DNA of 64,000 bases. It comes from Acidobacteriota bacterium (GTDB taxonomy: Bacteria > Acidobacteriota > Vicinamibacteria > Vicinamibacterales > UBA2999). Both the position numbers and the translations under genes were made by a program. Below, one piece after another: positions 1-64,000 of the stretch. Numbering within the stretch: the first letter of the stretch is position 1; each line of letters starts with the position of its first letter. The stretch spans positions 1-64,000 of the forward strand of contig JAUYQQ010000022.1 of assembly GCA_030697165.1 (NCBI GenBank), in the 5' to 3' direction. The notes under the pieces were generated by a model. It made no database searches and was not told the DNA's origin. It saw only the letters and a list, made by a program, of their open reading frames with translations.

Positions 1-84
1 AAGGCCGGTTTGATCCCGGCAATGCCGCACCCACAGGGGGCGCTCGCCGGCGAGCCGGCTCGCGCTGACCGCAGAAAACAGTGA

Positions 85-141
85 TTAGGAGGGGGTCAGT
101 TTTAGTGGCGCAAGGGGGTCAATTTCCCCTGTCGTTTGACA
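85..141. mobile_element. probable IS21-family insertion sequence terminus
   Basis: Two spaced copies of a GGGGGTCA-A/G-TTT motif (about 91-103 and 114-124) are followed by TGTCGTTTGACA (130-141). Multiple internal repeats ending in a TGTCRTTTGACA-like tip are typical of IS21-family ends. The transposase genes would lie left of the window. Frame 1 is open from base 1 to a TGA at 82-84 and could be the tail of an element gene, but I cannot identify it. Family assignment is from memory of the end structure, not from a search. Confidence 0.5.
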
Positions 142-461
142 CATCGATCAGTTCGCCGGCGTGTTCGAATAACTTCCGTCATGACGCTTGACCCCGAGTG
201 GGTGCCGCACTTGATGCAGGAACAAGGCGGGATCAGGGCGCGGAGTCGTGGGTTTACCCCACGTCCATTAGCGCGCGAGGATATTCGCGGTGACCATCTA
301 CGGAGTCCGCACTGCCACTGACCGTGCGCGGCGCCCTTGCTACCACTCCTGCAAGTCTTGGCGGAAACGCACAGCTCAGGTTTAGGGCGATCAACTCTGG
401 CACGCGCGACGACGCCCGGCTCGCCATCGATCACCGGCGCGAACTGTCGGAGGTGCTGACG
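142..461. other. no gene recognised
   Basis: This stretch lies between the insertion-sequence end and the DtxR-family gene. Short open frames on both strands give arginine-rich, low-information translations with no recognisable family. I see no tRNA, clear promoter or terminator. It may be decayed sequence flanking the mobile element. Confidence 0.5.
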
Positions 462-1130
462 CTATCCCGTCACCAGCAACTTCGACGCCGCGCGCGCGCC
501 GATCGTCATGCGCGCGTCGTTGGCGCCCTTGAGGCGGACGCTGTCGGACACTTCGTCGCGCGCTTCGACCTCGATGGTCTGGCCCGGCTTGAGGTTGTTG
601 CCTTCGATGAACTGCAGAAACGCGGCATCCTGATCGGTCACGCGCGCCACGGTCACCGGCGTATTGAGCGGGCAGGTCAGCAGGCTTTCGAGCGTGCGAT
701 GGGGCAGGTGGCCCTCGGCGGTGGGAATGGGGTCGCCGTGCGGGTCCACTTCGGGTTGCCCGAGCATCTCGTCGATGCGTTCGATCAGGCGGTCCGACAC
801 CACGTGCTCCATCTGCTCCGCATCGTCGTGCACCTCGTCCCACTTCATGCCGATCACCTGGACGAGGAACAGTTCGATCAGGCGGTGGCGCCGCAGCACG
901 CGCGCGGCGAGCTTCTGCCCGGCCGGCGTCAACCGCACGCCGTTGTACGGCTCGTAGACCACAAGGTCTGACTCGGATAGAGCCTTGACCATGGTGGTGG
1001 CCGTGCCGGGAGCAATGCCCAGCGCGACGGCCAGCTGACCCATCGGCACGAGCTTCTGGCCGGCCGCGAGGTGGGTCTCGCCAACGTAGATCGCTTTCAG
1101 GTAGTTTTCGACGGTACTCGACGGAAGCAT
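462..1130 (-). CDS. DtxR/MntR-family metal-dependent transcriptional regulator
   Basis: This 222-aa protein is a metal-sensing repressor. It has an N-terminal winged helix (residues about 1-65, beginning SSTVENYLKAIY), a DtxR dimerisation and metal domain (about 66-140, with RRHRLIELFL and a DPHGDPIP segment) and a C-terminal FeoA/SH3-like domain (about 150-222). In DtxR the residue before PHG is a Cys metal ligand. Here it is Asp, which may favour manganese or another metal; this is inference. The gene diverges from the iron-transport operon starting at 1217 and shares an 86-bp intergenic region containing a perfect palindrome, so it probably regulates that operon and possibly itself. The ATG start follows an AT-rich leader. 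Confidence 0.93.
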   Translation of the reverse strand: MLPSSTVENYLKAIYVGETHLAAGQKLVPMGQLAVALGIAPGTATTMVKALSESDLVVYEPYNGVRLTPAGQKLAARVLRRHRLIELFLVQVIGMKWDEVHDDAEQMEHVVSDRLIERIDEMLGQPEVDPHGDPIPTAEGHLPHRTLESLLTCPLNTPVTVARVTDQDAAFLQFIEGNNLKPGQTIEVEARDEVSDSVRLKGANDARMTIGARAASKLLVTG

Positions 1131-1171
1131 TTATTTTTCAGCATGTTACCAAACTTGCGCAGGAAGGCCAT

Positions 1172-1218
1172 TTGACTTTTTGTCAGCTGCCGTGATGTAA
1201 TTTTGATGACTCAAAATT
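1172..1218 (+). promoter_or_regulatory. promoter and palindromic operator of the iron-transport operon
   Basis: A sigma70-like promoter is visible: TTGACT at 1172-1177, an 18-nt spacer, and TGTAAT at 1196-1201. A perfect 8+8 bp palindrome, AATTTTGA-TGAC-TCAAAATT, covers 1199-1218 and so overlaps the -10 box and the expected transcription start. A smaller palindrome (TGAC, five T, GTCA) lies at 1173-1185. The TTG start codon of the first gene begins at 1217, inside the palindrome, so the leader would be only about 10 nt. Placement suits repression by the divergent DtxR-family protein; the binding protein is inferred. Confidence 0.6.
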
Positions 1219-2251
1219 GTTGATCTACCTCATCCTTCTGCTCGTCGCCGCACTCGGACTCTTTGCCCCGACCTTCGGGTTGGTCGCGCAGGTGCGCAAG
1301 TACCGCCTTTCGCTGACGCGCGAGCGCACCGAGAACGCCCTCAAGCACCTGTTGCGGCAAGCCACCGACGGCCACACTGCGTCGTTTGCCTCGCTGCAGG
1401 GCGTGCTCCGCATGGGTGACCGGCAGTTGATGGCGCTAACGCAGAGACTCGAGCGCGAGGGCCTGGTCCGGTCCGAAGGCGCGCAGTTCCAGCTGACGCC
1501 TGAAGGGGAGCGCGTGGCGCTGCACGTCCTGCGCGCGCACCGGTTGTGGGAACTGTACCTGGCCGACGAACTCGGCGTCCCGATCGATCGCGTTCACGAG
1601 CAGGCCGAGCGGGCCGAACACGGACTAACCAAGCAACAACTGGATCGGCTATCGGCATCGATGGGCCATCCCGCACACGATCCCCACGGCGACCCGATCC
1701 CCTCCGGCGACGGGGCCGTGCCCGAGTCACCGGGCACACCACTCGGCGCGTGGCCGCCCTCGACCCCCGGCCGCATCGTGCATCTCGAGGACGAGCCGCC
1801 GCTGGCCTTCGCGCAACTGTCCGCCGAGGGACTGCGCCTTGGGCAGGTCATCCGCGTGATCGATCGCTCGCCGACCCGCGTCGTACTCAGCGACGGCGAG
1901 AACGAGTACCGCCTGGCTCCCGTGGTCGCGGCCAACATTCATGTCGCCGCGGTGCTGGCCGAATCGGCGCCTGCCGCCTGGCCCGACGGAGTGATCCCGC
2001 TGAGCGGCCTGCCGACCGGCGCTACCGCGGAGGTCGTCGCGCTCGATCCCGCGTTTCGCGGCTTCGCCCGGCGGCGCTTGCTCGATCTGGGTTTCACGCC
2101 GGGCGCGCGCATTCGCAGTGACCTGGCGACCTTTGCCGGCGACCCGCGCGCCTATCGGCTGCGCGGCACCACCATTGCGTTGCGGCGCGAACAATCGGAT
2201 CGCGTACTCGTCAAGCGGCTGCCTGATGAAGGATTGAGAAGCGCATCATGA
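1217..2251 (+). CDS. membrane-anchored DtxR-like/FeoA fusion protein
   Basis: This 344-aa protein begins with one hydrophobic membrane segment (residues about 3-25). A DtxR-type winged helix and dimerisation region follows (about 38-165, with the same DPHGDPIP segment as the neighbouring regulator), then an SH3-like stretch (about 195-245) and a C-terminal FeoA domain (about 255-335, including RRRLLDLGFTPGARI). FeoA proteins assist the FeoB ferrous-iron transporter. The gene overlaps feoB by 4 nt (ATGA) and is first in the operon. The start is TTG at 1217 or 1220, with no clear Shine-Dalgarno because the operator occupies that position. It could be a membrane-tethered metal sensor that modulates FeoB; that role is inference. 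Confidence 0.85.
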   Translation: MLIYLILLLVAALGLFAPTFGLVAQVRKYRLSLTRERTENALKHLLRQATDGHTASFASLQGVLRMGDRQLMALTQRLEREGLVRSEGAQFQLTPEGERVALHVLRAHRLWELYLADELGVPIDRVHEQAERAEHGLTKQQLDRLSASMGHPAHDPHGDPIPSGDGAVPESPGTPLGAWPPSTPGRIVHLEDEPPLAFAQLSAEGLRLGQVIRVIDRSPTRVVLSDGENEYRLAPVVAANIHVAAVLAESAPAAWPDGVIPLSGLPTGATAEVVALDPAFRGFARRRLLDLGFTPGARIRSDLATFAGDPRAYRLRGTTIALRREQSDRVLVKRLPDEGLRSAS

Positions 2252-3066
2252 GCGTCGAACACAATTGCGAAGCCTGCCCGGTGCATGCCGAAATGGCGCA
2301 GCTCGGCGCGGCCGTCGGGGCGTTCGATCGCGTCGTGGCCCTGGCCGGCAATCCAAACACCGGTAAGTCCACGCTGTTCAACTCGCTGACCGGCCTGCGC
2401 CAGCACACCGGCAACTGGCCCGGCAAGACCGTCACGCGCGCCGAGGGCGGCTTTCAGTTCGGCGGCGTCCGCTACAAGCTCGTTGACCTGCCGGGTACCT
2501 ACTCGCTGTTGTCGGCGTCCGACGATGAGGAGGTCGCGCGGAATTTCCTGTTGTTCGGCCGGCCGGATTGCACCGTGGTCGTGGTGGATGCCAGCGCGCT
2601 CGAACGCAACTTGTACTTGGTGCTCCAGGTGCTCGAGATCACCGATCGCGTCGTGGTGGCCGTGAACCTGATGGACGAGGCCAAGCGGCGCGGCATCGAG
2701 GTCGACACGCGCAGCCTCGCGCGCGACCTGGGCGTGCCGGCCATCCCGATCGTGGCGCGCACCGGCGAGAACATGATGGCACTGCTTGGTGAAGTGGCGG
2801 CGGTCGCCTCGGGCGAGGCGGTGACGCAGCCGCTGCGGTCCAAGGGGACGCCGGAGTTCGAGCGCGCCATCAGCACGCTGGTGCCGATGATCGAAGCGGC
2901 GGCGCCCGGCGTGCCGAACGCGCGGTGGATTGCCATCCGCCTGCTCGACGGCGACGTGCCGGTGGAAGAGGCGCTGGCCAGCGGCCGGCTGGCGGAACTG
3001 GTGGTGCGGCAGCAAGCCCCGGATGCCCGCTTCAGCAAGAAGATCGCGCTGCAGGGGGCGCAGTGA
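2248..3066 (+). CDS. feoB: FeoB GTPase subunit (N-terminal half, split FeoB)
   Basis: This 272-aa protein is the cytoplasmic G domain of the ferrous iron transporter. Visible motifs are G1 GNPNTGKST (residues 34-42), the G2 region HTGNWPGKTV, G3 DLPGTYSL and G4 NLMDE. A helical GDI-like region fills the C-terminus. The N-terminus carries CEACPVH, a possible metal-binding or redox motif. The protein ends before any membrane segment. The permease half starts at 3063 in another frame with a GTGA overlap, so the two halves are separate but translationally coupled polypeptides. Full-length FeoB is normally one chain of about 700-800 aa. Confidence 0.95.
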   Translation: MSVEHNCEACPVHAEMAQLGAAVGAFDRVVALAGNPNTGKSTLFNSLTGLRQHTGNWPGKTVTRAEGGFQFGGVRYKLVDLPGTYSLLSASDDEEVARNFLLFGRPDCTVVVVDASALERNLYLVLQVLEITDRVVVAVNLMDEAKRRGIEVDTRSLARDLGVPAIPIVARTGENMMALLGEVAAVASGEAVTQPLRSKGTPEFERAISTLVPMIEAAAPGVPNARWIAIRLLDGDVPVEEALASGRLAELVVRQQAPDARFSKKIALQGAQ

Positions 3067-4466
3067 GCGAGGCGAGCGTCGTCACTCCCGCGGACATCGT
3101 CCGCGAGGCGGCGGCCCTGCGCCGCTCGCTCGATGCCGGCTTTCGCGAAGAGGTCGTGACGTCGCTATACGGTGAGGTGGAACGGATCACGCGGCGAGCC
3201 GTGCAGGATGCCGGTTCGCGTCCGCTCGAACTCGATCAGCGGATCGACCGGGTCGTGACCTCCCGGCTGTTCGGGCTGCCGCTGATGCTGGTGATCCTGG
3301 CGGTGATCTTCTGGCTCACGATCATCGGCGCCAACGTGCCGTCGCAGATGCTGGCGTCGGGGTTTTTCTGGTTCGAGGACCTGGCGGCCGGCTGGTTCAC
3401 CGAGCTCGGCTCGCCGTGGTGGCTCACCGGTTTTATCTGGCACGGCGTGTTTCGCGGGCTGGCCTGGGTGATTAGCGTGATGCTGCCGCCGATGGCGATC
3501 TTCTTTCCCCTCTTCACCATTCTCGAGGACCTGGGCTACCTGCCGCGGGTGGCCTTCAACCTCGACTACCTGTTCAAGCGCGCCGGGGCGCACGGCAAGC
3601 AGGCGCTGTCGATGGCCATGGGCTTTGGCTGCAACGCCGCCGGCGTGATTGCCACGCGCGTGATCGACTCGCCGCGCGAACGGCTGGTCGCGATCCTGAC
3701 CAACAACTTCGTGCCCTGCAACGGCCGTTTTCCGACGTTGATCATGCTGGCCACCATCTTTGTCGCCGCCGCGTTTCCGCCGGCCGTGGCCTCGCTGGTG
3801 GCCGCCGGGTCGGTGGTGGGGATCGTGCTGGTGGGGGTGCTGTTCACCCTGGTCGCGTCGTGGGCGCTGTCGAAGACCGTGTTGCGGGGCGAGGCCTCGG
3901 CTTTTACCCTCGAGTTGCCGCCCTACCGCCGGCCGGCGATGGCGCGGATCCTCTACACCTCGTTGATCGATCGCACGCTGTTCGTCTTGTGGCGCGCCAT
4001 TGTCACGGCCGCACCGGCCGGCGCGGTGATTTGGCTGCTGGCCAACATCTCGCCCGGTGGCGTGAGCCTGGCGACGCGGACCGCGACCTTCCTCGATCCG
4101 CTCGGCTGGGCCATGGGCCTGGACGGCGTGATCCTGCTCGCCTACATCATCGCCATTCCGGCCAACGAAATCGTCGTCCCGACCATGCTGATGGTCTACA
4201 TGTCGCAGGGCATGATGACCGAGATGGACTCGATGGACGGGCTGCGCGCCCTGCTCGTGGACGAGCACGGCTGGACCATGCTGACGGCGGTCAACCTGAT
4301 GTTGTTCTCGCTGCTGCACAATCCCTGCGCCACCACCATCATCACCATCTACAAGGAAACGCTGAGCGCGAAGTGGACCGCGATCGGCGCGTTGATGCCC
4401 CTGGCGCTGGGCTTCATCGTCACGCTCCTGACCGCCGCGATCGCCCGCACCCTTTTCGGGTTCTGA
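3063..4466 (+). CDS. feoB: FeoB permease subunit (C-terminal half, split FeoB)
   Basis: This 467-aa protein holds the polytopic membrane part of FeoB. The GTG start at 3063 overlaps the TGA of the GTPase gene, and an open frame further upstream is an artefact inside that gene. It has a short hydrophilic N-terminus (to about residue 60), then paired Gate-type hydrophobic regions, including LGYLPRVAFNLD and the conserved GFGCNAAGV motif. The Cys in GCNAAG and the Cys in VPCNGRFPTL are the family's pore-associated cysteines. Together with the upstream gene it forms the Fe(II) import channel. Its stop overlaps the start of ubiE. Confidence 0.94.
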   Translation: MSEASVVTPADIVREAAALRRSLDAGFREEVVTSLYGEVERITRRAVQDAGSRPLELDQRIDRVVTSRLFGLPLMLVILAVIFWLTIIGANVPSQMLASGFFWFEDLAAGWFTELGSPWWLTGFIWHGVFRGLAWVISVMLPPMAIFFPLFTILEDLGYLPRVAFNLDYLFKRAGAHGKQALSMAMGFGCNAAGVIATRVIDSPRERLVAILTNNFVPCNGRFPTLIMLATIFVAAAFPPAVASLVAAGSVVGIVLVGVLFTLVASWALSKTVLRGEASAFTLELPPYRRPAMARILYTSLIDRTLFVLWRAIVTAAPAGAVIWLLANISPGGVSLATRTATFLDPLGWAMGLDGVILLAYIIAIPANEIVVPTMLMVYMSQGMMTEMDSMDGLRALLVDEHGWTMLTAVNLMLFSLLHNPCATTIITIYKETLSAKWTAIGALMPLALGFIVTLLTAAIARTLFGF

Positions 4467-5173
4467 TGTCCCTGCGGACGGCGTTCGACACTCCTGACCG
4501 CAAACGCGCCCACAACCGCGCGCTGTTTGCGACCATCGCCGATCGTTACGACCTGATCACCAAGCTGCTCTCGTTCGGACAGGACGCGCGCTGGAAGCGC
4601 ACCCTGATCGCGCGGGCGCGCCTGCAGCCGGGGGAGCGCGTGCTCGACCTGGCGTGCGGCACCGGCGACCTGGCGTTTGCGGCCGCGGCACAGGGTGGGC
4701 GGGTGGTCGGCCTGGACCTCACCCATCGCATGCTGCAACTTGCCGCGCGCAAATCGGCGGCGGCCAGGTTGGTCACCGGCGACATGACCCACCTGCCGTT
4801 TGGGCCGCGGTCGTTCGACGTGGTGACCACGGGCTATGGGTTGCGCAACGTGCCGGATCTCGCGGCCGCCATCGACGAGATCGCCCGCGTCTTGCGGCCG
4901 GGCGGCCGCTTGCTGTCGCTCGACTTCAACCGCCCCGAGCCGCCGCTGGTCCGTGGCGCCTACCTGGCGTACCTCACGGTCGTCGGCGCCGGCCTTGGCT
5001 GGCTCCTGCACCGCGACCCCGACACCTATCGCTATATTCCCGCTTCGATTCGCCGCTACCCCGGTGCCGCCGGTGTGGCTGAGCTGCTGACCGCGCGAGG
5101 CTTCACCGCAGTGACGGTGGTGCCGCGGTTGTTTGGGCTGATGACCCTGCACGTCGCACAACGCGCGCGCTAA
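4466..5173 (+). CDS. ubiE: demethylmenaquinone/ubiquinone C-methyltransferase
   Basis: This 235-aa class I SAM-dependent methyltransferase has the UbiE/MenG signatures: FATIADRYDLITKLLSFGQD near the N-terminus, the SAM loop LDLACGTGDLAF, and GYGLRNVPD with LRPGGRLLSLDFNRPE. The C-terminal RDPDTYRYIPASIRRYPG matches the family's YxYLxxSI-type segment. It methylates demethylmenaquinone in the last step of quinone synthesis. The futalosine-pathway gene mqnE at 47315 suggests menaquinone is the substrate. The ATG overlaps the feoB stop (TGATG), so it is translated with the iron operon; I see no functional link beyond that. Confidence 0.93.
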   Translation: MSLRTAFDTPDRKRAHNRALFATIADRYDLITKLLSFGQDARWKRTLIARARLQPGERVLDLACGTGDLAFAAAAQGGRVVGLDLTHRMLQLAARKSAAARLVTGDMTHLPFGPRSFDVVTTGYGLRNVPDLAAAIDEIARVLRPGGRLLSLDFNRPEPPLVRGAYLAYLTVVGAGLGWLLHRDPDTYRYIPASIRRYPGAAGVAELLTARGFTAVTVVPRLFGLMTLHVAQRAR

Positions 5174-5268
5174 CGTTGGCTCCCTCCTCAACCGATTAAC
5201 TAAGTGAACGCGGTGTTCGAAGTGTGCACTGCTATGCAGCGCCCTGCACTTTGGCACGCTGACAGTGT

Positions 5269-5322
5269 GGCACCCTAGGCACCTCAGGCACCTCAGGCAC
5301 CGTAGGCACCGTAGGCACCGTA
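5269..5322. repeat. 9-bp tandem repeat, GGCACC(C/T/G)TA family, copy 1
   Basis: About six imperfect units of GGCACC plus TA-type trinucleotides fill the region just upstream of the GTG start at 5329. This is the reverse complement of the GTGCCTAAG units seen at 12454, 47254 and 54159, and has the same orientation as the copy at 38435. Its closeness to the start leaves no room for a normal Shine-Dalgarno except within the T-rich bases at 5323-5328. Confidence 0.85.
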
Positions 5323-5328
5323 TTTTTT

Positions 5329-7689
5329 GTGGCATTAGTCGAATCCCTCCTTTCCGCGATGGTCCGCGCCGACGGCGACGCGCTGGTGATGCACGTCGGC
5401 GAGCGGCCGTACGTCGTGGTGGGTGCCGGGACGCTCGACCTGTCGACGCAGATTCTCAACCTCGACGCCATGACCGGCATGCTGCAGCAGCTGTTGCCGA
5501 CGGCCGCGCAGGATTCGCTCCAGGAGTTTGGCGCGGTGGAGCATCGACTCCCGGCGCACGAGGGCGACGCCTTTACCGTCGTCGCCGCGCGCGGCGGCGA
5601 CGACATCTGGATCGAGATTCGCCGGCGCCGCCAGGCGGCCGTGGCGGCGGCCCCGGCGGCCGTGGCCCCCGCGCCGCCAGCTGCCGTTGAAGTCGTGACC
5701 CCACCGGCGATGGTCGAAAGCGTTCCCGACCCAGTCATCGAAGCTGTGGCCGAACCCGGCGTCGAGATGGTTGCCGAACCAGCCATCGAGAGCGTGGCCG
5801 AGCCCGTTATCGAAAGCGTCGCGGAACCGATCATCGAGAGCGCTGCCGAGCCCGTCATCGAACCCGTTCACGAACCCGTGATCGAGAGCGCGGCTGAGCC
5901 GCTCATCGAAAGCGCTGTCGAACCAGTCATCGAGAACGTGCCCGAACCGATCGAGATCGCTCCCGAACCGGTTCTGGTTGAAGCCGTCGCGGCTGTTGAA
6001 GTGGCGCCGCCCATCGAAGCACCGCTCGCCGAAGCGCCCGTGGTCGTCGAGGTCTCATTGTCTGAAGACGAACAGCGAGTGCTCGACGAACTGCAGGCGA
6101 TCGAGGACGCGCAGGCCCTCGACGAGCCAGTGCTGACCGACGCGGACCTGTGGCCGCTCGCCGACGAGCCGCCACCGGTGGCCGAGATCGCGGAGATGGT
6201 CGTCGAGACTCCCGAGCCGGTTGCCGAGAGCCTCGAGATGGTCGCCGAGGTTCCCGAGCCGGTCGCCGAGATCGCTGAGATTCCAGAGCCGGTTGCCGAG
6301 GAGTCAGCCGCCGCCGAAGCGCCGTCATCAGTCGAGATGCTCGAAGGGCGGCTGTGGCCACCAGCCGAGGTGCCAGAGGTGCTCGAGCCACCCTTGGCCG
6401 AGCCGATGGTGGCACTCGAACCGCCCGTCACGATCGCAGAGCCGGTTGCACCAGAGCCACCGGCTGCATACGAGCCTCCCGCGGCTTACGAGGCGCCTGC
6501 GGCATTCCACCCTCCCGACGTTCCAGAACTGGCGCCCGTGCTCCAGATGACGCGGACCGTCCGTATTGAAGTGCCGCCCCGCTCCACCAACGTGCGCGTC
6601 TCCGGCGTCGAGCGGTTGCTGCGGCTTGCCGCCGCGCGCACCGCGTCGGCGCTGTTTGTCACGTCCGATTGCCGTCCCTCGATTCGCGTGGAGGGCGACA
6701 TCCGCCCGCTCGAGGGCGAGCCCACCATGAGCCGGGCCGACGTCGAAGCGGCGGTCATGGAGATTGTGCCCGAGACGGCACAGGAAGCGGTCGGCCGCGG
6801 CGACTCCACGGAGTGGATCACCGAGTTCGCCGACCTCGGCCGCGTCCGTTGCATGACCTTTACCGATCACCGCGGGCCAGGCGTGGTGTTCCGGATGATC
6901 GCGACCCGCGCCGCCACGGCCGAACAACTCGGCCTGTCGCGCGAGGTGCAGGCACTGGCCACCGAGCCGCAGGGCCTGGTGCTGGTCGCCGGCTCGCACG
7001 GCAGCGGCAAGTCAACCCTGGTGTCGGCGCTGGTGGACCTCGTCAACCGTCAGCGGGCCGAATACGTGGTCACGCTCGAACGGCAAATCCGGCTCGTCCA
7101 CGACAACCGCACCGCCATTGTCAGCCAGCGCGAAATTCGCGGTGGCGCGGACGAAGCGCTGACCGCCGCGCGCGCGGCCCTGCGCGAGGACCCCGACGTG
7201 CTGGTCGTCGATGACCTCGTGTCGGCGCAAATGGTCCCGCTGTTGCTGCAGGCCGCCTCCGAAGCCCTGGTGTTCGTCTCGATCGCGGCGCCGTCGATGA
7301 CCGACGCCGTTGAGCGTTTCGTCGAGCTGGCGCCGGCCAGCACGCGCGCCGGCGTCCAGGCGGCTATGGCCGAGTCGTTCCGCGGCGGCGTGTCGCAGGT
7401 GTTGTTGAAGAAGGCCGGCGGCGGACGGGTCGCGGCTCGTGAAGTGTTGCTGGCGACGGCCGCGGTCACGCGCGTCATCAGCGACGGTGTGCCGGGACAG
7501 CTGCAGAAGGCGCTCGAAGGCGGACGCAAGCACGGCATGGTGCCCATGGCCGACGCGCTGGTCGCCCTCGTGCATTCGGGAGTGGTCGATGTGCGCGAGG
7601 CGTTCCGCAAGTCGCCCGATCGCGACCGCTTGCTGGCCGGCCTCAAGCGCGAAGGCATCGATACGAGCGTCGTCGAACGCCTGGCCTAG
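5329..7689 (+). CDS. PilT-like ATPase with a long E/P/V repeat linker and degenerate active site
   Basis: This 786-aa protein resembles twitching-motility PilT/secretion ATPases but is about twice as long. Residues 1-110 look like a divergent PilT N-domain. Residues about 129-220 are octapeptide repeats (consensus VAEPVIES), followed by further E/P/V/A-rich linker to about 420. Residues about 420-786 follow PilT colinearly. Walker A is intact (GSHGSGKST, 555-563) and ALREDPDVLVVDD aligns with the Walker B region. The catalytic Glu of VGEMRD is replaced by Asp, the Asp-box IEDPIE reads LERQIR, and the His-box GTLHT is absent. Hydrolysis may be weak or regulatory. The start is GTG; ATG at 5359 is an alternative. 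The linker is low-complexity but in frame. Confidence 0.75.
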   Translation: MALVESLLSAMVRADGDALVMHVGERPYVVVGAGTLDLSTQILNLDAMTGMLQQLLPTAAQDSLQEFGAVEHRLPAHEGDAFTVVAARGGDDIWIEIRRRRQAAVAAAPAAVAPAPPAAVEVVTPPAMVESVPDPVIEAVAEPGVEMVAEPAIESVAEPVIESVAEPIIESAAEPVIEPVHEPVIESAAEPLIESAVEPVIENVPEPIEIAPEPVLVEAVAAVEVAPPIEAPLAEAPVVVEVSLSEDEQRVLDELQAIEDAQALDEPVLTDADLWPLADEPPPVAEIAEMVVETPEPVAESLEMVAEVPEPVAEIAEIPEPVAEESAAAEAPSSVEMLEGRLWPPAEVPEVLEPPLAEPMVALEPPVTIAEPVAPEPPAAYEPPAAYEAPAAFHPPDVPELAPVLQMTRTVRIEVPPRSTNVRVSGVERLLRLAAARTASALFVTSDCRPSIRVEGDIRPLEGEPTMSRADVEAAVMEIVPETAQEAVGRGDSTEWITEFADLGRVRCMTFTDHRGPGVVFRMIATRAATAEQLGLSREVQALATEPQGLVLVAGSHGSGKSTLVSALVDLVNRQRAEYVVTLERQIRLVHDNRTAIVSQREIRGGADEALTAARAALREDPDVLVVDDLVSAQMVPLLLQAASEALVFVSIAAPSMTDAVERFVELAPASTRAGVQAAMAESFRGGVSQVLLKKAGGGRVAAREVLLATAAVTRVISDGVPGQLQKALEGGRKHGMVPMADALVALVHSGVVDVREAFRKSPDRDRLLAGLKREGIDTSVVERLA

Positions 7690-7735
7690 CGAAGGGGCCA
7701 GCCCGGTCGGTGTTTAATCTGCGCCAATCTGTGGC

Positions 7736-8164
7736 CTACAAGAGCCAGGGCCGCAGTTCTTCCAGCAACATCTCGATCACATCGTCTTCCGTCAGCTGTG
7801 CCAGCGGCGTGTTGCCCTTGATCGGGCGATCCGATTGCACGATGCGGCTGCCGCGGACGCGGGTGATGGTGACGAGCGGCTGCGGCGGGTTGGCGGCGGT
7901 GTCCAGCTCGAGCTCGATGCTGTCGTCGCGCTGGCGTTCCGACTGCAGCCGCGCGCCGCCGGCCGGGGTCATTACCTCGAAGTGCAGGCCCTCGGATTTC
8001 AGGATGTTCGCAAACATCTTGAACACCGGGATCGCGGCGCCTTCGAGGAAGGTCTCGTAGGCCTTGGTGGCCTCGGTGACCCGGCCGCGGCGTTCCGCCT
8101 GGTCCCTGCGAGCCTGCTCAATCGCGGTCTTGACCCGCTTCCGGACGACAGCCACATCAGCCAT
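7736..8164 (-). CDS. conserved hypothetical protein
   Basis: This 142-aa soluble protein has no domain I recognise. It starts with a basic, helical region (residues 1-45, rich in Arg, Lys and Gln, possibly coiled coil). A mixed alpha/beta segment follows, with TPAGGARLQSERQRDDSIELELDT, and an acidic hydrophobic C-terminus, EDDVIEMLLEELRPWLL. No signal peptide, membrane segment or cysteine is visible. It is convergent with the PilT-like gene (46-bp gap) and precedes the CoA transferase gene on the same strand by order of transcription only in the reverse sense, so no operon is clear. Codon use matches its neighbours, which supports a real gene. Confidence 0.7.
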   Translation of the reverse strand: MADVAVVRKRVKTAIEQARRDQAERRGRVTEATKAYETFLEGAAIPVFKMFANILKSEGLHFEVMTPAGGARLQSERQRDDSIELELDTAANPPQPLVTITRVRGSRIVQSDRPIKGNTPLAQLTEDDVIEMLLEELRPWLL

Positions 8165-8182
8165 TGCTCTGATCTTACTCGT

Positions 8183-9370
8183 TCAGACCACCCGGGTGTT
8201 GCGAAGGGCGGCCACCTCCGCCGGCGAGTAGCCCAGTTCGGCGAGCACCGCGTCGGTGTGCTGGCCCAGCACGGGCGGCGCCGTGCGCAGGCTGGCGGGT
8301 GTGTCCGACAGCTTGATGGGCGCGCCGATCACGCGGGTGGCGCCAATGGTCGGGTGCATCAGCGTCTGCACCATCTCGCGCGCGGCCAGGTGCGGGTCGT
8401 TCAGCATCTGGCCAATGTCGCGCACTTCGCCGTTGGGCACCCCGGCCGCGTTCAGGCGGGCAATCCACTCGGCGCTGGTCGCCGTGCGGAAGACAAGGTC
8501 GATCGGCGGACGCATCTCGTCGTAGTTCGCCATGCGGTCCTTGTTGGTCGCGAATCGCGGATTGGCGGCCAGTTCGGGCAGGCCCGCGGCCGGGCAGAAG
8601 CGCTTCCAGATCTCGTCATTGCCGACCGCGATCACAATTTCGCCATCGGCGGTGGTGAAGGTTTCGTACGGGGCAATGGTGGCGTGACGGTTGCCCTGGC
8701 GCTGCGGCGTCTTGCCGGTCGCAAACCAGTTGGCGGCCTGGTACGTCAGCAGCGCCGCCGTGGTGTCGAGCATGCCGATGTCCACCCGTTGGCCGCGCCC
8801 CGACCGTTCGCGCGCCAGCAGCGCGGCGGTAATGCCCTGGGCGCAGTAGAGGCCCGACACCATGTCGGTGATCGCCACGCCCAGGCGGTAGCCGGGCCGA
8901 TCGGCCTCGCCGGTCACGCTCATCAGGCCGCCCTCGGCTTGCATCACCGCGTCGTAGCCGGCCTCGTTGCGCCGCGGCCCGGTCTGCCCGTAGCCCGCGA
9001 TCGACGCGTAGACCAGCCGCGGAAAGCGCTCGTGCATGGCCTCCCACCCGAAGCCCGCCCGCTCGAGCGTGCCGGGCCGGAAGTTCTCGACCAGCACGTC
9101 GGCCTGCGCGACGAGTTTCTCGAGCACGGCGCGGCCGGCCGCCGGCTTGTAGTCGAGCGTGACGCTTTCTTTGTTGCGGTTGATGCTCAGGAAATACGCG
9201 CTCTCGGCGCCGATGAACGGCGGACCCCACGCCCGCGTGTCATCGCCCTTGCCGGGCTGCTCAACCTTGATGATGCGCGCGCCGAGGTCGCCGAGCACCA
9301 TCGTGCAGTACGGGCCCGACAGCACCCGAGTGAGATCCAGAACAGTAAAGCCTGCTAACGGTCCGGGCAT
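8183..9370 (-). CDS. CaiB/BaiF (class III) CoA-transferase family protein
   Basis: This 395-aa protein transfers CoA between carboxylic acids, the family's typical role. Recognisable segments are the N-terminal PLAGFTVLDLTRVLSGPY, the GDLGARIIKVEQPGKGD motif, LVENFRPGTLERAGFG, and GYDAVMQAEGGLMSVTGE, which holds the conserved catalytic Asp. The C-terminal domain includes NDEIWKRFC and PNGEVRDIGQML. The length fits the family (about 390-430). The substrate cannot be told from sequence; formyl-CoA, succinyl-CoA or carnitine-type reactions are all possible. The gene stands 26 bp after the homoserine dehydrogenase gene end on the same strand's upstream side, so co-transcription is possible. Confidence 0.92.
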   Translation of the reverse strand: MPGPLAGFTVLDLTRVLSGPYCTMVLGDLGARIIKVEQPGKGDDTRAWGPPFIGAESAYFLSINRNKESVTLDYKPAAGRAVLEKLVAQADVLVENFRPGTLERAGFGWEAMHERFPRLVYASIAGYGQTGPRRNEAGYDAVMQAEGGLMSVTGEADRPGYRLGVAITDMVSGLYCAQGITAALLARERSGRGQRVDIGMLDTTAALLTYQAANWFATGKTPQRQGNRHATIAPYETFTTADGEIVIAVGNDEIWKRFCPAAGLPELAANPRFATNKDRMANYDEMRPPIDLVFRTATSAEWIARLNAAGVPNGEVRDIGQMLNDPHLAAREMVQTLMHPTIGATRVIGAPIKLSDTPASLRTAPPVLGQHTDAVLAELGYSPAEVAALRNTRVV

Positions 9371-9396
9371 GAGCTTCCACGAATCAAAAGGGTTGG

Positions 9397-10461
9397 TTAC
9401 AGGTCGCGCAGGCGTTGCGAAATGCGCGAGAGGTCGCTCAGCAGCGCATACGCGGTTTGCGTCAGGTCGCCGGCGCGTTGGACGATGCCAACCTCGCCGA
9501 GCAGGTCGGTGTTGAGATAGAGCGCGTTCTCGACGCCCTCGAGACTGGCGAGCGGGTCGGTGCGGTCGAGTACCTCGGGTTCAACCCGCGCCCGCACCTT
9601 GCCGCCCTGGCGCGTCGCCGAGGCGACCAGCCGGATGCGGCGGTTCCGGCCGAGCGCGTCGCGGACATCGAGCCCGGTGACGTCGCGAATGCCGGTCCGC
9701 GCGACATGATGCGGCGTCATGGCGCTGCCCATCAACACGTTCACCAGCGCCGCCGTCTTGGCGGCCGCGTCCCAGCCGTCGACGTCGAGCGTCGGGTCAG
9801 CTTCGGCAATGCCGCGCGCCTGCATCTCGGCCACCGCCTGGTCGAACTGCTTGCCGCGCTCGAGTTCGGTCAGGATGAAGTTGCAGGTGCTGTTGATCAC
9901 GCCGCGGAAGCCGTCGATGACAATCGCCGGCATCGTCTCGCGCACCAGGTTGAAGACCGGCACCCCGTCCATCACCGCGCCTTCGAAGAAGAAGATCCGG
10001 TCAACCGATTCGGCGAGCGCCTCGAGTTCATGAAACGCGAACGCCGCCGGCCCCTTGTTGGCCGTCACGACGTGCGCCTGGCCTTCGAGCGCCGCCCGCA
10101 CGTGCGACACGGCCGGTTCGCCGCGATCGATGTCGAGCACCGTCGTCTCGATGCACACCAGCCGCCCCTCGGCGGCCTCGTCGGCCAGGGCGTCGGCCAC
10201 CTGGCGGATCACGTCGATGCCGCTGCGCTCGCGCGGCTCGGGGTCGAGCCGGTCGAGCGACTGGCGGCCTTCCACGATCGAAATGGCGCGCGCGACGTCA
10301 ATACCCTGGGTGTCGATCACCGAGCCATGGTGCTTGGTCGCGATGCCGACCACCTTCCAGGTGAAATCAAGGCGATCCGCGGTCTCATCCAGCAGGCGCA
10401 GAAAGCGGCGCGCCACGTTGCCGAAGCCAATGAGGACGAGCGGCAGCTCGGGCTGGCTCAT
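9397..10461 (-). CDS. homoserine dehydrogenase-like protein
   Basis: This 354-aa NAD(P)-dependent dehydrogenase converts aspartate semialdehyde to homoserine in threonine and methionine synthesis. The N-terminal Rossmann motif is VLIGFGNVARRFLRLL. The catalytic region carries TANKGPAAF, FEGAVMDGVPVF, INSTCNFILTELE and EADPTLDVDGWDAAAK, matching the homoserine dehydrogenase substrate domain with its Asp and Lys residues. No C-terminal ACT regulatory domain is present, as in short family members. The ATG at 10461 overlaps the TGA of the aminotransferase gene (ATGA), so the two are coupled. Confidence 0.9.
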   Translation of the reverse strand: MSQPELPLVLIGFGNVARRFLRLLDETADRLDFTWKVVGIATKHHGSVIDTQGIDVARAISIVEGRQSLDRLDPEPRERSGIDVIRQVADALADEAAEGRLVCIETTVLDIDRGEPAVSHVRAALEGQAHVVTANKGPAAFAFHELEALAESVDRIFFFEGAVMDGVPVFNLVRETMPAIVIDGFRGVINSTCNFILTELERGKQFDQAVAEMQARGIAEADPTLDVDGWDAAAKTAALVNVLMGSAMTPHHVARTGIRDVTGLDVRDALGRNRRIRLVASATRQGGKVRARVEPEVLDRTDPLASLEGVENALYLNTDLLGEVGIVQRAGDLTQTAYALLSDLSRISQRLRDL

Positions 10462-11615
10462 GCGAACGAGGGCGCCCGTGGCGTCGTGGCGCCCGCCGGC
10501 AGCGTCGCGAGCACTTCGCGCAGCCGGTCGAGGCCGGTGCGGTTGTAGGCCGGCGGCTCGCCGAAGCCCAGTCGCAGGTACCCATCCATGCCGAAGTGAT
10601 CGCCGGGCACGATCAGCACGCTCTTCTCCTCGCGGACGCGGTGCGCGAGCGCCGTCGAGTTGATGGCGTGGCCGTAGCGCACGTAGACAATGGCGCCAGC
10701 TTCGGGCCGAATCCACTCGAAGCCGCCGGCCTCGCGCAGCCAGGCTTCGATCAGCGGCAGGTTGGTGCGCAGGATGGTTCGCGTCCGCTCGAGCAGGCGC
10801 TCGCGCCGTGCCGGCGCCATGGCCACCCGCGCCAGGCGATCGCTGAGTGCGCCCGGGGCGATGGTCACGTAGTCGTGGTACGACCAGAACGCGGCCACGA
10901 GCGGCGGTGGGGCGACGATCCAGCCGATGCGCAGGCCAGGCAGGCCGTAGGCCTTGGACAGGCCGCTCGTGACGATCGCGCGCTCGGACCGGCCCCACAT
11001 CGACGCGGTTTCCTGCCCGTCGATCTCGGCCCCGCGATACACCTCGTCCGACAGGATCCACGCGCCGTGGCGGTCGGCGATGTTGGCAATGCCGTCGAGG
11101 TCGCTCGCCGTGAGCCGGGCCCCGGTCGGGTTGTTCGGGTTGCAGATCACGATCATCCGGGTCTTCGCCGTGACGAGCGCTTCGAGCGCGGCCAGGTCGA
11201 CCCGCCACCGGCCGGCGGCGCGGTCCTCGATGAACCGCCATTCGCGCACCGTGGCGCCGAACGCCCGCGCCAGGCCCCAGGTCTGCATGTAGTTGGGCAC
11301 CAGCATGACCACCTCGTCGCCGGGCTCGATCAGCCGGAACGTGGTGATGAAGTTGGCCTCGGACCCGCCGTTGGTCACCTCGATGTGGTCGATGCCTGCG
11401 CCGGGATACAGCGCGGCAATCGCCGTCCGCAGCTCGATGGTGCCGTTCGACTGGGAATAGACCAGCGGCTGGTCCAGGAGCCCGTCGAGCCCGGCCGCAT
11501 CCTCCACCAGTTCCCGCGGCGTCAGGGGGCGCACCCCGCTCTCCGACAGGTTGAATTCAACCAGGTTTTCGAAAGTGGACTGCATCCGTTCCATGTCGAA
11601 TTGTTCGAGTCGCAT
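10458..11615 (-). CDS. PLP-dependent class I/II aminotransferase
   Basis: This 385-aa fold-type I aminotransferase has the family motifs VTNGGSEANFIT, VPNYMQTW, CNPNNPTGARL, ILSDEVYRGAE and SGLSKAYGLPGLRIGW, with Lys221 as the Schiff-base residue. The C-terminal RLGFG fits the substrate-carboxylate Arg region. Its amino-acid substrate is not clear. Coupling with homoserine dehydrogenase suggests aspartate-family or related metabolism. I chose ATG 11615 (MRLEQFDME) because the divergent gene begins at 11649, leaving a 33-bp shared promoter region. Confidence 0.9.
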   Translation of the reverse strand: MRLEQFDMERMQSTFENLVEFNLSESGVRPLTPRELVEDAAGLDGLLDQPLVYSQSNGTIELRTAIAALYPGAGIDHIEVTNGGSEANFITTFRLIEPGDEVVMLVPNYMQTWGLARAFGATVREWRFIEDRAAGRWRVDLAALEALVTAKTRMIVICNPNNPTGARLTASDLDGIANIADRHGAWILSDEVYRGAEIDGQETASMWGRSERAIVTSGLSKAYGLPGLRIGWIVAPPPLVAAFWSYHDYVTIAPGALSDRLARVAMAPARRERLLERTRTILRTNLPLIEAWLREAGGFEWIRPEAGAIVYVRYGHAINSTALAHRVREEKSVLIVPGDHFGMDGYLRLGFGEPPAYNRTGLDRLREVLATLPAGATTPRAPSFA

Positions 11616-11648
11616 GCCCGGCAGTTTATACTGCCTGCGACCCCCCGG

Positions 11649-12449
11649 ATGCGTGATGACCCAATCCCGCGTTTCGTTCGCGTCCCCGCCGGCGAGTTCG
11701 CCATGGGTTCGGACGAGGGCGCCGACGACGAGCGACCGTCGCATCCAGTTCATGTGGACGCGTTTTATGCGTCGATCCACCCCATTACCGTCGAGCAGTA
11801 CGCCGAGTTCGCCCGCGAAGCGGGCTACGGCGCGCCGGCGATTCGCGACTTGCCGCTGTTCGTGACGCCAGCCCAGGAGTCGGCATTCCGGGAACTCGCG
11901 GCGCCGTACGTGTGGCGCGGCGGCGAGCCCCCGCGCGAACGCGCGCGCCACCCAGTGACCCTGGTCACCCATTCCGACGCGACCGCCTATTGCCGGTGGC
12001 TGAGCGGGCGCGTCGGCCGGCTGGTCCGGCTGCCGACCGAAGCCGAGTGGGAGCGCGCCGCGCGCGGTGGCCGCGTCGGCACCCGCTATCCCTGGGGGGA
12101 TGACGTGGACGCCTCACGTGCGAACTTTCTGCCCGACCCGGCGCTGAAGCGGCACCGGGGGACGCGTCCGGTCGGCTGCTATCCGCCCAACGAGATGCAG
12201 CTCTACGACATGGCCGGCAACGTCTGGCAGTGGGTGGCCGATTGGTATCGCGCCGATGCCTACCGCAGCGGCGAAAACCGCAACCCGCGCGGGCCGGGCA
12301 GCGGCACGTTGCGCGTGCTGCGCGGCGGCTCGTGGGTCACGCACGACGTCGACCAGCTTCGCTGCGCGCATCGGCACAAGGTGCCGCCCGATACCTATGC
12401 CTACAGCATTGGTTTTCGCGTCGTCTACTCGGACGACGGGTCGGGATAG
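11649..12449 (+). CDS. SUMF1/EgtB/PvdO-fold protein lacking the FGE cysteine pair
   Basis: This 266-aa protein has the formylglycine-generating-enzyme fold: FVRVPAGEFAMGSDEG at the start, HPVTLVTHSDATAYCRWLS, RLPTEAEWERAARGG, MAGNVWQWVADWY and LRVLRGGSW. True aerobic FGE uses two cysteines after GGS(F/W) in a C-x4-C arrangement. Here the segment reads GGSWVTHDVDQLRCAHR, without that pair. It is therefore unlikely to activate sulfatases by the known mechanism and could be another non-heme-iron or structural member of the fold. No signal peptide is visible from this start. It diverges from the aminotransferase gene. Confidence 0.88.
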   Translation: MRDDPIPRFVRVPAGEFAMGSDEGADDERPSHPVHVDAFYASIHPITVEQYAEFAREAGYGAPAIRDLPLFVTPAQESAFRELAAPYVWRGGEPPRERARHPVTLVTHSDATAYCRWLSGRVGRLVRLPTEAEWERAARGGRVGTRYPWGDDVDASRANFLPDPALKRHRGTRPVGCYPPNEMQLYDMAGNVWQWVADWYRADAYRSGENRNPRGPGSGTLRVLRGGSWVTHDVDQLRCAHRHKVPPDTYAYSIGFRVVYSDDGSG

Positions 12450-12453
12450 AAGC

Positions 12454-12489
12454 TAAGGTGCCTAAGGTGCCTAAGGTGCCAAAGTGCCA
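12454..12489. repeat. 9-bp tandem repeat, CTAAGGTGC family, copy 2
   Basis: Three to four units of CTAAGGTGC lie between the SUMF1-fold gene stop (12449) and the SIMPL-domain gene start (12512). The run decays into AAAGTGCC. It is the same family as at 5269, 38435, 47254 and 54159. Confidence 0.85.
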
Positions 12490-12511
12490 GGCTCCGTGGC
12501 ACACTGGCACC

Positions 12512-13207
12512 ATGGCACTCCTAAGAATCGCTTTCGCTTTCGTGATCGCCTCTGCCACCGTCGCTGCCGCACAAACGGCCCCGCCTGAGCCGCCGACGGT
12601 GGTGGTGTCGGGCGAAGGCGTGGTGAAGGCCGTACCCGACCAGGCGTGGGTGACCATTGGCACCGAGAGCCGATCGAAGGTTTCGAAAGAGGCCCAGTCG
12701 CGCAACGCCGAGGCGATGACCGCCGTGCAGCAGAAGCTCGGCGCGCTTGGCATCGCCAAGGATGCCATTCGCACCATCGCAATCGACCTGCAGTTGGAAT
12801 ACGACTACGCCAATGGCCGGCAGACGCCGCGCGGCTACGTGGCTCGCAACACCATTGAAGTGCGGGTTGACGACTTCGCGAAGCTCGGCGACGTGCTCGA
12901 TGCCGCCGTGGGATCCGGCGCGACCAACCTTCACGGCCTTCGTTTCGAGGTCAAGAACCGCGAGGCGCTCGAGCGCGAGGCGCTGCAGCTGGCCGTGGCC
13001 AATGCCATGGGCCGCGCCGAGGCGCTGGCCGCCGGTGCGAAGCGCACGATCGATCGCGTGATCCGGATTGAGGAGTCGTCGGTCGGCCGCGGCCCCGAGA
13101 TGCCGGTGATGGCCATGCGCATGAAGGCCGAGGACGCGAGCACGCCGGTCGCCGCCGGCGAGCTGGAGATCAGGGCGCAAGTCAGGATAATCGCCGCGCT
13201 GAAGTAG
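12512..13207 (+). CDS. SIMPL (DUF541) domain exported protein
   Basis: This 231-aa protein has a signal peptide (residues 1-20, ALLRIAFAFVIASATVAAAQ) and a SIMPL/DUF541 domain. Family traits are VVVSGEGVVKAVPDQAWVTIGTE after the signal, a long helix (SKEAQSRNAEAMTAVQQKL), and an ALEREALQLAVANAMGRAEALA segment near the C-terminus. The length is typical. Proteins of this family sit in the periplasm or outer envelope and are poorly characterised; some are linked to oxidative stress. The ATG at 12512 follows the tandem repeat with no strong Shine-Dalgarno. Confidence 0.88.
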   Translation: MALLRIAFAFVIASATVAAAQTAPPEPPTVVVSGEGVVKAVPDQAWVTIGTESRSKVSKEAQSRNAEAMTAVQQKLGALGIAKDAIRTIAIDLQLEYDYANGRQTPRGYVARNTIEVRVDDFAKLGDVLDAAVGSGATNLHGLRFEVKNREALEREALQLAVANAMGRAEALAAGAKRTIDRVIRIEESSVGRGPEMPVMAMRMKAEDASTPVAAGELEIRAQVRIIAALK

Positions 13208-13217
13208 CAAGTCGGAT

Positions 13218-13328
13218 ATGTCCCTTCCCACTATTACCCCGAGCAGCACCTCGTCGATCGTTGACGTGGTGCCGGGGCAGGTCATTCTCGACGCCCCGGA
13301 AGGCGCGTCGATTGGCGGCACCAACTGA
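13218..13328 (+). CDS. 36-codon small ORF coupled to the JAMM protease gene
   Basis: An ATG at 13218 opens a 36-aa frame whose TGA (13326-13328) overlaps the ATG of the JAMM gene (TGATG). The peptide is Ser/Thr/Pro-rich at the start, then VVPGQVILDAPEGASIGGTN. I recognise no family. The overlap suggests translational coupling or a leader peptide, and the peptide could also be a protease substrate or the remnant of a larger gene. Ten bases separate it from the SIMPL gene stop. Confidence 0.4.
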   Translation: MSLPTITPSSTSSIVDVVPGQVILDAPEGASIGGTN

Positions 13329-13816
13329 TGGACGGTCTCGTGCTGCAGCCGGCCGTCGATGCCGCGATTCGGGCCCATGGCCGGGAGGCGTTTCCGCATG
13401 AATGCTGCGGCGCCATGCTCGGCCGCGACGGCGTGGTGCACGAAGCGCATCCACTGCCGAACACTACCGAGGAAGGCCCGCGCCGCCGCTTCCTGGTGCG
13501 GCCCGACGATTATCGCGGCGCCGAGACGCGCGGCCGCGAAACCGGGCTCGACCTGCTCGGCTTCTATCACTCGCACCCGGATCACCCGGCGCGGCCGTCG
13601 CAGTACGACCTCGACCACGCCTGGCCGTCGTTTTCGTACGTGATCGTTTCGATCATGGCCGGCGAGGACAAGCTGCTCACGTCTTGGCGCTTGAAAGAAG
13701 ATCGCTCCGCTTTCGAGGAAGAGCCAGTCGCGATCACCACATCTCCAAATCTCCAAATCAGTGAATCCCGAAGCCAAATCACCAGATCACCAAGCCACCA
13801 AATCACCAAATCATGA
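13328..13816 (+). CDS. JAMM/Mov34 (Mec+-like) metallopeptidase
   Basis: This 162-aa protein has a complete JAMM zinc-protease motif: Glu25 (PHECCGAML), His81-x-His83 (GFYHSHPDHP), Ser91 and Asp94. Small stand-alone members of this type, such as mycobacterial Mec+, cleave peptide or isopeptide bonds after the Gly-Gly of sulfur-carrier proteins. The next gene encodes such a carrier fused to its activating enzyme, which supports that role. Residues about 137-162 are a Ser/Thr/Gln/Ile-rich tail encoded by a short repeat (13734-13815), so the native domain probably ends near residue 136. The stop overlaps the next start (ATGA). Confidence 0.9.
   Translation: MDGLVLQPAVDAAIRAHGREAFPHECCGAMLGRDGVVHEAHPLPNTTEEGPRRRFLVRPDDYRGAETRGRETGLDLLGFYHSHPDHPARPSQYDLDHAWPSFSYVIVSIMAGEDKLLTSWRLKEDRSAFEEEPVAITTSPNLQISESRSQITRSPSHQITKS
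13734..13815. repeat. low-complexity CAAATCACCA-type repeat read through by the JAMM gene
   Basis: The run consists of variants of CCAAATCTCC and CAAATCACCA, AT-rich against a GC-rich background. It is translated as the C-terminal tail of the JAMM protein and ends directly at the ATG of the MoaD-ThiF-rhodanese gene. The composition is unlike the flanking coding sequence. Confidence 0.8.
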
Positions 13817-15297
13817 CCAAGATCCTCATTCCAACGCCTCTCCGCCCCTTTACCGACAAGCTCGACACCGTGGAGGTGAGCGGCGCGACGGTCGGCGAGT
13901 TGCTGCAGAACCTGACCACCCAGTACGGCGGGTTGAAGCAGCACCTGTACGCGGCCGACGGCAAGCTGCGCAGCTTCGTCAACATCTACGTGAATGACGA
14001 TGACATCCGGTATTTGCAGAAGAACGAGACACCGGTCAAGGCGGGCGACACGGTCAGCATCATCCCGTCGGTGGCGGGCGGCGCCCCTTCGACTCCGGCA
14101 CACCCCGAGTCGCTCGGGGCAAGGCCCAGTGGTGAATCGCTGCCCGAGTTGTCGGGCGACGAGATCAAGCGCTACAGCCGCCACTTGATCATGCCGGAGG
14201 TCGGCGTCGAGGGGCAGCGCAAGCTGAAGGCGTCCAAGGTGCTGTGCATTGGCGCCGGTGGCCTCGGTTCGCCCGCGGCGATGTATCTCGCCGCCGCCGG
14301 TGTCGGCACCATCGGCATTGTCGACTTCGACGTCGTGGACTTCAGCAACCTGCAGCGGCAGTTGCTGCACGGCACGCCCGACGTGGGCCGGCCGAAGCTG
14401 GACTCGGCGAAGGATCGGCTGAACGCGCTCAACCCGAACGTTCACATCGAGACCTACGACGCGGCCTTGAGCTCCGAGAACGCGATGGAGTTCTTCGCGC
14501 CGTACGACGTGATCCTGGACGGTACCGACAACTTCCCGACCCGTTACCTGGTGAACGACGCCTGCGTGCTCAGCGGCAAGCCGAACGCCTACGGCAGCAT
14601 CTTCCGTTTCGAAGGGCAGGCATCGGTGTTCGCGACCAAGGACGGTCCGTGCTATCGCTGCCTGTATCCCGAGCCGCCGCCGCCGGGTCTGGTGCCGAGC
14701 TGCGCCGAGGGCGGCGTGTTCGGCGTGCTGCCCGGGATCATCGGCGTGATCCAGGCGACCGAAACCATCAAGCTGATCCTCGGTATCGGCGAGCCGCTGA
14801 TTGGCCGGTTCATGATCTACGACGCGCTGCGCATGCGCTTCCGCGAGTTGAAGCTGCGCAAGGATGCCGACTGCCCGGTGTGCGGCACCCACCCGACGGT
14901 GACCAAGTTGATCGATTACGAGCAGTTCTGCGGCGTGGCGCCGCACCAGCTGGAGGCGGCAAAGCCAATGATGACGAACGCAGACGCTGTAACGGCCCGC
15001 GAACTGAAGGCCGAACTGGACCGGGGCGAAAAGGTCGTGATCCTCGATGTCCGCGAACCCCAGGAATACCAAATCAACAAGATCCCCGGATCGATCCTTA
15101 TTCCGCTGGGCGACCTGCCGAAGCGCTACGTGGAGCTCGACCCGAACGCCACCATCGTGTCTCAGTGCAAGTCGGGAGTCCGCAGCGCCAGGGCACAGGA
15201 ATTCCTTCGTTCTAAAGGGTTTACGGGTGTTCGCAACCTCACCGGCGGCATTCTGGGCTGGATCGACCAGGTCGATCCGTCTCAGCCGAAGTATTAG
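13813..15297 (+). CDS. MoaD/ThiS-like, ThiF/MoeB (E1-like) and rhodanese fusion
   Basis: This 494-aa protein joins three sulfur-transfer modules. Residues 1-90 form a ubiquitin-like sulfur carrier ending in Gly89-Gly90 (SVAGG), followed by an APSTPAHPESLGARP linker. Residues about 118-385 form an adenylating E1-like domain with GAGGLGSPAAMYL, the FSNLQRQ segment and zinc cysteines (CYRC and CPVC). Residues about 395-494 form a rhodanese domain with active Cys452 (SQCKSGVRSAR). The carrier, its activator and a sulfurtransferase are therefore on one chain. The diglycine is internal, so proteolysis would be needed to free a C-terminal thiocarboxylate; the upstream JAMM protease is the obvious candidate. 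The likely pathway is cysteine, molybdopterin or thiamine sulfur supply. Confidence 0.92.
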   Translation: MTKILIPTPLRPFTDKLDTVEVSGATVGELLQNLTTQYGGLKQHLYAADGKLRSFVNIYVNDDDIRYLQKNETPVKAGDTVSIIPSVAGGAPSTPAHPESLGARPSGESLPELSGDEIKRYSRHLIMPEVGVEGQRKLKASKVLCIGAGGLGSPAAMYLAAAGVGTIGIVDFDVVDFSNLQRQLLHGTPDVGRPKLDSAKDRLNALNPNVHIETYDAALSSENAMEFFAPYDVILDGTDNFPTRYLVNDACVLSGKPNAYGSIFRFEGQASVFATKDGPCYRCLYPEPPPPGLVPSCAEGGVFGVLPGIIGVIQATETIKLILGIGEPLIGRFMIYDALRMRFRELKLRKDADCPVCGTHPTVTKLIDYEQFCGVAPHQLEAAKPMMTNADAVTARELKAELDRGEKVVILDVREPQEYQINKIPGSILIPLGDLPKRYVELDPNATIVSQCKSGVRSARAQEFLRSKGFTGVRNLTGGILGWIDQVDPSQPKY

Positions 15298-15350
15298 TCC
15301 GGCTGAAGCCGGACTCTACCTTCAGATGTAGCGTCCGCCTGTAGGCGGAC
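15297..15350. repeat. pair of REP-like palindromes (family A)
   Basis: Two 18-bp hairpins lie here: GTCCGGCTGAAGCCGGAC at 15297-15314 and GTCCGCCTGTAGGCGGAC at 15333-15350. Related copies are at 40804-40849 and 48421-48544. The first shares its initial G with the TAG stop of the preceding gene. They could act as a transcription barrier between this gene and iscR. Confidence 0.85.
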
Positions 15351-15360
15351 TATTGCCGAC

Positions 15361-15411
15361 TTGCAGTGTCGGATATCCACAGGCTAATATAGGACTCCTG
15401 CGGTCGTATAT
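15361..15411 (+). promoter_or_regulatory. promoter with IscR-type operator for the isc-suf operon
   Basis: TTGCAG (15361-15366), an 18-nt spacer and TAATAT (15385-15390) form a sigma70-like promoter. From 15387 to 15411 lies a 25-bp dyad laid out like the E. coli IscR type 1 site: outer ATA and TAT, inner GACT and GGTC, with a 5-nt centre. Only one inner base departs from the GACT/AGTC consensus. It overlaps the -10 box and start site, and iscR begins at 15427. This predicts autorepression by holo-IscR. Confidence 0.65.
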
Positions 15412-15426
15412 GCAGAATCCGAAATT

Positions 15427-15924
15427 ATGCTGAGACTTTCGAAGAAATCCGATTACGCATTGCTCGCGATGAAACACCTGGCGACGCGCCCCGATGGCAG
15501 CGGCTCGTCGAGCGCTCGCGAGATTTCGGAGTCGTACGACATCCCCCTCGAGTTGCTCGCCAAGGTGCTGCAGCGCATGGTGCGCGCGCGCCTGCTCGTG
15601 TCGGTGCAGGGAACGCGCGGTGGCTACCGATTGGGCCGGCCGGCGGCGACGATTTCCGTCGCCGACGTGATCCAGTCGGTGGATGGTCCCGTGACCGTCA
15701 CGGCCTGTTCAGACGATGACCACACCTGCGACCAGTACACCAAGTGCAACATCCGCGACCCGCTGTGGAAGATCAAAAATCGCATTCTCGATGCGTTGAA
15801 CACGGTCAGCGTGGCCGAGATGGCAGCGGAAGCGGAGGCCGCGATGGCGGCACCTGCGCCGACGGTATCGCGAATGATGTTCGTTCCGGCGATCGGCGAG
15901 GCCAAGGGCGTTGTGAGTGAATGA
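15427..15924 (+). CDS. iscR: IscR-like Rrf2-family Fe-S sensing regulator
   Basis: This 165-aa regulator has an N-terminal winged helix ([16 protein letters not shown], then the wing [12 protein letters not shown]) and three cysteines in the IscR cluster-binding arrangement, C-x6-C-x5-C (within [14 protein letters not shown]). These ligate a [2Fe-2S] cluster. It is first in the isc-suf operon and follows a matching operator, so it probably represses the operon when Fe-S supply is adequate. The stop overlaps the start of iscS (ATGA). Confidence 0.93.
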
Positions 15925-17069
15925 ACATGATCTACCTCGACCACCACGCGACGACCCCCGTGGATGCGCGTGTGCTCGAGGCCATGCTGCCGTTCTTCTC
16001 CGAGAAGTTCGGGAACGCAGCCAGCAGGCAGCACGCGTTCGGTTGGGCTGCGAGCGATGCGGTTGAGCGGGCCCGCAAGCAAGTGGCCGCGCTCGTCGGC
16101 GCGGGCGGCAAGGACGTGATCTTCACGAGTGGTGCGACCGAGGCGAACAACCTCGCCATCAAGGGCGCAGCGAAGGCACGGCGAGAACGCAACCACCTGG
16201 TGACGGTGGCCACCGAGCACAAGGCGGTGCTCGACCCCATGGCGCGGCTCGCGCACGAGGGCTGGACGGTCACGGTGCTGCCGGTCAACGGCGCCGGCCT
16301 GATCGACCTGGGCGAGCTTGAAGCCGCGATCACCGAGCGCACCGCGCTCGTCAGCGTGATGGCGGCGAACAACGAGATCGGCGTACTGCAGCCGATCAAG
16401 GACGCGGCGGCGCTGGCCCACGCGAAAGGCGCGTGGTTCCACACCGACGCGGTGCAGGCGGTGGGGAAGGTGCCGTTCGACGTCGAGGCGCTCGATGTCG
16501 ACTTCGCCTCGATCACGGCGCACAAGGTGTACGGCCCAAAGGGCGTCGGCGCCTTGTATGTGCGGAGGAAGGGTCGGACCGTCGCGGCGATTGCCGAGAT
16601 CGATGGCGGCGGCCACGAGCGCGGCTTGCGGTCGGGCACGTTGAACGTGCCGGGGATTGTCGGCTTCGGGCAGGCGGCGGAGATTGCCCGCGCCGAAATG
16701 AAGGAAGAGGCCGGGCGCACCGCGGCGCTTGGCGAGCGGTTGTTGAAGGCGCTCTACGCGACGACCGACGGGATGACGGTGAACGGCTCGCTCGATGCGC
16801 GGCTGCCCGGCAACCTCAACGTGAGCTTCGATGGAGTTGACGGGGAAGCGTTGCTGGTGAGCCTCGACGACATCGCGGTGTCGTCGGGTGCCGCGTGCAC
16901 CGCCGCCGAACCGTCTCACGTGCTCGTTGCGCTCGGGTTGTCGAAGGACCGGGCACTGGCCTCGCTGCGATTCGGCATCGGGCGAGGCACCACGGCCGAA
17001 GACGTCGATTACGCGGCCGCCAAGGTGGCGGACGTCGTGACGCGGCTGCGCGCCATGTCGCCGGTGTAA
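15921..17069 (+). CDS. iscS: cysteine desulfurase, IscS/NifS type
   Basis: This 382-aa PLP enzyme removes sulfur from cysteine for Fe-S and other sulfur uses. It shows the group I signature [11 protein letters not shown] at the start, the [13 protein letters not shown] cofactor region, [10 protein letters not shown], the PLP Lys202 ([11 protein letters not shown]) and the persulfide-carrying Cys326 in a flexible loop ([15 protein letters not shown]). A separate SufS lies later in the same operon, so the operon carries two desulfurases. The third gene downstream is an altered IscU-like scaffold. Confidence 0.93.
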
Positions 17070-17072
17070 GAC

Positions 17073-17438
17073 GTGCGCTACTCGGACGAGGTGCTCAAGC
17101 GCGTCCGCGAGCCGCAACGGGTGGGGGCGCTGCCCGCCGGGGCCGACGTCGGCTCGGGCGTGTTGGGAACGTTTGAGGAAGGCACGGTTACGCGGATCGA
17201 TGTTCGCGTGAACGGGGATCGCGTCGTGGAAGCGCGGTTCAAGGTGTTTGGCTGCAGTGCGGCCATTGCGAGCGCCAGCCTGGTGGCCGAGTGGCTGGAA
17301 GGCGCGGCGGTAGACGAGGCGAAGGCACTGACAGCCGAGCGCGTCGTCGAGGCGCTCGGCCTGGCCCCGGAGCGAGAGTACGTCGGGCGCATGGCGGTTG
17401 ACGCCGCGCACCAGGCATTGGCGAAGGTAGAGAGATGA
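17073..17438 (+). CDS. IscU/NifU-N-like protein with only one scaffold cysteine
   Basis: This 121-aa protein follows IscU along its length: VTRIDVRVNGDRVVEARFKV, FGCSAAIASASLVAEWLEG and DEAKALTAERVVEALGL. IscU ligates Fe-S clusters with three cysteines, an Asp and a His. Here only Cys61 remains. The first Cys region reads PAGADVGSG, keeping the Asp but with no Cys, and the third reads YVGRMAVDAA in place of HCSxLAxDA. It is the only Cys in the protein. The start is GTG at 17073. It could be an accessory or sulfur-relay partner of IscS rather than a scaffold. The stop overlaps iscA. Confidence 0.82.
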   Translation: MRYSDEVLKRVREPQRVGALPAGADVGSGVLGTFEEGTVTRIDVRVNGDRVVEARFKVFGCSAAIASASLVAEWLEGAAVDEAKALTAERVVEALGLAPEREYVGRMAVDAAHQALAKVER

Positions 17439-17764
17439 TCGAAATTACTGAAAGCGCATCGCGCGTCATCAACAAGCAGCTGACGAAGAACCAGCACCCG
17501 GGCGGCGGGTTGCGGATTGCCATCAAGGCCGGCGGCTGTTCGGGCTTCAGCTACCAGTTTGCCTGGGACGCCTCGGCCCGCGACAGCGACGTCGTGTTCG
17601 AGGGCGCCGGTGGCGCGAAGGTGTTTGTCGATCCGCGCAGCCTGAAGCTGCTCGACGGCACGGTGCTCGATTTCGACGAGCACAACATGATGGCGACGAC
17701 GTTCACCTTGAAGAACCCGCATGCGACCAGCACCTGCGGCTGCGGCACGTCGTTCTCTGCTTGA
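17435..17764 (+). CDS. iscA: A-type Fe-S carrier (IscA/SufA/HesB)
   Basis: This 109-aa protein has the three conserved cysteines of A-type carriers: one in [10 protein letters not shown] and two in the C-terminal STCGCGTSF. It delivers clusters to apoproteins. The start overlaps the previous stop (ATGA). About 50 bp of repetitive GGGAGTCGG sequence separates it from sufB. Confidence 0.94.
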
Positions 17765-17768
17765 CCGG

Positions 17769-17803
17769 TTCCGGGAGTCGGGAGTCGGGAACCGGGAGTC
17801 GGA
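17769..17803. repeat. short GGGAGTCGG tandem repeat
   Basis: Three imperfect units of CGGGAGTCGGGA fill the gap between iscA and sufB. The repeat is followed by seven A residues (17804-17810) and the ATG at 17814, so sufB lacks an obvious Shine-Dalgarno unless the GGAG of the last unit serves. Confidence 0.75.
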
Positions 17804-17813
17804 AAAAAACACA

Positions 17814-19259
<1,446 letters not shown>

Positions 19260-19262
19260 ATC

Positions 19263-20017
<755 letters not shown>

Positions 20018-20018
<1 letters not shown>

Positions 20019-21283
20019 TGGAAGCTCTCGTGCAAGCCGCGCCGGCGTGGGTCAAGGAACGCCGCGAGGCGGCGGCGACGCATTTTGCCGCGGTCGGCTA
20101 TCCGACGACCCGACTCGAGGATTGGCGCTTCACCAACGTGTCGCCGATCGCCGAGGCCAACTGGCCCCTGGCGCAGGGCGCGTTCGCGCAGGCGGCGGAG
20201 CTGGTGTCATCCGTCAACGTTCCGGGCGCCGTGCGCCTGGCCATCGTCAATGGCCAGTTTGCGGCGGGCCTGTCGGACTTGAGCGCGTTACCCAAGGGCC
20301 TGCGCATTGCCAGCCTGCGCGACGGCGCGCGCGATGCGACGGACGGGATCGAGACGCACCTCGGCAAGGTGTTCAGCATCGCCGCGCATCCGTTTGCGGC
20401 GCTGAACACGTCGTTCCTGGATGACGGCGTCGCGATCATGGTGACCAAGGGGGCGGTCGTCGAGACGCCCATTCATATCGTGATCGTCACCGGCGGCGAC
20501 CAGCCGGTGGTGGCGCATCCGCGCGTCCTGATCGTGGCCGGCGAAAACAGCCAGGTCCGCGTGGCGCAGTCCTTCATTGGCGCCGCGGGTGCGACGTACT
20601 TCAACAACGCGGTGGCGGAGGTCGTGGTCGGCCAGGGCGCGCGGGTCGAGCTCTACACCGATCAGCGCGAGTCGGACCAGGCCTTTCACCTCGCCAACAT
20701 CCAGGCGCATGTCGAAGCCAGGGGCGTGTTCGAGTCGCACGCCTTCTCGACCGGCGCCCGCATCATGCGCCACGACATCGGCATCGGCCTCAAGGGCGAA
20801 GGCGCCGACTGCACCATGAACGGCGTCTACCTCGCCGACGGCGAGCGGCTCATGGACACCCACACCTCGCTCGATCACGCCATGCCGCACTGCACCAGCC
20901 ACGAAATCTACAAGGGGATCCTGGCCGGCAAGTCGAAGGCGGTGTTCAACGGCCGCATCATCGTGCAGCTCGACGCGCAGAAGACCGACGCCAAGCAGAC
21001 CAACCGCGCGCTGCTGCTGTCGGACGATGCGACCATCAACTCGAATCCGCAGCTCGAGATCTTTGCGGACGATGTGAAGTGCACGCATGGGGCAGCGGTG
21101 GGGCAGTTGGACGAAGAGGCCTTGTTCTATCTGCAGGCCCGCGGGTTGAACCGCGAAGAAGCCCGCGAGATGCTGCTGCACGCGTTTGCCGGCGAGGTCA
21201 TTCAGGGCCTGAAGATCCCGGCCTTGCGCGAGCAGATCGAGAGCAACTTCTTTGCGCGCCTTCGCAAGGACACGGCCCGCTGA
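20018..21283 (+). CDS. sufD: Fe-S assembly protein SufD
   Basis: This 421-aa protein is the SufB paralogue of the SufBCD scaffold. It has a helical N-terminus (EDWRFTNVSP), the beta-helix core, and a C-terminal block CTHGAAVGQLDEEALFYLQA that contains the conserved His used with SufB for cluster assembly. It overlaps sufS by one base (TGATG). Confidence 0.95.
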
Positions 21284-22527
21284 TGGCCACGCTCACCAGG
21301 GCCGCCGTGCCGTTCGACGTCGATCAGGTGCGGGCCGACTTCCCGATCCTGTCCGAGCGGGTGCATGGCAAGCCGCTGGTCTATCTCGACAGCGCCAACA
21401 CCAGCCAGAAGCCTGAAGCCGTGCTGAAGGCGATGGACGATTACTATCGCCACGCCAACGCCAACATCCATCGCGCGACCCACTTGTTGAGCGAGCGCGC
21501 GACGGCCCTCTACGAGGGCGCCCGGGCCAAGACGGCGACGTTCGTGAACGCGCCCGACCCGCGGACGATCGTGTTCACCAAGGGCACGACCGACGGCATC
21601 AACCTGGTGGCCCAGGCCTACGGCCGGTCGATGCTGAAGCCCGGTGACGAAATCCTGCTGTCGTGGCTCGAGCACCACTCGAACATCGTCCCATGGCAGA
21701 TGGTGGCGGAACAGACCGGCGCGGTGATCAAGGTCGTGCCGATCAACGAAGCCGGCGAGCTCGAGCAGGAGGCTTACGCGGCGCTGTTGTCGGCGCGCAC
21801 GAAGATCGTCGCGGTCGGGCATGTCTCGAACGCGCTCGGCACCATCAACCCGATCAAGGCCATGATCGAACAGGCGCACGCCGTCGGCGCCGTCGTCCTG
21901 GTGGATGGCGCGCAGGCGGCGCCGCACCTGGTGATCGACGTGCAGGCGCTTGATTGCGATTTCTACGTGCTGTCGAGCCACAAGATGTTCGGACCGACCG
22001 GCACCGGCGTGCTGTACGGGCGCGCGGCGTTGCTCGAGGCGATGCCGCCCTACCAGGGCGGCGGCGACATGATCGCGTCGGTCACGTTCGAGAAGACCCT
22101 CTTTAACCAGGTGCCGTACAAGTTCGAGGCCGGCACGCCCAACATGGCGGGTGTCGTCGGGTTGGGCGCGGCCATCGAGTACCTGGCGGGCATCGACCGC
22201 GAGGCCGCGCTGGCCCACGAAGATGCCGTGCTCGCCTACGCCACCGCGCAGGTGAAGCAGATGCCCGGCGCCCGCGTGATTGGCGAGGCCCGCCACAAGA
22301 CCGGCGTCCTGTCGTTCATGCTCGAGGGCGTGCATCCGCACGACGCGGGCACTATTCTCGATCAGCAGGGTGTCGCGGTGCGCACCGGCCAGCACTGCGC
22401 GCAGCCGGTGATGGATCGCTTCTGTATTCCCGCGACCATCCGCGCGTCGCTGGGCATTTACAACACGCGCGAGGACATCGACGCCCTCGTGCGAGGCCTG
22501 CATAAGGTGCGGGAGCTGTTCGTATGA
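21283..22527 (+). CDS. sufS: cysteine desulfurase SufS
   Basis: This 414-aa group II desulfurase starts at ATG 21283, overlapping the sufD stop. Motifs are RADFPILSERVHGKPLVYLD, NANIHRATHLLSERAT, LEHHSNIVPWQ, the PLP lysine in LSSHKMFGPTGTG and the catalytic Cys in VRTGQHCAQP. It passes persulfide sulfur to SufU encoded next. A longer frame upstream is inside sufD and not real. Confidence 0.96.
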   Translation: MATLTRAAVPFDVDQVRADFPILSERVHGKPLVYLDSANTSQKPEAVLKAMDDYYRHANANIHRATHLLSERATALYEGARAKTATFVNAPDPRTIVFTKGTTDGINLVAQAYGRSMLKPGDEILLSWLEHHSNIVPWQMVAEQTGAVIKVVPINEAGELEQEAYAALLSARTKIVAVGHVSNALGTINPIKAMIEQAHAVGAVVLVDGAQAAPHLVIDVQALDCDFYVLSSHKMFGPTGTGVLYGRAALLEAMPPYQGGGDMIASVTFEKTLFNQVPYKFEAGTPNMAGVVGLGAAIEYLAGIDREAALAHEDAVLAYATAQVKQMPGARVIGEARHKTGVLSFMLEGVHPHDAGTILDQQGVAVRTGQHCAQPVMDRFCIPATIRASLGIYNTREDIDALVRGLHKVRELFV

Positions 22528-22970
22528 GCGAGCTCGCCGACCTCTACCAGGAAGTCATCCTCGACCACAACCGGCGCCCGCACAACTTCCGGGTGATCGA
22601 GGGGGCGACCAAGCAGGAAGGCTACAACCCGCTCTGTGGCGATCGCCTCACGCTGTACGTGGCGATGGAGGGCGGCGTGATCAAGGACGTTGCGTTCCAG
22701 GGCTCGGGCTGCGCCATCTCCAAGGCCTCGGCCTCGCTGATGACCGACGCCCTCAAGGGCAAGACCGCGGATGAAGCGCGGGCGTTGTTCGACCAGTTCC
22801 ACGCCATGATCACGTCGGACCATGACGGCCCGACGGCGGATCTGGGCAAGCTGTCGGTGCTCGCGGGCGTGCGCGAGTTTCCGACGCGCATCAAGTGCGC
22901 CAGCCTCGCCTGGCACACCATGAAGGCGGCGGTCGCGCATGAGAGCGACGCGCCGGTATCCACCGAATGA
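22524..22970 (+). CDS. sufU: SufU sulfur-transfer protein
   Basis: This 148-aa zinc-binding partner of SufS has the three family cysteines and Asp: NPLCGD, GSGCAISKAS and RIKCASLAW. The insert between the second and third regions distinguishes SufU from IscU. It accepts sulfur from SufS for the SufBCD scaffold. It overlaps sufS by 4 nt (ATGA). The presence of an intact SufU alongside the degenerate IscU-like protein at 17073 suggests this is the working partner. Confidence 0.95.
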   Translation: MSELADLYQEVILDHNRRPHNFRVIEGATKQEGYNPLCGDRLTLYVAMEGGVIKDVAFQGSGCAISKASASLMTDALKGKTADEARALFDQFHAMITSDHDGPTADLGKLSVLAGVREFPTRIKCASLAWHTMKAAVAHESDAPVSTE

Positions 22971-23371
22971 ATTTGCCAGTCATGACCACCGGCGGCCTGC
23001 CCGAAGACAGCGCCGCCAACGAAGTCAGCCAAGCAACCGGCGACATCACGCCGGATCCGGTGAAGATGGACACCATCGCCCCGAAGGTGGTCGAGGCGCT
23101 CAAGACCGTCTTCGACCCGGAGATCCCCGTCAACATCTATGAGATGGGGCTAATTTACGACGTCATCATCGACGCCGCCGGACTGGTTGGCGTCAAGATG
23201 ACGTTGACCGCGCCGGCCTGCCCGGCCGCGCAGTCCCTGCCGATCGAAGTGCGCGACAAGGCGCGTTCGGTCGAGGGCGTCACCGATGCCAAGGTCGAGG
23301 TGGTGTGGGATCCTCCCTGGACCAAGGACCGCATGTCGGATGCGGCCAAGCTCCAGCTCGGGATGCTCTAG
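22967..23371 (+). CDS. sufT: SufT-like MIP18 (DUF59) Fe-S maturation protein
   Basis: This 134-aa protein has a 40-residue variable N-terminus and a DUF59 domain: DPEIPVNIYEMGLIYDV, TLTAPACPAA with the conserved Cys, and VVWDPPWTKDRMS. Members assist late Fe-S delivery. It is the last gene of the operon and overlaps sufU (ATGA). A second in-frame ATG at 22982 is possible. Confidence 0.93.
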   Translation: MNLPVMTTGGLPEDSAANEVSQATGDITPDPVKMDTIAPKVVEALKTVFDPEIPVNIYEMGLIYDVIIDAAGLVGVKMTLTAPACPAAQSLPIEVRDKARSVEGVTDAKVEVVWDPPWTKDRMSDAAKLQLGML

Positions 23372-23396
23372 CTGGGGTTCGCGCGACACGCCGATT

Positions 23397-23777
23397 TCAC
23401 CTGGCCTTGTGAGACGACTCCACCAGGACCAGGCCGGCGCCGAGCCCTGCCGGGAGCCGGTCGCCCAACCCGCTCAGGTTGAAGCCTTCGCGAATCTTCC
23501 CTTTCACCACGACCCGCGCGCCGTCGCGCGGGACGCCCTTGTCGGAGACCACCCAGAGCTGCCCGGAACCGTCCCTGAGGCGATACGCGCCTCGGGAGCC
23601 GACCGAGAAGCTGTCGGTGACTTCGCCCGACACGTTGACCTCCTGGTCGCGATAGCGGCCGGGATCGCTGAGGACCTTGTTGATGGTGACCGACGCGCAC
23701 GCCGCCGTCGCGAGGGCCGCCAGCAGCGCGAGCGTGCCGAGCGCCAGGATTCGTGGTCGATGGCTGGTGATGCTCAT
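23397..23777 (-). CDS. OB-fold lipoprotein, unknown function
   Basis: This 126-aa protein has a lipoprotein signal (LALGTLALLAALATAAC, lipobox LATAAC). A small beta-rich domain follows, resembling the tOB/CcmE-type OB fold: SDPGRYRDQEVNVSGEVTDS, YRLRDGSGQLWVVSDKGVP and VVVKGKIREGFNL. These domains are found in exported proteins of unclear role. It converges on sufT. I chose the ATG at 23777 because it begins the signal peptide. Confidence 0.8.
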   Translation of the reverse strand: MSITSHRPRILALGTLALLAALATAACASVTINKVLSDPGRYRDQEVNVSGEVTDSFSVGSRGAYRLRDGSGQLWVVSDKGVPRDGARVVVKGKIREGFNLSGLGDRLPAGLGAGLVLVESSHKAR

Positions 23778-23875
23778 AAGTAAAGCTTCGCGCGTCGGGC
23801 CGGGTTGAATCTGTGCCGGATTGCACAGCACCACGGACCAAGCCCCAAGCCCCGTTCCGGCGTCATAATGGGCAT

Positions 23876-24352
23876 ATGCGGGTATTCGCGCTGACCGCTC
23901 TACTTCTCGGCCTGGCGGCGCCCGCGTGGGCGCAAGAGCCACCGGCCGAGGCGCCCGTGGACCCCAACCGGTTCGGCGTGTCCCTCGAGCGCATCCAGAA
24001 GGGGCTGTTTCTCACCGAGTCGCGCGAGAAGGATCAGCAGGCCGGAACGGCCTTCCGGCTCGAGTACCAGGTCCAGGTGTACGGCATGGCCCCGAAGATC
24101 GAAGTGCTCAAGGGCGTGGATCTGTTCAACGGCCCTGTGCCCGGTTCGGCCCCCTCGCACCGGCAGTTCATCGAGCATGTCACGCCGCAGATCTACCGCA
24201 CGCCCGGCCTGCCGCTGTCGGCTGGCATCTTCTGGCTCGCGAACCAATTCTGGGAGTCGAGCAAGAAGTCGCGCTGCGAGGAGGAGATCGCCAACTATCG
24301 CGCCCTGCTCATGGAGGGCGTGAACGTCGCGGCTCCCCGCTGCACGCAGTAG
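23876..24352 (+). CDS. exported hypothetical protein
   Basis: This 158-aa protein has a signal peptide (MRVFALTALLLGLAAPAWA, cleaved before QEPPAEAP). The mature part has no recognised domain. It includes FGVSLERIQKGLFLTES, a segment LEYQVQVYGMAPKIEVLKG and two C-terminal cysteines (SRCEEE and APRCTQ) that may form a disulfide. It is divergent from the OB-fold lipoprotein gene and converges on the amidohydrolase gene with a 3-bp gap. Confidence 0.75.
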   Translation: MRVFALTALLLGLAAPAWAQEPPAEAPVDPNRFGVSLERIQKGLFLTESREKDQQAGTAFRLEYQVQVYGMAPKIEVLKGVDLFNGPVPGSAPSHRQFIEHVTPQIYRTPGLPLSAGIFWLANQFWESSKKSRCEEEIANYRALLMEGVNVAAPRCTQ

Positions 24353-24355
24353 CCG

Positions 24356-25771
24356 TCAGCGAATCCCGACCAGGCCCTTTACCGACTGGACGAGCGCCGG
24401 CGCGTCGTAGCCGGCGCCGTCCTTGAAGACCAGCGTCATCTGCCGGATGTCGCCGGGCGTGGTAATCGGGTTGCCGCGAATCACCGCCAGGTCGGCGATC
24501 TTGCCAGCCGTAATCGAGCCCAGGTCCTTGTCCACGCCGAGCATGCGCGCGCCGTTCAGCGTCATGATCCGGATGGCTTCGACCGGCGTGAAGCCCGCCT
24601 CGATCAGCAACTCGTAGTTGCGCTGGTCGCCGAATCCCGGCAGCGCGCCGCCGACGCCGGTGGGATCCACGCCCGAGCCCAGCAGCCCGCCCGCGCGCAC
24701 GAACATCACCTCGAACTGCTGCGCCCGCTTGAACAGCTCCGGCATGGTCGACTGGGCCGAGCGCGCCGAGAACTCCTTGCGCGCGGTGAGGTACTCCTCG
24801 CGCGCTTCCGGCGACAGCGCCTCGAGCACGCGATCCTCGAGCGGCGGCCGGTCGGGGAACGACAGCTCGTAGACGGCCAGCGTCGACGACATCGCCACGC
24901 CGTTCTTGATCATCTCGGCGATCGTCTGCTTCACCTCAGGGCCGTTCATGTCGACCTTGAGCAGGCTGTCGCGCATGTTGTCGTGACAGTGGTCCGGCTG
25001 CCGGTTGGGGACGTAGTCGCTGTTGGTGAAGAAGCCGTGCTCGAGATTGTCAATCCCGAGCGCCACCGCCTCGCGGAACGACACCGAGCAGAGATGGCCG
25101 GTAAACTTCAGCCCGCGCGCGTGCGCCGCGCGGACCGCCGACGCCAGGGCCTCGCGGCTGATGTCGGTGTAGGCCTTGAACCAGGTGACGCCCTCATCGG
25201 CCCAGTAGTTGACGATGCGGCGCGCCTGTTCGGAGGTGCCGACCTGCGCCATGGTCGAGGCGCCGCCCGGCCCGGTGAGGTAGGGGCCGGTCAGGTGCAG
25301 GCGCGGCCCCGGGATCTCGCCGCGGTCGATGCCGCGCTTCATGTTGATCTCGTGATACGGCGAGGTGCCGCCGGTGGTGCGCGCGGTGGTGATGCCCGAG
25401 CCGAGGTAGAGGCGCGGTGACGAGAACTGCAGCTGCACGCTGCGGCCGCGCGTCGTGTAGAAGGTGTGGTTGTGCATCCCGACCAGGCCGGGAATCACGG
25501 TGTGGCCGGCCAGGTCGAGCACCCGCGCACCGGCCGGAATCGGCGCGGCGGCCGCGGCGCTGACGCTACTGATGCGGCCGTCGCGAATCACGATGGTCTG
25601 GCCCTCGGCCGGCGGCGCGCCGGTGCCGTCGACCACGCGCACGTTGGTGAGCGCCACGACCGCCTCCGGCACGGTCACGTATTGCCGGACCGCCGGCGTT
25701 AGTTTCGAGGCCGGTTGGGCAGCCGTGGCCACGGGGCACAACAGGAGCAGGACGAGGAGCGATCGATTCAT
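24356..25771 (-). CDS. exported metal-dependent amidohydrolase
   Basis: This 471-aa protein has a signal peptide (LLVLLLLCPVATAAQ) and an imidazolonepropionase/prolidase-like amidohydrolase domain. The beta-sandwich part begins ALTNVRVVDGTG. The metal-site motif is VIPGLVGMHNHTF; a Lys in WFKAYTDIS and His residues in FTGHLCS and NLEHGFF are in place, and the catalytic Asp is in GSGVDPTG. The C-terminus TAGKIADLAVIRGNP is typical. The substrate is unknown. The ATG overlaps the stop of the upstream multicopper oxidase gene (ATGA), so the two are co-expressed. Confidence 0.92.
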   Translation of the reverse strand: MNRSLLVLLLLCPVATAAQPASKLTPAVRQYVTVPEAVVALTNVRVVDGTGAPPAEGQTIVIRDGRISSVSAAAAAPIPAGARVLDLAGHTVIPGLVGMHNHTFYTTRGRSVQLQFSSPRLYLGSGITTARTTGGTSPYHEINMKRGIDRGEIPGPRLHLTGPYLTGPGGASTMAQVGTSEQARRIVNYWADEGVTWFKAYTDISREALASAVRAAHARGLKFTGHLCSVSFREAVALGIDNLEHGFFTNSDYVPNRQPDHCHDNMRDSLLKVDMNGPEVKQTIAEMIKNGVAMSSTLAVYELSFPDRPPLEDRVLEALSPEAREEYLTARKEFSARSAQSTMPELFKRAQQFEVMFVRAGGLLGSGVDPTGVGGALPGFGDQRNYELLIEAGFTPVEAIRIMTLNGARMLGVDKDLGSITAGKIADLAVIRGNPITTPGDIRQMTLVFKDGAGYDAPALVQSVKGLVGIR

Positions 25772-27945
25772 GGTGTGACCTCGAAGACCATTCGCATGCC
25801 GGTCTCAATGTGCTCGGCGACGTGGCAGTGTAACATCCACTTTCCGGGATTGGTGACCTCCATCAACACCTCGGTGGTGAAGCCTGCCGGCAGCAGCACC
25901 GTGTCTTTCCAGACCAGGTGACTGTTGGCCACCCCGTTGGTGGACACCACCAGGAAGCGCTGGCCGTGGATGTGCATCGGGTGGTGCATGGCGTGCAGCG
26001 ACGCGCGATCGTTCACGAACCGCAGCTTGACCATGTCGCCGACCTTGAAGCGCCAGTGGATGTCCATGTTGGTGCGGCCGGTCGCCGTGTCGCGCAGCAG
26101 CCACTGCGCCTGCCGGCCCGACACCACCCAGTCCATTTCCGGCATGGTCCCGGTCCACTCCACCGGGTTGCGGTAGACCGACTCGAACGTCATCATCGGC
26201 CGCAGCGGAAACGGCAGGTCGCCGGCCTGCAGCGTGACCAGCAGCTCGTGATCCACCGGCCGCGCGAGGTGAGGCCGCATCACCGCCAGCTCCGCCGCCG
26301 CGGCGGCCGGCTCGCGCAGCGTTCCAAACGCGGCCGCCAGGTCGGGGGACGCGGGCGCGCTGCCGACTGAGACCACGCCGACCTCGATCCGCTCCTCGAA
26401 GAAGCGCGCCTGGATGTGATCGATGGCGCGGACACGATTCACCAGCGACACCGTGCCGGACTCATCGAAGCGCGCATCAACGATGAAGCGCTCGGCCGGG
26501 GCGATGGTGATGTTATCAACCCAGGTCTCGCGCGCGTAGCGGCCAAGATCGGAGGCGACCAGCTTCATGCGCACGCCGGAGCGGCCGGGCCGGCCGGGCC
26601 GCTCGAATGACAGGTTGAACACCCGCGTGCTCGACACGTTGGTGAGCAGCAGGCGGACCACTTCCCCCCGGCGCGCCGTGGCCTCCCAGCGCGGCTCACC
26701 GTTAACCATCAGGTAGTTGCCGAAGCGGCCCATGATCGCGTGCGTCGGCGACTCGCGGCCGTAGCCGACCGGCCGGTCGCCCGCGACCAGCAAGTCATCC
26801 AGCATCAGCGTCTCTTCGCGGTGCATCGGCCCGAAGAACCCGGGCTCGCGCGAGCGGACCAGCAGGTTGCCGTAGAGGCCGAGGTCCTGCAGCACGTCCT
26901 CGCGGTGATGCGGGTGATACCAGTAGAGGCCCGCGTCCGGAAACCGCACGGTGTACTCGAACCGGCCGCCCGGCGGCACCGGGTCCTGGGTGACGTGGGG
27001 CGCGCCGTCAAAGCGATTGTCGAGCCGCAGGCCGTGCCAGTGGATGGCGGTGGCGAAGTCGGTGTGGTTGATGAACGTGATCGTGACCGACGACTGTTCC
27101 GTGACGTCGAGCAGCGGCCCGGGATATTGGCCGTTGAACCCGAGCATGGTGAACGTGCGGCCGGCGACCTGGCGCCGCACCGGCGCGGCGGTCAGCGTGA
27201 GTCGATCGCCGTCCTGGAGCCGCATCACCTGCCGCGGCCGGGCGAGCGGCGTGTCGGCGGCGTCGGCCGGCAGGTACGACGACACGTCGGGCCGCAGCGT
27301 CATCATCGCGGGTGGCATCGACACGCCGGGATACATCGGCGGCGGCGTCCAGGCGCCGGGAGCCGGCATGGCGTGGCCGGCATGATCGGCCGCCGCGCCG
27401 CCGGCATCGATCATGCCGGCGAGCAGAAACGCGAGATCGTGCGGCTGCATCCGGACGCTGGCTGACGTGCCGCGCAGCACCAGCCGTCCCTCGCGAGTGG
27501 CGACGCCGGCGCGACGTTCCGCGGTGATCAGGATCAGGAACCGATCGAAGGGGATCCGTCCCAGCGTGACCTCGCCGTTGGCCACTTCGCCGAGCCGCAG
27601 CTCCGGGGTCATCTGCGGCGTGGTCGCCCACGCCACGTAGGTGGTGAAGTCGCCCAGGGACGAGGGCGGCGGCAGGCCGCGTAACGTCAGCCGCACGTCG
27701 TGCAGCGTCTCTCCCGCCGGCGACACCGCGATGCCAAACGGCGTCGGCGGCGGCACCAGCTGCGCCCGCCCGGTGCCCTGCTCGATCCCCATTCCCGGCA
27801 GCAGCTCAATACAGTAGAGATCCGGGTCGCCCGACGTCCGCGGATCCACCGACGCGCATGACACGGCCGGGGTGGCCGGCTGACCCGCCCCCAGTGTCGC
27901 CATGGCCAGGACGCCGACGATCGCCAGTCCCTTCACGACATGCAT
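25768..27945 (-). CDS. multicopper oxidase
   Basis: This protein is 725 aa from the ATG at 27945, which begins a signal peptide (HVVKGLAIVGVLAMATLGAG). A TTG 21 nt upstream is less likely. An N-terminal extension of about 250 residues with unclear function precedes the oxidase domains. Copper motifs are AIHWHGLRLDN, YWYHPHHREDV, HHPMHIHGQRF and the type 1 region MLHCHVAEHIETGM. The substrate (metal ion or phenolic) is not predictable. A copper-type TonB receptor is encoded at 35147, so copper supply may be relevant, although the genes are about 7 kb apart. Confidence 0.94.
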   Translation of the reverse strand: MHVVKGLAIVGVLAMATLGAGQPATPAVSCASVDPRTSGDPDLYCIELLPGMGIEQGTGRAQLVPPPTPFGIAVSPAGETLHDVRLTLRGLPPPSSLGDFTTYVAWATTPQMTPELRLGEVANGEVTLGRIPFDRFLILITAERRAGVATREGRLVLRGTSASVRMQPHDLAFLLAGMIDAGGAAADHAGHAMPAPGAWTPPPMYPGVSMPPAMMTLRPDVSSYLPADAADTPLARPRQVMRLQDGDRLTLTAAPVRRQVAGRTFTMLGFNGQYPGPLLDVTEQSSVTITFINHTDFATAIHWHGLRLDNRFDGAPHVTQDPVPPGGRFEYTVRFPDAGLYWYHPHHREDVLQDLGLYGNLLVRSREPGFFGPMHREETLMLDDLLVAGDRPVGYGRESPTHAIMGRFGNYLMVNGEPRWEATARRGEVVRLLLTNVSSTRVFNLSFERPGRPGRSGVRMKLVASDLGRYARETWVDNITIAPAERFIVDARFDESGTVSLVNRVRAIDHIQARFFEERIEVGVVSVGSAPASPDLAAAFGTLREPAAAAAELAVMRPHLARPVDHELLVTLQAGDLPFPLRPMMTFESVYRNPVEWTGTMPEMDWVVSGRQAQWLLRDTATGRTNMDIHWRFKVGDMVKLRFVNDRASLHAMHHPMHIHGQRFLVVSTNGVANSHLVWKDTVLLPAGFTTEVLMEVTNPGKWMLHCHVAEHIETGMRMVFEVTP

Positions 27946-28011
27946 CCTAGCTGAGCGTCTCCACAAGAATGCAAGTATCCGTCAACACCGCTCATCGTCC
28001 ACCGCGCTAAG

Positions 28012-28593
28012 ATGATCGCCATGGTCACCGCGAAAATTCTGGCCTTTGCCGGCAGCGCGCGCCGCGACTCCTGGAACCGGAAAGTGCTGGCCGTGGCCGC
28101 GGCGGCGGCGCGTGACGCCGGCGCCGAGGTGACGGTCGTCAGCCTCGGCGACTATCCCATGCCGATCTACCACGCCGACTGGCACGAGGAGCACGGCGTG
28201 CCGCCGGCGATGCTCGAGTTGCGCGGCCTGATGATGGCGGCGAACGGCCTGCTGATTGCCAGCCCGGAATACAACACCTCGATCACGCCGCTGCTCAAGA
28301 ACACCATCGACTGGCTGTCGCAGGACGCGAACGGCGAGAGCGGCCGGGCCCTATTCGAGGGCAAGGTCGGCGGGTTGATGGGCGCGTCCAACGGCGCGTT
28401 CGGCACCATCCGCGCCCTGCCTCATGTCTCGATGATCCTCGCCAACCTTGGGGTGCTGATGTTGCCGTTCGTTGCGGTGCCCGGCGTGGCGAAGGCGTTC
28501 GACGAAGCGGGCACCATGACCAACGAGCGCGCCAAGAAATCGCTGTCCGCGCTCGGCGCGCGCCTGGCGAACACCATCGTCAAGCTGGGTTAG
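28012..28593 (+). CDS. NADPH-dependent FMN reductase family protein
   Basis: This 193-aa flavodoxin-fold oxidoreductase has the phosphate-binding motif FAGSARRDSWNRKV and the flavin motif SPEYNTSITPLLKN. The length is typical of chromate/azo/FMN reductases. Two starts are possible, ATG at 28012 and 28021. It diverges from the multicopper oxidase gene. Confidence 0.92.
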   Translation: MIAMVTAKILAFAGSARRDSWNRKVLAVAAAAARDAGAEVTVVSLGDYPMPIYHADWHEEHGVPPAMLELRGLMMAANGLLIASPEYNTSITPLLKNTIDWLSQDANGESGRALFEGKVGGLMGASNGAFGTIRALPHVSMILANLGVLMLPFVAVPGVAKAFDEAGTMTNERAKKSLSALGARLANTIVKLG

Positions 28594-28597
28594 CGCG

Positions 28598-29380
28598 GTG
28601 CTGCCGACCAGCGAATACGATCGCTTCGCCGACATCTACCAGGCCTGGACCGAGACGGCGGGCTCGACGCAGGCCAACCTGGCGTTCTACGTTGACGCCT
28701 ATCTGAACGAGACGGGTCCGGTCGTGGAGTTGGGCGTCGGCGACGGCCGCATTGCCGTGGCGGCCGCGTCGAGGGGACAGTCCGTGATCGGCGTCGACTT
28801 GTCGGCCGCCATGCTCGAGCGCTGCCGCGTGCGCGCCCAGGACGCCGGCGTGCTCGATCGGCTCACCCTGCTGAACGCCGACTTCCGGACCTTTCACCTC
28901 GATCAGCCGGCCGGCTTGATTGCCTTGCCGTACCACAGCCTCGGCCATCTCGTCGCGCTCGACGACAAGCGCCGCGCGATCGCCCAGGTGTTTTCCCAGC
29001 TCCGGCCTGGCGGCCGCTTCGTCTTCGACGATTTCCTGATGACGCCGTCGCTCGTCGCTCACATGCGGCAGGTGCAGTTGCGGGCGGAGTACCAGCTGGC
29101 ATCCGGCGCCGAGGCCCTGCTGTGGGTCACGTCACTCGTGGACGAGGCGGCGCAAACGATCCGGGTGGTGACGTGGGAAGATGAGCTCGACCCGGAGGGC
29201 GCGCTGGCGCGGCGGCGGTATCGCCGGCTGAGTCTCAGTTGGCTCGATCCGTCACAAGCGCGCACGCTGCTCACGGACGCCGGGTTCGTGGTCGACGCCT
29301 GCTTCGGTGACTTCGACGGCACGCCGTTCGCGGACCGCACGGCGCGCGAGCAAATCTGGATCGCCCGGAAGCCCACGTAG
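28598..29380 (+). CDS. class I SAM-dependent methyltransferase
   Basis: This 260-aa protein has the SAM-binding motif VVELGVGDGRIAV, an acidic residue after it in VIGVDLSAAML, and QLRPGGRFVFDDF. The N-terminus YDRFADIYQAW resembles small-molecule methyltransferases. The substrate is unknown. The GTG start lies 4 bp after the FMN reductase stop, so they are probably co-transcribed. Confidence 0.88.
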   Translation: MLPTSEYDRFADIYQAWTETAGSTQANLAFYVDAYLNETGPVVELGVGDGRIAVAAASRGQSVIGVDLSAAMLERCRVRAQDAGVLDRLTLLNADFRTFHLDQPAGLIALPYHSLGHLVALDDKRRAIAQVFSQLRPGGRFVFDDFLMTPSLVAHMRQVQLRAEYQLASGAEALLWVTSLVDEAAQTIRVVTWEDELDPEGALARRRYRRLSLSWLDPSQARTLLTDAGFVVDACFGDFDGTPFADRTAREQIWIARKPT

Positions 29381-29394
29381 GAGACAATCACGTC

Positions 29395-29754
29395 ATGATT
29401 GGAACTGCCGGCCTGCAAGGCCTCCGGGTGGAGTGTATTGTCGGCATTCTCCCACACGAACGTGCGGCCCGGCAGGCCGTGCTCTTCGACATCGCTCTGG
29501 ACTACGACTTCGCGGCGGCGGCGGCGGCTGACGCGATTGGCGACGCCGTGGACTACTCGCGTGCGGCCAGCCTCGTTGCCGAACTGGCCGAGCGACGGGC
29601 CTTCCAGTTGATCGAGACGATGGCTGAAGAGACGGCGGCGATGTTGTTCGCCGAGTTCCCGCAGGCGCGGCGAGTCCGGATCGAGATTCGCAAACCGGCG
29701 GCGGTTCCGGCCGCCGCGTGCGCCTTCGTCCGCGTCGAACGGGTGCGGCCATGA
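29395..29754 (+). CDS. folB: dihydroneopterin aldolase
   Basis: This 119-aa protein matches FolB. GLQGLRVECIVGILPHERA corresponds to the family's N-terminal GxxxxxxxGVxxxER block. DAVDYSRAASLVAEL, then LIETMAEETAAMLFAE and VRIEIRKPAAVP complete it. It cleaves dihydroneopterin in folate synthesis. Its stop overlaps the next gene (ATGA), a pteridine-reductase-like SDR. Confidence 0.9.
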   Translation: MIGTAGLQGLRVECIVGILPHERAARQAVLFDIALDYDFAAAAAADAIGDAVDYSRAASLVAELAERRAFQLIETMAEETAAMLFAEFPQARRVRIEIRKPAAVPAAACAFVRVERVRP

Positions 29755-30476
29755 GCGCCGCTGCGCCCGTCGCCGTGGTAACGGGCGGCGCCCGCCGCCT
29801 GGGCCGGCACCTGAGCCTGATGCTGGCCACGCGCGGCTACGACCTCGTGATTCTCTACCGCAGTTCCGGCGAGGAGGCGCAGGCCCTGGTGCAGGAGATC
29901 GCCGCCGCCGGACGCCGCGCACGCGCGATGGCGGTGGACGTGGCCGATGAGTCCCAGGTGGCCGCGGCCTTCGCAGGGATCGCGAACGACGACGGCCGGG
30001 TCGATCTGTTGCTGAACAATGTCGGCAACTACAACCCGCAGGACGTCACCGAGCTGACCCCGGCGGTGTGGGATGCCACGCTGGCCGCCAACTTATCGGG
30101 TGCCTACTACTGCTGCTTCCATGCGCTCAAGGTGATGCCTGCAGGGGGCAACATCATCAACATCGGGATGGCGGGCCTCGAGGGCATCCGCGCCAACGTG
30201 CGGGGCGCTGACTACTACGTCAGCAAGACCGGCCTGTTGTCGCTGACCCGGTCGCTGGCGGTGGGCTATGCCACGCGTCAGATTCGCGTGAACATGGTGT
30301 CGCCGGGCCAGCTCGATAACTCCATCGATCTTCCGCCGCCAGACGAGATTGGGCTCACCGTGCCGCTTGGCCGGGCCGGCGCGCTGCCGGACGTCGCCCA
30401 GGCGGTCGGCTACTTGCTCGATGCGACCTACGTCACCGGCGCCAACATCGACGTCGCCGGCGGCTACCGGCTGTAG
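29751..30476 (+). CDS. short-chain dehydrogenase, pteridine reductase-like
   Basis: This 241-aa SDR has the cofactor motif VVTGGARRLGRHLS; the GARR pattern is typical of pteridine and dihydromonapterin reductases. It also has LLNNVGNYNPQD, the catalytic YYVSKTG (Tyr-x3-Lys) and a C-terminal GANIDVAGGYRL. The Ser usually found before the Tyr is replaced in INIGMAG, as in some divergent members. Coupling to folB supports a folate or tetrahydropterin reduction role. Confidence 0.87.
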   Translation: MSAAAPVAVVTGGARRLGRHLSLMLATRGYDLVILYRSSGEEAQALVQEIAAAGRRARAMAVDVADESQVAAAFAGIANDDGRVDLLLNNVGNYNPQDVTELTPAVWDATLAANLSGAYYCCFHALKVMPAGGNIINIGMAGLEGIRANVRGADYYVSKTGLLSLTRSLAVGYATRQIRVNMVSPGQLDNSIDLPPPDEIGLTVPLGRAGALPDVAQAVGYLLDATYVTGANIDVAGGYRL

Positions 30477-30478
30477 GG

Positions 30479-31639
30479 TTGACGTTGATCACCAGCGCCT
30501 CTGCGCTAGTGCCGCTATGGAACCGCGGCGCCGAATGGGAGCGCCGCCTCGCCATGGTGCGAGAGGCGCGCGCGTTTCTGTACCTGTCCACCTTTTACGT
30601 CGAGCACGACGCGTATGGCGTCGGGATGCTGTCCGAGCTGACCGCCGCCCAGCGCCGGGGCGTGTCGGTGAACTTGCTGATCGACGGGTTCGGCCAGCGG
30701 CTGGGCGGCGTGTTGATGTCGAGCGAGCACCGGGCCGCGCTCGCCGCCATGCTCGACGAACTGCGCAGTGCCGGGGCGACCGTGACCACGTATCACCCAG
30801 TGCGACGGATGCAGCGGTGGCTGGGTGGCGGCCAGCACGTCAAGATCCAGGTAGCGGAGGGCGGCGAGGCGATCTTCGGCAGCAGCAACTTGAGCAGGTC
30901 GTCGTACGAAGGGTGGAACGAATACTCCGTGGCCGTTCGCGGCCCGGTCGTGCGGGTTCTGCTCGAAAGCTATCGAGCCATCGGTGGTACGGTCAACGAC
31001 TCACATCTTCGGCAGCTGGACGCCGTGGCCGAGGCCGGTGCTGCGGACCTGGAGCTCGACTACTGGGTCTGCAACCCGAACAGCTCGCAGGGCATGACTG
31101 GGCCACTCGGCTGGCGCGGTGTCAACGTCGTGACCGACCGCCTGATCGACCGGATCGCCACGGCCCAGCGCTCGATCTGCATCACCAGTTTCTACTTCAA
31201 GCCGGTCGAGCCGCTGTTGGCGGCGCTGCTCGCGGCGGCCCGGCGCGGTGTGCATGTGGAAGTGCATCACTCGCATCGCGAGGCGCTGCCGGCCACCGAC
31301 CTTGCGTGGCTCGCCGCGGCGGCCCACTACCATCGCCTGCTCGAGGCGGGCGTGCGCATTTACGAGAACCGTCACGGGGAGCATTCGAAGATCGTGCTGA
31401 TCGACGAAGCGTGGGTGGCGTTCGGCAGCTACAACTTCGAGCACGCGGCCCACGATCGGCTGGCCGAGGCCATGCTGGCGAGTGCCGACGCCAGGGCCAC
31501 GCGGCCGGCCGCCGAAATATTCGCGGAGCTGCGCCGGGATCCTGGCAACCTGCCGGTCACGCCGCAGGTCGTGGCCGAATGGCCGGTTCGCCTGGTCGCC
31601 CGGCTCAGGCTGCTCGGCCCATTCAAGAGGTGGATGTGA
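30479..31639 (+). CDS. phospholipase D-like (cardiolipin synthase-type) protein
   Basis: This 386-aa protein has two PLD modules. The second HKD motif is complete (HSKIVLID, followed by FGSYNFE). The first reads HVKIQVAEGG, keeping His and Lys but with Glu in the Asp position, followed by FGSSNLS. The overall plan resembles bacterial cardiolipin synthases without the N-terminal membrane segments. The TTG start lies 2 bp after the SDR stop. The altered first motif leaves activity uncertain. Confidence 0.82.
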   Translation: MTLITSASALVPLWNRGAEWERRLAMVREARAFLYLSTFYVEHDAYGVGMLSELTAAQRRGVSVNLLIDGFGQRLGGVLMSSEHRAALAAMLDELRSAGATVTTYHPVRRMQRWLGGGQHVKIQVAEGGEAIFGSSNLSRSSYEGWNEYSVAVRGPVVRVLLESYRAIGGTVNDSHLRQLDAVAEAGAADLELDYWVCNPNSSQGMTGPLGWRGVNVVTDRLIDRIATAQRSICITSFYFKPVEPLLAALLAAARRGVHVEVHHSHREALPATDLAWLAAAAHYHRLLEAGVRIYENRHGEHSKIVLIDEAWVAFGSYNFEHAAHDRLAEAMLASADARATRPAAEIFAELRRDPGNLPVTPQVVAEWPVRLVARLRLLGPFKRWM

Positions 31640-32211
31640 CACTGCGCTTCAAGGAGATCGAACACAAGTTCATCGTCTCCGACCAGTTCGACCTCGCGCG
31701 TTTCCGGCAGGCGGTCACGGCGCTGGGCCCGACGCGGACCAGCACCGTGAGCGTGCAGGACCGCTACTTCCTGACCGAAGGCGGCAGCGCCCGCCGGTTT
31801 CTCGTGCGACATCGCTACGACGCCGAGCTGCATCACCTGACGATCAAGTCGCTCGAGGCCGACAACGAGGTCCGCATCGAGGTCAACCTCGACCTTGGGC
31901 ACCACGCCGGTCCGCAGGCGGCGCAGGTCGACGCCTTCATGGGCCACCTGGGCGTGAGCTGGCGCGGCGAACTGCAGAAGGCACTCGAGGTGTGGTACTT
32001 CCCTGACTGCGAAGTCGTCTACTACGAGGCCGCCACTTCGTCTCGCGCCGTTCGGTGCGTGGAGTTCGAGGCGACGCGCAAGGACTCGCTGCCGGAGGCG
32101 CTGGCGACGTTGGAGCGCTTCGAACGCGCCACCGGGTTTGATGGCGCGTCCAGGACTCGCGAGTCGCTCCCGCAGATCCTGTTCCCCGATCTGGCGGCGC
32201 TCATCTCCTGA
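31636..32211 (+). CDS. CYTH-domain protein
   Basis: This 191-aa protein begins with the CYTH signature ExExK (KEIEHKFIV) and shows the alternating charged strands of the triphosphate tunnel fold: DRYFLTE, RFLVRHRYD, HLTIKSLEADNEVRIEVNL and VRCVEFEATRK. Family members act on triphosphates or are adenylate cyclases; which applies is unknown. The GTG at 31636 overlaps the previous TGA. A longer upstream frame lies inside the PLD gene. Confidence 0.75.
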   Translation: MTLRFKEIEHKFIVSDQFDLARFRQAVTALGPTRTSTVSVQDRYFLTEGGSARRFLVRHRYDAELHHLTIKSLEADNEVRIEVNLDLGHHAGPQAAQVDAFMGHLGVSWRGELQKALEVWYFPDCEVVYYEAATSSRAVRCVEFEATRKDSLPEALATLERFERATGFDGASRTRESLPQILFPDLAALIS

Positions 32212-32247
32212 CGGCTACCGTGGCCGCAGTCGTGGAATAATCCCGGC

Positions 32248-33881
32248 ATGTCTTCAACCGTTCGTGCCCTTGCCTTTGTGTACCTGACGTTTGCCGCCCA
32301 GGCCGCCGCCGCCCAGCCGGGCGCGGTGCCTGCCGCCATCCGCACCGCGGCCGATGCCATTTCGGCCGAGCAGGTGGCATGGGACCTGGCGTTCCTGGCC
32401 TCCGACGAGTTACGTGGCCGCAATACGCCGTCGCCCGGCTTCGACATGGCCGCCGACTACATCACCGAGCGTCTGGCCCGCGCGGGTCTCAAGCCGGGCG
32501 GCGATGCGGGGGGCTTCCGGCAGCACTACGCGCTTCACGAGACGCGGGTCGATACCAATGGCGCGACCCTCGAGATCGCCGGACGCCGGTTCGCGCTTGG
32601 GCGCGACTTTGCCATGCAGTCGTTGGCCGCGCCGACGAGCGCCGAACTGCCGGTCGTGTATGTGGGCCACGGCTGGGTGATTCCCGGCCGCAAGATCGAT
32701 CCGTACGCCGGCGTCGACGTGAAGGGCAAGCTCGTGCTCGCCCATGGCCCGCGCGCGTTGCCGCAGGGCGTGGTGGTGCAGCAACTCGGGCGCGTTGCCA
32801 TCGATGCCGAGACGCCCTCGTGGCCGCGGCCGCGCGTGGCGCCGCCGGCGTGCTCTTCATCACCCAGGCCGCCGACCTGGTTCGGTGGGACGCGCTTAAG
32901 GGCAACAACACCGTGCGTCGCGAACTCGAGCCGCCGGTGCCCTCCGCTTACGCCGCCGCGACCATCACCTCGGTGTTGCTCACGCCGCCGGTCACCACGG
33001 CGCTGCTCGAGGGCGAGCTGGTCACTGGTCCGCAGGCGGTTCGCATTGGCGAGCCGGCGGCCTTTCCGGCTTCGTTCCAGCTGAAGAAGACGGCGCGGCT
33101 GCATGTGCCGGTCTCGGCCCCCACGGTCTATCGCCCCTACAACGTGGTCGCCATTCTTGAGGGCAGCGATCCGACGCTGAAGGACGAAGCCGTCACCGTG
33201 TTTGCGCACCTCGACGGCGCGGTCGGGTCGCGCGAGATTGCCGGCGACGCGATTTACAACTCGGCCGACGACAACGCCTCGGGCAGCGCGGCGATGCTGA
33301 ACATCGCGGAGCAGATGGTGGCGGCGCCTCGTCCGAAGCGGACGATCGTGTTCGTGTGGGACAGCGGTGAAGAGCAGGGGCTGTGGGGCACGCGCTGGTT
33401 CGTGCATAGCCCGCCGGTGCCGCTGGCGCGGGTGGTCGCGCACTTCAACATCGACATGATCGGCGCCAGCCGGCGGCCCGGGTCCGCCGATGAAGCATCG
33501 AACCTGGTCACCGAGCGCAACGAGGTGTTCGTGATCGGTCCACAGGCCCTGAGCCGGCAGGCCAGCGTGCTGTTGGACCGCGTCAACGAGTCGTACTTGA
33601 AGTTGAAGTACAACCGCCAATACGACACGTCCGACAGCGAGTTCTTCTACCCGCGCACCGATGCCGGGCCGTTCCTCGAACGCGGCATCCTGACGATTGG
33701 CTTCACCACCGGCATCCACAACCGTTACCATCTGCCCGCGGATGAGGCGCGCGCGCTCGACCCGGTGCAGGTCCACGTCATTGCCCGAACGGTGCTGGCC
33801 AGTATCTGGATGGTGGGCGACGCCGCTGAGCGGCCGGGCATCGATCAGCCGATTCCGCGCACGGTGCCGCGCTTCCAGTAG
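32248..33881 (+). pseudogene. M28-family metallopeptidase, frameshifted
   Basis: The gene starts at ATG 32248 with a signal peptide (ending QAAAAQ) and codes in one frame to about 32815 (VVQQLGRVAIDAETP). The continuation (LVAAAARGAAGVLFITQAAD) lies in the -1 frame and runs to 33881. The second part has the M28 zinc ligands: FAHLDG, NSADDNASG, WDSGEEQGLWG, NIDMIG and HNRYHLPADE. A PA-like domain sits in between. Without the shift the product would be about 545 aa. The break lies in a GC-rich stretch (GACGCCCTCGTGGCCGCGG), so a sequencing error, true loss or programmed shift are all possible. Confidence 0.85.
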
Positions 33882-33894
33882 AGGATTCCTGCCC

Positions 33895-35049
33895 ATGACC
33901 ATGAAACCTCTGGCGATTGCGGCGGCGGTATTGGCGGGACTCGCCGTGGCGCCCGCCATGCGCGCGCAGGCCGTGCTTGACGGTCCCTCCTTCGCCCAGG
34001 CTACGGAGGGCGGGCCCGTCGGTCCGAGCCCCTACGACGTTGTTCGCGGATGGCAAAAGCCGTTTGCCGCGCCCGGTTACGCCTTCGGGGGCAACTCCGG
34101 CGTCTTTGCCGAGTCACCGGATCGCATCTTCATCGCGCAGCGCGGCGAGTTCCGGCTGCCCGATCCAGTGCCTCCCGCGTATGCCGGCTTCGCTGGTTCG
34201 CTCAAGATGAACGTACTGAGCCTGGTCGATCGCCGCGAGTGGCGTAACTGCCTCTACACGCTCGACCGCGACGGCAACGTCAAGGAGCGCTGGACGCAGT
34301 GGGATTACCTGTGCGAGGGCTCGGGCGGCCCCGGGCCGCATCGCATTCGCATCAGCCCGTACGACAAGGAACGGCGCGTGTGGGTGATCAACGAGACCTT
34401 CCACCAGATTTATGTCTTCACCAACGATGGCAAGAAGCTCCTGCGCATTCTGGGTGAGAAGAACGTGCCCGGCGCCGGCGAACGGCATTTCGCCAATCCG
34501 CAGGATGTCGCGTTCCTGCCCGACGGCCGGGTGCTCGTGGCTGACGGCCTCGACAACCACCGCGTGATGATCCTCGACCGCGACCTGAACTACCTGGGCG
34601 AATTCGGCGGCAACGGCAAGGGGCCGGGCCAGTTCAACGGCGTGCACGCCGTGGCGACTGGCCCCGGCAACCGCATTTTCGCCCTCGATCGATCCGGCGG
34701 CCGCATCAACGTGTTCAGGACGACCGCCGATCCGAAGACGGTCGAGTTCGTCACCGCCTTCCCGGGCTTCTCGCTGCCGCTCGACCTGATCGTCAACGAC
34801 GACAGCCTGTGGGTGACCGACCTCAAGCCGCTGCGCTTCGTGAAGCTCGACTTCGAAGGCAATCGCCTCTATACGTGGCTGGTCCCGCCCGATCTGCCGG
34901 ATGGCTATCTCGAGGTGCACGCATTCTCGGTGGATTCAGCCGGCAACCTCTACGGTGGCGACAACCAGTACGGACGCACGCAGAAGTTCGTGCCCAAGCC
35001 GGGCGCGGATCCGACGCAGTTGATCCGCGCGCCGTGGGTGGCTCGGTAA
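33895..35049 (+). CDS. exported NHL-repeat beta-propeller protein
   Basis: This 384-aa protein has a signal peptide (LAIAAAVLAGLAVAPAMRA) and a six-bladed NHL-type propeller. Blade motifs include ANPQDVAFLPDGRVLVADG, NHRVMILD, FNGVHAVATGPGNRIFALDR and VHAFSVDSAGNLYGGDN. Such proteins bind ligands or act as peptidyl-glycine lyase-like enzymes; no function is assigned. Residues about 31-41 (GPSFAQATEGG) are encoded by a mobile palindromic repeat (33985-34014) inserted in frame just after the signal peptide. It follows the M28 gene by 13 bp. Confidence 0.85.
   Translation: MTMKPLAIAAAVLAGLAVAPAMRAQAVLDGPSFAQATEGGPVGPSPYDVVRGWQKPFAAPGYAFGGNSGVFAESPDRIFIAQRGEFRLPDPVPPAYAGFAGSLKMNVLSLVDRREWRNCLYTLDRDGNVKERWTQWDYLCEGSGGPGPHRIRISPYDKERRVWVINETFHQIYVFTNDGKKLLRILGEKNVPGAGERHFANPQDVAFLPDGRVLVADGLDNHRVMILDRDLNYLGEFGGNGKGPGQFNGVHAVATGPGNRIFALDRSGGRINVFRTTADPKTVEFVTAFPGFSLPLDLIVNDDSLWVTDLKPLRFVKLDFEGNRLYTWLVPPDLPDGYLEVHAFSVDSAGNLYGGDNQYGRTQKFVPKPGADPTQLIRAPWVAR
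33985..34014. repeat. intragenic palindromic element (family B)
   Basis: The core TTCGCCCAGGCTACGG is flanked by CCCTCC and GGAGGG arms. It matches, in reverse complement, the element at 48511-48534 (CCGTAGCCTTGGCGAA core). Here it is in frame and translated. Its position between a signal peptide and the mature domain is a tolerant site. Confidence 0.7.
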
Positions 35050-35146
35050 GGCGACGGCCACCAACCACCGGTGCGACGATTAGCCGCACCTCGTCCGCGA
35101 GTGCTCCACTCCATACTCGGATCCTGAGTTTGGAAAAGGAGCGTTC

Positions 35147-37486
35147 ATGTCCCTCGTTCGTTACGTTACGGTTCCCTTCGTCGTGCTTCTGTTCGTCGGC
35201 CTCGCGGTGTTGACAGAGGCGGCGCAGCCGTCGGGTACGATCGCCGGAACCATCACCGGACCAGACGGCGCCCGCCTGCCAGGCGTGACCGTGGTCGTCG
35301 CCGGTCCCCCGGGGGAAACCCTGGTCGTCAGCGGCGACCATGGCGGGTATCTCGTTACCGGCCTGCCGCCGGGCACCTACACCGTGCGGGCGCAGCTGCC
35401 GGGGTTTCGCGATTCGGAAGTGTCGTCCATCCAACTGACCGGTGGCAGAGCCACAGTTGACCTGCGCCTGACGCTGGCCGCCTTGCAGGAGGCCGTCAAG
35501 GTCACCGGCACGGCACCGGCCGACAGCCTCGAAGCGGCTCGCATCAACGAAAGCGGCGCGCGCGACGTGGGTGACGCGCTCACGACGGTGGCCGGAATCT
35601 GGAAAATCCGCAAGGCCGCCATTGCGAACGATCTCGTCCTGCGCGGTTACCAGGGCGACAATGTCAGCGTGCTCATCGACGGCATGCGCCTGTACGGCGC
35701 GTGTCCCGGGCACATGGATCGCACCGCCTTCCATGTGGACTTTGCCGAGGTCGAGCGGGTGGACGTCGCGAAGGGGCCCTTCGACCTTCGCAACCAGGGC
35801 AGCCTCGGCGGCGCGGTGAACATTGTCACCAAGCGCCCGGACCAGGGCTTCCACGCCACGCCCGGCCTCACCGCCGGTTCGTATGGGTACTTCAATCCGT
35901 CGGTGACGGCGTCCGCCGGCAACAAGCGGATCGCCGTGCTGGGCGGCTACTCGTTCCGGTCGTCAGACGCCTACACCGACGGCAACGGCGAGTCGATGCT
36001 GGCCGTCACCAACTATCGCCCGGGCGCCTACGACGAGAAGGCGTTCTCGATCGACACCGGCTGGGCCCGCGTCGACGTCGCGCCCGCGGACGGACAGGCC
36101 GGGCAGCTGTCGTACACGGCGCAGCGCGCCGACCTCATCCTCTATCCCTACCTGAAGATGGATGCGATCTACGACAACGCCGACCGCGTGAACGCCGGCT
36201 ACGACTTCACCACTGGCGTGGGCAGGCTGGCGGGCATTCGCGCGCAGGGCTACTTCAGCCAGGTGAAGCACTTCATGACCGACCAGTTCCGCACGTCGGC
36301 GCCCGTGTCGGCCGCGCGTCCCTACAGCATGGGCACCCTGGCGCGAACCGAGACGATTGGCGGCAAGGTGGAAGCGACGTGGACCAACGGCTTTGCCGGC
36401 GTCGAGGTCTACACCCGCTTCTGGGGCACGGAGGGGGCCGCGATGATGAGCCAGTACCAGCCCACCTACGCGCTGCCCGACGTCACGACCGACGCCGTCG
36501 GCGTCTATCTCGAGCATGCAATCCTGCCGTCGGCGGCCTGGCGGCTCGATCTGGGTGCTCGCTACGACCATGCCTCCAGTGCCGCGGATACGGCCAAGGC
36601 CAACACCGATCTCTACTACGCGTATCACGACACGCGCGCCCTCGATGCCACGGACGCTGCGCCGTCGGCCAAGGCGCGGCTCACCTGGCAGCCATCCACC
36701 GATCTCACGCTGAGTGGCGGCATCGGTCTGACGGCCCGGGTGCCCGACGCCCAGGAACGCTTCTACTCGGTGGCGAGCATGGGCGCCGACTGGGTGGGGA
36801 ACCCCGGGCTGGCCACGACCAGTAATGTCGGGCTCGACGCCACGGTGTCCTACAAGCGGCCCCGTGTGTCGCTGAACGCCTCGGCGTACCGGGACGACCT
36901 GAGCGACTTTGTCGCCGTCTACTCGCAATCGCGCGTCCACATGCCGGCGATGACAGTGCCCGGCATGGGAATGGGGATGCCCACGGTCAACACCAAGGCG
37001 CGGTCGTTTGCCAACGTTGACGCGACCATGACCGGGGCCGAGATCGAGGGCGTGGTGTCGCTTACCGAACGCGTGTTCGTGTCCGGGGATGTGTCAGGGG
37101 TCCGGGGTCGCCAGGACGCAAGGCCGGAGTTCGGCATCGCCAGCGCCAACCTGGCGGAGATCCCGCCCATGCGGTCGCGCCTGTCGCTGCGCTACGACGC
37201 GCGCAAGCCCCGCGGCGGCTACTTCCTGGAGGCGGAGGGCGTGTATTCGGCGGCCCAGGACCACGTGAACGCCGATGTCCAGGAGTCCACGACTCCCGGA
37301 TACTTCGTCGGCAACGCCCGAGCCGGCGTGCAGATGAGGGCGGCGCAACTCACGCTGGGAATTGCCAACATCTTCGACCGGGCCTACGTCGAGCACCTGT
37401 CGTATCAGCGCGATCCCTATCGCTCGGGCGTCCGCGTCTACGAACCCGGCCGGAACATCTACGCGCTGATGAACGTACGGTTCTAG
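35147..37486 (+). CDS. TonB-dependent receptor, putative copper (OprC/NosA-like)
   Basis: This 779-aa outer-membrane receptor has a signal peptide (to about residue 26), a CarboxypepD_reg-like domain (about 29-110), a plug (about 120-240, LVLRGYQGDNVSVLIDGMRL) and a 22-strand barrel ending in NIYALMNVRF. In the plug, Cys186 and Met190 (YGACPGHMD) form the CxxxM pair seen in the copper receptor OprC. A Met-rich extracellular loop (residues 599-612, six Met) supports copper. A clear AGGAG lies 5 nt before the ATG. The CarboxypepD_reg domain is unusual for OprC-type proteins but common in Acidobacteriota. Confidence 0.85.
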   Translation: MSLVRYVTVPFVVLLFVGLAVLTEAAQPSGTIAGTITGPDGARLPGVTVVVAGPPGETLVVSGDHGGYLVTGLPPGTYTVRAQLPGFRDSEVSSIQLTGGRATVDLRLTLAALQEAVKVTGTAPADSLEAARINESGARDVGDALTTVAGIWKIRKAAIANDLVLRGYQGDNVSVLIDGMRLYGACPGHMDRTAFHVDFAEVERVDVAKGPFDLRNQGSLGGAVNIVTKRPDQGFHATPGLTAGSYGYFNPSVTASAGNKRIAVLGGYSFRSSDAYTDGNGESMLAVTNYRPGAYDEKAFSIDTGWARVDVAPADGQAGQLSYTAQRADLILYPYLKMDAIYDNADRVNAGYDFTTGVGRLAGIRAQGYFSQVKHFMTDQFRTSAPVSAARPYSMGTLARTETIGGKVEATWTNGFAGVEVYTRFWGTEGAAMMSQYQPTYALPDVTTDAVGVYLEHAILPSAAWRLDLGARYDHASSAADTAKANTDLYYAYHDTRALDATDAAPSAKARLTWQPSTDLTLSGGIGLTARVPDAQERFYSVASMGADWVGNPGLATTSNVGLDATVSYKRPRVSLNASAYRDDLSDFVAVYSQSRVHMPAMTVPGMGMGMPTVNTKARSFANVDATMTGAEIEGVVSLTERVFVSGDVSGVRGRQDARPEFGIASANLAEIPPMRSRLSLRYDARKPRGGYFLEAEGVYSAAQDHVNADVQESTTPGYFVGNARAGVQMRAAQLTLGIANIFDRAYVEHLSYQRDPYRSGVRVYEPGRNIYALMNVRF

Positions 37487-37538
37487 CGGCGCGCCGCCAT
37501 CGCAGAGGTTGACGCAGGCGAGCACTTAACGTTTACTC

Positions 37539-38420
37539 ATGATCATGGTGACCAAGAAGCGCTTGTTGATGACCTTGCTGCTGGCCGTGCTTACGGTCGA
37601 GGCGGCGCCGTTGTTCGCCCAGGAGCAGGTGACGGTTGTTCGGCGCAGCGGCGAAAGCGTGTCGGGGCGGTTCGAGGATTGGGTGCGCCAGACCGACACG
37701 GTCTACGTGCGCGTGACGCCGAATGATCAGCGACAATTCCGAATGGGTGACGTGCTGCTCATCGACGTGGGCGGCACCGGCACCAACCTGCCCGCCAACG
37801 AAACGCAAGCCGCGCAAGGGGCCGAGCACATCCTCGTGACGCGCCGCGGCGACGTGATGACGGGCCGGCTCGTCAGCATCGAGGGCGGCGAGGGCTCCGC
37901 CCACTCGACTGAGCCGCGTCGTGTCTCGTTTACGGCCGGTGGTGGCGAGCAGCGGCTCCTCTTGTCCGAGGTGGCGCGCATCTACCTGGGCAACTACCGA
38001 CGTCCGACGGCGGCGGCGACCGAGCCGGCACCGGCCGCGCCCAACACGGCTGTGCCCGAGGGCAGCATTCGCGTGCCGGCGAACCAGCAGTGGACGGCGA
38101 CCAACATCACCATCGGTCGCAACGACCGGGTGTTGTTCACGCCCGAGGGCGAGATCCAGTTGTCGGGTGAGGCCGACGACAAGGCGACGGCCAACGGTTC
38201 GCTCAAGGGACGCACCGCGCCAAACGCGCCCATGCCGGGCGTGCTCGCGGGCGCGCTGATTGGACGCATCGGCAACGGCGCGCCGTTCGCCATCGGCAAC
38301 CAGAGCGTGCCCCTGCCCATGACCGGCCAGGGACCGCTGTGGCTGGGGATCAACGACGATGCGGTCGGCGACAACACCGGCGCGCTAGTCGTGCGCATCA
38401 TCGTGACGCGCGGACGGTAA
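37539..38420 (+). CDS. exported protein with LecA (PA-IL)-like C-terminal domain
   Basis: This 293-aa protein has a signal peptide (LLMTLLLAVLTVEAAPLFA). An N-terminal half (about 30-150) has two similar segments (VTVVRRSGESVSGRFEDW and ILVTRRGDVMTGRLVSI), suggesting an internal duplication. A Pro/Ala linker (about 152-170) leads to a C-terminal domain with the PA-IL galactose-lectin pattern: WTATNITIGRNDRVLF, then GVLAGALIGRIGNGAPFAIG and GPLWLGINDDAVGDNTGALVV. It may bind sugars at the surface. Whether the calcium ligands are complete needs alignment. Confidence 0.75.
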   Translation: MIMVTKKRLLMTLLLAVLTVEAAPLFAQEQVTVVRRSGESVSGRFEDWVRQTDTVYVRVTPNDQRQFRMGDVLLIDVGGTGTNLPANETQAAQGAEHILVTRRGDVMTGRLVSIEGGEGSAHSTEPRRVSFTAGGGEQRLLLSEVARIYLGNYRRPTAAATEPAPAAPNTAVPEGSIRVPANQQWTATNITIGRNDRVLFTPEGEIQLSGEADDKATANGSLKGRTAPNAPMPGVLAGALIGRIGNGAPFAIGNQSVPLPMTGQGPLWLGINDDAVGDNTGALVVRIIVTRGR

Positions 38421-38434
38421 ACGCCGGCGGCTGA

Positions 38435-38487
38435 GGCACCCTAGGCACCTTGGGCACCCTAGGCACCTTAGGCACCTTAGGCACCCT
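38435..38487. repeat. 9-bp tandem repeat, GGCACCTTA family, copy 3
   Basis: Six units of GGCACC(C/T)TA lie between the convergent ends of the LecA-like gene and tex. The last unit touches the tex stop codon. The orientation matches the copy at 5269. Confidence 0.85.
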
Positions 38488-40777
38488 ATTTCAGCGTCAG
38501 CTTCCCGAACGCCGCGCCCAAGGCGGTGTTCGGGACCGCGCGCGGCTGAACCTTCGGGTTCGATCCTTCGTGTTTGAACCGTTGTGGTTGAACCGGCGTG
38601 GTTGAACCGGCGTTGGAACCGCTCTTCATCGTCAACGCAATGCGCTTGCGCTCGATGTCAACCTCGACGACCCGCACCTTGACGATGTCGCCGGCCTTGA
38701 CGACCTCGCGCGGATCCTTCACGAACCGATCGGCCAGCTGCGAGACGTGAACCAGGCCGTCCTGGTGCACGCCGATATCCACGAACGCGCCGAAGTTGGC
38801 GACGTTGGTCACCACGCCCTCGAGCGTCATGCCCGGCACCAGGTCGCGCAGATCCTGCACCCCGTCCTTGAACGCGGCGGTCTTGAACTCGGGCCGCGGA
38901 TCGCGATTCGGCTTGTCCAGTTCCGCCAGCACGTCCTTGATCGTCGGCACGCCGTATTGCGCGTCAACGAAGTCTTCGGGCTTGAGCGTGCGGATCACCG
39001 GCGACTTGCCGATCAGTTCGCCGATCGCCAGGCCGGTTTGCGTGGCAATGCGCTCGACCAGCGGATACGCCTCGGGATGCACGGCGGACGCGTCGAGCGG
39101 GTTGTCGCCGTTCATCACCCGCAGGAAGCCCGCCGCCTGCTGATAGGTCCGCTCGCCAATGCGCGGCACCTTCAACAGCTGCTTGCGATTGCGGAACGCG
39201 CCGTGGGCGTCGCGGAACGAGACGATGTTCGTCGCGAGCGCGTCGGAGAGGCCCGAGATGCGCGCGAGCAGCGGCACCGAGGCGGTGTTCAAGTCGGCGC
39301 CCACCGCGTTGACGCAGTCCTCGACCACGGCGTTCAGGGTCTTGCCCAGTTGGAACGGGCTGACGTCGTGCTGATACTGGCCGACGCCGATCGCTTTCGG
39401 ATCGATGCGCACGAGTTCCGCGAGCGGGTCCTGCAGGCGCCGGGCAATCGACACCGCGCCGCGCAGCGACACGTCGAGGTCGGGAAACTCCCTGGCGGCC
39501 GCTTCCGAGGCGGAATACACCGAGGCCCCGGCTTCAGACACCATCACCTTGGTCAGCGGCAGGTCGGGCAACGCCTTGATCAGGTCGCCGGCCAGCTTGT
39601 CGGTCTCGCGAGAGGCGGTGCCGTTGCCGATCGAGACGAGCTGCACGCCGTGCTTCGTGGCGAGCTGGCCCAGCGTTCTCAGTGAGCCCGCCCAGTCTTT
39701 CCGCGGCTCGTGCGGATAGATGGTGGCGGTCTCGACCACCTTGCCGGTGCCATCGACCACCGCGACCTTCACACCCGTGCGAATGCCGGGATCGAGGCCC
39801 ATGGTGACGCGCTGCCCGGCCGGCGCCGCGAGCAGCAGGTCGTGCAGGTTGCGGCCGAACACCTTGATGGCTTCGAGCTCGGCCTGCTCGCGCAGGCGTT
39901 GTTCGGCGTCGAGCTCCAGGTGTCCGAGCAGCTTGACCTTCCACGTCCAGCGGACGGTTTCGGCCAGCCACTTGTCGGCGGGGCGGCCCTGGTTGCTGAT
40001 GTTGGCGCGGCCGGCAATGCGGCGTTCCGGCTCGGTCGGGCCGTCCACGCCTTCGTCAGGCAGGCCGATCGACAGGCGGAGAAACCCTTCCTTGCGCCCG
40101 CGCAGCAGCGCCAGCGTGCGGTGCGAGGGCACCGCCTTCACCTGTTCGGTGGCGGCGAAGTAGTCGGAGTACTTGACGCCTTCGGCTTCCTTGCCGGGCA
40201 CCACCACCGACTTCCACTCGCCGCGTTCCCACAGCAGCGTGCGCAGCCCGCCGACCAGCTCCGCGTCCTCCGCGAAAGTCTCCATCAGGATCCAGCGCGC
40301 ACCTTCGAGCGCGGCCGCGGCATCGGCGACGCCCTTGTCGGCATCGACATACGCCACGGCGGCGGTCTCTGGCGACAACGTCGGGTCGTGCCACAGCGCG
40401 AGCGCCAGCGGTTCCAGTCCGGCTTCGCGCGCGATCTGCGCCTTGGTGCGCCGCTTCACCTTGTAGGGCAGGTACAGATCTTCGAGCCGGGCCTTGGTGG
40501 CGGCGTCGCGGATGGCCGCTGCCAGTTCCGGCGTGAGCTTGCCCTGCTCCGCGATGCTCTTCAGGATCGCCGTGCGGCGATCGTCGAGATCGCGCAGGTA
40601 GGTGAGCCGCTCGTCGAGCGCGCGCAACTGGGTGTCGTCGAGGCCGCCGGTGGCCTCCTTGCGATAGCGCGCTATGAACGGCACGGTGGCCTTGTCGTCG
40701 AGCAGGGCGATGGCGGCATCCACCTGCGGCACGCGGACGTTCAGTTCTTCGGCAATCAGCTGGGCAATGGACTTCAT
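38486..40777 (-). CDS. tex: Tex-family RNA-binding transcription accessory protein
   Basis: This 763-aa protein matches Tex end to end: the helical N-terminal domain ([17 protein letters not shown]), the YqgF/RNase H-like domain ([19 protein letters not shown]), the helix-hairpin-helix region ([31 protein letters not shown]) and a C-terminal S1 domain ([27 protein letters not shown]). The tail after S1 (residues about 720-755, with [18 protein letters not shown]) is encoded by a 14-bp repeat also found upstream of the superoxide dismutase gene. Confidence 0.96.
38546..38620. repeat. 14-bp GGTTCAAnCACGnn repeat inside tex
   Basis: On the minus strand, units such as GGTTCAACCACGCC and GGTTCAAACACGAA recur four to five times within the 3' end of tex. 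The same unit occurs at 49698-49760. In both places it can be read as RFKHEGSN and VQ peptides. Confidence 0.75.
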
Positions 40778-40803
40778 GTGGGACTGGCGGACAGCAATGT
40801 GGC

Positions 40804-40849
40804 GTCCGGCTTTAGCCGGACAGGATGTGGCGTCCGGCTTTAGCCGGAC
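40804..40849. repeat. two REP-like palindromes (family A)
   Basis: Two identical GTCCGGCTTTAGCCGGAC hairpins (40804-40821 and 40832-40849), each preceded by GTGGC, lie upstream of tex. They could affect tex expression or terminate upstream transcription. Confidence 0.88.
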
Positions 40850-40859
40850 AATGCGAGCA

Positions 40860-40887
40860 GGTGACGGAGCCCGAGAGCTCCGTCACC
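40860..40887 (-). terminator. hairpin, possible terminator of the PpiC-type gene
   Basis: A perfect 11-bp stem (GGTGACGGAGC paired with GCTCCGTCACC) with a 6-nt loop lies 22 bp after the stop of the PpiC-type lipoprotein gene on the minus strand. No T-tract follows on either strand, so intrinsic termination is uncertain. Confidence 0.5.
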
Positions 40888-40909
40888 CCGATAGTGTGCG
40901 CTGACGCGC

Positions 40910-42013
40910 TTACTTCGCTGCGGCGGGCGCGGGTGTGGCCGGCAGCGCCTTGCCCTGCAACTCGACGAGACGCTTGGCGAGGATGTTGTTCACGACCGCG
41001 TTGTTGCGGATGTCGGTGAGGTACGCGGCCCGCAGCAACTGCTCGCGGCGGCCCTTCAGCCCGTTGGTGATGGCGTCCTTCACGGCCGGCATGCTGGGAT
41101 CCTTCTGGCCGGCGGTGTCCTTGGCCACGAACAGCACGATCGTGTGGGCGCCGTTGTTGCTGACGACCCGGACCGAGCCGGGTTCGGACTTGAGCACCGC
41201 ATCGCGCAGGGCCGGGGGCGCCTGCTGCAGGCGCGAGAGCGGGATGAAGCCCAGGTCGCCGCCGCGCGGCGCCGACTGCGGGTCTTCCGAGAAGTCGGCG
41301 GCGAGGTCGCCGAACGCGACGCCCGCCTTCAGGCGCTCCATCAGCATCTGGGTCTTGGCCGCCGCCTCTTGCGGCGTCCGCGCATCGTCACCCGACCGAT
41401 TGCCAATCTCCTGATCGGCGACCGGCGTCACAGCGATCTGGGCGATGTGATACGCGTCTTCGGTGCGGTTGAACTGCGCCTTGTTGGCGTTGAAGAAGTC
41501 GGTGACTTCCTGGTCGGTGACCACGATCTTCTTGACCACTTCCTGGTCAACGACCTTCGTCACCAGCATGTCGCGGCGCAGCGCTTCGCGCATGTCGGCG
41601 GCGGTCAGGTTGCGCGCGGCCAGGCTCTTCTCGAAGGCTTCAGGGGTGATGTTCTTCTTGCCCTCTTCGAACGCCTGGTCGACTTCGGTGTCGGCGATCT
41701 CGACCTTGAGCGCGCGCGCCTTGGCCATCAGCAGGTCCTGGACGATCAGTTCGTTCAGGATGCCCAGCTTGGCGGTCGCCAGTTCCTCTTCCGACAGGAC
41801 GGCGCCGTCCTGCGCGGTGCGGCGGTACGTCTTCTCGACCTCTTCGCGCTTGATCTCGCGGCCGTCAACGACCGCCCAGGCGTCGGGCGACGCGGGCGGC
41901 GTGGCGGGGGTGGATCGGCACGCGCCGGCAAAGCCCGCCAGCGCGAACGTGGCGGCCAGGGCGAGGTGACGGCGGCGCATGAGGGGCGACGTGAGTGTGT
42001 TCATCGGAGCCAT
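40910..42013 (-). CDS. SurA/PpiC-type peptidyl-prolyl isomerase lipoprotein
   Basis: This protein has up to 367 aa and a lipoprotein signal (LALAATFALAGFAGAC). A start at 41980 would give a more usual signal length than ATG 42013 or 42004. A SurA-like helical N-domain follows (about 40-190, VDGREIKREEVEKTYRR and LNELIVQDLLM), then a parvulin domain (about 195-310: YHIAQIAVTP, FGDLAADFSEDPQSAPRGGDLGFI). The C-terminal Ala/Pro tail is short. It probably folds outer-membrane or exported proteins. Confidence 0.88.
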   Translation of the reverse strand: MAPMNTLTSPLMRRRHLALAATFALAGFAGACRSTPATPPASPDAWAVVDGREIKREEVEKTYRRTAQDGAVLSEEELATAKLGILNELIVQDLLMAKARALKVEIADTEVDQAFEEGKKNITPEAFEKSLAARNLTAADMREALRRDMLVTKVVDQEVVKKIVVTDQEVTDFFNANKAQFNRTEDAYHIAQIAVTPVADQEIGNRSGDDARTPQEAAAKTQMLMERLKAGVAFGDLAADFSEDPQSAPRGGDLGFIPLSRLQQAPPALRDAVLKSEPGSVRVVSNNGAHTIVLFVAKDTAGQKDPSMPAVKDAITNGLKGRREQLLRAAYLTDIRNNAVVNNILAKRLVELQGKALPATPAPAAAK

Positions 42014-42041
42014 TGTATCCGGCGAACCGCCTCCTCGGCCA

Positions 42042-42836
42042 TTAGGGAGTGACGGCCCGCCGGATGATGTCGTGAAGTTGCCGCACGCCCTCCGTGAGGG
42101 CGGCCGGTCCCGGCTGCAGGATGTAGGTGGATTTCACCTCGTAGATGCGCTCGTTCTTCACGGCCGGGACCTCGGCCCACCCGGGGCGCGCGGCGATTCG
42201 GGCGGGGCGCACGGGCTTGCCGCACCACGAGCCGATGATGACGTCGGGGGCCCGCGCGATTACCTGCTCGCTGGTCACGATGCGGTCCCTGGCCAGGCTG
42301 GCCCGATCGAGCTCCGGGAAGGTCGGATCGCCGCCGGCAATCTGCACCAGCTCCTCGGTCCAGCGAATGCCGCTGATCAGTGGGTCATACCATTCCTCGA
42401 AGAAGACCTTGGGCCGCCACGGTAAAGCGGCGGCCTGCTCCCGTATGTCGTCGAGGCCCTGGCTGAGCCGTGCCGCCAGCGCCTCGGCCTTCTCGGCCAC
42501 GCCGACGATGCCCCCGAGCACGCGAATCATTTGCAGGATCTCGGCGACGCTGCGCTGGTTGAACGTAAAGACGGGGTAGCCGCGCTTCACCAGGTCGGTG
42601 GTGATGTCCGCCTGCAAGTCGGAGAAGGCGAGGATCAGATCCGGCTCGAGCGCCTCGATCTTCTCGTAGCGGGCGTGCAGGAACGACGACACCCTGGGCT
42701 TCTGGCGGGCTTCGGGCGGACGCACGGTATAGCCCGAGATGCCGACCACGCGGTCGCCTTCGCCGAGGAGGTACAGCGTCTCGGTGGTTTCTTCCGTGAG
42801 GCAGACGATTCTACGCGGGTAACTCGATCGTTCCAC
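42042..42836 (-). CDS. BtuF-like periplasmic-binding-fold protein without a signal peptide
   Basis: This 264-aa protein has the helical-backbone metal receptor fold of cobalamin and iron-siderophore binding proteins: RRIVCLTEETTETLYLLGEGDRVVGIS, EPDLILAFSDLQADI and APDVIIGSWCGKPV. No signal peptide is visible from this ATG. It starts 40 bp from the divergent ion channel gene and lies 28 bp before the PpiC gene on the same strand. It may bind a cobalamin-like ligand in the cytoplasm or have an unrecognised start. Confidence 0.82.
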   Translation of the reverse strand: MERSSYPRRIVCLTEETTETLYLLGEGDRVVGISGYTVRPPEARQKPRVSSFLHARYEKIEALEPDLILAFSDLQADITTDLVKRGYPVFTFNQRSVAEILQMIRVLGGIVGVAEKAEALAARLSQGLDDIREQAAALPWRPKVFFEEWYDPLISGIRWTEELVQIAGGDPTFPELDRASLARDRIVTSEQVIARAPDVIIGSWCGKPVRPARIAARPGWAEVPAVKNERIYEVKSTYILQPGPAALTEGVRQLHDIIRRAVTP

Positions 42837-42876
42837 TCAGCGCTCCCCTTGGCTCCACAGTTGCATATCCACCAGC

Positions 42877-43671
42877 ATGACGCAGCTGGACAATCCCACC
42901 GACACCCTCGCCGCCGAGCGGCGCAACGTCCTGGAGCAGGTCGAAGACTGGCTCGAGACGCCTCTGCTCATCCTCGCCTTCGTCTGGTTGGTGCTCCTGA
43001 TCAGTGAACTGATCTGGGGCCTTAGCCCGATCCTCGAAGCGACTGGCCTCGTGATCTGGATCGTGTTCATCGTCGACTTCCTGATCAAGTTCGTGCTCGC
43101 GCCAGACAAGAGTGATTACCTGCGCAGCAACTGGCTGACGGCGATTGCCCTGGTCGTTCCGGCCCTGCGCATCTTCCGGATGTTCCGTGTTTTTCGCATG
43201 CTTCGCCTGGTGCGAACCACGCGCGGGCTGCGCTTGGTACGCGTGGTCACGTCCCTCAACCGCGGCATGCGTGCGCTTGGCGAGAGCCTGGACCGCCGCG
43301 GCTTCGGCTACGTCGTCCTGCTGACGGTCCTCGTGACCTTCGGCGGCGCCGCCGGCATGTATGCCTTCGAAAACCACAACCCCGACGGCCGGGGCTTGAC
43401 CACGTACGGCGCGGCGCTGTGGTGGACCGGCATGATGATGACGACGATGGGGTCGGAGTACTGGCCACAGACGGCCGAAGGCCGCATTCTCTGCCTGCTG
43501 ATTTCGCTCTACGCCTTCGGGGTATTCGGCTACGTCACCGCGACGCTCGCGACCTTCTTCGTTGGCCGCGACGCGGCCAGCGAACAGGGCGAACTGCCGA
43601 GTGCCGAGGCGGTGCGGGAATTGCGCGCGGAGATCGCAGCGCTGCGTCACGCCTTGAGGGGCCCTGCGTAG
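42877..43671 (+). CDS. voltage-gated-like ion channel with non-canonical selectivity filter
   Basis: This 264-aa protein has six membrane segments. S4 carries arginines at every third position (RIFRMFRVFRMLRLVR). The pore loop reads TTMGSEYWP (residues 189-197), in place of TVGYGD of potassium channels. A charged C-terminal helix (EAVRELRAEIAALRHAL) may form a coiled coil for tetramer assembly. The ion specificity is unclear. Its 3' end overlaps the convergent DUF71 gene by 25 bp. Confidence 0.88.
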   Translation: MTQLDNPTDTLAAERRNVLEQVEDWLETPLLILAFVWLVLLISELIWGLSPILEATGLVIWIVFIVDFLIKFVLAPDKSDYLRSNWLTAIALVVPALRIFRMFRVFRMLRLVRTTRGLRLVRVVTSLNRGMRALGESLDRRGFGYVVLLTVLVTFGGAAGMYAFENHNPDGRGLTTYGAALWWTGMMMTTMGSEYWPQTAEGRILCLLISLYAFGVFGYVTATLATFFVGRDAASEQGELPSAEAVRELRAEIAALRHALRGPA

Positions 43672-44342
43672 GCTGCGTCTGGTGGTGTCGAAAGGTCGGC
43701 GAACACGAACCCGTCACGATCGACGACGTCGCCGACAGAGACGACGATTGGGTGGTTGAACATTGGCCCGGTGTGCGCGAACGAATGGAACTCGCCGTGC
43801 TCGCCGCACGGGTCAACCCCGGCCGGCAGGTCGTCGATTAGTGATTGATCGAAGGTGCGCCCCGCAAACGAGCGATCGAGCTGCTTCGGGTCGACGCATG
43901 AGAGCGTCGCGCGCAACCCGCCATCGAGCATGTCTTTCGCGAGTTCGGCGGTCGGCTTGGTCTTCCACAGCGGAAACAGCGGCTCGAGCCCGGAGCCGGC
44001 CAGCCGTTCCTCGCGATAGCGCCGCACGTCTTCGAGAAACAGATCGCCGAAGGCCACATGCGTGAAGCCGGCCGAGACGAATCCGTCCACCGCTGTTGTC
44101 ATGGTCGACTCGTACTGCTCGTTCGAGCACGGCCACGGCAGCGGCACCACGTGCAGGGGCAGGCCCGCAGCGTCTGCCTGTGCCTGCAGCAGCTCGCGCC
44201 GAACGGCGTGCATCGCCACCCGGTCGAAGGCTTCGTTGGTCGTGGTGAGCAGGCCGGCGACGGCTCCTGGTTGTTGCTGTTGCAGCGTGTGCAGCATCCA
44301 CGCCGAGTCCTTGCCGGTGGACCACGACACGAGGATCTTCAT
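43647..44342 (-). CDS. DUF71/COG2102 ATP pyrophosphatase (B12-associated type)
   Basis: This 231-aa PP-loop protein (SWSTGKDSAW at the N-terminus) belongs to the diphthine-ammonia ligase family. Bacteria lack diphthamide, and comparative genomics has linked a bacterial subgroup to B12 salvage. Here it follows btuF by 27 bp in the riboswitch-controlled operon, which fits that subgroup. Conserved blocks are FGDLFLEDVRRYREE, PLWKTKPTAELA and CGEHGEFHSF. Confidence 0.88.
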   Translation of the reverse strand: MKILVSWSTGKDSAWMLHTLQQQQPGAVAGLLTTTNEAFDRVAMHAVRRELLQAQADAAGLPLHVVPLPWPCSNEQYESTMTTAVDGFVSAGFTHVAFGDLFLEDVRRYREERLAGSGLEPLFPLWKTKPTAELAKDMLDGGLRATLSCVDPKQLDRSFAGRTFDQSLIDDLPAGVDPCGEHGEFHSFAHTGPMFNHPIVVSVGDVVDRDGFVFADLSTPPDAAYAGPLKA

Positions 44343-44369
44343 GGGTTCTCCAGGCGCACTAAAGTGCCC

Positions 44370-45263
44370 CTACGGGTGCAATGCCTTCGCCATGCGCTCC
44401 ACGCTCTCGGCGACACGAGGGCCGGGTACCGTGACGGCGTGGCCGGCAATGAAGTGCACGCGCTGGTTGCGGACGGCCGGCACCGACCGAAGCCGCGCCC
44501 ACGCCGCCAGCTCGTCACGCATCGGCTGGCCTTCGGGGATATCTTCCGGCCGCAGCTCGATGATCACCTCTGGCGCCCGCGCCAGAATCGTCTCGGTCGA
44601 CACCTGGACCGACTCGCGGTCGAGGTCGTTGAACACATTATCTCCACCGGCCATGTCGAGCATGTCGTGCAGGAAGCCGCGGCCGCCGCTGACGTACACG
44701 TTGCGCAGGGTTTTCGGCTCGCGCGAGAAGACCAGCAGGGTGTTCGGCCGGCGTTTGCCGGCGACGCGGGCGCGGACGGCGGCGAGCCGCGCTTCGATCG
44801 CGCGGACCACCTGAGTGGCCTCGGTGGCGTGGCCGGTCCTGGCGCCGAGCTCCGTGATCGTGACCAGGAGATGGGCGAGACCGCCATGCCGGTAGTCGAA
44901 CGTGGCGATGCCGGCGCGCTTCATTTGCGCCTGCAGGTCCACCTGGCTGCCGTAGGTGATCACCAGGTCGGCCTTGAGCGCGATGATGCGCTCGGTGTCG
45001 GGATCGAGCAGCGCGCCGACGCGCGGCAGGGCGGTGACCTCCGGCGGATACTCGTCGTAGCTGGAAACCGCGATCACCTGCGGCCCGGCGCCAATGGCGT
45101 AGAGCATCTCGGTCAGCGCCGGGACGAGCGAGATGATGCGCTGCGGGCGCGTTTGAAACGCAACCACGAAGGACACGAAGGTTCCCACGAAGGACACGAA
45201 GAAGACCAACCCAAGTAAATTCGTGTGCTTCGTGATTTTCTTCTTCGTGTCCTTCGTGGTCAT
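44370..45263 (-). CDS. btuF: cobalamin-binding ABC transporter substrate protein
   Basis: This 297-aa binding protein has the BtuF fold: RIISLVPALTEMLYAIGAG, VIAVSSYDEYP, ADLVITYGSQVDLQ and RVHFIAGHAVTVPGPR. I chose the ATG at 45263 because it overlaps the btuC TGA (ATGA); a start at 45284 lies inside btuC. The first 35 residues form an unusual signal: a basic region (TTKDTKKKITKHT) and a hydrophobic region (FFVSFVGTFVSFVV), both encoded by a CTTCGTGTCCTTCGTGG repeat. Confidence 0.9.
   Translation of the reverse strand: MTTKDTKKKITKHTNLLGLVFFVSFVGTFVSFVVAFQTRPQRIISLVPALTEMLYAIGAGPQVIAVSSYDEYPPEVTALPRVGALLDPDTERIIALKADLVITYGSQVDLQAQMKRAGIATFDYRHGGLAHLLVTITELGARTGHATEATQVVRAIEARLAAVRARVAGKRRPNTLLVFSREPKTLRNVYVSGGRGFLHDMLDMAGGDNVFNDLDRESVQVSTETILARAPEVIIELRPEDIPEGQPMRDELAAWARLRSVPAVRNQRVHFIAGHAVTVPGPRVAESVERMAKALHP
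45164..45259. repeat. CTTCGTGTCCTTCGTGG repeat cluster in the btuF signal region
   Basis: Copies in the ACGAAGGACACGAAG orientation lie at 45166-45180 and 45187-45201, and in the opposite orientation at 45243-45259, with a degenerate copy near 45220-45235. All fall within the first 33 codons of btuF. The same repeat is at 50368-50479. Confidence 0.85.
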
Positions 45264-46261
45264 GACTTTTTTACTAACAGCCAAAGAAAGAATGGCCCGC
45301 CGATCAGCGCCGTGATGATGCCGACCGGCAACTCCAGCGGCGCCATTATCGTACGCGCCACCAGGTCGCAGAGCACGGTGAACGCGGCGCCGAATAGCGC
45401 CGCCGCCGGCAGTACGATCCGGTGATCCGAGCCGACCATCAGCCTGACCAGGTGGGGCACGACGATGCCGATGAAGCCGATCGGTCCGGCCAGCGAGACC
45501 GCCGCGCCGGTGGCGAGCGACGCGCTCAGGAACGCCAGCCGCTGCGTGCGGATCACCTCCACGCCGCGGGCCGCGGCCACGTCCTCTCCCAGCGTCAGCA
45601 GGTTCAGCGTGCGCGGCAGCACCGCAAAGATTGCGAAGGCGACGCCAATAAACGGCAGCGCCGCGAGAATCGGGGTGTAGCTGCCGACGTCGAGGTCGCC
45701 CATCAGCCAGCGCACGGCCCGGAACGACTCGGTAAAGTCCGACATGTACTGCACGAACAGGATCAGGGCCGAGAAGAACGAGTTGAGCGTCACCCCGGCG
45801 AGCAGCAGGACGTTGGTTGATAGTCCGCGCTTTTGCGACGAGGCCAGCCAGTAGACGATGCCGATGGCGAGCAGCGACCCGGCGAAGCTCGCGATGGGAA
45901 TCGAGGTCACGCCCATCAGTCCCAGTTCGAGGCCGAACGCGATCGCCAGCATGGCGCCGAGCGCGCCGCCGGCCGAGACGCCCAACGTGAACGGGGTGGC
46001 CAGCGGGTTGCGCAGCATCGCCTGCAGCACCACGCCCGCCGCCGCCAGCGAGGCGCCAACGATGGCGCCAGACAGGACGCGGGGGAGGCGGGCGACGAAG
46101 AAGATCTGCGCGTCGACGTTGTCGGCCCAGGGAATGGACCGGTCAAGCGCCCTGGCCAGGGAGATGCTGGTGCTGCCAACCGTCGGCGCCCACAGCACCA
46201 CCGCGACGGTGCCCAGGGCAAACGTCGCAATCACCGTCAGCATGCGGCGCCGAATTCTCAC
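45260..46261 (-). CDS. btuC: cobalamin ABC transporter permease
   Basis: This 333-aa FecCD-family permease has about ten membrane segments. Family blocks are FFVARLPRVLSGAIVGASLA, AMLRNPLATPFTLGVSAGGA, GPIGFIGIVVPHLVRLMVGSDHR and ELPVGIITALIGGPFFLWLL. The GTG start overlaps the btuD stop (GTGA). Confidence 0.95.
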   Translation of the reverse strand: MRIRRRMLTVIATFALGTVAVVLWAPTVGSTSISLARALDRSIPWADNVDAQIFFVARLPRVLSGAIVGASLAAAGVVLQAMLRNPLATPFTLGVSAGGALGAMLAIAFGLELGLMGVTSIPIASFAGSLLAIGIVYWLASSQKRGLSTNVLLLAGVTLNSFFSALILFVQYMSDFTESFRAVRWLMGDLDVGSYTPILAALPFIGVAFAIFAVLPRTLNLLTLGEDVAAARGVEVIRTQRLAFLSASLATGAAVSLAGPIGFIGIVVPHLVRLMVGSDHRIVLPAAALFGAAFTVLCDLVARTIMAPLELPVGIITALIGGPFFLWLLVKKS

Positions 46262-47046
46262 CGGGGCACTCGCCGGACCGGCACCACGGTCATGTGGCCG
46301 GTGTCGTCGTGGACGTGGACGTCGGCCTCGACGTCGTACAGCGCGAGGACGTTGTCGGGGGTGAGCACTTCGCTGGTGGGTCCGGTGGCCAGCACCTTGC
46401 CATCGCGCATCAGGATCAGCTCGCGGCAGATCGCCGCCGCCAGGTTCAGGTCATGCGTCGACACCGCCATCGTCACGCCGTGATCCTGGTTGAGCCGCAG
46501 CAGCAGCGACGACACCTCGAGCTGGTAGCCGAGGTCGAGCGAGGCCGTCGGCTCGTCGAGCAGCAGCAGTGACGCCGATTGCGCCAGCGCCGCGGCGATC
46601 ACGACGCGCTGCTTCTCGCCGCCGCTCAGCTCGTGAAACGGGCGGTCGGCCAGGTGCGCGGTGCCGGTGGCGGCGAGGGCCTCGCGGGCAATGCGGATGT
46701 CGTCGGGCCCTTCGACGGTGAACACGCCGAGGTGGGGGTGTCGGCCCATCAGCACGATCTCGATCGCGGAATACTCAAAGGCGAGCTCCGTTTCCTGCGG
46801 CACCACGGCAATGCGCCGCGCGACCTCGCGGCGCGACAGGCGATCGAGCGGCTGGCCGCCAAGCAGGACCCGGCCGGCGGTGGGCCGCCGCGTGCCGCTC
46901 AGCAGGCGCAGCAGCGTGGTCTTGCCCGAGCCGTTGGGGCCGAGAATGCCGACGAGCGCACCCTCGGCAAGGGCGACACTGACGCCGTCGACGACGAGCG
47001 GGCCGTCGGGCGCGTAGCGAAAAGACACCTGGTCTGCGGAAAGCAC
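46258..47046 (-). CDS. btuD: cobalamin ABC transporter ATPase
   Basis: This 262-aa ABC ATPase starts at GTG 47046, 9 nt after GGGAGG. It has Walker A GPNGSGKTT, the Q-loop region VPQETELAFEYSA, signature LSGGEKQRV, Walker B LLLLDEPTASLD and the H-loop STHDLNLA. The C-terminus (about 30 residues, rich in His/Asp) is a little longer than usual. It is first in the riboswitch-controlled operon. Confidence 0.94.
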   Translation of the reverse strand: MLSADQVSFRYAPDGPLVVDGVSVALAEGALVGILGPNGSGKTTLLRLLSGTRRPTAGRVLLGGQPLDRLSRREVARRIAVVPQETELAFEYSAIEIVLMGRHPHLGVFTVEGPDDIRIAREALAATGTAHLADRPFHELSGGEKQRVVIAAALAQSASLLLLDEPTASLDLGYQLEVSSLLLRLNQDHGVTMAVSTHDLNLAAAICRELILMRDGKVLATGPTSEVLTPDNVLALYDVEADVHVHDDTGHMTVVPVRRVPR

Positions 47047-47084
47047 TGCGCGTCGCCTCCCAGGCGTCTCACGCGCCTGTATGA

Positions 47085-47205
47085 GTGACTTGCCCGTGAA
47101 CTGCCAGTCTCCTGACTCGCGGATCTCCACTAGGGGGCCGCTTACAGTGGCGGGACCGTGTGGGCGTTTCACCCAACTTCCCTGGCTGTCCTGGTACGCG
47201 TCTGT
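47085..47205 (-). promoter_or_regulatory. cobalamin (B12) riboswitch
   Basis: Read on the minus strand, the leader of btuD contains GGGAAGTTGGGTGAAACGCC, then GGTCCCGCCACTGTAAGC (the B12-box core) and GAGTCAGGAGACTGGC, in the order and spacing of cobalamin riboswitches. A hairpin AGGCG...CGCCT lies between it and the GGGAGG Shine-Dalgarno of btuD and may form the expression platform. A TACAAT -10-like box lies upstream at 47221-47216. Confidence 0.93.
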
Positions 47206-47253
47206 TGAGCTGTGGATTGTACCATCAGATACAATCAAAGCTTCGTGCTTCGA

Positions 47254-47302
47254 GTGCCTAGGGTGCCTAGGGTGCCTACGGTGCCTGGGGTGCCTAAGGT
47301 GC
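47254..47302. repeat. 9-bp tandem repeat, GTGCCTAGG family, copy 4
   Basis: Five units of GTGCCTA(G/C/A)GG-type sequence lie between the riboswitch promoter region and mqnE. The orientation matches the copies at 12454 and 54159. Confidence 0.85.
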
Positions 47303-47314
47303 TGAAAACCAACT

Positions 47315-48445
47315 ATGCGACAGCGTCTGACAACTGCGGGGCTCGTTGATATTGCCGACAAGGTCGAGGCCCGCGAACGGCTGTCGTTCGAGGATGGGGT
47401 CAGGCTCTTCGAGTCTACGGACCTGCTGGCGCTTGGCTGGATTGCCAATCGCGAGCGCGAGCGGCGACACGGCGACCGCACCTACTTCAATCACAACCTG
47501 CGGCTCGAGGCCACCAACGTGTGCGAGGCGTCGTGCCTGTTCTGCTCGTTCGCGCGGCTGAAGGAAGGCGACCCGGGCTCGCACACCATGTCGCTGGAGC
47601 AGATCTTTGCCAAGCTCCGCCAACGCGCTGATCAGCCGCTCACCGAAATCCACATCGTCAACGGCCTGCACCCCGGGCTGCCGTTCAGTTACTACACCGA
47701 TTTGCTGAGCGGGTTGAAGCAGATCCGGCCCGGCATTCACCTGAAGTGCTTCACCGCGGTGGAGATTGCGTTCTTCGCGGACCACTACGGCATGACCGAC
47801 CAGCAGGTGCTGGTCCAGTTGAAGGCGGCGGGTCTCGACTCGTTGCCCGGCGGCGGCGCCGAGATCTTCGCGCCGCGCGTGCGCCAGAAGATTTGCCACG
47901 ACAAGTGCGACGGGGCGCGCTACCTCGCCATTCATCGCATTGCGCACGGCCTGGGCATGCGCACCAACGTGACCATGCTCTACGGCCACATCGAGACCAC
48001 CGAGGAGCGGGTCGACCACCTGTTGCAGACGCGGACGCTGCAGGACGAGACCGGTGGGCTGCAGGCGTTCATCCCGCTGGCGTTCCATCCCGACAACAAC
48101 CAGATGCGCAAGCTCCCGGCGCCGTCGGCGACCGAAACGCTGAAGGTGCACGCGGTGGCGCGGCTGGTGCTCGACAACGTCGATCACATCAAGGCGTATT
48201 GGATCTCCTGTGGCGTGGAGGTCGCGCAGACGGCGCTGTGGTTCGGCGCGGACGACCTCGACGGCACGGTGCAGGAAGAGACGATTTACCACATGGCTGG
48301 GTCATCGACGCCGACGACACTGTCGACCGATGACATCGAGCAGCTCATCCGCGATGCTGGCCGCGAGCCGATCGAACGCGATACGCTGTACAACGTGGTT
48401 CGCGTACCCGCGCCTGTAGCGTCCGGCTTTAGCCGGACCCTGTAG
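47315..48445 (+). CDS. mqnE: aminodeoxyfutalosine synthase
   Basis: This 376-aa radical SAM enzyme of the futalosine menaquinone pathway has the cluster motif C70-x3-C74-x2-C77 (NVCEASCLFC). EIHIVNGLHPGLPFSYYTDLL, LPGGGAEIFAPRVR, TNVTMLYGHIET and IPLAFHPDNNQM are the family blocks that separate MqnE from CofH and MqnC. The last eight residues (VASGFSRTL) and the stop codon come from a REP-like palindrome at 48421. Confidence 0.94.
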   Translation: MRQRLTTAGLVDIADKVEARERLSFEDGVRLFESTDLLALGWIANRERERRHGDRTYFNHNLRLEATNVCEASCLFCSFARLKEGDPGSHTMSLEQIFAKLRQRADQPLTEIHIVNGLHPGLPFSYYTDLLSGLKQIRPGIHLKCFTAVEIAFFADHYGMTDQQVLVQLKAAGLDSLPGGGAEIFAPRVRQKICHDKCDGARYLAIHRIAHGLGMRTNVTMLYGHIETTEERVDHLLQTRTLQDETGGLQAFIPLAFHPDNNQMRKLPAPSATETLKVHAVARLVLDNVDHIKAYWISCGVEVAQTALWFGADDLDGTVQEETIYHMAGSSTPTTLSTDDIEQLIRDAGREPIERDTLYNVVRVPAPVASGFSRTL

Positions 48446-48544
48446 GTCCGCCTAAAGGCGGACACCACATTTGAGCGGACCCCACATCATGTGGCGTCCG
48501 GCTTCTTGACCCGCCGTAGCCTTGGCGAAGGCGGTTAGCCGGAC
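48421..48544. repeat. REP-like palindrome cluster, one copy interrupted by a family B element
   Basis: Family A palindromes occur at 48421-48438 (CGGC type) and 48446-48463 (CGCC type). A third is split: GTCCGGCTT (48496-48504) and TAGCCGGAC (48536-48544) flank a 31-nt insert that contains the family B core CCGTAGCCTTGGCGAA within 48511-48534. The first copy encodes the end of MqnE. Confidence 0.85.
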
Positions 48545-48558
48545 CATAGCAACAAACC

Positions 48559-49698
48559 ATGCCCACGTTCTTACCGGTTCTGAACGAAGTTGAGAAGGCG
48601 TCGCTCCATGAGCGGCAGCCCCTTCCCGATGCGTATCTGAATCTCCCGGACGAAGAGATGGCGCTGCGCATCGGCGGGGCCCGCGCGGCGCTCGGCGACC
48701 GCCTGGTCATTCTCGGCCATCACTACCAGCGCGACGAGGTGATTCGCTTCGCCGACTACACGGGTGACTCGTTCAAGCTGGCCGGCGCGATCGCCAATCA
48801 CCCGGCCGCCGACTACATCGTGTTTTGCGGCGTGCACTTCATGGCCGAGAGCGCCGACATCCTGGCGCTGCCGCACCAGCGCGTGATCCTGCCCGACCTC
48901 GCCGCCGGTTGTTCGATGGCCGACATGGCGCCAGCCGATCAACTGGAGATCTGCTGGAGCGAGCTTCAGCAGATGGGCCTGGCGGACCGGGTGGTGCCGG
49001 TGACCTACATCAACTCCGCCGCCGCGATTAAATCGCTGGTCGGCGAGAACGGCGGCACCGTCTGCACGTCGTCCAACGCCGCCGCGACGCTCGAGTGGGG
49101 CTGGCAGCAGAAGGAGAAGATTCTGTTCCTGCCCGATCAGCACCTGGGCCGCAACACCGCCTTCAAGATGGGCGTGCCGCTTGACCGGATGGTGGTGTGG
49201 GATCCGTTCGAACCGTTCGGCGGCCTCACGCGCGACCAGCTCGAGCACGCACAGCTCATCCTGTGGAAGGGGCACTGCTCGGTGCATGTGCGCTTCACCC
49301 CGCAGCAGATCGACAAGGTGCGCGCCGAGCACCCCGGCATCAAGGTGATCGTGCATCCCGAGGTGCCGTTCGACGTGCTGCAGGCGGCCGACGACAGCGG
49401 CTCGACCGAATACATCCTGAAGACCGTGCGCGAGGCGCCGGCGGGCTCGTCGTGGGCCGTCGGCACCGAAGTCCACCTCGTCCACCGGCTGGCGGAAGAG
49501 GTGGCGCCCGGCAAGACCGTGGTCTCGCTCGACCAGTTCGGCTGCCTCTGCTCGACCATGTTCCGGGTGTCGCCGAACCACCTCTTGTGGGTGCTCGACT
49601 CGCTCGTCGAGGGCGAGGTCGTCAATGAAATCGTCGTGCTGGACGAGCAGAAGAAGTGGGCTAAGATCGCGTTAGATCGGATGCTTGCGATCACGTAG
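48559..49698 (+). CDS. nadA: quinolinate synthase
   Basis: This 379-aa [4Fe-4S] enzyme makes quinolinate for NAD synthesis. Motifs are ILGHHYQRDEVIRFADYTGDS, FCGVHFMAESADIL, the cluster cysteines in AAGCSMAD, TVCTSSNA and FGCLCSTM, and VHPEVPFDVL. The length is typical. nadB and nadC are not in the window. Confidence 0.96.
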   Translation: MPTFLPVLNEVEKASLHERQPLPDAYLNLPDEEMALRIGGARAALGDRLVILGHHYQRDEVIRFADYTGDSFKLAGAIANHPAADYIVFCGVHFMAESADILALPHQRVILPDLAAGCSMADMAPADQLEICWSELQQMGLADRVVPVTYINSAAAIKSLVGENGGTVCTSSNAAATLEWGWQQKEKILFLPDQHLGRNTAFKMGVPLDRMVVWDPFEPFGGLTRDQLEHAQLILWKGHCSVHVRFTPQQIDKVRAEHPGIKVIVHPEVPFDVLQAADDSGSTEYILKTVREAPAGSSWAVGTEVHLVHRLAEEVAPGKTVVSLDQFGCLCSTMFRVSPNHLLWVLDSLVEGEVVNEIVVLDEQKKWAKIALDRMLAIT

Positions 49699-49760
49699 GT
49701 TCCATCACGAGGGTTCAAACACGGCCGTTCAATCACGGCGGTTCAAACACGAGGGTTCTA
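49698..49760. repeat. 14-bp GGTTCAAnCACGnn tandem repeat
   Basis: Four units fill the gap between nadA and the superoxide dismutase gene and match the repeat in the 3' end of tex (38546-38620). The last unit ends 4 nt before the ATG at 49765. Confidence 0.8.
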
Positions 49761-49764
49761 AACT

Positions 49765-50367
<603 letters not shown>

Positions 50368-50479
50368 CCACGAAGGACACGAAGGAAAATCACGAAGGAC
50401 GCGAAGCTTCTTTGGGCAAGCCAGAAAGATTCTTCGTGTCCTTCGCGGTTCCCTTCGTGTCCTTCGTGGTTGCCTTGGG
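50368..50479. repeat. CTTCGTGTCCTTCGTGG repeat cluster
   Basis: ACGAAGGACACGAAGG-type copies lie at 50370-50400, and the opposite orientation (TTCGTGTCCTTCG) at 50431-50470. The second group encodes the hydrophobic core of the signal peptide of the gene starting at 50412. The same repeat family occurs in btuF. Confidence 0.85.
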
Positions 50480-51899
50480 CTCCACCACGAAGGCGCAGGA
50501 ACCTCCGGTCGTCACCGCCTCCGTTTCCAACCTCACCCGCGCCGAGTCGTGGTCGTTCTTCGATCCCTATCCCGCGGCGGCGACGGATCAGCTCGTCGGC
50601 AATCCCGACTACACCTTCATTGGTGACCGCGCCGAGCTGGGCGTGCGCGTTGATGGCCGCCGCTTCGATCTGGGAGGCGCGTTCAACTACGTGCGTCTCG
50701 AGAACGTGCCGACCGGCGCGATTGGGCCCGGCGGGCTCGGCGTGGGCGCCTTCTATTTCGCGGCCACCGGCCTCAGTTACAGCTACCAGCTCTATCTGAG
50801 CGAACTGTTCCTGCGGGTGAGCGGGGGCGACGACCGGTCGTCGGTCACGCTTGGCCGCATGTCGTTCGCGTCGGGCGCCGAGTTCGCGGCTGACAGTCCG
50901 TCGCTCGATCAGCTCAAGCGCGAGCGTTTGCACTCCAGGCTGGTCGGCAACTTCGAGTGGTCGTACTACCAGCGCCGATTCGACGGCGCGCGCCTCGACA
51001 TCGCTCGGCCTGAGTGGCACGTCACGGCGGCGGCGTTCGTGCCGACGCAGGGCGGCTTCGAGGAATCCACCAACCTGTCGATGCCGAACGTCCGGGTCGC
51101 CACCGCCTCGTATACGCGAAAGAGCGGCGCGCGCAGGCAACCCCAAGAAGGGGTTGCCTCCACCTCGGAGCTTCAGGTGTTTGGCACTCTCTATCGCGAC
51201 CGCCGTGAGCTGGCCGCGGTGGTGGATAACACGTTGTCGCCGGACCGGCCGGTGGATGTGACCATCGCGGCCCTGGGCGGCTCGCACGCGCGGGTTACGC
51301 CGACGCGCAGCGGCGAACTGGACACCGTGCTCTGGGGCGCCGTGGAGACGGGCGATTGGTACGGCCAGTCGCACCGCGCGGCCAGCGTGGCCGCCGAGGT
51401 GGGGCATCGCTGGAGTAATGCCGCTGGACGGCCGTGGCTGCGGGCCGGCTATCTGTGGTCGTCCGGCGATGGCGATCCAGCCGACGACCGGCACGGCACG
51501 TTCTTCCAGATGCTGCCCTCGTCTCGGAAGTACTCGCTGTCGGCCACCTACGCGCAGATGAACCTGACCGACGCGTTCGTGCAGGCCGCTTTTGAACCCC
51601 GCGGGGTAAAGACGCGTATCGAAGTACATGCGGTCGGCCTTGCGAGCGGGCAGGATCTCTGGTACCAAGGCAGCGGCGCCACGGCCAGCACCGGGCGCTA
51701 CTTCGGTTTTTCAGGCCGCGCGGCCGGCGGCCAGTCGCGGCTGGGCACGGTGCTCGAGGGCGCCGTCGATGTGCCGCTCAAGAGATACTGGTCGGTGAAC
51801 GGGTACGTGGGAACGATGTCGGGCGGCGGCGTCGTGAAGCACAGCTTCAGCGGCACGCGCCTCACGTTCTGGTATCTCGAGAACGTCATTCGATTCTGA
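50412..51899 (+). CDS. outer-membrane beta-barrel (alginate-export-like) protein
   Basis: This 495-aa protein is rich in alternating aromatic and polar strands and ends in WYLENVIRF, a terminal Phe typical of outer-membrane barrels. VTLGRMSFASGAEF and HVTAAAFVPTQGGF resemble alginate-export-type porins. The only plausible start is TTG at 50412, and the signal peptide (FFVSFAVPFVSFVVALG) is encoded by a repeat. A perfect hairpin (51135-51159) inserts the segment RQPQEGVAS in frame, probably in a surface loop. The substrate is unknown. Confidence 0.78.
   Translation: MGKPERFFVSFAVPFVSFVVALGSTTKAQEPPVVTASVSNLTRAESWSFFDPYPAAATDQLVGNPDYTFIGDRAELGVRVDGRRFDLGGAFNYVRLENVPTGAIGPGGLGVGAFYFAATGLSYSYQLYLSELFLRVSGGDDRSSVTLGRMSFASGAEFAADSPSLDQLKRERLHSRLVGNFEWSYYQRRFDGARLDIARPEWHVTAAAFVPTQGGFEESTNLSMPNVRVATASYTRKSGARRQPQEGVASTSELQVFGTLYRDRRELAAVVDNTLSPDRPVDVTIAALGGSHARVTPTRSGELDTVLWGAVETGDWYGQSHRAASVAAEVGHRWSNAAGRPWLRAGYLWSSGDGDPADDRHGTFFQMLPSSRKYSLSATYAQMNLTDAFVQAAFEPRGVKTRIEVHAVGLASGQDLWYQGSGATASTGRYFGFSGRAAGGQSRLGTVLEGAVDVPLKRYWSVNGYVGTMSGGGVVKHSFSGTRLTFWYLENVIRF
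51135..51159. repeat. intragenic perfect hairpin
   Basis: A 10-bp stem (AGGCAACCCC paired with GGGGTTGCCT) with a 5-nt loop lies inside the barrel gene and is translated in frame. No other copy was seen in the window. Confidence 0.75.
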
Positions 51900-51973
51900 C
51901 GGGAGCTGAATGCTCGTCGGGAGATGAGCCTTGTCGGGAAGTATTTCACGTCGGGAAACCGGAGGAGTGATCG

Positions 51974-52381
51974 ATGACTGATGCGACCGTTGTTCGTGAA
52001 CCCGATTCGTCGCTCGTGACCATCACGCATGTCACCTACGCCTTGCACGCCCTGGGCCTGGCGATTGGCGCCTTCGGCGCCTCAACCGTGATCGGCGCGT
52101 TCATCTTCGGCTGGCCATCGATCATCGCCGTGATCATCAACTACGTGAAGCGCAACGACGCCCGCGGCACGTGGCTCGAGTCGCACTTCACCTGGCAGAT
52201 CCGCACCTTCTGGTTCGCCGTGCTCTGGGCCTGCATCGTCTTCATCACCGGCGCCCTGCTGGCGATTGTGCTGATTGGCTTTGCGATCTGGTTCGTCGGG
52301 CTGTTCGTGCTGGGCTGCTGGGCCATTTACCGAATCTTGTCGGGATGGTTACGCTTGCGCGATCGGCGTGCAATCGCGTGA
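51974..52381 (+). CDS. DUF4870-like small membrane protein
   Basis: This 135-aa protein has about three hydrophobic segments (LHALGLAIGAFGASTVIGAFI, TFWFAVLWACIVFITGALL and IAIWFVGLFVLGCWAIYRIL-type region). An ESHFTWQIRTFW block is typical of this family. No function is known. It lies 74 bp after the barrel gene; the gap has a few CGGGA(A/G) direct repeats. Confidence 0.8.
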   Translation: MTDATVVREPDSSLVTITHVTYALHALGLAIGAFGASTVIGAFIFGWPSIIAVIINYVKRNDARGTWLESHFTWQIRTFWFAVLWACIVFITGALLAIVLIGFAIWFVGLFVLGCWAIYRILSGWLRLRDRRAIA

Positions 52382-52423
52382 CGGGAGTGGCCTTCGCCGT
52401 CGGGAGGACAACTCCTGTCGGGA

Positions 52424-53644
52424 TCAGAAGAGCCGCACGTCGACGATTTGACCCTTCTCCACAATGTCGGTCTGCGCCGGGATCTCGATGTAGCCGTCGG
52501 CTTGCGACATCGAGGTGATGTCGCCGGAGGCCTTGAACGCTGGCATCGCCTGCCCGTCGACAATCTTCACCGTGTAGAACTGGTGGCGGCCGGTGGTCGA
52601 GACAATGCGCTGGCCCACCGGCAGGCTCACGGTGTGGGTATGGCGTGGCTGCAGGCGGCCGATCGCGCGCAGCGCCGGCACCAGCAGCATGTAGGCGTTC
52701 GACAGGCACGAGGTCGGGTAGCCCGGCATGCCGAACATGGGCTTGCCCTGGATGGTGCCGAACACGGTCGGCTTGCCCGGCTTCACGGCAATGCCGTGGA
52801 ACACGATCTCGCCCTTGCGGCCGATCACGTCGAGGATCAGGTCGCGCTCGCCGACCGAGCTGCCGCCCGAAAACACCAGCACGTCGCACGCGACGCAGGC
52901 ATCGATCGCGCTCTCGAGCGCCTCGATGGTGTCTTGCGCCGTGGCGTACGGCACCGGCACGCCGCCGTGCTCCTGGACGATCGTGCTGAGCGTGAACTTG
53001 TTGATGTCGTAGATCTGGCCCGGCTGCAATTCCTGGCCGGGATCGATGATCTCGTTGCCGGTCGAGAGAATGGCGACGGTGGGCCTGGCGTAGACCTCGA
53101 CCTCGCCAATCCCGAGCGCCGCGAGCGCGCCGATCCGGCTCGGGTTCAGCAGGTCGCCGTCGCGGATCACCGTCTGGCCGACCACGATGTCGGCGCCCTG
53201 GCGGCCCACGTTCTGGCGCGGATACACGGGTGTCAGGATGCGGACGCGGTCGCCCGCCATCTCGGTCTCCTCGACCATCACGACAGCGTCGGCACCCGCG
53301 GGCATGGGCGCGCCGGTGGCGATCTCGACCGCCGTGGCGGGCGTCAGTTGCCGGGTCGGCACCTGGCCGGTGTAGACCTTCTCGATCACCCGCAGTGTCT
53401 TCGGTTCGTAGCGGCTGGCGCCGAAGGTGTCGCCGGCGATCACCGCGAAGCCGTCCATGCCGGCGCGCGAAAACGGCGGCACGTCGCGGGTTGACCGCAC
53501 CTCGGCGGCAGCGGCCCGGCCGTTGGCGTCAACGAGCGCCACCCGTTCGCGCCGCGCGATCGGCGCGCACGCACCGGCAATCAACTGGCGGGCTTCCTCC
53601 AGCGGGATGGTGTCCATGATCGGACGCATTTCGGACTTGGCCAT
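52424..53644 (-). CDS. moeA: molybdopterin molybdenumtransferase
   Basis: This 406-aa MoeA inserts molybdate into molybdopterin. Motifs are VPPFSRAGMDGFAV, EIATGAPMPAGADAVVMVEE, the nucleotide site FSGGSSVGERDL and PVFGMPGYPTSC-type sequence (KPMFGMPGYPTSCL). Its ATG overlaps the moaB stop by one base (TAATG). Confidence 0.95.
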   Translation of the reverse strand: MAKSEMRPIMDTIPLEEARQLIAGACAPIARRERVALVDANGRAAAAEVRSTRDVPPFSRAGMDGFAVIAGDTFGASRYEPKTLRVIEKVYTGQVPTRQLTPATAVEIATGAPMPAGADAVVMVEETEMAGDRVRILTPVYPRQNVGRQGADIVVGQTVIRDGDLLNPSRIGALAALGIGEVEVYARPTVAILSTGNEIIDPGQELQPGQIYDINKFTLSTIVQEHGGVPVPYATAQDTIEALESAIDACVACDVLVFSGGSSVGERDLILDVIGRKGEIVFHGIAVKPGKPTVFGTIQGKPMFGMPGYPTSCLSNAYMLLVPALRAIGRLQPRHTHTVSLPVGQRIVSTTGRHQFYTVKIVDGQAMPAFKASGDITSMSQADGYIEIPAQTDIVEKGQIVDVRLF

Positions 53645-54147
53645 TACTTCTGTGCCTGCTGAATCATGTGTCCGAGCTCCGGAACGACGAGCTTGTTCAT
53701 GGCGAGGCGGACCGCGCTCTCCGATCCAGGCAGCGAAATTACGATGACGCGGCCGATGGTGCCGGCGCAGGCGCGGCTCAGCATCGCGGCGGCGCCGATG
53801 TCGTGGTAGCTGAGCATGCGGAACAGCTCCCCGAAGCCGGGTAACCGCTTGTGCAGCAGCGCGTCGATGGCCTCGAAGGTGCTGTCGCGGCTGGTCAGGC
53901 CGGTGCCGCCCGTCGTGATGATAGCGTCAACGTCGCCGATCGCCGTCTGCTGGCGAACCAGTTCCGCGACCCGCGCTGGTTCATCCGGCTCGATCGCCTT
54001 GCCCGCCACCTGGTGCCCCGCCGCGAGCAGCAGTTCGATGATGGCGCGGCCGGCGGTGTCGGTGTCGTCGGTCCGGGTGTCGCTGACGGTCAGGACGAAG
54101 ACCCGGGCCCTCTCGGGGGCCAGGGCCTTGTGTTCGGTGCTGCTCAC
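53644..54147 (-). CDS. moaB: MoaB/MogA-type molybdopterin adenylyltransferase
   Basis: This 167-aa protein matches MoaB: VLTVSDTRTDDTDTAG, TTGGTGLTSRDSTFEA, FRMLSYHDIGAAAMLSRA and VISLPGSESAVRLAM. It adenylates molybdopterin before MoeA acts. It is the first gene of the pair, and upstream lies the long 9-bp tandem repeat array. Confidence 0.94.
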   Translation of the reverse strand: MSSTEHKALAPERARVFVLTVSDTRTDDTDTAGRAIIELLLAAGHQVAGKAIEPDEPARVAELVRQQTAIGDVDAIITTGGTGLTSRDSTFEAIDALLHKRLPGFGELFRMLSYHDIGAAAMLSRACAGTIGRVIVISLPGSESAVRLAMNKLVVPELGHMIQQAQK

Positions 54148-54158
54148 GAAGCAATTAT

Positions 54159-54300
54159 AGGGTGCCTACGGTGCCTAAGGTGCCTAAGGTGCCTAACGTG
54201 CCTAAGGTGCCTATGGTGCCTATGGTGCCTATGGTGCCTATGGTGCCTATGGTGCCTAGGGTGCCTATGGTGGCTAGGGTGCCTATGGTGCCTGATGTGC
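54159..54300. repeat. 9-bp tandem repeat array, GTGCCTATG family, copy 5 (longest)
   Basis: About fifteen units of GTGCCTA(A/T/C/G)G lie in the 208-bp gap between divergent moaB and the GH3 gene. A run of six GTGCCTATG units is nearly perfect, which suggests recent expansion. Confidence 0.92.
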
Positions 54301-54355
54301 CCTGCCGCGCCGAAGCTCGCGGGATCACGCGAGCGAAGGCGGGTTACGATGGCGC

Positions 54356-56152
54356 ATGTCCCGAGGGTTGGCGGTCTTTGCGTTGCTCGCGTTCCTTCTT
54401 TTGCCTGCGGGCGCGCAGTCGGCACTCGACAAGGCCGCCCAGCAGTGGGTCGAGACCACCCTCAAGAAGCTGACCGTCGAGCAGTTGGTGGGGCAGATGA
54501 TCTTCGCGCCCTTGAACTCGACCTACCTCAGTAGCGACACCGACCAGTACGACGCGCTGGTCAAGCTGGTGCACGAATCGCACATCGGTGGACTGATTGC
54601 CTTTGGCGGCACCGAGCCCATGCCGAACGTGCTGCTGAACAATACCTATGGCCCGGTGATTCTCGGCCAGCCGCTCGCACTGGCGTCGTTGTTCAACCGC
54701 CTGCAGTCGATCTCGCCGCTGCCGCTGCTCACCACCTCCGACTTCGAGTGGGGCGTGGCCATGCGTGTCGCCGGCGGGACGAAGTTCCCGCGCGCCATGG
54801 CCTTCGGCGCCGCCGGCGATCCCGAGCTGGCCTACGAGGCCGGCAAGGTGGTGGCCCGTGAAAGCCGGGCGATTGGCGTGCACGTCAACTTCGCGCCGGT
54901 CGCCGACGTGAACAACAACCCGCGCAACCCGGTCATCAACATCCGCTCGTTCGGCGAGGATCCCGCCCGCGTCGGCGGCCTTGCGGCCGGGTGGGTGAGG
55001 GGCCTCCAGGAAGCCGGCATGATGGCGACCCTGAAACACTTTCCCGGCCACGGCGACACCGATGTTGATTCGCACCTCGGCCTGCCGGTGGTGGCGCATC
55101 CGCGCGAGCGGCTCGACGCAGTGGAGTTGGCCCCGTTCCGCGACGGCATGGCCGCCGGCGCCGCTGGCGTGATGGTCGCGCACATGGAGATGCCGGCCAT
55201 CGATCCCGAGAAGCGCCCGGCCACGTTCAGCCCCATCGTGATCGGCGACCTGCTGCGACGGCAGATGAAGTTCGACGGCGTGATCTACACCGACTCCATG
55301 AAGATGGCGGCGATCACGAAGATGACGTCGCCCGGCGAGGCGGCCGTGCTGGCCGTCAAGGCCGGGGTGGATGCCGTGCTCGACTCACCCGACTCGGCGG
55401 CCGCGGCCGCCGCGATTGTGGCTGCGGTCAAGGCAGGCGACATCCCGCGCGCGCAGGTCGAGCGTTCGGTGCGCCGCCTGCTCGAAACCAAGGCACGGCT
55501 GGGCCTGCACCGCGCCCGCACCGTCAACCTCGATGCGGCGGCGCTGTCGGTCGGCGGGCGCAAGCACGAGGCGATCGCCCAGGCCGTGAGCGACCGTGCG
55601 ATCACGCTGATCAAGGACGAGCGCGCCATGGTGCCCATGCCGACACCGCGCACCGGATCGGTGATGTACCTGTCGGTACTCGACTATCCCTCGGGCTGGC
55701 GCATTGCCGCGCCGAGCCGGACGATGATCCCGGAGCTGCGCGCGCGGTGGGCGGCGACCGAAGCGTTCGAGATTTCGGATCGGACGACTGCGTCCGAGCT
55801 CGACATGGTCCGCGCGCTGGCCGCGAAGTACGACGCCGTGGTGGCCGGCATCTTCGTGCGCGCTTCGTCGGGCAGCGGCCGGCTCGACCTGGCGCCGCAG
55901 CTCGAGCGGTTCCTGCAGGACCTCGCGCGCGCCACCGAGCGGCGCCAGCAGCCGTTCGTGTCGGTATTGTTTGGCAATCCGTACACCGCCATGGGCATGC
56001 CCGAGGCGCCGGCGGTGATGCTGACCTACGACTTCTCGGACGGTGCCGAACGCGCCGCGGTCAAGGCGCTGGCGGGGGAGATCCCGATCGGCGGCAAGCT
56101 CCCGATTGCCCTGCTGCCGATGTTCCCGCTGGGGCACGGGCTAACGCGCTGA
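54356..56152 (+). CDS. GH3 family glycosidase (NagZ-like)
   Basis: This 598-aa protein has a signal peptide (FALLAFLLLPAGAQ) and a GH3 catalytic domain. NFAPVADVNNNPRNPVINIRS, LKHFPGHGDTDVDSHLGLP and the nucleophile Asp313 (GVIYTDSMKM) match beta-N-acetylhexosaminidases. A C-terminal GH3 domain (about 400-590) follows, unlike single-domain E. coli NagZ. It probably acts on peptidoglycan or other glycans outside the cytoplasm. Confidence 0.92.
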   Translation: MSRGLAVFALLAFLLLPAGAQSALDKAAQQWVETTLKKLTVEQLVGQMIFAPLNSTYLSSDTDQYDALVKLVHESHIGGLIAFGGTEPMPNVLLNNTYGPVILGQPLALASLFNRLQSISPLPLLTTSDFEWGVAMRVAGGTKFPRAMAFGAAGDPELAYEAGKVVARESRAIGVHVNFAPVADVNNNPRNPVINIRSFGEDPARVGGLAAGWVRGLQEAGMMATLKHFPGHGDTDVDSHLGLPVVAHPRERLDAVELAPFRDGMAAGAAGVMVAHMEMPAIDPEKRPATFSPIVIGDLLRRQMKFDGVIYTDSMKMAAITKMTSPGEAAVLAVKAGVDAVLDSPDSAAAAAAIVAAVKAGDIPRAQVERSVRRLLETKARLGLHRARTVNLDAAALSVGGRKHEAIAQAVSDRAITLIKDERAMVPMPTPRTGSVMYLSVLDYPSGWRIAAPSRTMIPELRARWAATEAFEISDRTTASELDMVRALAAKYDAVVAGIFVRASSGSGRLDLAPQLERFLQDLARATERRQQPFVSVLFGNPYTAMGMPEAPAVMLTYDFSDGAERAAVKALAGEIPIGGKLPIALLPMFPLGHGLTR

Positions 56153-57493
56153 GCCGCCGGCCTTGGCCTCGGTGTCCACGTCCTTTTCCCACTCCAGCAG
56201 TTGCTGACGCAGGCGCCGGACCACGGCCGGTTGTTGCTGGGACAGGTCGTCGTGTTCACCGAGATCCTTGCGCACGTTGAACAGCAGGTACCGGGACGTG
56301 CCGTCGATCAGCAGCTTCATGTCGCCGTTTCGCACCGCGCGCTGATCGAGTCCGCCGGTTTGGACACGCCAGAACAGGCTGCGTTCGACCACGGGCGTGC
56401 GGCCTTCGAGAATGGGAAACAGGTTGATGCCATCGAGCCTGGCCTCGGCCGGCACCGGTGACCCCGTGGCCGCGAGAATCGACGCGCTCAGGTCCATGGT
56501 GATGCCCACCTGCGGCGTCACGCGGCCGGCGGGCACGCGGCCGGGCCAGCGGATCAGTGTCGGCACGCGAATGCCGCCCTCCCACAGCGTGAACTTGCGA
56601 TGCGTCAGCGGCGCGTTGCGCGACAGCCACTCGCCGCCGTTGTCGTTGGTGAAGATCACGATGGTATTGCGGCTCAGCCCAAGCTGGTCGAGCGCCGCCA
56701 GGATCTCGCCCACGCCGCGGTCAACTCGCTCGACCATCTTCACGTAGTCGGCGCGTGTGTCCGGCTTCTCGTCATACGGCATCACGTGCCGCGAGTTGTC
56801 GATCGCGACCGACGGAAGGTCGGGAACTTGATACGGCCAGTGGGGCGCGGTGTACGCCACCTCGAGGAAGAACGGCTGCGCGGCGCGGTCAGCGATGAAC
56901 TTCAGGGAGCGCTCGGTGATGAGGTCGGTCATGTAGCCGGCCACCTTCACGGGCGCTTCGTTCTCGTACAGGTCGGGATGGCCATCGCTGTCGGTGTGCT
57001 GGTAGTAGTCGCCGTAACCGGCCTTCAACCCGAAGAAATAGCCGAAGCCATGGGCGCCGGGGCTGAATTCCGGCTTGTAGCCGAGGTGCCACTTCCCGAC
57101 GAGCCCCGTGGCGTAGCCGTGGTTGGCCAGCAGCCGGGGCAATGAATGCGCGGTGGCCGGCAACCCAAACTCGCCGTCAACCCGCGGGATGCTGAGCGGA
57201 CGTTCCATGGCGAACCGTTGTTGATACCGCCCGCTGATCAACCCGGCACGGGTCGGCGTGCAGGTCGAGGCATTGGCATAGAAGTCGGTGAAGCGCGTGC
57301 CGGTCTTGGCGAGGCTGTCGATGTTCGGCGTCCTGATATCAGGCGCCCCGTAGCTCCCAAAATCCCCATACCCCGCATCGTCGGTAATGATCAGGACGAC
57401 GCTCGGTCGATCGTGACGGGCGGCCGGGGCCTGCGCGAACAGCGCAGCCGTAGAGAGCGTGACCAAGACAAGGAGCGGGATCAGCGGCTTCAT
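56141..57493 (-). CDS. exported sulfatase (formylglycine-dependent)
   Basis: This 450-aa protein has a signal peptide (LIPLLVLVTLSTAALFA) and a sulfatase domain: VVLIITDDAGYGDFGSYG (metal Asp pair), the modification motif Cys78-TPTR, VGKWHLGY and IVIFTNDNGGEW. Cys78 must become formylglycine, but the window's SUMF1-fold protein lacks the catalytic cysteines. The gene converges on the GH3 gene with a 12-bp overlap; the pair may act on sulfated glycans. Confidence 0.94.
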   Translation of the reverse strand: MKPLIPLLVLVTLSTAALFAQAPAARHDRPSVVLIITDDAGYGDFGSYGAPDIRTPNIDSLAKTGTRFTDFYANASTCTPTRAGLISGRYQQRFAMERPLSIPRVDGEFGLPATAHSLPRLLANHGYATGLVGKWHLGYKPEFSPGAHGFGYFFGLKAGYGDYYQHTDSDGHPDLYENEAPVKVAGYMTDLITERSLKFIADRAAQPFFLEVAYTAPHWPYQVPDLPSVAIDNSRHVMPYDEKPDTRADYVKMVERVDRGVGEILAALDQLGLSRNTIVIFTNDNGGEWLSRNAPLTHRKFTLWEGGIRVPTLIRWPGRVPAGRVTPQVGITMDLSASILAATGSPVPAEARLDGINLFPILEGRTPVVERSLFWRVQTGGLDQRAVRNGDMKLLIDGTSRYLLFNVRKDLGEHDDLSQQQPAVVRRLRQQLLEWEKDVDTEAKAGGSAR

Positions 57494-57783
57494 GGCTGAC
57501 GCGCATCCTATACGAGAACGACGAAGTGCGTTGTGGTCTTGGGTCCTTCGACTCGTTCAGCCTTCGAGAGCCTCAGGCTTCACTCGCTCATGGTGCGCCC
57601 AGCATGATTCGAACACGCTAGCGCGGAGCCGAAGGCGAGGCGCGGCTTGAACTAGACTCGGCTTCGTGCAATCAGAGCTTGGCCTGCCAGCCGAAGCTCG
57701 AACCGTCAGGAAGGTCCACCGCCGCGGCGGCTGTATTCCGCGCCGCTATGGTGGACAACCTTCGCGTGACCGAGAGCGAAGGT
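57494..57783. other. no gene; junction region with tRNA-end fragment
   Basis: This gap separates the sulfatase gene from the integrated element. It contains a 25-bp copy of a tRNA 3' end (57591-57615) and about 170 bp that I cannot identify. Short open frames here look non-coding. The region probably records earlier insertion and excision at the tRNA site. Confidence 0.6.
57591..57615 (-). repeat. partial tRNA 3' end (T-arm and acceptor), first copy
   Basis: On the minus strand this reads as a T-loop and CATGC, then TGGGCGC-A-CCA, identical over 25 bp to the copy at 57784-57808. The upstream sequence (GCGTG) still pairs with the T-stem, but no D-arm or anticodon arm is present. It is likely an old attachment-site remnant. 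Confidence 0.65.
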
Positions 57784-57832
57784 TGGTGCGCCCAGCATGA
57801 TTCGAACATGCGACCTCCTGGTTCGTAGCCAC
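57784..57832 (-). other. tRNA-Arg(ACG) 3' half, element attachment site
   Basis: On the minus strand this gives an anticodon loop CTACGAA, 3' stem CCAGG, variable AGGTC, T-arm GCATG-TTCGAAT-CATGC, acceptor TGGGCGC, A and CCA. The 5' half (GCGCCCA acceptor and D-arm) is missing, and the integrase gene lies in its place. A 12-bp direct repeat GGCTACGAACCA at the anticodon loop (57819-57830) recurs in the integrase 3' end (57847-57858), marking the likely crossover core. Confidence 0.75.
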
Positions 57833-57834
57833 TC

Positions 57835-59208
57835 CTACATGATGGTTGGTTCGTAGCCTTCTGCGGTTTTGCTGGCCTTTTCGTCCAGCCGCGTGGCCGC
57901 TGGTGGCGTCCCATACCCCTGTGATCCTGCATCCGTTGCAAGCCCGTTGCAAGCGTCCCGGCGCTCCTCGAACCGTCGCATGTGGTCGTGTTCGCTGGAC
58001 GACGAGCCTGCGAGGTAGACGCTGGTCTGGCTAACGTTCGAGTGGCCGAGCCACCGCTGGATAGTCGCGAGCGGCACGCCAGCATCCATCCATCGGCTCC
58101 CGGCTTCGCGCCGGAGATCGTGAAAGTGCAGGTCGATCGTCCGGAGCGCGGCGCGAGAATCCGCGTCGAGGTTTGCGCCTTTCGCATACGTGGGCTCGTG
58201 ACCATGCGCCTTCAGGACGGCCGTATACCACGCTCGCCGCGGGCTCTGCACCTGCTCGCCGACCGCGTTCCCGAAGACGAACTTGTCAGACGCCAACGGC
58301 TTGCCCGCCGGGTCTAGGCGGCGAAGTTCGAGGATGCTCCGGAGGCGCGTCGAGATTGGAATGCGCCGGTCGCGCTTCGTCTTCGTCTTCGACTTCGGTA
58401 GGAAGAGTTCAGCACGCGGCGCCCAAGAGACCTGCGTGTTGTCATTTTCATCAACACGCATGCCCTCAACCTGCACCCACTGCAACGAAAGGATCTCGCC
58501 GAGGCGCATGCCGGTCTCCAGCGCGGCCTCGACGCATGCGCGCAGGTGCAGACCGCAGGCCGCGAGCAGCCGCTTCTCCTCGCCATCCCTGAGGCGTCTC
58601 GTGCGCGGCGCTTCGTCCTCGAACTTGACGACGGTCTCGGTGCCGCGCTTGAACGGACTGGCCGCGACGTAGCCGACGCGCACCGCGAAGTTGAAGACAC
58701 TCCGCAACGTCTCTAGGTAACGATTGATGGCGACCGGCCCGCTGCCGCCCGCGGCGCGGACTTCGCGGAACCGCTCTATCGTGTCGGTCACGATGTCCGA
58801 CACGCGCCACTCGCCGAGCGGCGCGCTGCCCTCCGTCGGGCGGCGCACGGTGGTCTTGCAAATCGCGTCGAGCTGGTAGCGATGCGCCGCCTGATTCGCG
58901 GCGCACTTCACCTGCACGTGCCGCTCGTAGTAGACGTCCGCCAACTGCTGCATCGTCATCGCCTGCAGTGGCATCGGCTGTCCGAACGTCCCGGCCCGAA
59001 TCTGCTTCCGCAGATCGGCAGCGAGATCCTCCGCTTCCGTCTTGCTGTCGATGTGGCGGTTGAAGTGCTTGTCGAGCGAGAAGCGGTAGCCCTGCCCGCC
59101 TCTCGGTTGAAAGTTGAAGTGCCAAGCGTGCTGGCACTTCGCCCACGCTCGCCGTGGGCAGTCGCAATGCTTGCGCAGCCCCTTGTTCTGGTGTCGTTTC
59201 GGTTTCAT
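57835..59208 (-). CDS. int: tyrosine recombinase/integrase
   Basis: This 457-aa integrase has a catalytic set Arg235 (ETGMRLGEIL), His363/Arg366 (HDLRREAGSRW), His389 (LGHSNVSQTS) and Tyr398. The N-terminus carries a Cys/His cluster (KHCDCPRRAWAKCQHAWHF), perhaps a small zinc module, before the SAM-like core-binding domain (about 85-190). The gene's last codons contain the 12-bp repeat of the tRNA anticodon loop. Its ATG overlaps the upstream stop (ATGA). Confidence 0.94.
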   Translation of the reverse strand: MKPKRHQNKGLRKHCDCPRRAWAKCQHAWHFNFQPRGGQGYRFSLDKHFNRHIDSKTEAEDLAADLRKQIRAGTFGQPMPLQAMTMQQLADVYYERHVQVKCAANQAAHRYQLDAICKTTVRRPTEGSAPLGEWRVSDIVTDTIERFREVRAAGGSGPVAINRYLETLRSVFNFAVRVGYVAASPFKRGTETVVKFEDEAPRTRRLRDGEEKRLLAACGLHLRACVEAALETGMRLGEILSLQWVQVEGMRVDENDNTQVSWAPRAELFLPKSKTKTKRDRRIPISTRLRSILELRRLDPAGKPLASDKFVFGNAVGEQVQSPRRAWYTAVLKAHGHEPTYAKGANLDADSRAALRTIDLHFHDLRREAGSRWMDAGVPLATIQRWLGHSNVSQTSVYLAGSSSSEHDHMRRFEERRDACNGLATDAGSQGYGTPPAATRLDEKASKTAEGYEPTIM

Positions 59209-59426
59209 GCTCCTCCTCCTGCTGCTACGTGTTTGTTAACCGGCGGCGTTGGGTAGAGGTAGACGACCATGCCGTCAGCGAGCCTCGCGATCGCGAACGT
59301 CGCCTGCTCCTGCGGCACCGGCGTCTGGTCGTCGATGGACCGCATGAAGACGATGGTCGCCTTCTGCCCGTCCATCGTCGTCTCGACGACGCCGACCGGC
59401 CCTGCTCCCGCTCGTTCGCTACTCAC
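59205..59426 (-). CDS. small hypothetical protein of the integrated element
   Basis: This 73-aa protein is of unknown function. It has a beta-rich middle (ATIVFMRSIDDQTP, FAIARLADGMVVYLYP). It overlaps both neighbours (4 bp with int, 8 bp with the 152-aa gene), which supports translation. No motif was recognised. Confidence 0.55.
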   Translation of the reverse strand: MSSERAGAGPVGVVETTMDGQKATIVFMRSIDDQTPVPQEQATFAIARLADGMVVYLYPTPPVNKHVAAGGGA

Positions 59427-59877
59427 GTTGACGGCGCCTGCCGAGGATGTTCACGTTCACGGTCGGCTCCGTATGCGTGATGGACGTCCACTGACCTGAC
59501 GGCGATGGGCCGACATAGAGGCCGTCGATGAAGAGCGGCGCCGAGGACATCGGCTCTGCCTGCCGTCGTCGAGGACGAACGCTCTCAGCCCTGAGGCCTT
59601 GCACCTGCTGCGGCGGTCGAGGCACGTAGGACGTCGGCCCCATCTGCAGGCGGGCCATCTCTGCCTTCGTGAAGACCGGCACCGGAACGAGCATCCACTC
59701 AGGGATGTGCGGCTTCCTGACCTCGACGTCTCTGACCTCCTTGACGATCGCTCCTCGCTGGCCGTCGATGACGTTCGTGTAGACCGTCGACCGCTTCATC
59801 GTCTGCGCGCCAGCGAGTCCGGCAGTCGCGACGACGAACGCGAGCCCCGCGCCTATGTTGGTCGGAAACGTATTCAT
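59419..59877 (-). CDS. hypothetical, possibly exported protein of the integrated element
   Basis: This 152-aa protein has a hydrophobic N-terminus (TNIGAGLAFVVATAGLAGAQ) that could be a signal peptide, then a basic, Pro/Arg-rich mature part with no known domain. A C-terminal beta segment includes FIDGLYVGPSPSGQW. It is the first gene after a 271-bp gap and probably has its own promoter. Confidence 0.55.
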   Translation of the reverse strand: MNTFPTNIGAGLAFVVATAGLAGAQTMKRSTVYTNVIDGQRGAIVKEVRDVEVRKPHIPEWMLVPVPVFTKAEMARLQMGPTSYVPRPPQQVQGLRAESVRPRRRQAEPMSSAPLFIDGLYVGPSPSGQWTSITHTEPTVNVNILGRRRQRE

Positions 59878-59943
59878 GACGTGGTCCTCCTGCTGCTGCT
59901 CTTGCGCGTCGGTGAAGTCCGCTTCGACGGCGACTCTTTACTC

Positions 59944-59971
59944 TTTACATCGGCCCGGAAAGTATGTCCAA
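59944..59971 (-). promoter_or_regulatory. possible promoter of the small genes and integrase
   Basis: On the minus strand TTGGAC (59971-59966), a 16-nt spacer and TGTAAA (59949-59944) lie upstream of the 152-aa gene start at 59877. The gap is AT-richer than its surroundings. This is pattern-based only. Confidence 0.35.
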
Positions 59972-60148
59972 TACGGGGTTACTCAAGCAGCGCGAGGCCC
60001 CGGCGCCCAAGGGTGCAAGTGCCCTAGAACGCCGAGGCGCAACAACGCCCGCCCATCCAACCGACGCTCATCACCAAGGATGGGGGCGCGCCAATTGGTT
60101 GCCGCCGTGGGCGGCGGCGGAGGAGCATGGCCCCCATCCATCCCGCAG

Positions 60149-60748
60149 TCAGCTGACGGTCGTTGATATCTTCACGTCGGCGGCTGGCAGCGCCGCATTG
60201 ATGCTCGCCCGCACCCTCGTCGTAGCCGACGAACCGATAGGACTTGCCGTGCGGCACCGCGAATCCCACGCGTCCAGTTCCGTCTGCAGCCGTGCGACAT
60301 GCGGCGCGAGATCGGCTTCCGCCTGCGCGAGCATCTCGTCGCACATGCGCAGCGGCGGCAGTCGGTCGACGCCGAGTTCCTTGCACATGGCTTTCACCGC
60401 GCCCGGCAGTTCGTAGTCGGTGCCTTCGCCGCGTAAGTAGCACGCGCCGCCCCTCCAGTGGTCCCGTTCGCGCTCCGGTGCCGTCTCCGAGCGGCGCTCC
60501 ATCACGTCGATGGCCCCGATGCTGCGGGCGCGTTCGCTGCGCAGCCTATCGATGCGCGCCGTGCCCTTCGCCGCGGTCGTCCACTCGCGGTTGATGGTGC
60601 CGATGCGGTCGCAGAGCACGCGCCACTCCTCGGCCAGCTGCTGGCGCACCTTCGGGCGCGGCTCCATGCCGATGTCCGGCCACGCGGACTTCACCTCCGT
60701 CATCTCTCCGACGATCCGCTCGACGCGGGCGCGCAGTTCGTCCATCAC
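60149..60748 (-). CDS. hypothetical protein, helical, of the integrated element
   Basis: This 199-aa protein is highly charged and helical (ELRARVERIVGEMTEVKSAW, then RQQLAEEWRVLCDRIGTI). It may be coiled coil. Its C-terminal part (after about residue 165) includes a 37-bp stretch identical to part of the terminase gene (62164-62200) but read in another frame, so the tail may be a recombined sequence. It overlaps the 122-aa gene by 4 bp. Confidence 0.55.
   Translation of the reverse strand: MMDELRARVERIVGEMTEVKSAWPDIGMEPRPKVRQQLAEEWRVLCDRIGTINREWTTAAKGTARIDRLRSERARSIGAIDVMERRSETAPERERDHWRGGACYLRGEGTDYELPGAVKAMCKELGVDRLPPLRMCDEMLAQAEADLAPHVARLQTELDAWDSRCRTASPIGSSATTRVRASINAALPAADVKISTTVS
60216..60252. 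repeat. 37-bp direct repeat, copy in the 199-aa gene
   Basis: This is identical to 62164-62200, where it encodes the terminase segment GKSYRFVGYDE that contains Walker B. The two copies are 1,948 bp apart in the same orientation. Flanking bases differ on both sides. Confidence 0.9.
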
Positions 60749-61113
60749 CGCACCTCCGCCGCACGCCGCTGCAGCGCGAGATCCCAGGGCTTGGGCACGC
60801 CGGGAACGTCGGCGCCGTGCCAGGTCACTGCCGAGTCGCGCCGCGCCAGCGCGAGGTCATAGCTGCCCGGCTGCGTCGCGACGACGTGCGCCTCGGCGAG
60901 GCGGAGCGCCATCGGCGACGACGGGTGCAGGCCATACTCCTCCGCGACGGCCGCGACGACCTGCTCCGCGGTCATGCCCTCCTGCCGCTGAGCGGCGTGC
61001 GCCATACGGACGCTGCGCGGCGCGTCCAACCGTGCGATCTGCTCAGAACGCAGCCAGCGGCTGTACGTCGCGGCGTCCATCGAAACGATTGCTTCCATCT
61101 CGGCCCTTGTCAT
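60745..61113 (-). CDS. hypothetical protein of the integrated element
   Basis: This 122-aa protein has an EMEAIVSMDAATYSRWLRSEQ helix and an EQVVAAVAEEYGLHP segment. No domain is recognised. It lies 9 bp after the terminase gene in the same transcription direction. Confidence 0.55.
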   Translation of the reverse strand: MTRAEMEAIVSMDAATYSRWLRSEQIARLDAPRSVRMAHAAQRQEGMTAEQVVAAVAEEYGLHPSSPMALRLAEAHVVATQPGSYDLALARRDSAVTWHGADVPGVPKPWDLALQRRAAEVR

Positions 61114-61122
61114 GTTTCCTCC

Positions 61123-62619
61123 TCAGTGAAAAGAGATCGGTGTTGTTTCGTCTTCGTAGATGAGCCGCGGCGGCGTGTCTCGGGTACCTGCGACGCAGCC
61201 GATCACCCGTCGCTCGCGCTGCTCCCGCGTCGCTCGCGCCCCGCCCCACACGCCCGCGACGACGAGCCGCTTCGACTCCGAGAGCGCGACATCGACCACC
61301 CCGGCCGCTGCGTTCGCGAGGTCGTCATGCTCGCCGCTCTGGTGGTCGATCTTCCCGCCGCGCCAGACGAGCCCGAGCAACTGCTGCTCGACGACCGGTG
61401 CGTCGGGCAGGATCACCTGATGCGAATTAAGCCGCGGTTCCAGCGATTCGTACAGCTCGCTCTTGGTCTTCCCGGAGACGTGGTAGGTAATCCCCATCCG
61501 CTCGAAGTCGGCCTTGAACGTCTCGCCCGCATACGAGTCACCAGTGACCGCGGACACGCCGTAGTCAGTCAGCACGGCGACGAACCTGCCGACCGCGAGC
61601 CGCGGATCGAACGGTGGCCGCTGACCCTGATCGACGATCCGATCCACCACGGCGCGCCCGTCGCGATCCCTGTGCGCAATGCCAAGCGACGCATCATCAC
61701 GACTGCCGCCGCTCATGTCGACGAACGCGACGTACTGCGTGTCCGCCTCTCGCAGTCGCACTTGGACGCCGCGATCGATCGCGTCCATGACGGACTCCGC
61801 CGAGAACGCCGAGCCTTCCGGCAGGCCCGGCAGATTCAGATGCAACCGCCGGTACTTGTGCGACGGCAAGCGGCGTTGCTGCTGCGCGAGATACCCGGCA
61901 TCGGCCCACGCCGCCATCGAGGGATTGGCCCGCCGCTCCGGCGCGAGGTCCGCGAAGTCCGGGTCCGTCGTGAAGTCCGCGGCATACCACGAGAACAGCA
62001 TCCGCGGGTCAGCGCCCGCCTTCGCCTGCGTGAACAGGTCGAACAGCGGCACCCCCGGCCGGTGAAACAACGATGCGTAGGACGTGATCCATTGCTGCGC
62101 GTCCCGTCGGTTCGGATCCGGCTGCATCGCTTCGAGGACGTCCCACGTCCGGTAGCCGTGGATCTCGTCGTAGCCGACGAACCGATAGGACTTGCCGTGC
62201 TGCCCGACCACGTCGCCGGCCGGCAGCACTTCGAGGAACCCGCGCCCGTCCTTCCGCTCGATGCTGTTCGCCTTGACCTTCAGCCATTGACCGAGGACGT
62301 CCGGGTTGGCTTTGACCATCTTCTTCGCGAGCGACAGATCGTCTCGGGCTTGGTCGCCGTCGTTCGCGAGGATGTAGCACTCCGAGTCGTGGCCCGCGGG
62401 CGAGTCGCCGACGAGCGCGAACAACGACGCATGGACCAGGTCGGACGTCTTGTCGTTCTTCTTCGAGCGGCCGAAGAGACCGAGGTTGCGGAGAAACACG
62501 CCATCGTCGCCCACGGCGAAGAACTCCTCGAACAACCGAAGGCGATACGGCTGGATCCGCGGCAGGAGCGGCGCGCCGTCGAGCCATACGAGCCGGGCGA
62601 GGAAGTCCTCAATCCGCAT
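61123..62619 (-). CDS. phage-type terminase large subunit
   Basis: This 498-aa protein has a terminase ATPase domain with a Walker A-like GRSKKNDKTSD (residues about 50-60) and Walker B VGYDEIHGY. The C-terminal nuclease domain has acidic residues in FVDMSGGSRDD, GDSYAG and HDDLANAAAG. It would translocate and cut DNA into a capsid. No portal, capsid or protease gene adjoins it in the window. It overlaps the upstream gene by 11 bp. Confidence 0.9.
   Translation of the reverse strand: MRIEDFLARLVWLDGAPLLPRIQPYRLRLFEEFFAVGDDGVFLRNLGLFGRSKKNDKTSDLVHASLFALVGDSPAGHDSECYILANDGDQARDDLSLAKKMVKANPDVLGQWLKVKANSIERKDGRGFLEVLPAGDVVGQHGKSYRFVGYDEIHGYRTWDVLEAMQPDPNRRDAQQWITSYASLFHRPGVPLFDLFTQAKAGADPRMLFSWYAADFTTDPDFADLAPERRANPSMAAWADAGYLAQQQRRLPSHKYRRLHLNLPGLPEGSAFSAESVMDAIDRGVQVRLREADTQYVAFVDMSGGSRDDASLGIAHRDRDGRAVVDRIVDQGQRPPFDPRLAVGRFVAVLTDYGVSAVTGDSYAGETFKADFERMGITYHVSGKTKSELYESLEPRLNSHQVILPDAPVVEQQLLGLVWRGGKIDHQSGEHDDLANAAAGVVDVALSESKRLVVAGVWGGARATREQRERRVIGCVAGTRDTPPRLIYEDETTPISFH
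62164..62200. repeat. 37-bp direct repeat, copy in the terminase Walker B region
   Basis: This is the partner of 60216-60252. Here it is in the functional reading frame of the terminase. Confidence 0.9.
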
Positions 62620-63298
62620 CGGACCTCCCGCGCACCGGCTGCGCCATGAGCGCCTCGGTCAACGAGGTCACCGGCCGAGAGACGCGGGCGAGCCCGACCA
62701 TCTGGCGAAGGCGTTGCACCCGGTCGAGCACCTGTAGGTAGGTCATCGTCGCGGCCCTCGTGCGGCCCTTGCCGGTCAACGGGCCGCTCTCCAGCAGCCG
62801 GTCGAACAGGAACTCGCCCACCAGCTCCAGACGCAGGAGGTCTCGAATCGCGTCCCGATGAACACGCGACAGGTTCGGCGCACCGCCGAGGTCTGCCTCG
62901 ATCTCGCTCTGACGGTCAGTCAAGGCCGCGAGGGCATCGGCCTGCGAGGGCAGCTCCCCGCGCTGAAGCAGCGTCGAGCTACGGCCATGCCTGAGAGCCG
63001 GGCCGGGACACCCGGCGACCGCCCGGCCGCCCGGATGCACCTTGCCGCAGGAGCGGCAGGCCACGCCCCGTGGCTCAGGCGCGACGATCGTCTCGTCGGA
63101 TGGAGCCGAGTCAAGGTGTGCGACATCGCACGGCGTAGGCTGGCTAGGCTGCGAGGGTATAAGCCCAGAGCGCGGGAGTTCCTGAGACGGCGCCGACGGT
63201 TGCAAAGGTGGTTGCAAGATCACTCCCGAATCCTCGGAATTACTAGACAAATTGCGAGAGACCTGTTGCCTGCGTGGCAAAGGGTCAGGGACGCGCAC
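62609..63298 (-). CDS. hypothetical protein with zinc-type motif
   Basis: This 229-aa protein has a Ser/Pro/Gln-rich N-terminus (1-75), a Cys motif (CRSCGKVHPGGRAVAGC, about 81-97) and a helical C-terminus (HRDAIRDLLRLELVGEFLF, TYLQVLDRVQRLRQM). Its place directly before the large terminase suggests a small-terminase-like or DNA-binding role; this is inference from position only. Confidence 0.6.
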   Translation of the reverse strand: MRVPDPLPRRQQVSRNLSSNSEDSGVILQPPLQPSAPSQELPRSGLIPSQPSQPTPCDVAHLDSAPSDETIVAPEPRGVACRSCGKVHPGGRAVAGCPGPALRHGRSSTLLQRGELPSQADALAALTDRQSEIEADLGGAPNLSRVHRDAIRDLLRLELVGEFLFDRLLESGPLTGKGRTRAATMTYLQVLDRVQRLRQMVGLARVSRPVTSLTEALMAQPVRGRSDAD

Positions 63299-63326
63299 GG
63301 GTCAGCCGTTCTGATGATTCGAGTAG

Positions 63327-64000
63327 TCACTGGACGCCGACCCTTGCCAGCGGTCGGAAGACGGCTTCGACGTCACGAAAGACCTTTGAGCGCTGTCGGG
63401 CGCAGGCCGCAGGATCGTCCTCGCAGGAGTCGCGGCTGCACACAGGGCAAAGACCCTCCGATTCTGGTTCCCCGGGAACCGCGGGAACTGAGGGAACTTG
63501 GGAACCTGAATCCGTCCTTGAAACGTTGGATTTTTCTTCAAAGAGAAGAAGAGAGGATTCAGGTTCCCGACTTATAGAGGGAACCTGGGAACCAGAACCG
63601 GAATCGCCCGACAAGGCGAAGCGATGCGGATCGACCTTCGAGCCGGCGCCCGAACGGATGATGGTTCCCGAGGCGACGGCTCGACGGAGGGCTTCGAGCT
63701 TGATTTGGCGTCGGGCTTCGACGGTGTCGAGGAGGTCAGCGCGCAACTGGGAACCTGCTTTCAAGGACTCGATGAACGCGCGGGCGACGCTCTGAACGTC
63801 CGCGTCGTGGCGGGACGGGCCGGCTTCGACGCGGCCGTCGTCGGCGAGCGTGAGCACGGTCTCGGGCAAGTCGGGGCCGATGCGTTGGACCGACGACAGC
63901 ACCCGATACCGCTCGGTGCGCGAGAGGATGAAGACGTTGTCGACGCTGCCGGTGAGCGCCGTTGAGCCGAGCACGCTGTCGAGTCCGGCTCGTTCCGATT
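63327..64000 (-). CDS. RepA/KaiC-like (AAA_25) ATPase, partial
   Basis: The C-terminal 224 codons are visible and the frame stays open past the window edge (SERAGLDSVLGSTALTGSVD at the start). GSTALTGSVDNVFILSR is the family's arginine-finger-side segment in hexameric RepA-type helicase ATPases. Walker motifs would lie outside the window. The C-terminal extension has a Ser/Glu-rich linker and a cysteine cluster (CPVCSRDSCEDDPAAC). It may drive element replication. Confidence 0.72.
   Translation of the reverse strand, partial: SERAGLDSVLGSTALTGSVDNVFILSRTERYRVLSSVQRIGPDLPETVLTLADDGRVEAGPSRHDADVQSVARAFIESLKAGSQLRADLLDTVEARRQIKLEALRRAVASGTIIRSGAGSKVDPHRFALSGDSGSGSQVPSISREPESSLLLFEEKSNVSRTDSGSQVPSVPAVPGEPESEGLCPVCSRDSCEDDPAACARQRSKVFRDVEAVFRPLARVGVQ

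Follow-up and report, generated by a model that had tools for sequence, protein, structure and literature searches.

QbsE and HcyS are pro-carriers with residues after the diglycine, each accompanied by a dedicated JAMM protease (QbsD and HcyD, respectively); their tails are only short and they belong to siderophore or methionine pathways. JAMM release is also already known for fused carriers of the MoaD-MoaE kind. In MoaX the cut falls between Gly82 and Ser83, the protease responsible being unidentified at that time (PMC4326299), and DRJAMM cleaves the MoaD-MoaE fusion DR2607 of Deinococcus (PMC8832034). As far as the available text of both papers goes, an internal Gly-Gly has to be cut there to obtain an active carrier, as is expected for the fusion described here, whereas the partner is the end-user MoaE of another pathway and not, as here, the activating E1. 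In the mycobacterial CysO-CysM-Mec+-MoeZR pathway CysO-Cys is hydrolysed by Mec+, and MoeZR serves both CysO and MoaD (PMC3227635). Iyer, Burroughs and Aravind (2006) described the operon types 4b/4c, which consist of a ThiS/MoaD-like carrier, a JAB protein and an E1 with rhodanese, with or without a cysteine synthase, placed an acidobacterium (Susi) under type 4c and suggested that the JAB might release ThiS/MoaD from fusions; neither a carrier-E1-rhodanese fusion nor a masking of separate carriers is described in the available parts of that paper (PMC1779556). The literature that we covered, outside of which most subscription papers fall, likewise yielded no carrier-E1-rhodanese fusion and no masking rule for the family.

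The window, which is the whole stretch of 64,000 nucleotides that was analysed, harbors an operon of the CysO/CysM/Mec+ cysteine type, corresponding to type 4c as defined in the available text (PMC1779556). The operon and its downstream neighbours comprise the following features:

13218-13328, + strand: mini-ORF, 36 aa, almost certainly a remnant of cysM (ORF list, blastn-short)
13328-13816, + strand: JAMM/Prok-JAB metalloprotease, Mec+-like, 162 aa (Pfam PF14464, E 2.9e-25)
13733-13813, + strand: 8-nt tandem repeats of the CCAAATCA type, the JAMM C-terminal tail (TRF)
13813-15297, + strand: carrier-E1-rhodanese fusion, 494 aa (Pfam ThiS, ThiF, Rhodanese)
13813-14082, + strand: sulfur carrier domain of ThiS/MoaD/CysO type, residues 1-90 (Pfam ThiS 1.4e-15; PDB 3dwg_C)
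14077-14082, + strand: diglycine Gly89-Gly90 inside the fusion, with the cut predicted behind Gly90 (invariant in 45/45 aligned fusions)
14083-14148, + strand: linker, residues 91-112, unconserved, masking the diglycine (variable or mostly gapped columns; low pLDDT)
14149-14928, + strand: E1 adenylyltransferase domain (MoeB/ThiF), residues 113-372 (Pfam ThiF 2e-86; Foldseek)
14977-15294, + strand: rhodanese domain, residues 389-494, with Cys452 (Pfam Rhodanese 7e-21)
15427-15924, + strand: Rrf2 regulator, context gene (Pfam/NCBIfam)
15921-17069, + strand: IscS-like Aminotran_5, context gene (Pfam/NCBIfam)
17073-17438, + strand: IscU-like, context gene (below NCBIfam cut-off)
17435-17764, + strand: HesB-like Fe-S_biosyn, context gene (Pfam/NCBIfam)
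17721-19259, + strand: SufB-like, context gene (Pfam/NCBIfam)
19263-20018, + strand: ABC ATPase, context gene (Pfam/NCBIfam)

The initial annotation had placed a JAMM gene directly upstream of the fusion with a 4-nt overlap and a 36-codon ORF against the protease start, and all ORFs and coordinates are present as described: the JAMM stop and the fusion start overlap in ATGA (13813-13816), and the mini-ORF stop TGA (13326-13328) and the JAMM ATG (13328-13330) have one base in common, giving TGATG. It had further called the set self-processing, which is inaccurate since the protease is a separate polypeptide, and had likened it to the bacterial precursors of ubiquitin conjugation and processing. 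This likeness holds for the maturation step but not for the rest, as the neighbour proteins scanned (12230-20421) include no E2-like gene and the operon is of the cysteine type. Clustering of the neighbours was blurred by antisense shadow ORFs and served as a lead only. The JAMM contains the peptidase motif E..HxH..S..D expected of a relay of the CysO/CysM/Mec+/MoeZ kind, with His81 (codon 13568-13570), His83, Ser91 and Asp94 invariant in 73/73 aligned JAMMs and Glu25 in all 71 that are aligned at that column. Its relatives in the PDB are 2kcq, 2kks and 5ld9, its AF2 model reaches a pLDDT of 91.9, and it matches the NCBIfam desampylase with E 2.2e-21, yet under the family cut-off. The adjacent CysM that also belongs to such a relay is reduced to a remnant in the window, and the set is thus derived from the CysO/CysM/Mec+/MoeZ kind rather than an intact member of it.

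Carrier residues 4-90 match PDB chain 3dwg_C, which we take to be CysO, with E 1.4e-16. Ala88, Gly89 and Gly90 are invariant in all aligned fusions (45 of 54 fusions were aligned), as is Cys452 of the rhodanese, whereas columns 91-112 of the linker either vary or consist mostly of gaps. In the AlphaFold model of the fusion (mean pLDDT 84.9) carrier, E1 and rhodanese are each well folded, and the pLDDT falls below 50 at residues 87-107, so that the diglycine region is predicted to be a flexible joint. Foldseek returned 6yub (Uba4), 1zfn (ThiF) and 1jw9 (MoeB) as top matches, and also 6yuc. Similar to the fusion, the eukaryotic Uba4 is an E1-rhodanese that activates a ubiquitin-like sulfur carrier, Urm1 (6yub, 6yuc), but in that system the carrier is separate and unmasked. 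Gly89-Gly90 is followed by the linker and is therefore internal to the fusion, as the initial annotation had noticed, a feature that the fusion shares with proteins of the MoaD-MoaE kind. The further claim that no thiocarboxylate can be formed before a cut after Gly90 agrees with established E1 chemistry, as an internal diglycine is neither adenylated nor thiocarboxylated until it is cut. An internal translation restart giving a separate E1 finds little support in a start-codon scan of the 54 fusions: 28 lack any in-frame start codon from GG to the E1 core, and one of the 54 has such a start with an SD-like site.

Bacterial and archaeal genomes were scanned for relatives of the locus; the best 80 of the 325 found were compared with the window, so that the set comprises 81 loci. 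In 54 of these, carrier and E1-rhodanese share one reading frame, and in 27 the carrier is a separate ORF, some of the splits possibly being assembly errors. At least one residue follows the diglycine in 81/81 loci of this set: 1-38 residues lie between GG and E1 core in the fused loci, and the split carriers end in tails of 1-24 residues, the stop being overlapped in 12/27 by ATGA or GTGA as a possible E1 start. Proline is the first residue after GG in 0/81 of these best 80 of 325 and the window, and the second in 16/76. A quick tree of the E1-rhodanese requires at least eight changes between fused and split, seven of them forced by well supported branches. In the supported set of the window, which comprises eight rows, seven are fused and one, the close relative L017, has the carrier as a separate ORF, unless this is an assembly error. 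The tree switches together with the constant tails indicate that the fusion is labile and that the masking is constant. CysM-like matches, whole or in part, are found in 66/81 loci, mostly just upstream of the JAMM (the L071 protein has the NCBIfam name CysM-like, below cut-off). Compared with the mycobacterial pathway as far as the available text describes it (PMC3227635), carrier, E1-rhodanese, JAMM and, in these loci, cysM are in common, whereas here the carrier is N-terminal to its own E1 in 54/81, the diglycine is masked and cysM of the window is down to 36 codons. A JAMM was detected in 73/81 loci of this best 80 of 325 plus the window. Six of the genomes with the other eight (L023, L027, L029, L030, L039, L055, L057, L065) have a strong Prok-JAB match elsewhere; that of the L055 genome is weak (2.5e-5), and the JAMM profile gave no match there. 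L065 (Omnitrophota; 0.9 Mb genome without a completeness figure) has a masked fusion and cysM, and no JAMM was found in it.

As a control, 60 genomes of the class were searched for ThiS, and the loci returned were pooled with those of the own genome and 60 hand-chosen regions to give 94 loci, some of which are also among the 81. Two carrier rows came from L102 and none from L091, so that there were again 94 rows, typed by best score against four query carriers; three rows were dropped, having no GG near the alignment end. Where a same-strand JAMM lies no further than 1.5 kb away, CysO-like carriers are masked in 34/34 cases; of those lacking such a JAMM, three are masked and three free. Carriers of MoaD/ThiS type, none of which has a JAMM in the locus, have residues after GG in 9/51 cases, with 42 free. 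Altogether 12/57 carriers without local JAMM are masked (Fisher p 4e-15 for masking against local JAMM, descriptive only since the rows are related and hand-picked). One of the nine tailed MoaD/ThiS-type carriers resembles a MoaD-MoaE fusion. Two genomes deviate from the pattern. In G029 a free GG* carrier is encoded ~3 kb from cysM, JAMM and E1-rhodanese, on the opposite strand. The genome of G005 contains, besides a masked carrier next to its only JAMM, two CysO-like carriers with a free GG* end and a carrier-E1 fusion for which the 6 kb retrieved include no JAMM. Therefore, the JAMM is not solely for unmasking, and masking is not absolute. The free carriers in these two genomes, like the CysO/CysM/Mec+ kind of operon, would suit a JAMM that only recycles carrier-amino-acid adducts (the Mec+ step), the fusion being cut by another protease or just incidentally. 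That masking accompanies the local JAMM speaks against this explanation, and so does the loss of cysM from the window and from L007, after which no CysM adduct is expected barring another synthase, while the JAMM stays conserved (dN/dS 0.086 between both). We regard adduct recycling alone as unlikely and JAMM-dependent maturation of the carrier, judged from the sequences, as very likely.

In the same comparison of the window with L007, both cysM-deleted, the carrier has a dN/dS of 0.097 and the E1 one of 0.032. These values are not above those of L009 and L010, which both hold cysM (JAMM 0.122, carrier 0.134, E1 0.061), though the cysM loss is undated and part of the window/L007 branch may predate it. 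JAMM and carrier thus look to be under purifying selection despite the loss of cysM, and the low value of the JAMM suggests that it is probably kept for a job other than clipping the CysM product. Unmasking would be the simplest reason for its retention. The initial annotation had proposed the coupled JAMM as the likely cutter, a proposal for which the masking throughout the family, the pattern of the residue after GG and this selection now provide strong, if indirect, comparative evidence.

The mini-ORF matched no Pfam family. Its translation is MSLPTITPSSTSSIVDVV / PGQVILDA / PEGASIGGTN*, and its end PEGASIGGTN corresponds to PPEGASICGTN of intact CysM: in L008-L010 cysM ends with ..PPEGASICGTN*, the TGA overlapping the JAMM ATG, and in L011 the junction is TAATG. 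A global DNA alignment with cysM was uninformative, and short local matches were used instead. By blastn-short, 61 nt match the cysM start of L012 (72%, E 2.8e-8), 27 nt an internal cysM piece (78%, E 0.015) and 40 nt the cysM end and JAMM start of L012 (87.5%, E 1e-9), the E-values relating to a tiny subject set, the cysM regions of five relatives. The three matches are collinear with cysM, and the last piece represents the ~10 final codons. It is nearly certain from these matches that the mini-ORF is an in-frame deletion remnant of the cysteine synthase gene cysM; because of them it was counted as real, as by length alone it could be a chance frame. The remnant of L007 (also L153 and G050) joins CysM 2-18 and 255-306 in one frame, and that of L028 (L203, G037) joins CysM ~2-110 to a C-terminal piece, again in one frame. 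Among the nine genomes of the genus, five have an intact cysM (~2.9 kb upstream in one), in another the contig ends within the gene, whose 3' half is intact, one has no assignment, and two (the window genome and G050) have remnants. The initial annotation had taken the mini-ORF as a functional third component and proposed to check its conservation. Instead it consists of three cysM pieces in which the start and the stop-start overlap have been kept, and as the other remnants keep different pieces, the peptide is not conserved.

For the same reason, it is improbable that the mini-ORF encodes a real small protein, or a leader peptide, whose function is conserved in its own right. The open frame and the TGATG overlap would fit such a peptide, as would the finding that the large internal cysM deletions of the window, L007 and L028, which are separate events, are in frame in 3/3 cases and so agree with coupled translation. 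However, three would be in frame by chance about once in 27, so that they are a weak hint of selection for coupling, and L059 and L068 contain a near-complete cysM in pieces in different frames, which may be real or assembly errors.

In the genome of the window, of 5.39 Mb and with a stated completeness of 100, the fusion occurs once, and there are one Prok-JAB match and one ThiF-family E1 match, which is the fused E1 itself (E up to 0.01). There are five ThiS-family matches, four of them clear carriers; the fifth, just over the family cut-off, lies inside a 728-aa frame. The three other clear carriers end exactly at the diglycine (..PPVSGG*, ..PTMAGG*, ..FVGGG*), and only the JAMM-linked carrier is therefore masked in this genome. 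As a single E1 was found beside four clear carriers, MoaD and ThiS are presumably served by the fused E1 as well, in the way that MoeZR acts on both CysO and MoaD in mycobacteria. At an E of 1e-10 or better, 37/60 genomes of the class show a single ThiF-family match, so that a common E1 for several carriers may be frequent there. As the fused E1 is the only one of its family found in the genome and cysM is deleted, one might assume that the carrier domain is vestigial or regulatory and never cut, the E1-rhodanese working only on MoaD and ThiS. This is very improbable in view of the invariant Ala88-Gly89-Gly90 motif and of a carrier dN/dS of 0.05-0.13 against four relatives, to which the separate carrier ORF of L017 can be added if it is not an assembly error.

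We are confident, on the evidence of sequences and models, of an account in which a masked CysO-type carrier is released by the JAMM and the relay was kept when cysM was lost. The carrier would first exist as an inactive precursor, joined to the E1 that activates it. The JAMM would cut after Gly90 in the disordered linker, giving a free carrier that ends in GG and the E1-rhodanese; we infer both this cut and its catalyst. The E1 would then adenylate Gly90, and Cys452 of the rhodanese would bring a persulfide to form carrier-COSH. Ancestrally, CysM would have made carrier-Cys from carrier-COSH, and the same JAMM would have clipped the cysteine off. The cysM remnant may have been retained as a leader that couples translation to the JAMM, and the survival of the relay is probably explained by its E1, which as the sole ThiF-family E1 found would also have to serve MoaD and ThiS. 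As an enzyme cleaving GG-X was already present, any tail or fusion after GG would have been tolerable. A one-way ratchet is thus conceivable, which we propose tentatively and with some doubt: with the stop behind GG no longer needed, carriers with tails or fused to an E1 spread through different phyla, and the JAMM changed from product release to an obligatory activator that outlived cysM and gates the only ThiF-family E1 of the genome. Moco and thiamine synthesis would then depend on a JAMM-gated E1. As the repeated loss of cysM shows, an operon can keep its protease when the enzyme that originally required it is gone. Moreover, the data suggest that proteolytic unmasking, as in ubiquitin precursors, is no mere curiosity of MoaD-MoaE fusions but usual in a class of sulfur carriers that is widespread among bacteria. 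The genome offers a clean test of the JAMM as obligatory activator, with its single E1 match, its single Prok-JAB match and four clear carriers, and without an intact CysM of the kind, the best other CysM-like match being 39% identical.

Further candidates were considered and rejected. A second copy of the E1-rhodanese is not present in the genome, as four other matches span the rhodanese part only. The 63-base linker DNA matches only itself in the genome and is no dispersed repeat, and the linker core pattern occurs within the window at chance level only. For tRNA thiolation as a new use of the sulfur, TIGR00269, which is linked to TtuA, had no match in the own genome, and six of the nine genomes of the genus have matches below the cut-off only. 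The CysM matches in G006, G052 and G084 each have one internal TGA. The repeats in the JAMM tail were found by TRF in two rows (13733-13759 and 13774-13813), the 8-nt pattern having 6 matches against 0.04 expected, and the JAMM tail of L007 is only 10 aa long.

The JAMM protease of the window is extended at its C-terminus by the following feature, as far as the ATGA overlap with the start of the E1 gene, the carrier-E1-rhodanese fusion:

window 13733-13813, 8-nt tandem repeats of the CCAAATCA type

The JAMM of the close relative L007 carries a 10-residue tail in place of this repeat-built extension. In L064, hairpin-like repeat DNA is part of the carrier tail, and in L049 the stop has a short direct repeat behind it. 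Read in this way, carrier tails may derive from any DNA that happens to lie downstream.

Masked carriers, i.e., those with residues after the diglycine, do not always go along with a detectable JAMM. In the Omnitrophota locus L065, a masked carrier is fused and accompanied by cysM, yet no JAMM was found in the 0.9 Mb genome, which is either incomplete or represents a real exception. L190 (genome G036, C120) has a MoaD-type carrier with 150 residues past the diglycine, resembling a MoaD-MoaE fusion, and no JAMM was found within the stretch fetched around it. Genome G005 (L246, L247, L195) has several CysO-like carriers, two of which are free and end in GG; one is masked by a single residue and adjoins the only JAMM of the genome, and a further one sits in a carrier-E1 fusion with no JAMM nearby. 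L245 (G029) comprises cysM, JAMM and E1-rhodanese, with an unmasked carrier ending in GG approximately 3 kb away on the opposite strand.

Upstream of JAMM, several relatives encode cysM with a C-terminal rhodanese as one ORF, as assigned by NCBIfam in

L071 3144-4517, cysM with C-terminal rhodanese

and by phmmer in L063, L072, L074-L077, L079, L080, L083, L084 and L086.

Immediately 3' of the E1 gene lies

window 15296-15315, palindrome AGTCCGGCTGAAGCCGGACT

with three further copies in the window (40803, 40831 and 48420), each with three mismatches; it is perhaps a dispersed hairpin element. The single run of genes directly downstream of the E1 gene (15427-20018; Rrf2, IscS-like, IscU-like, HesB-like, SufB-like and ABC ATPase) is a mixed ISC/SUF cluster.
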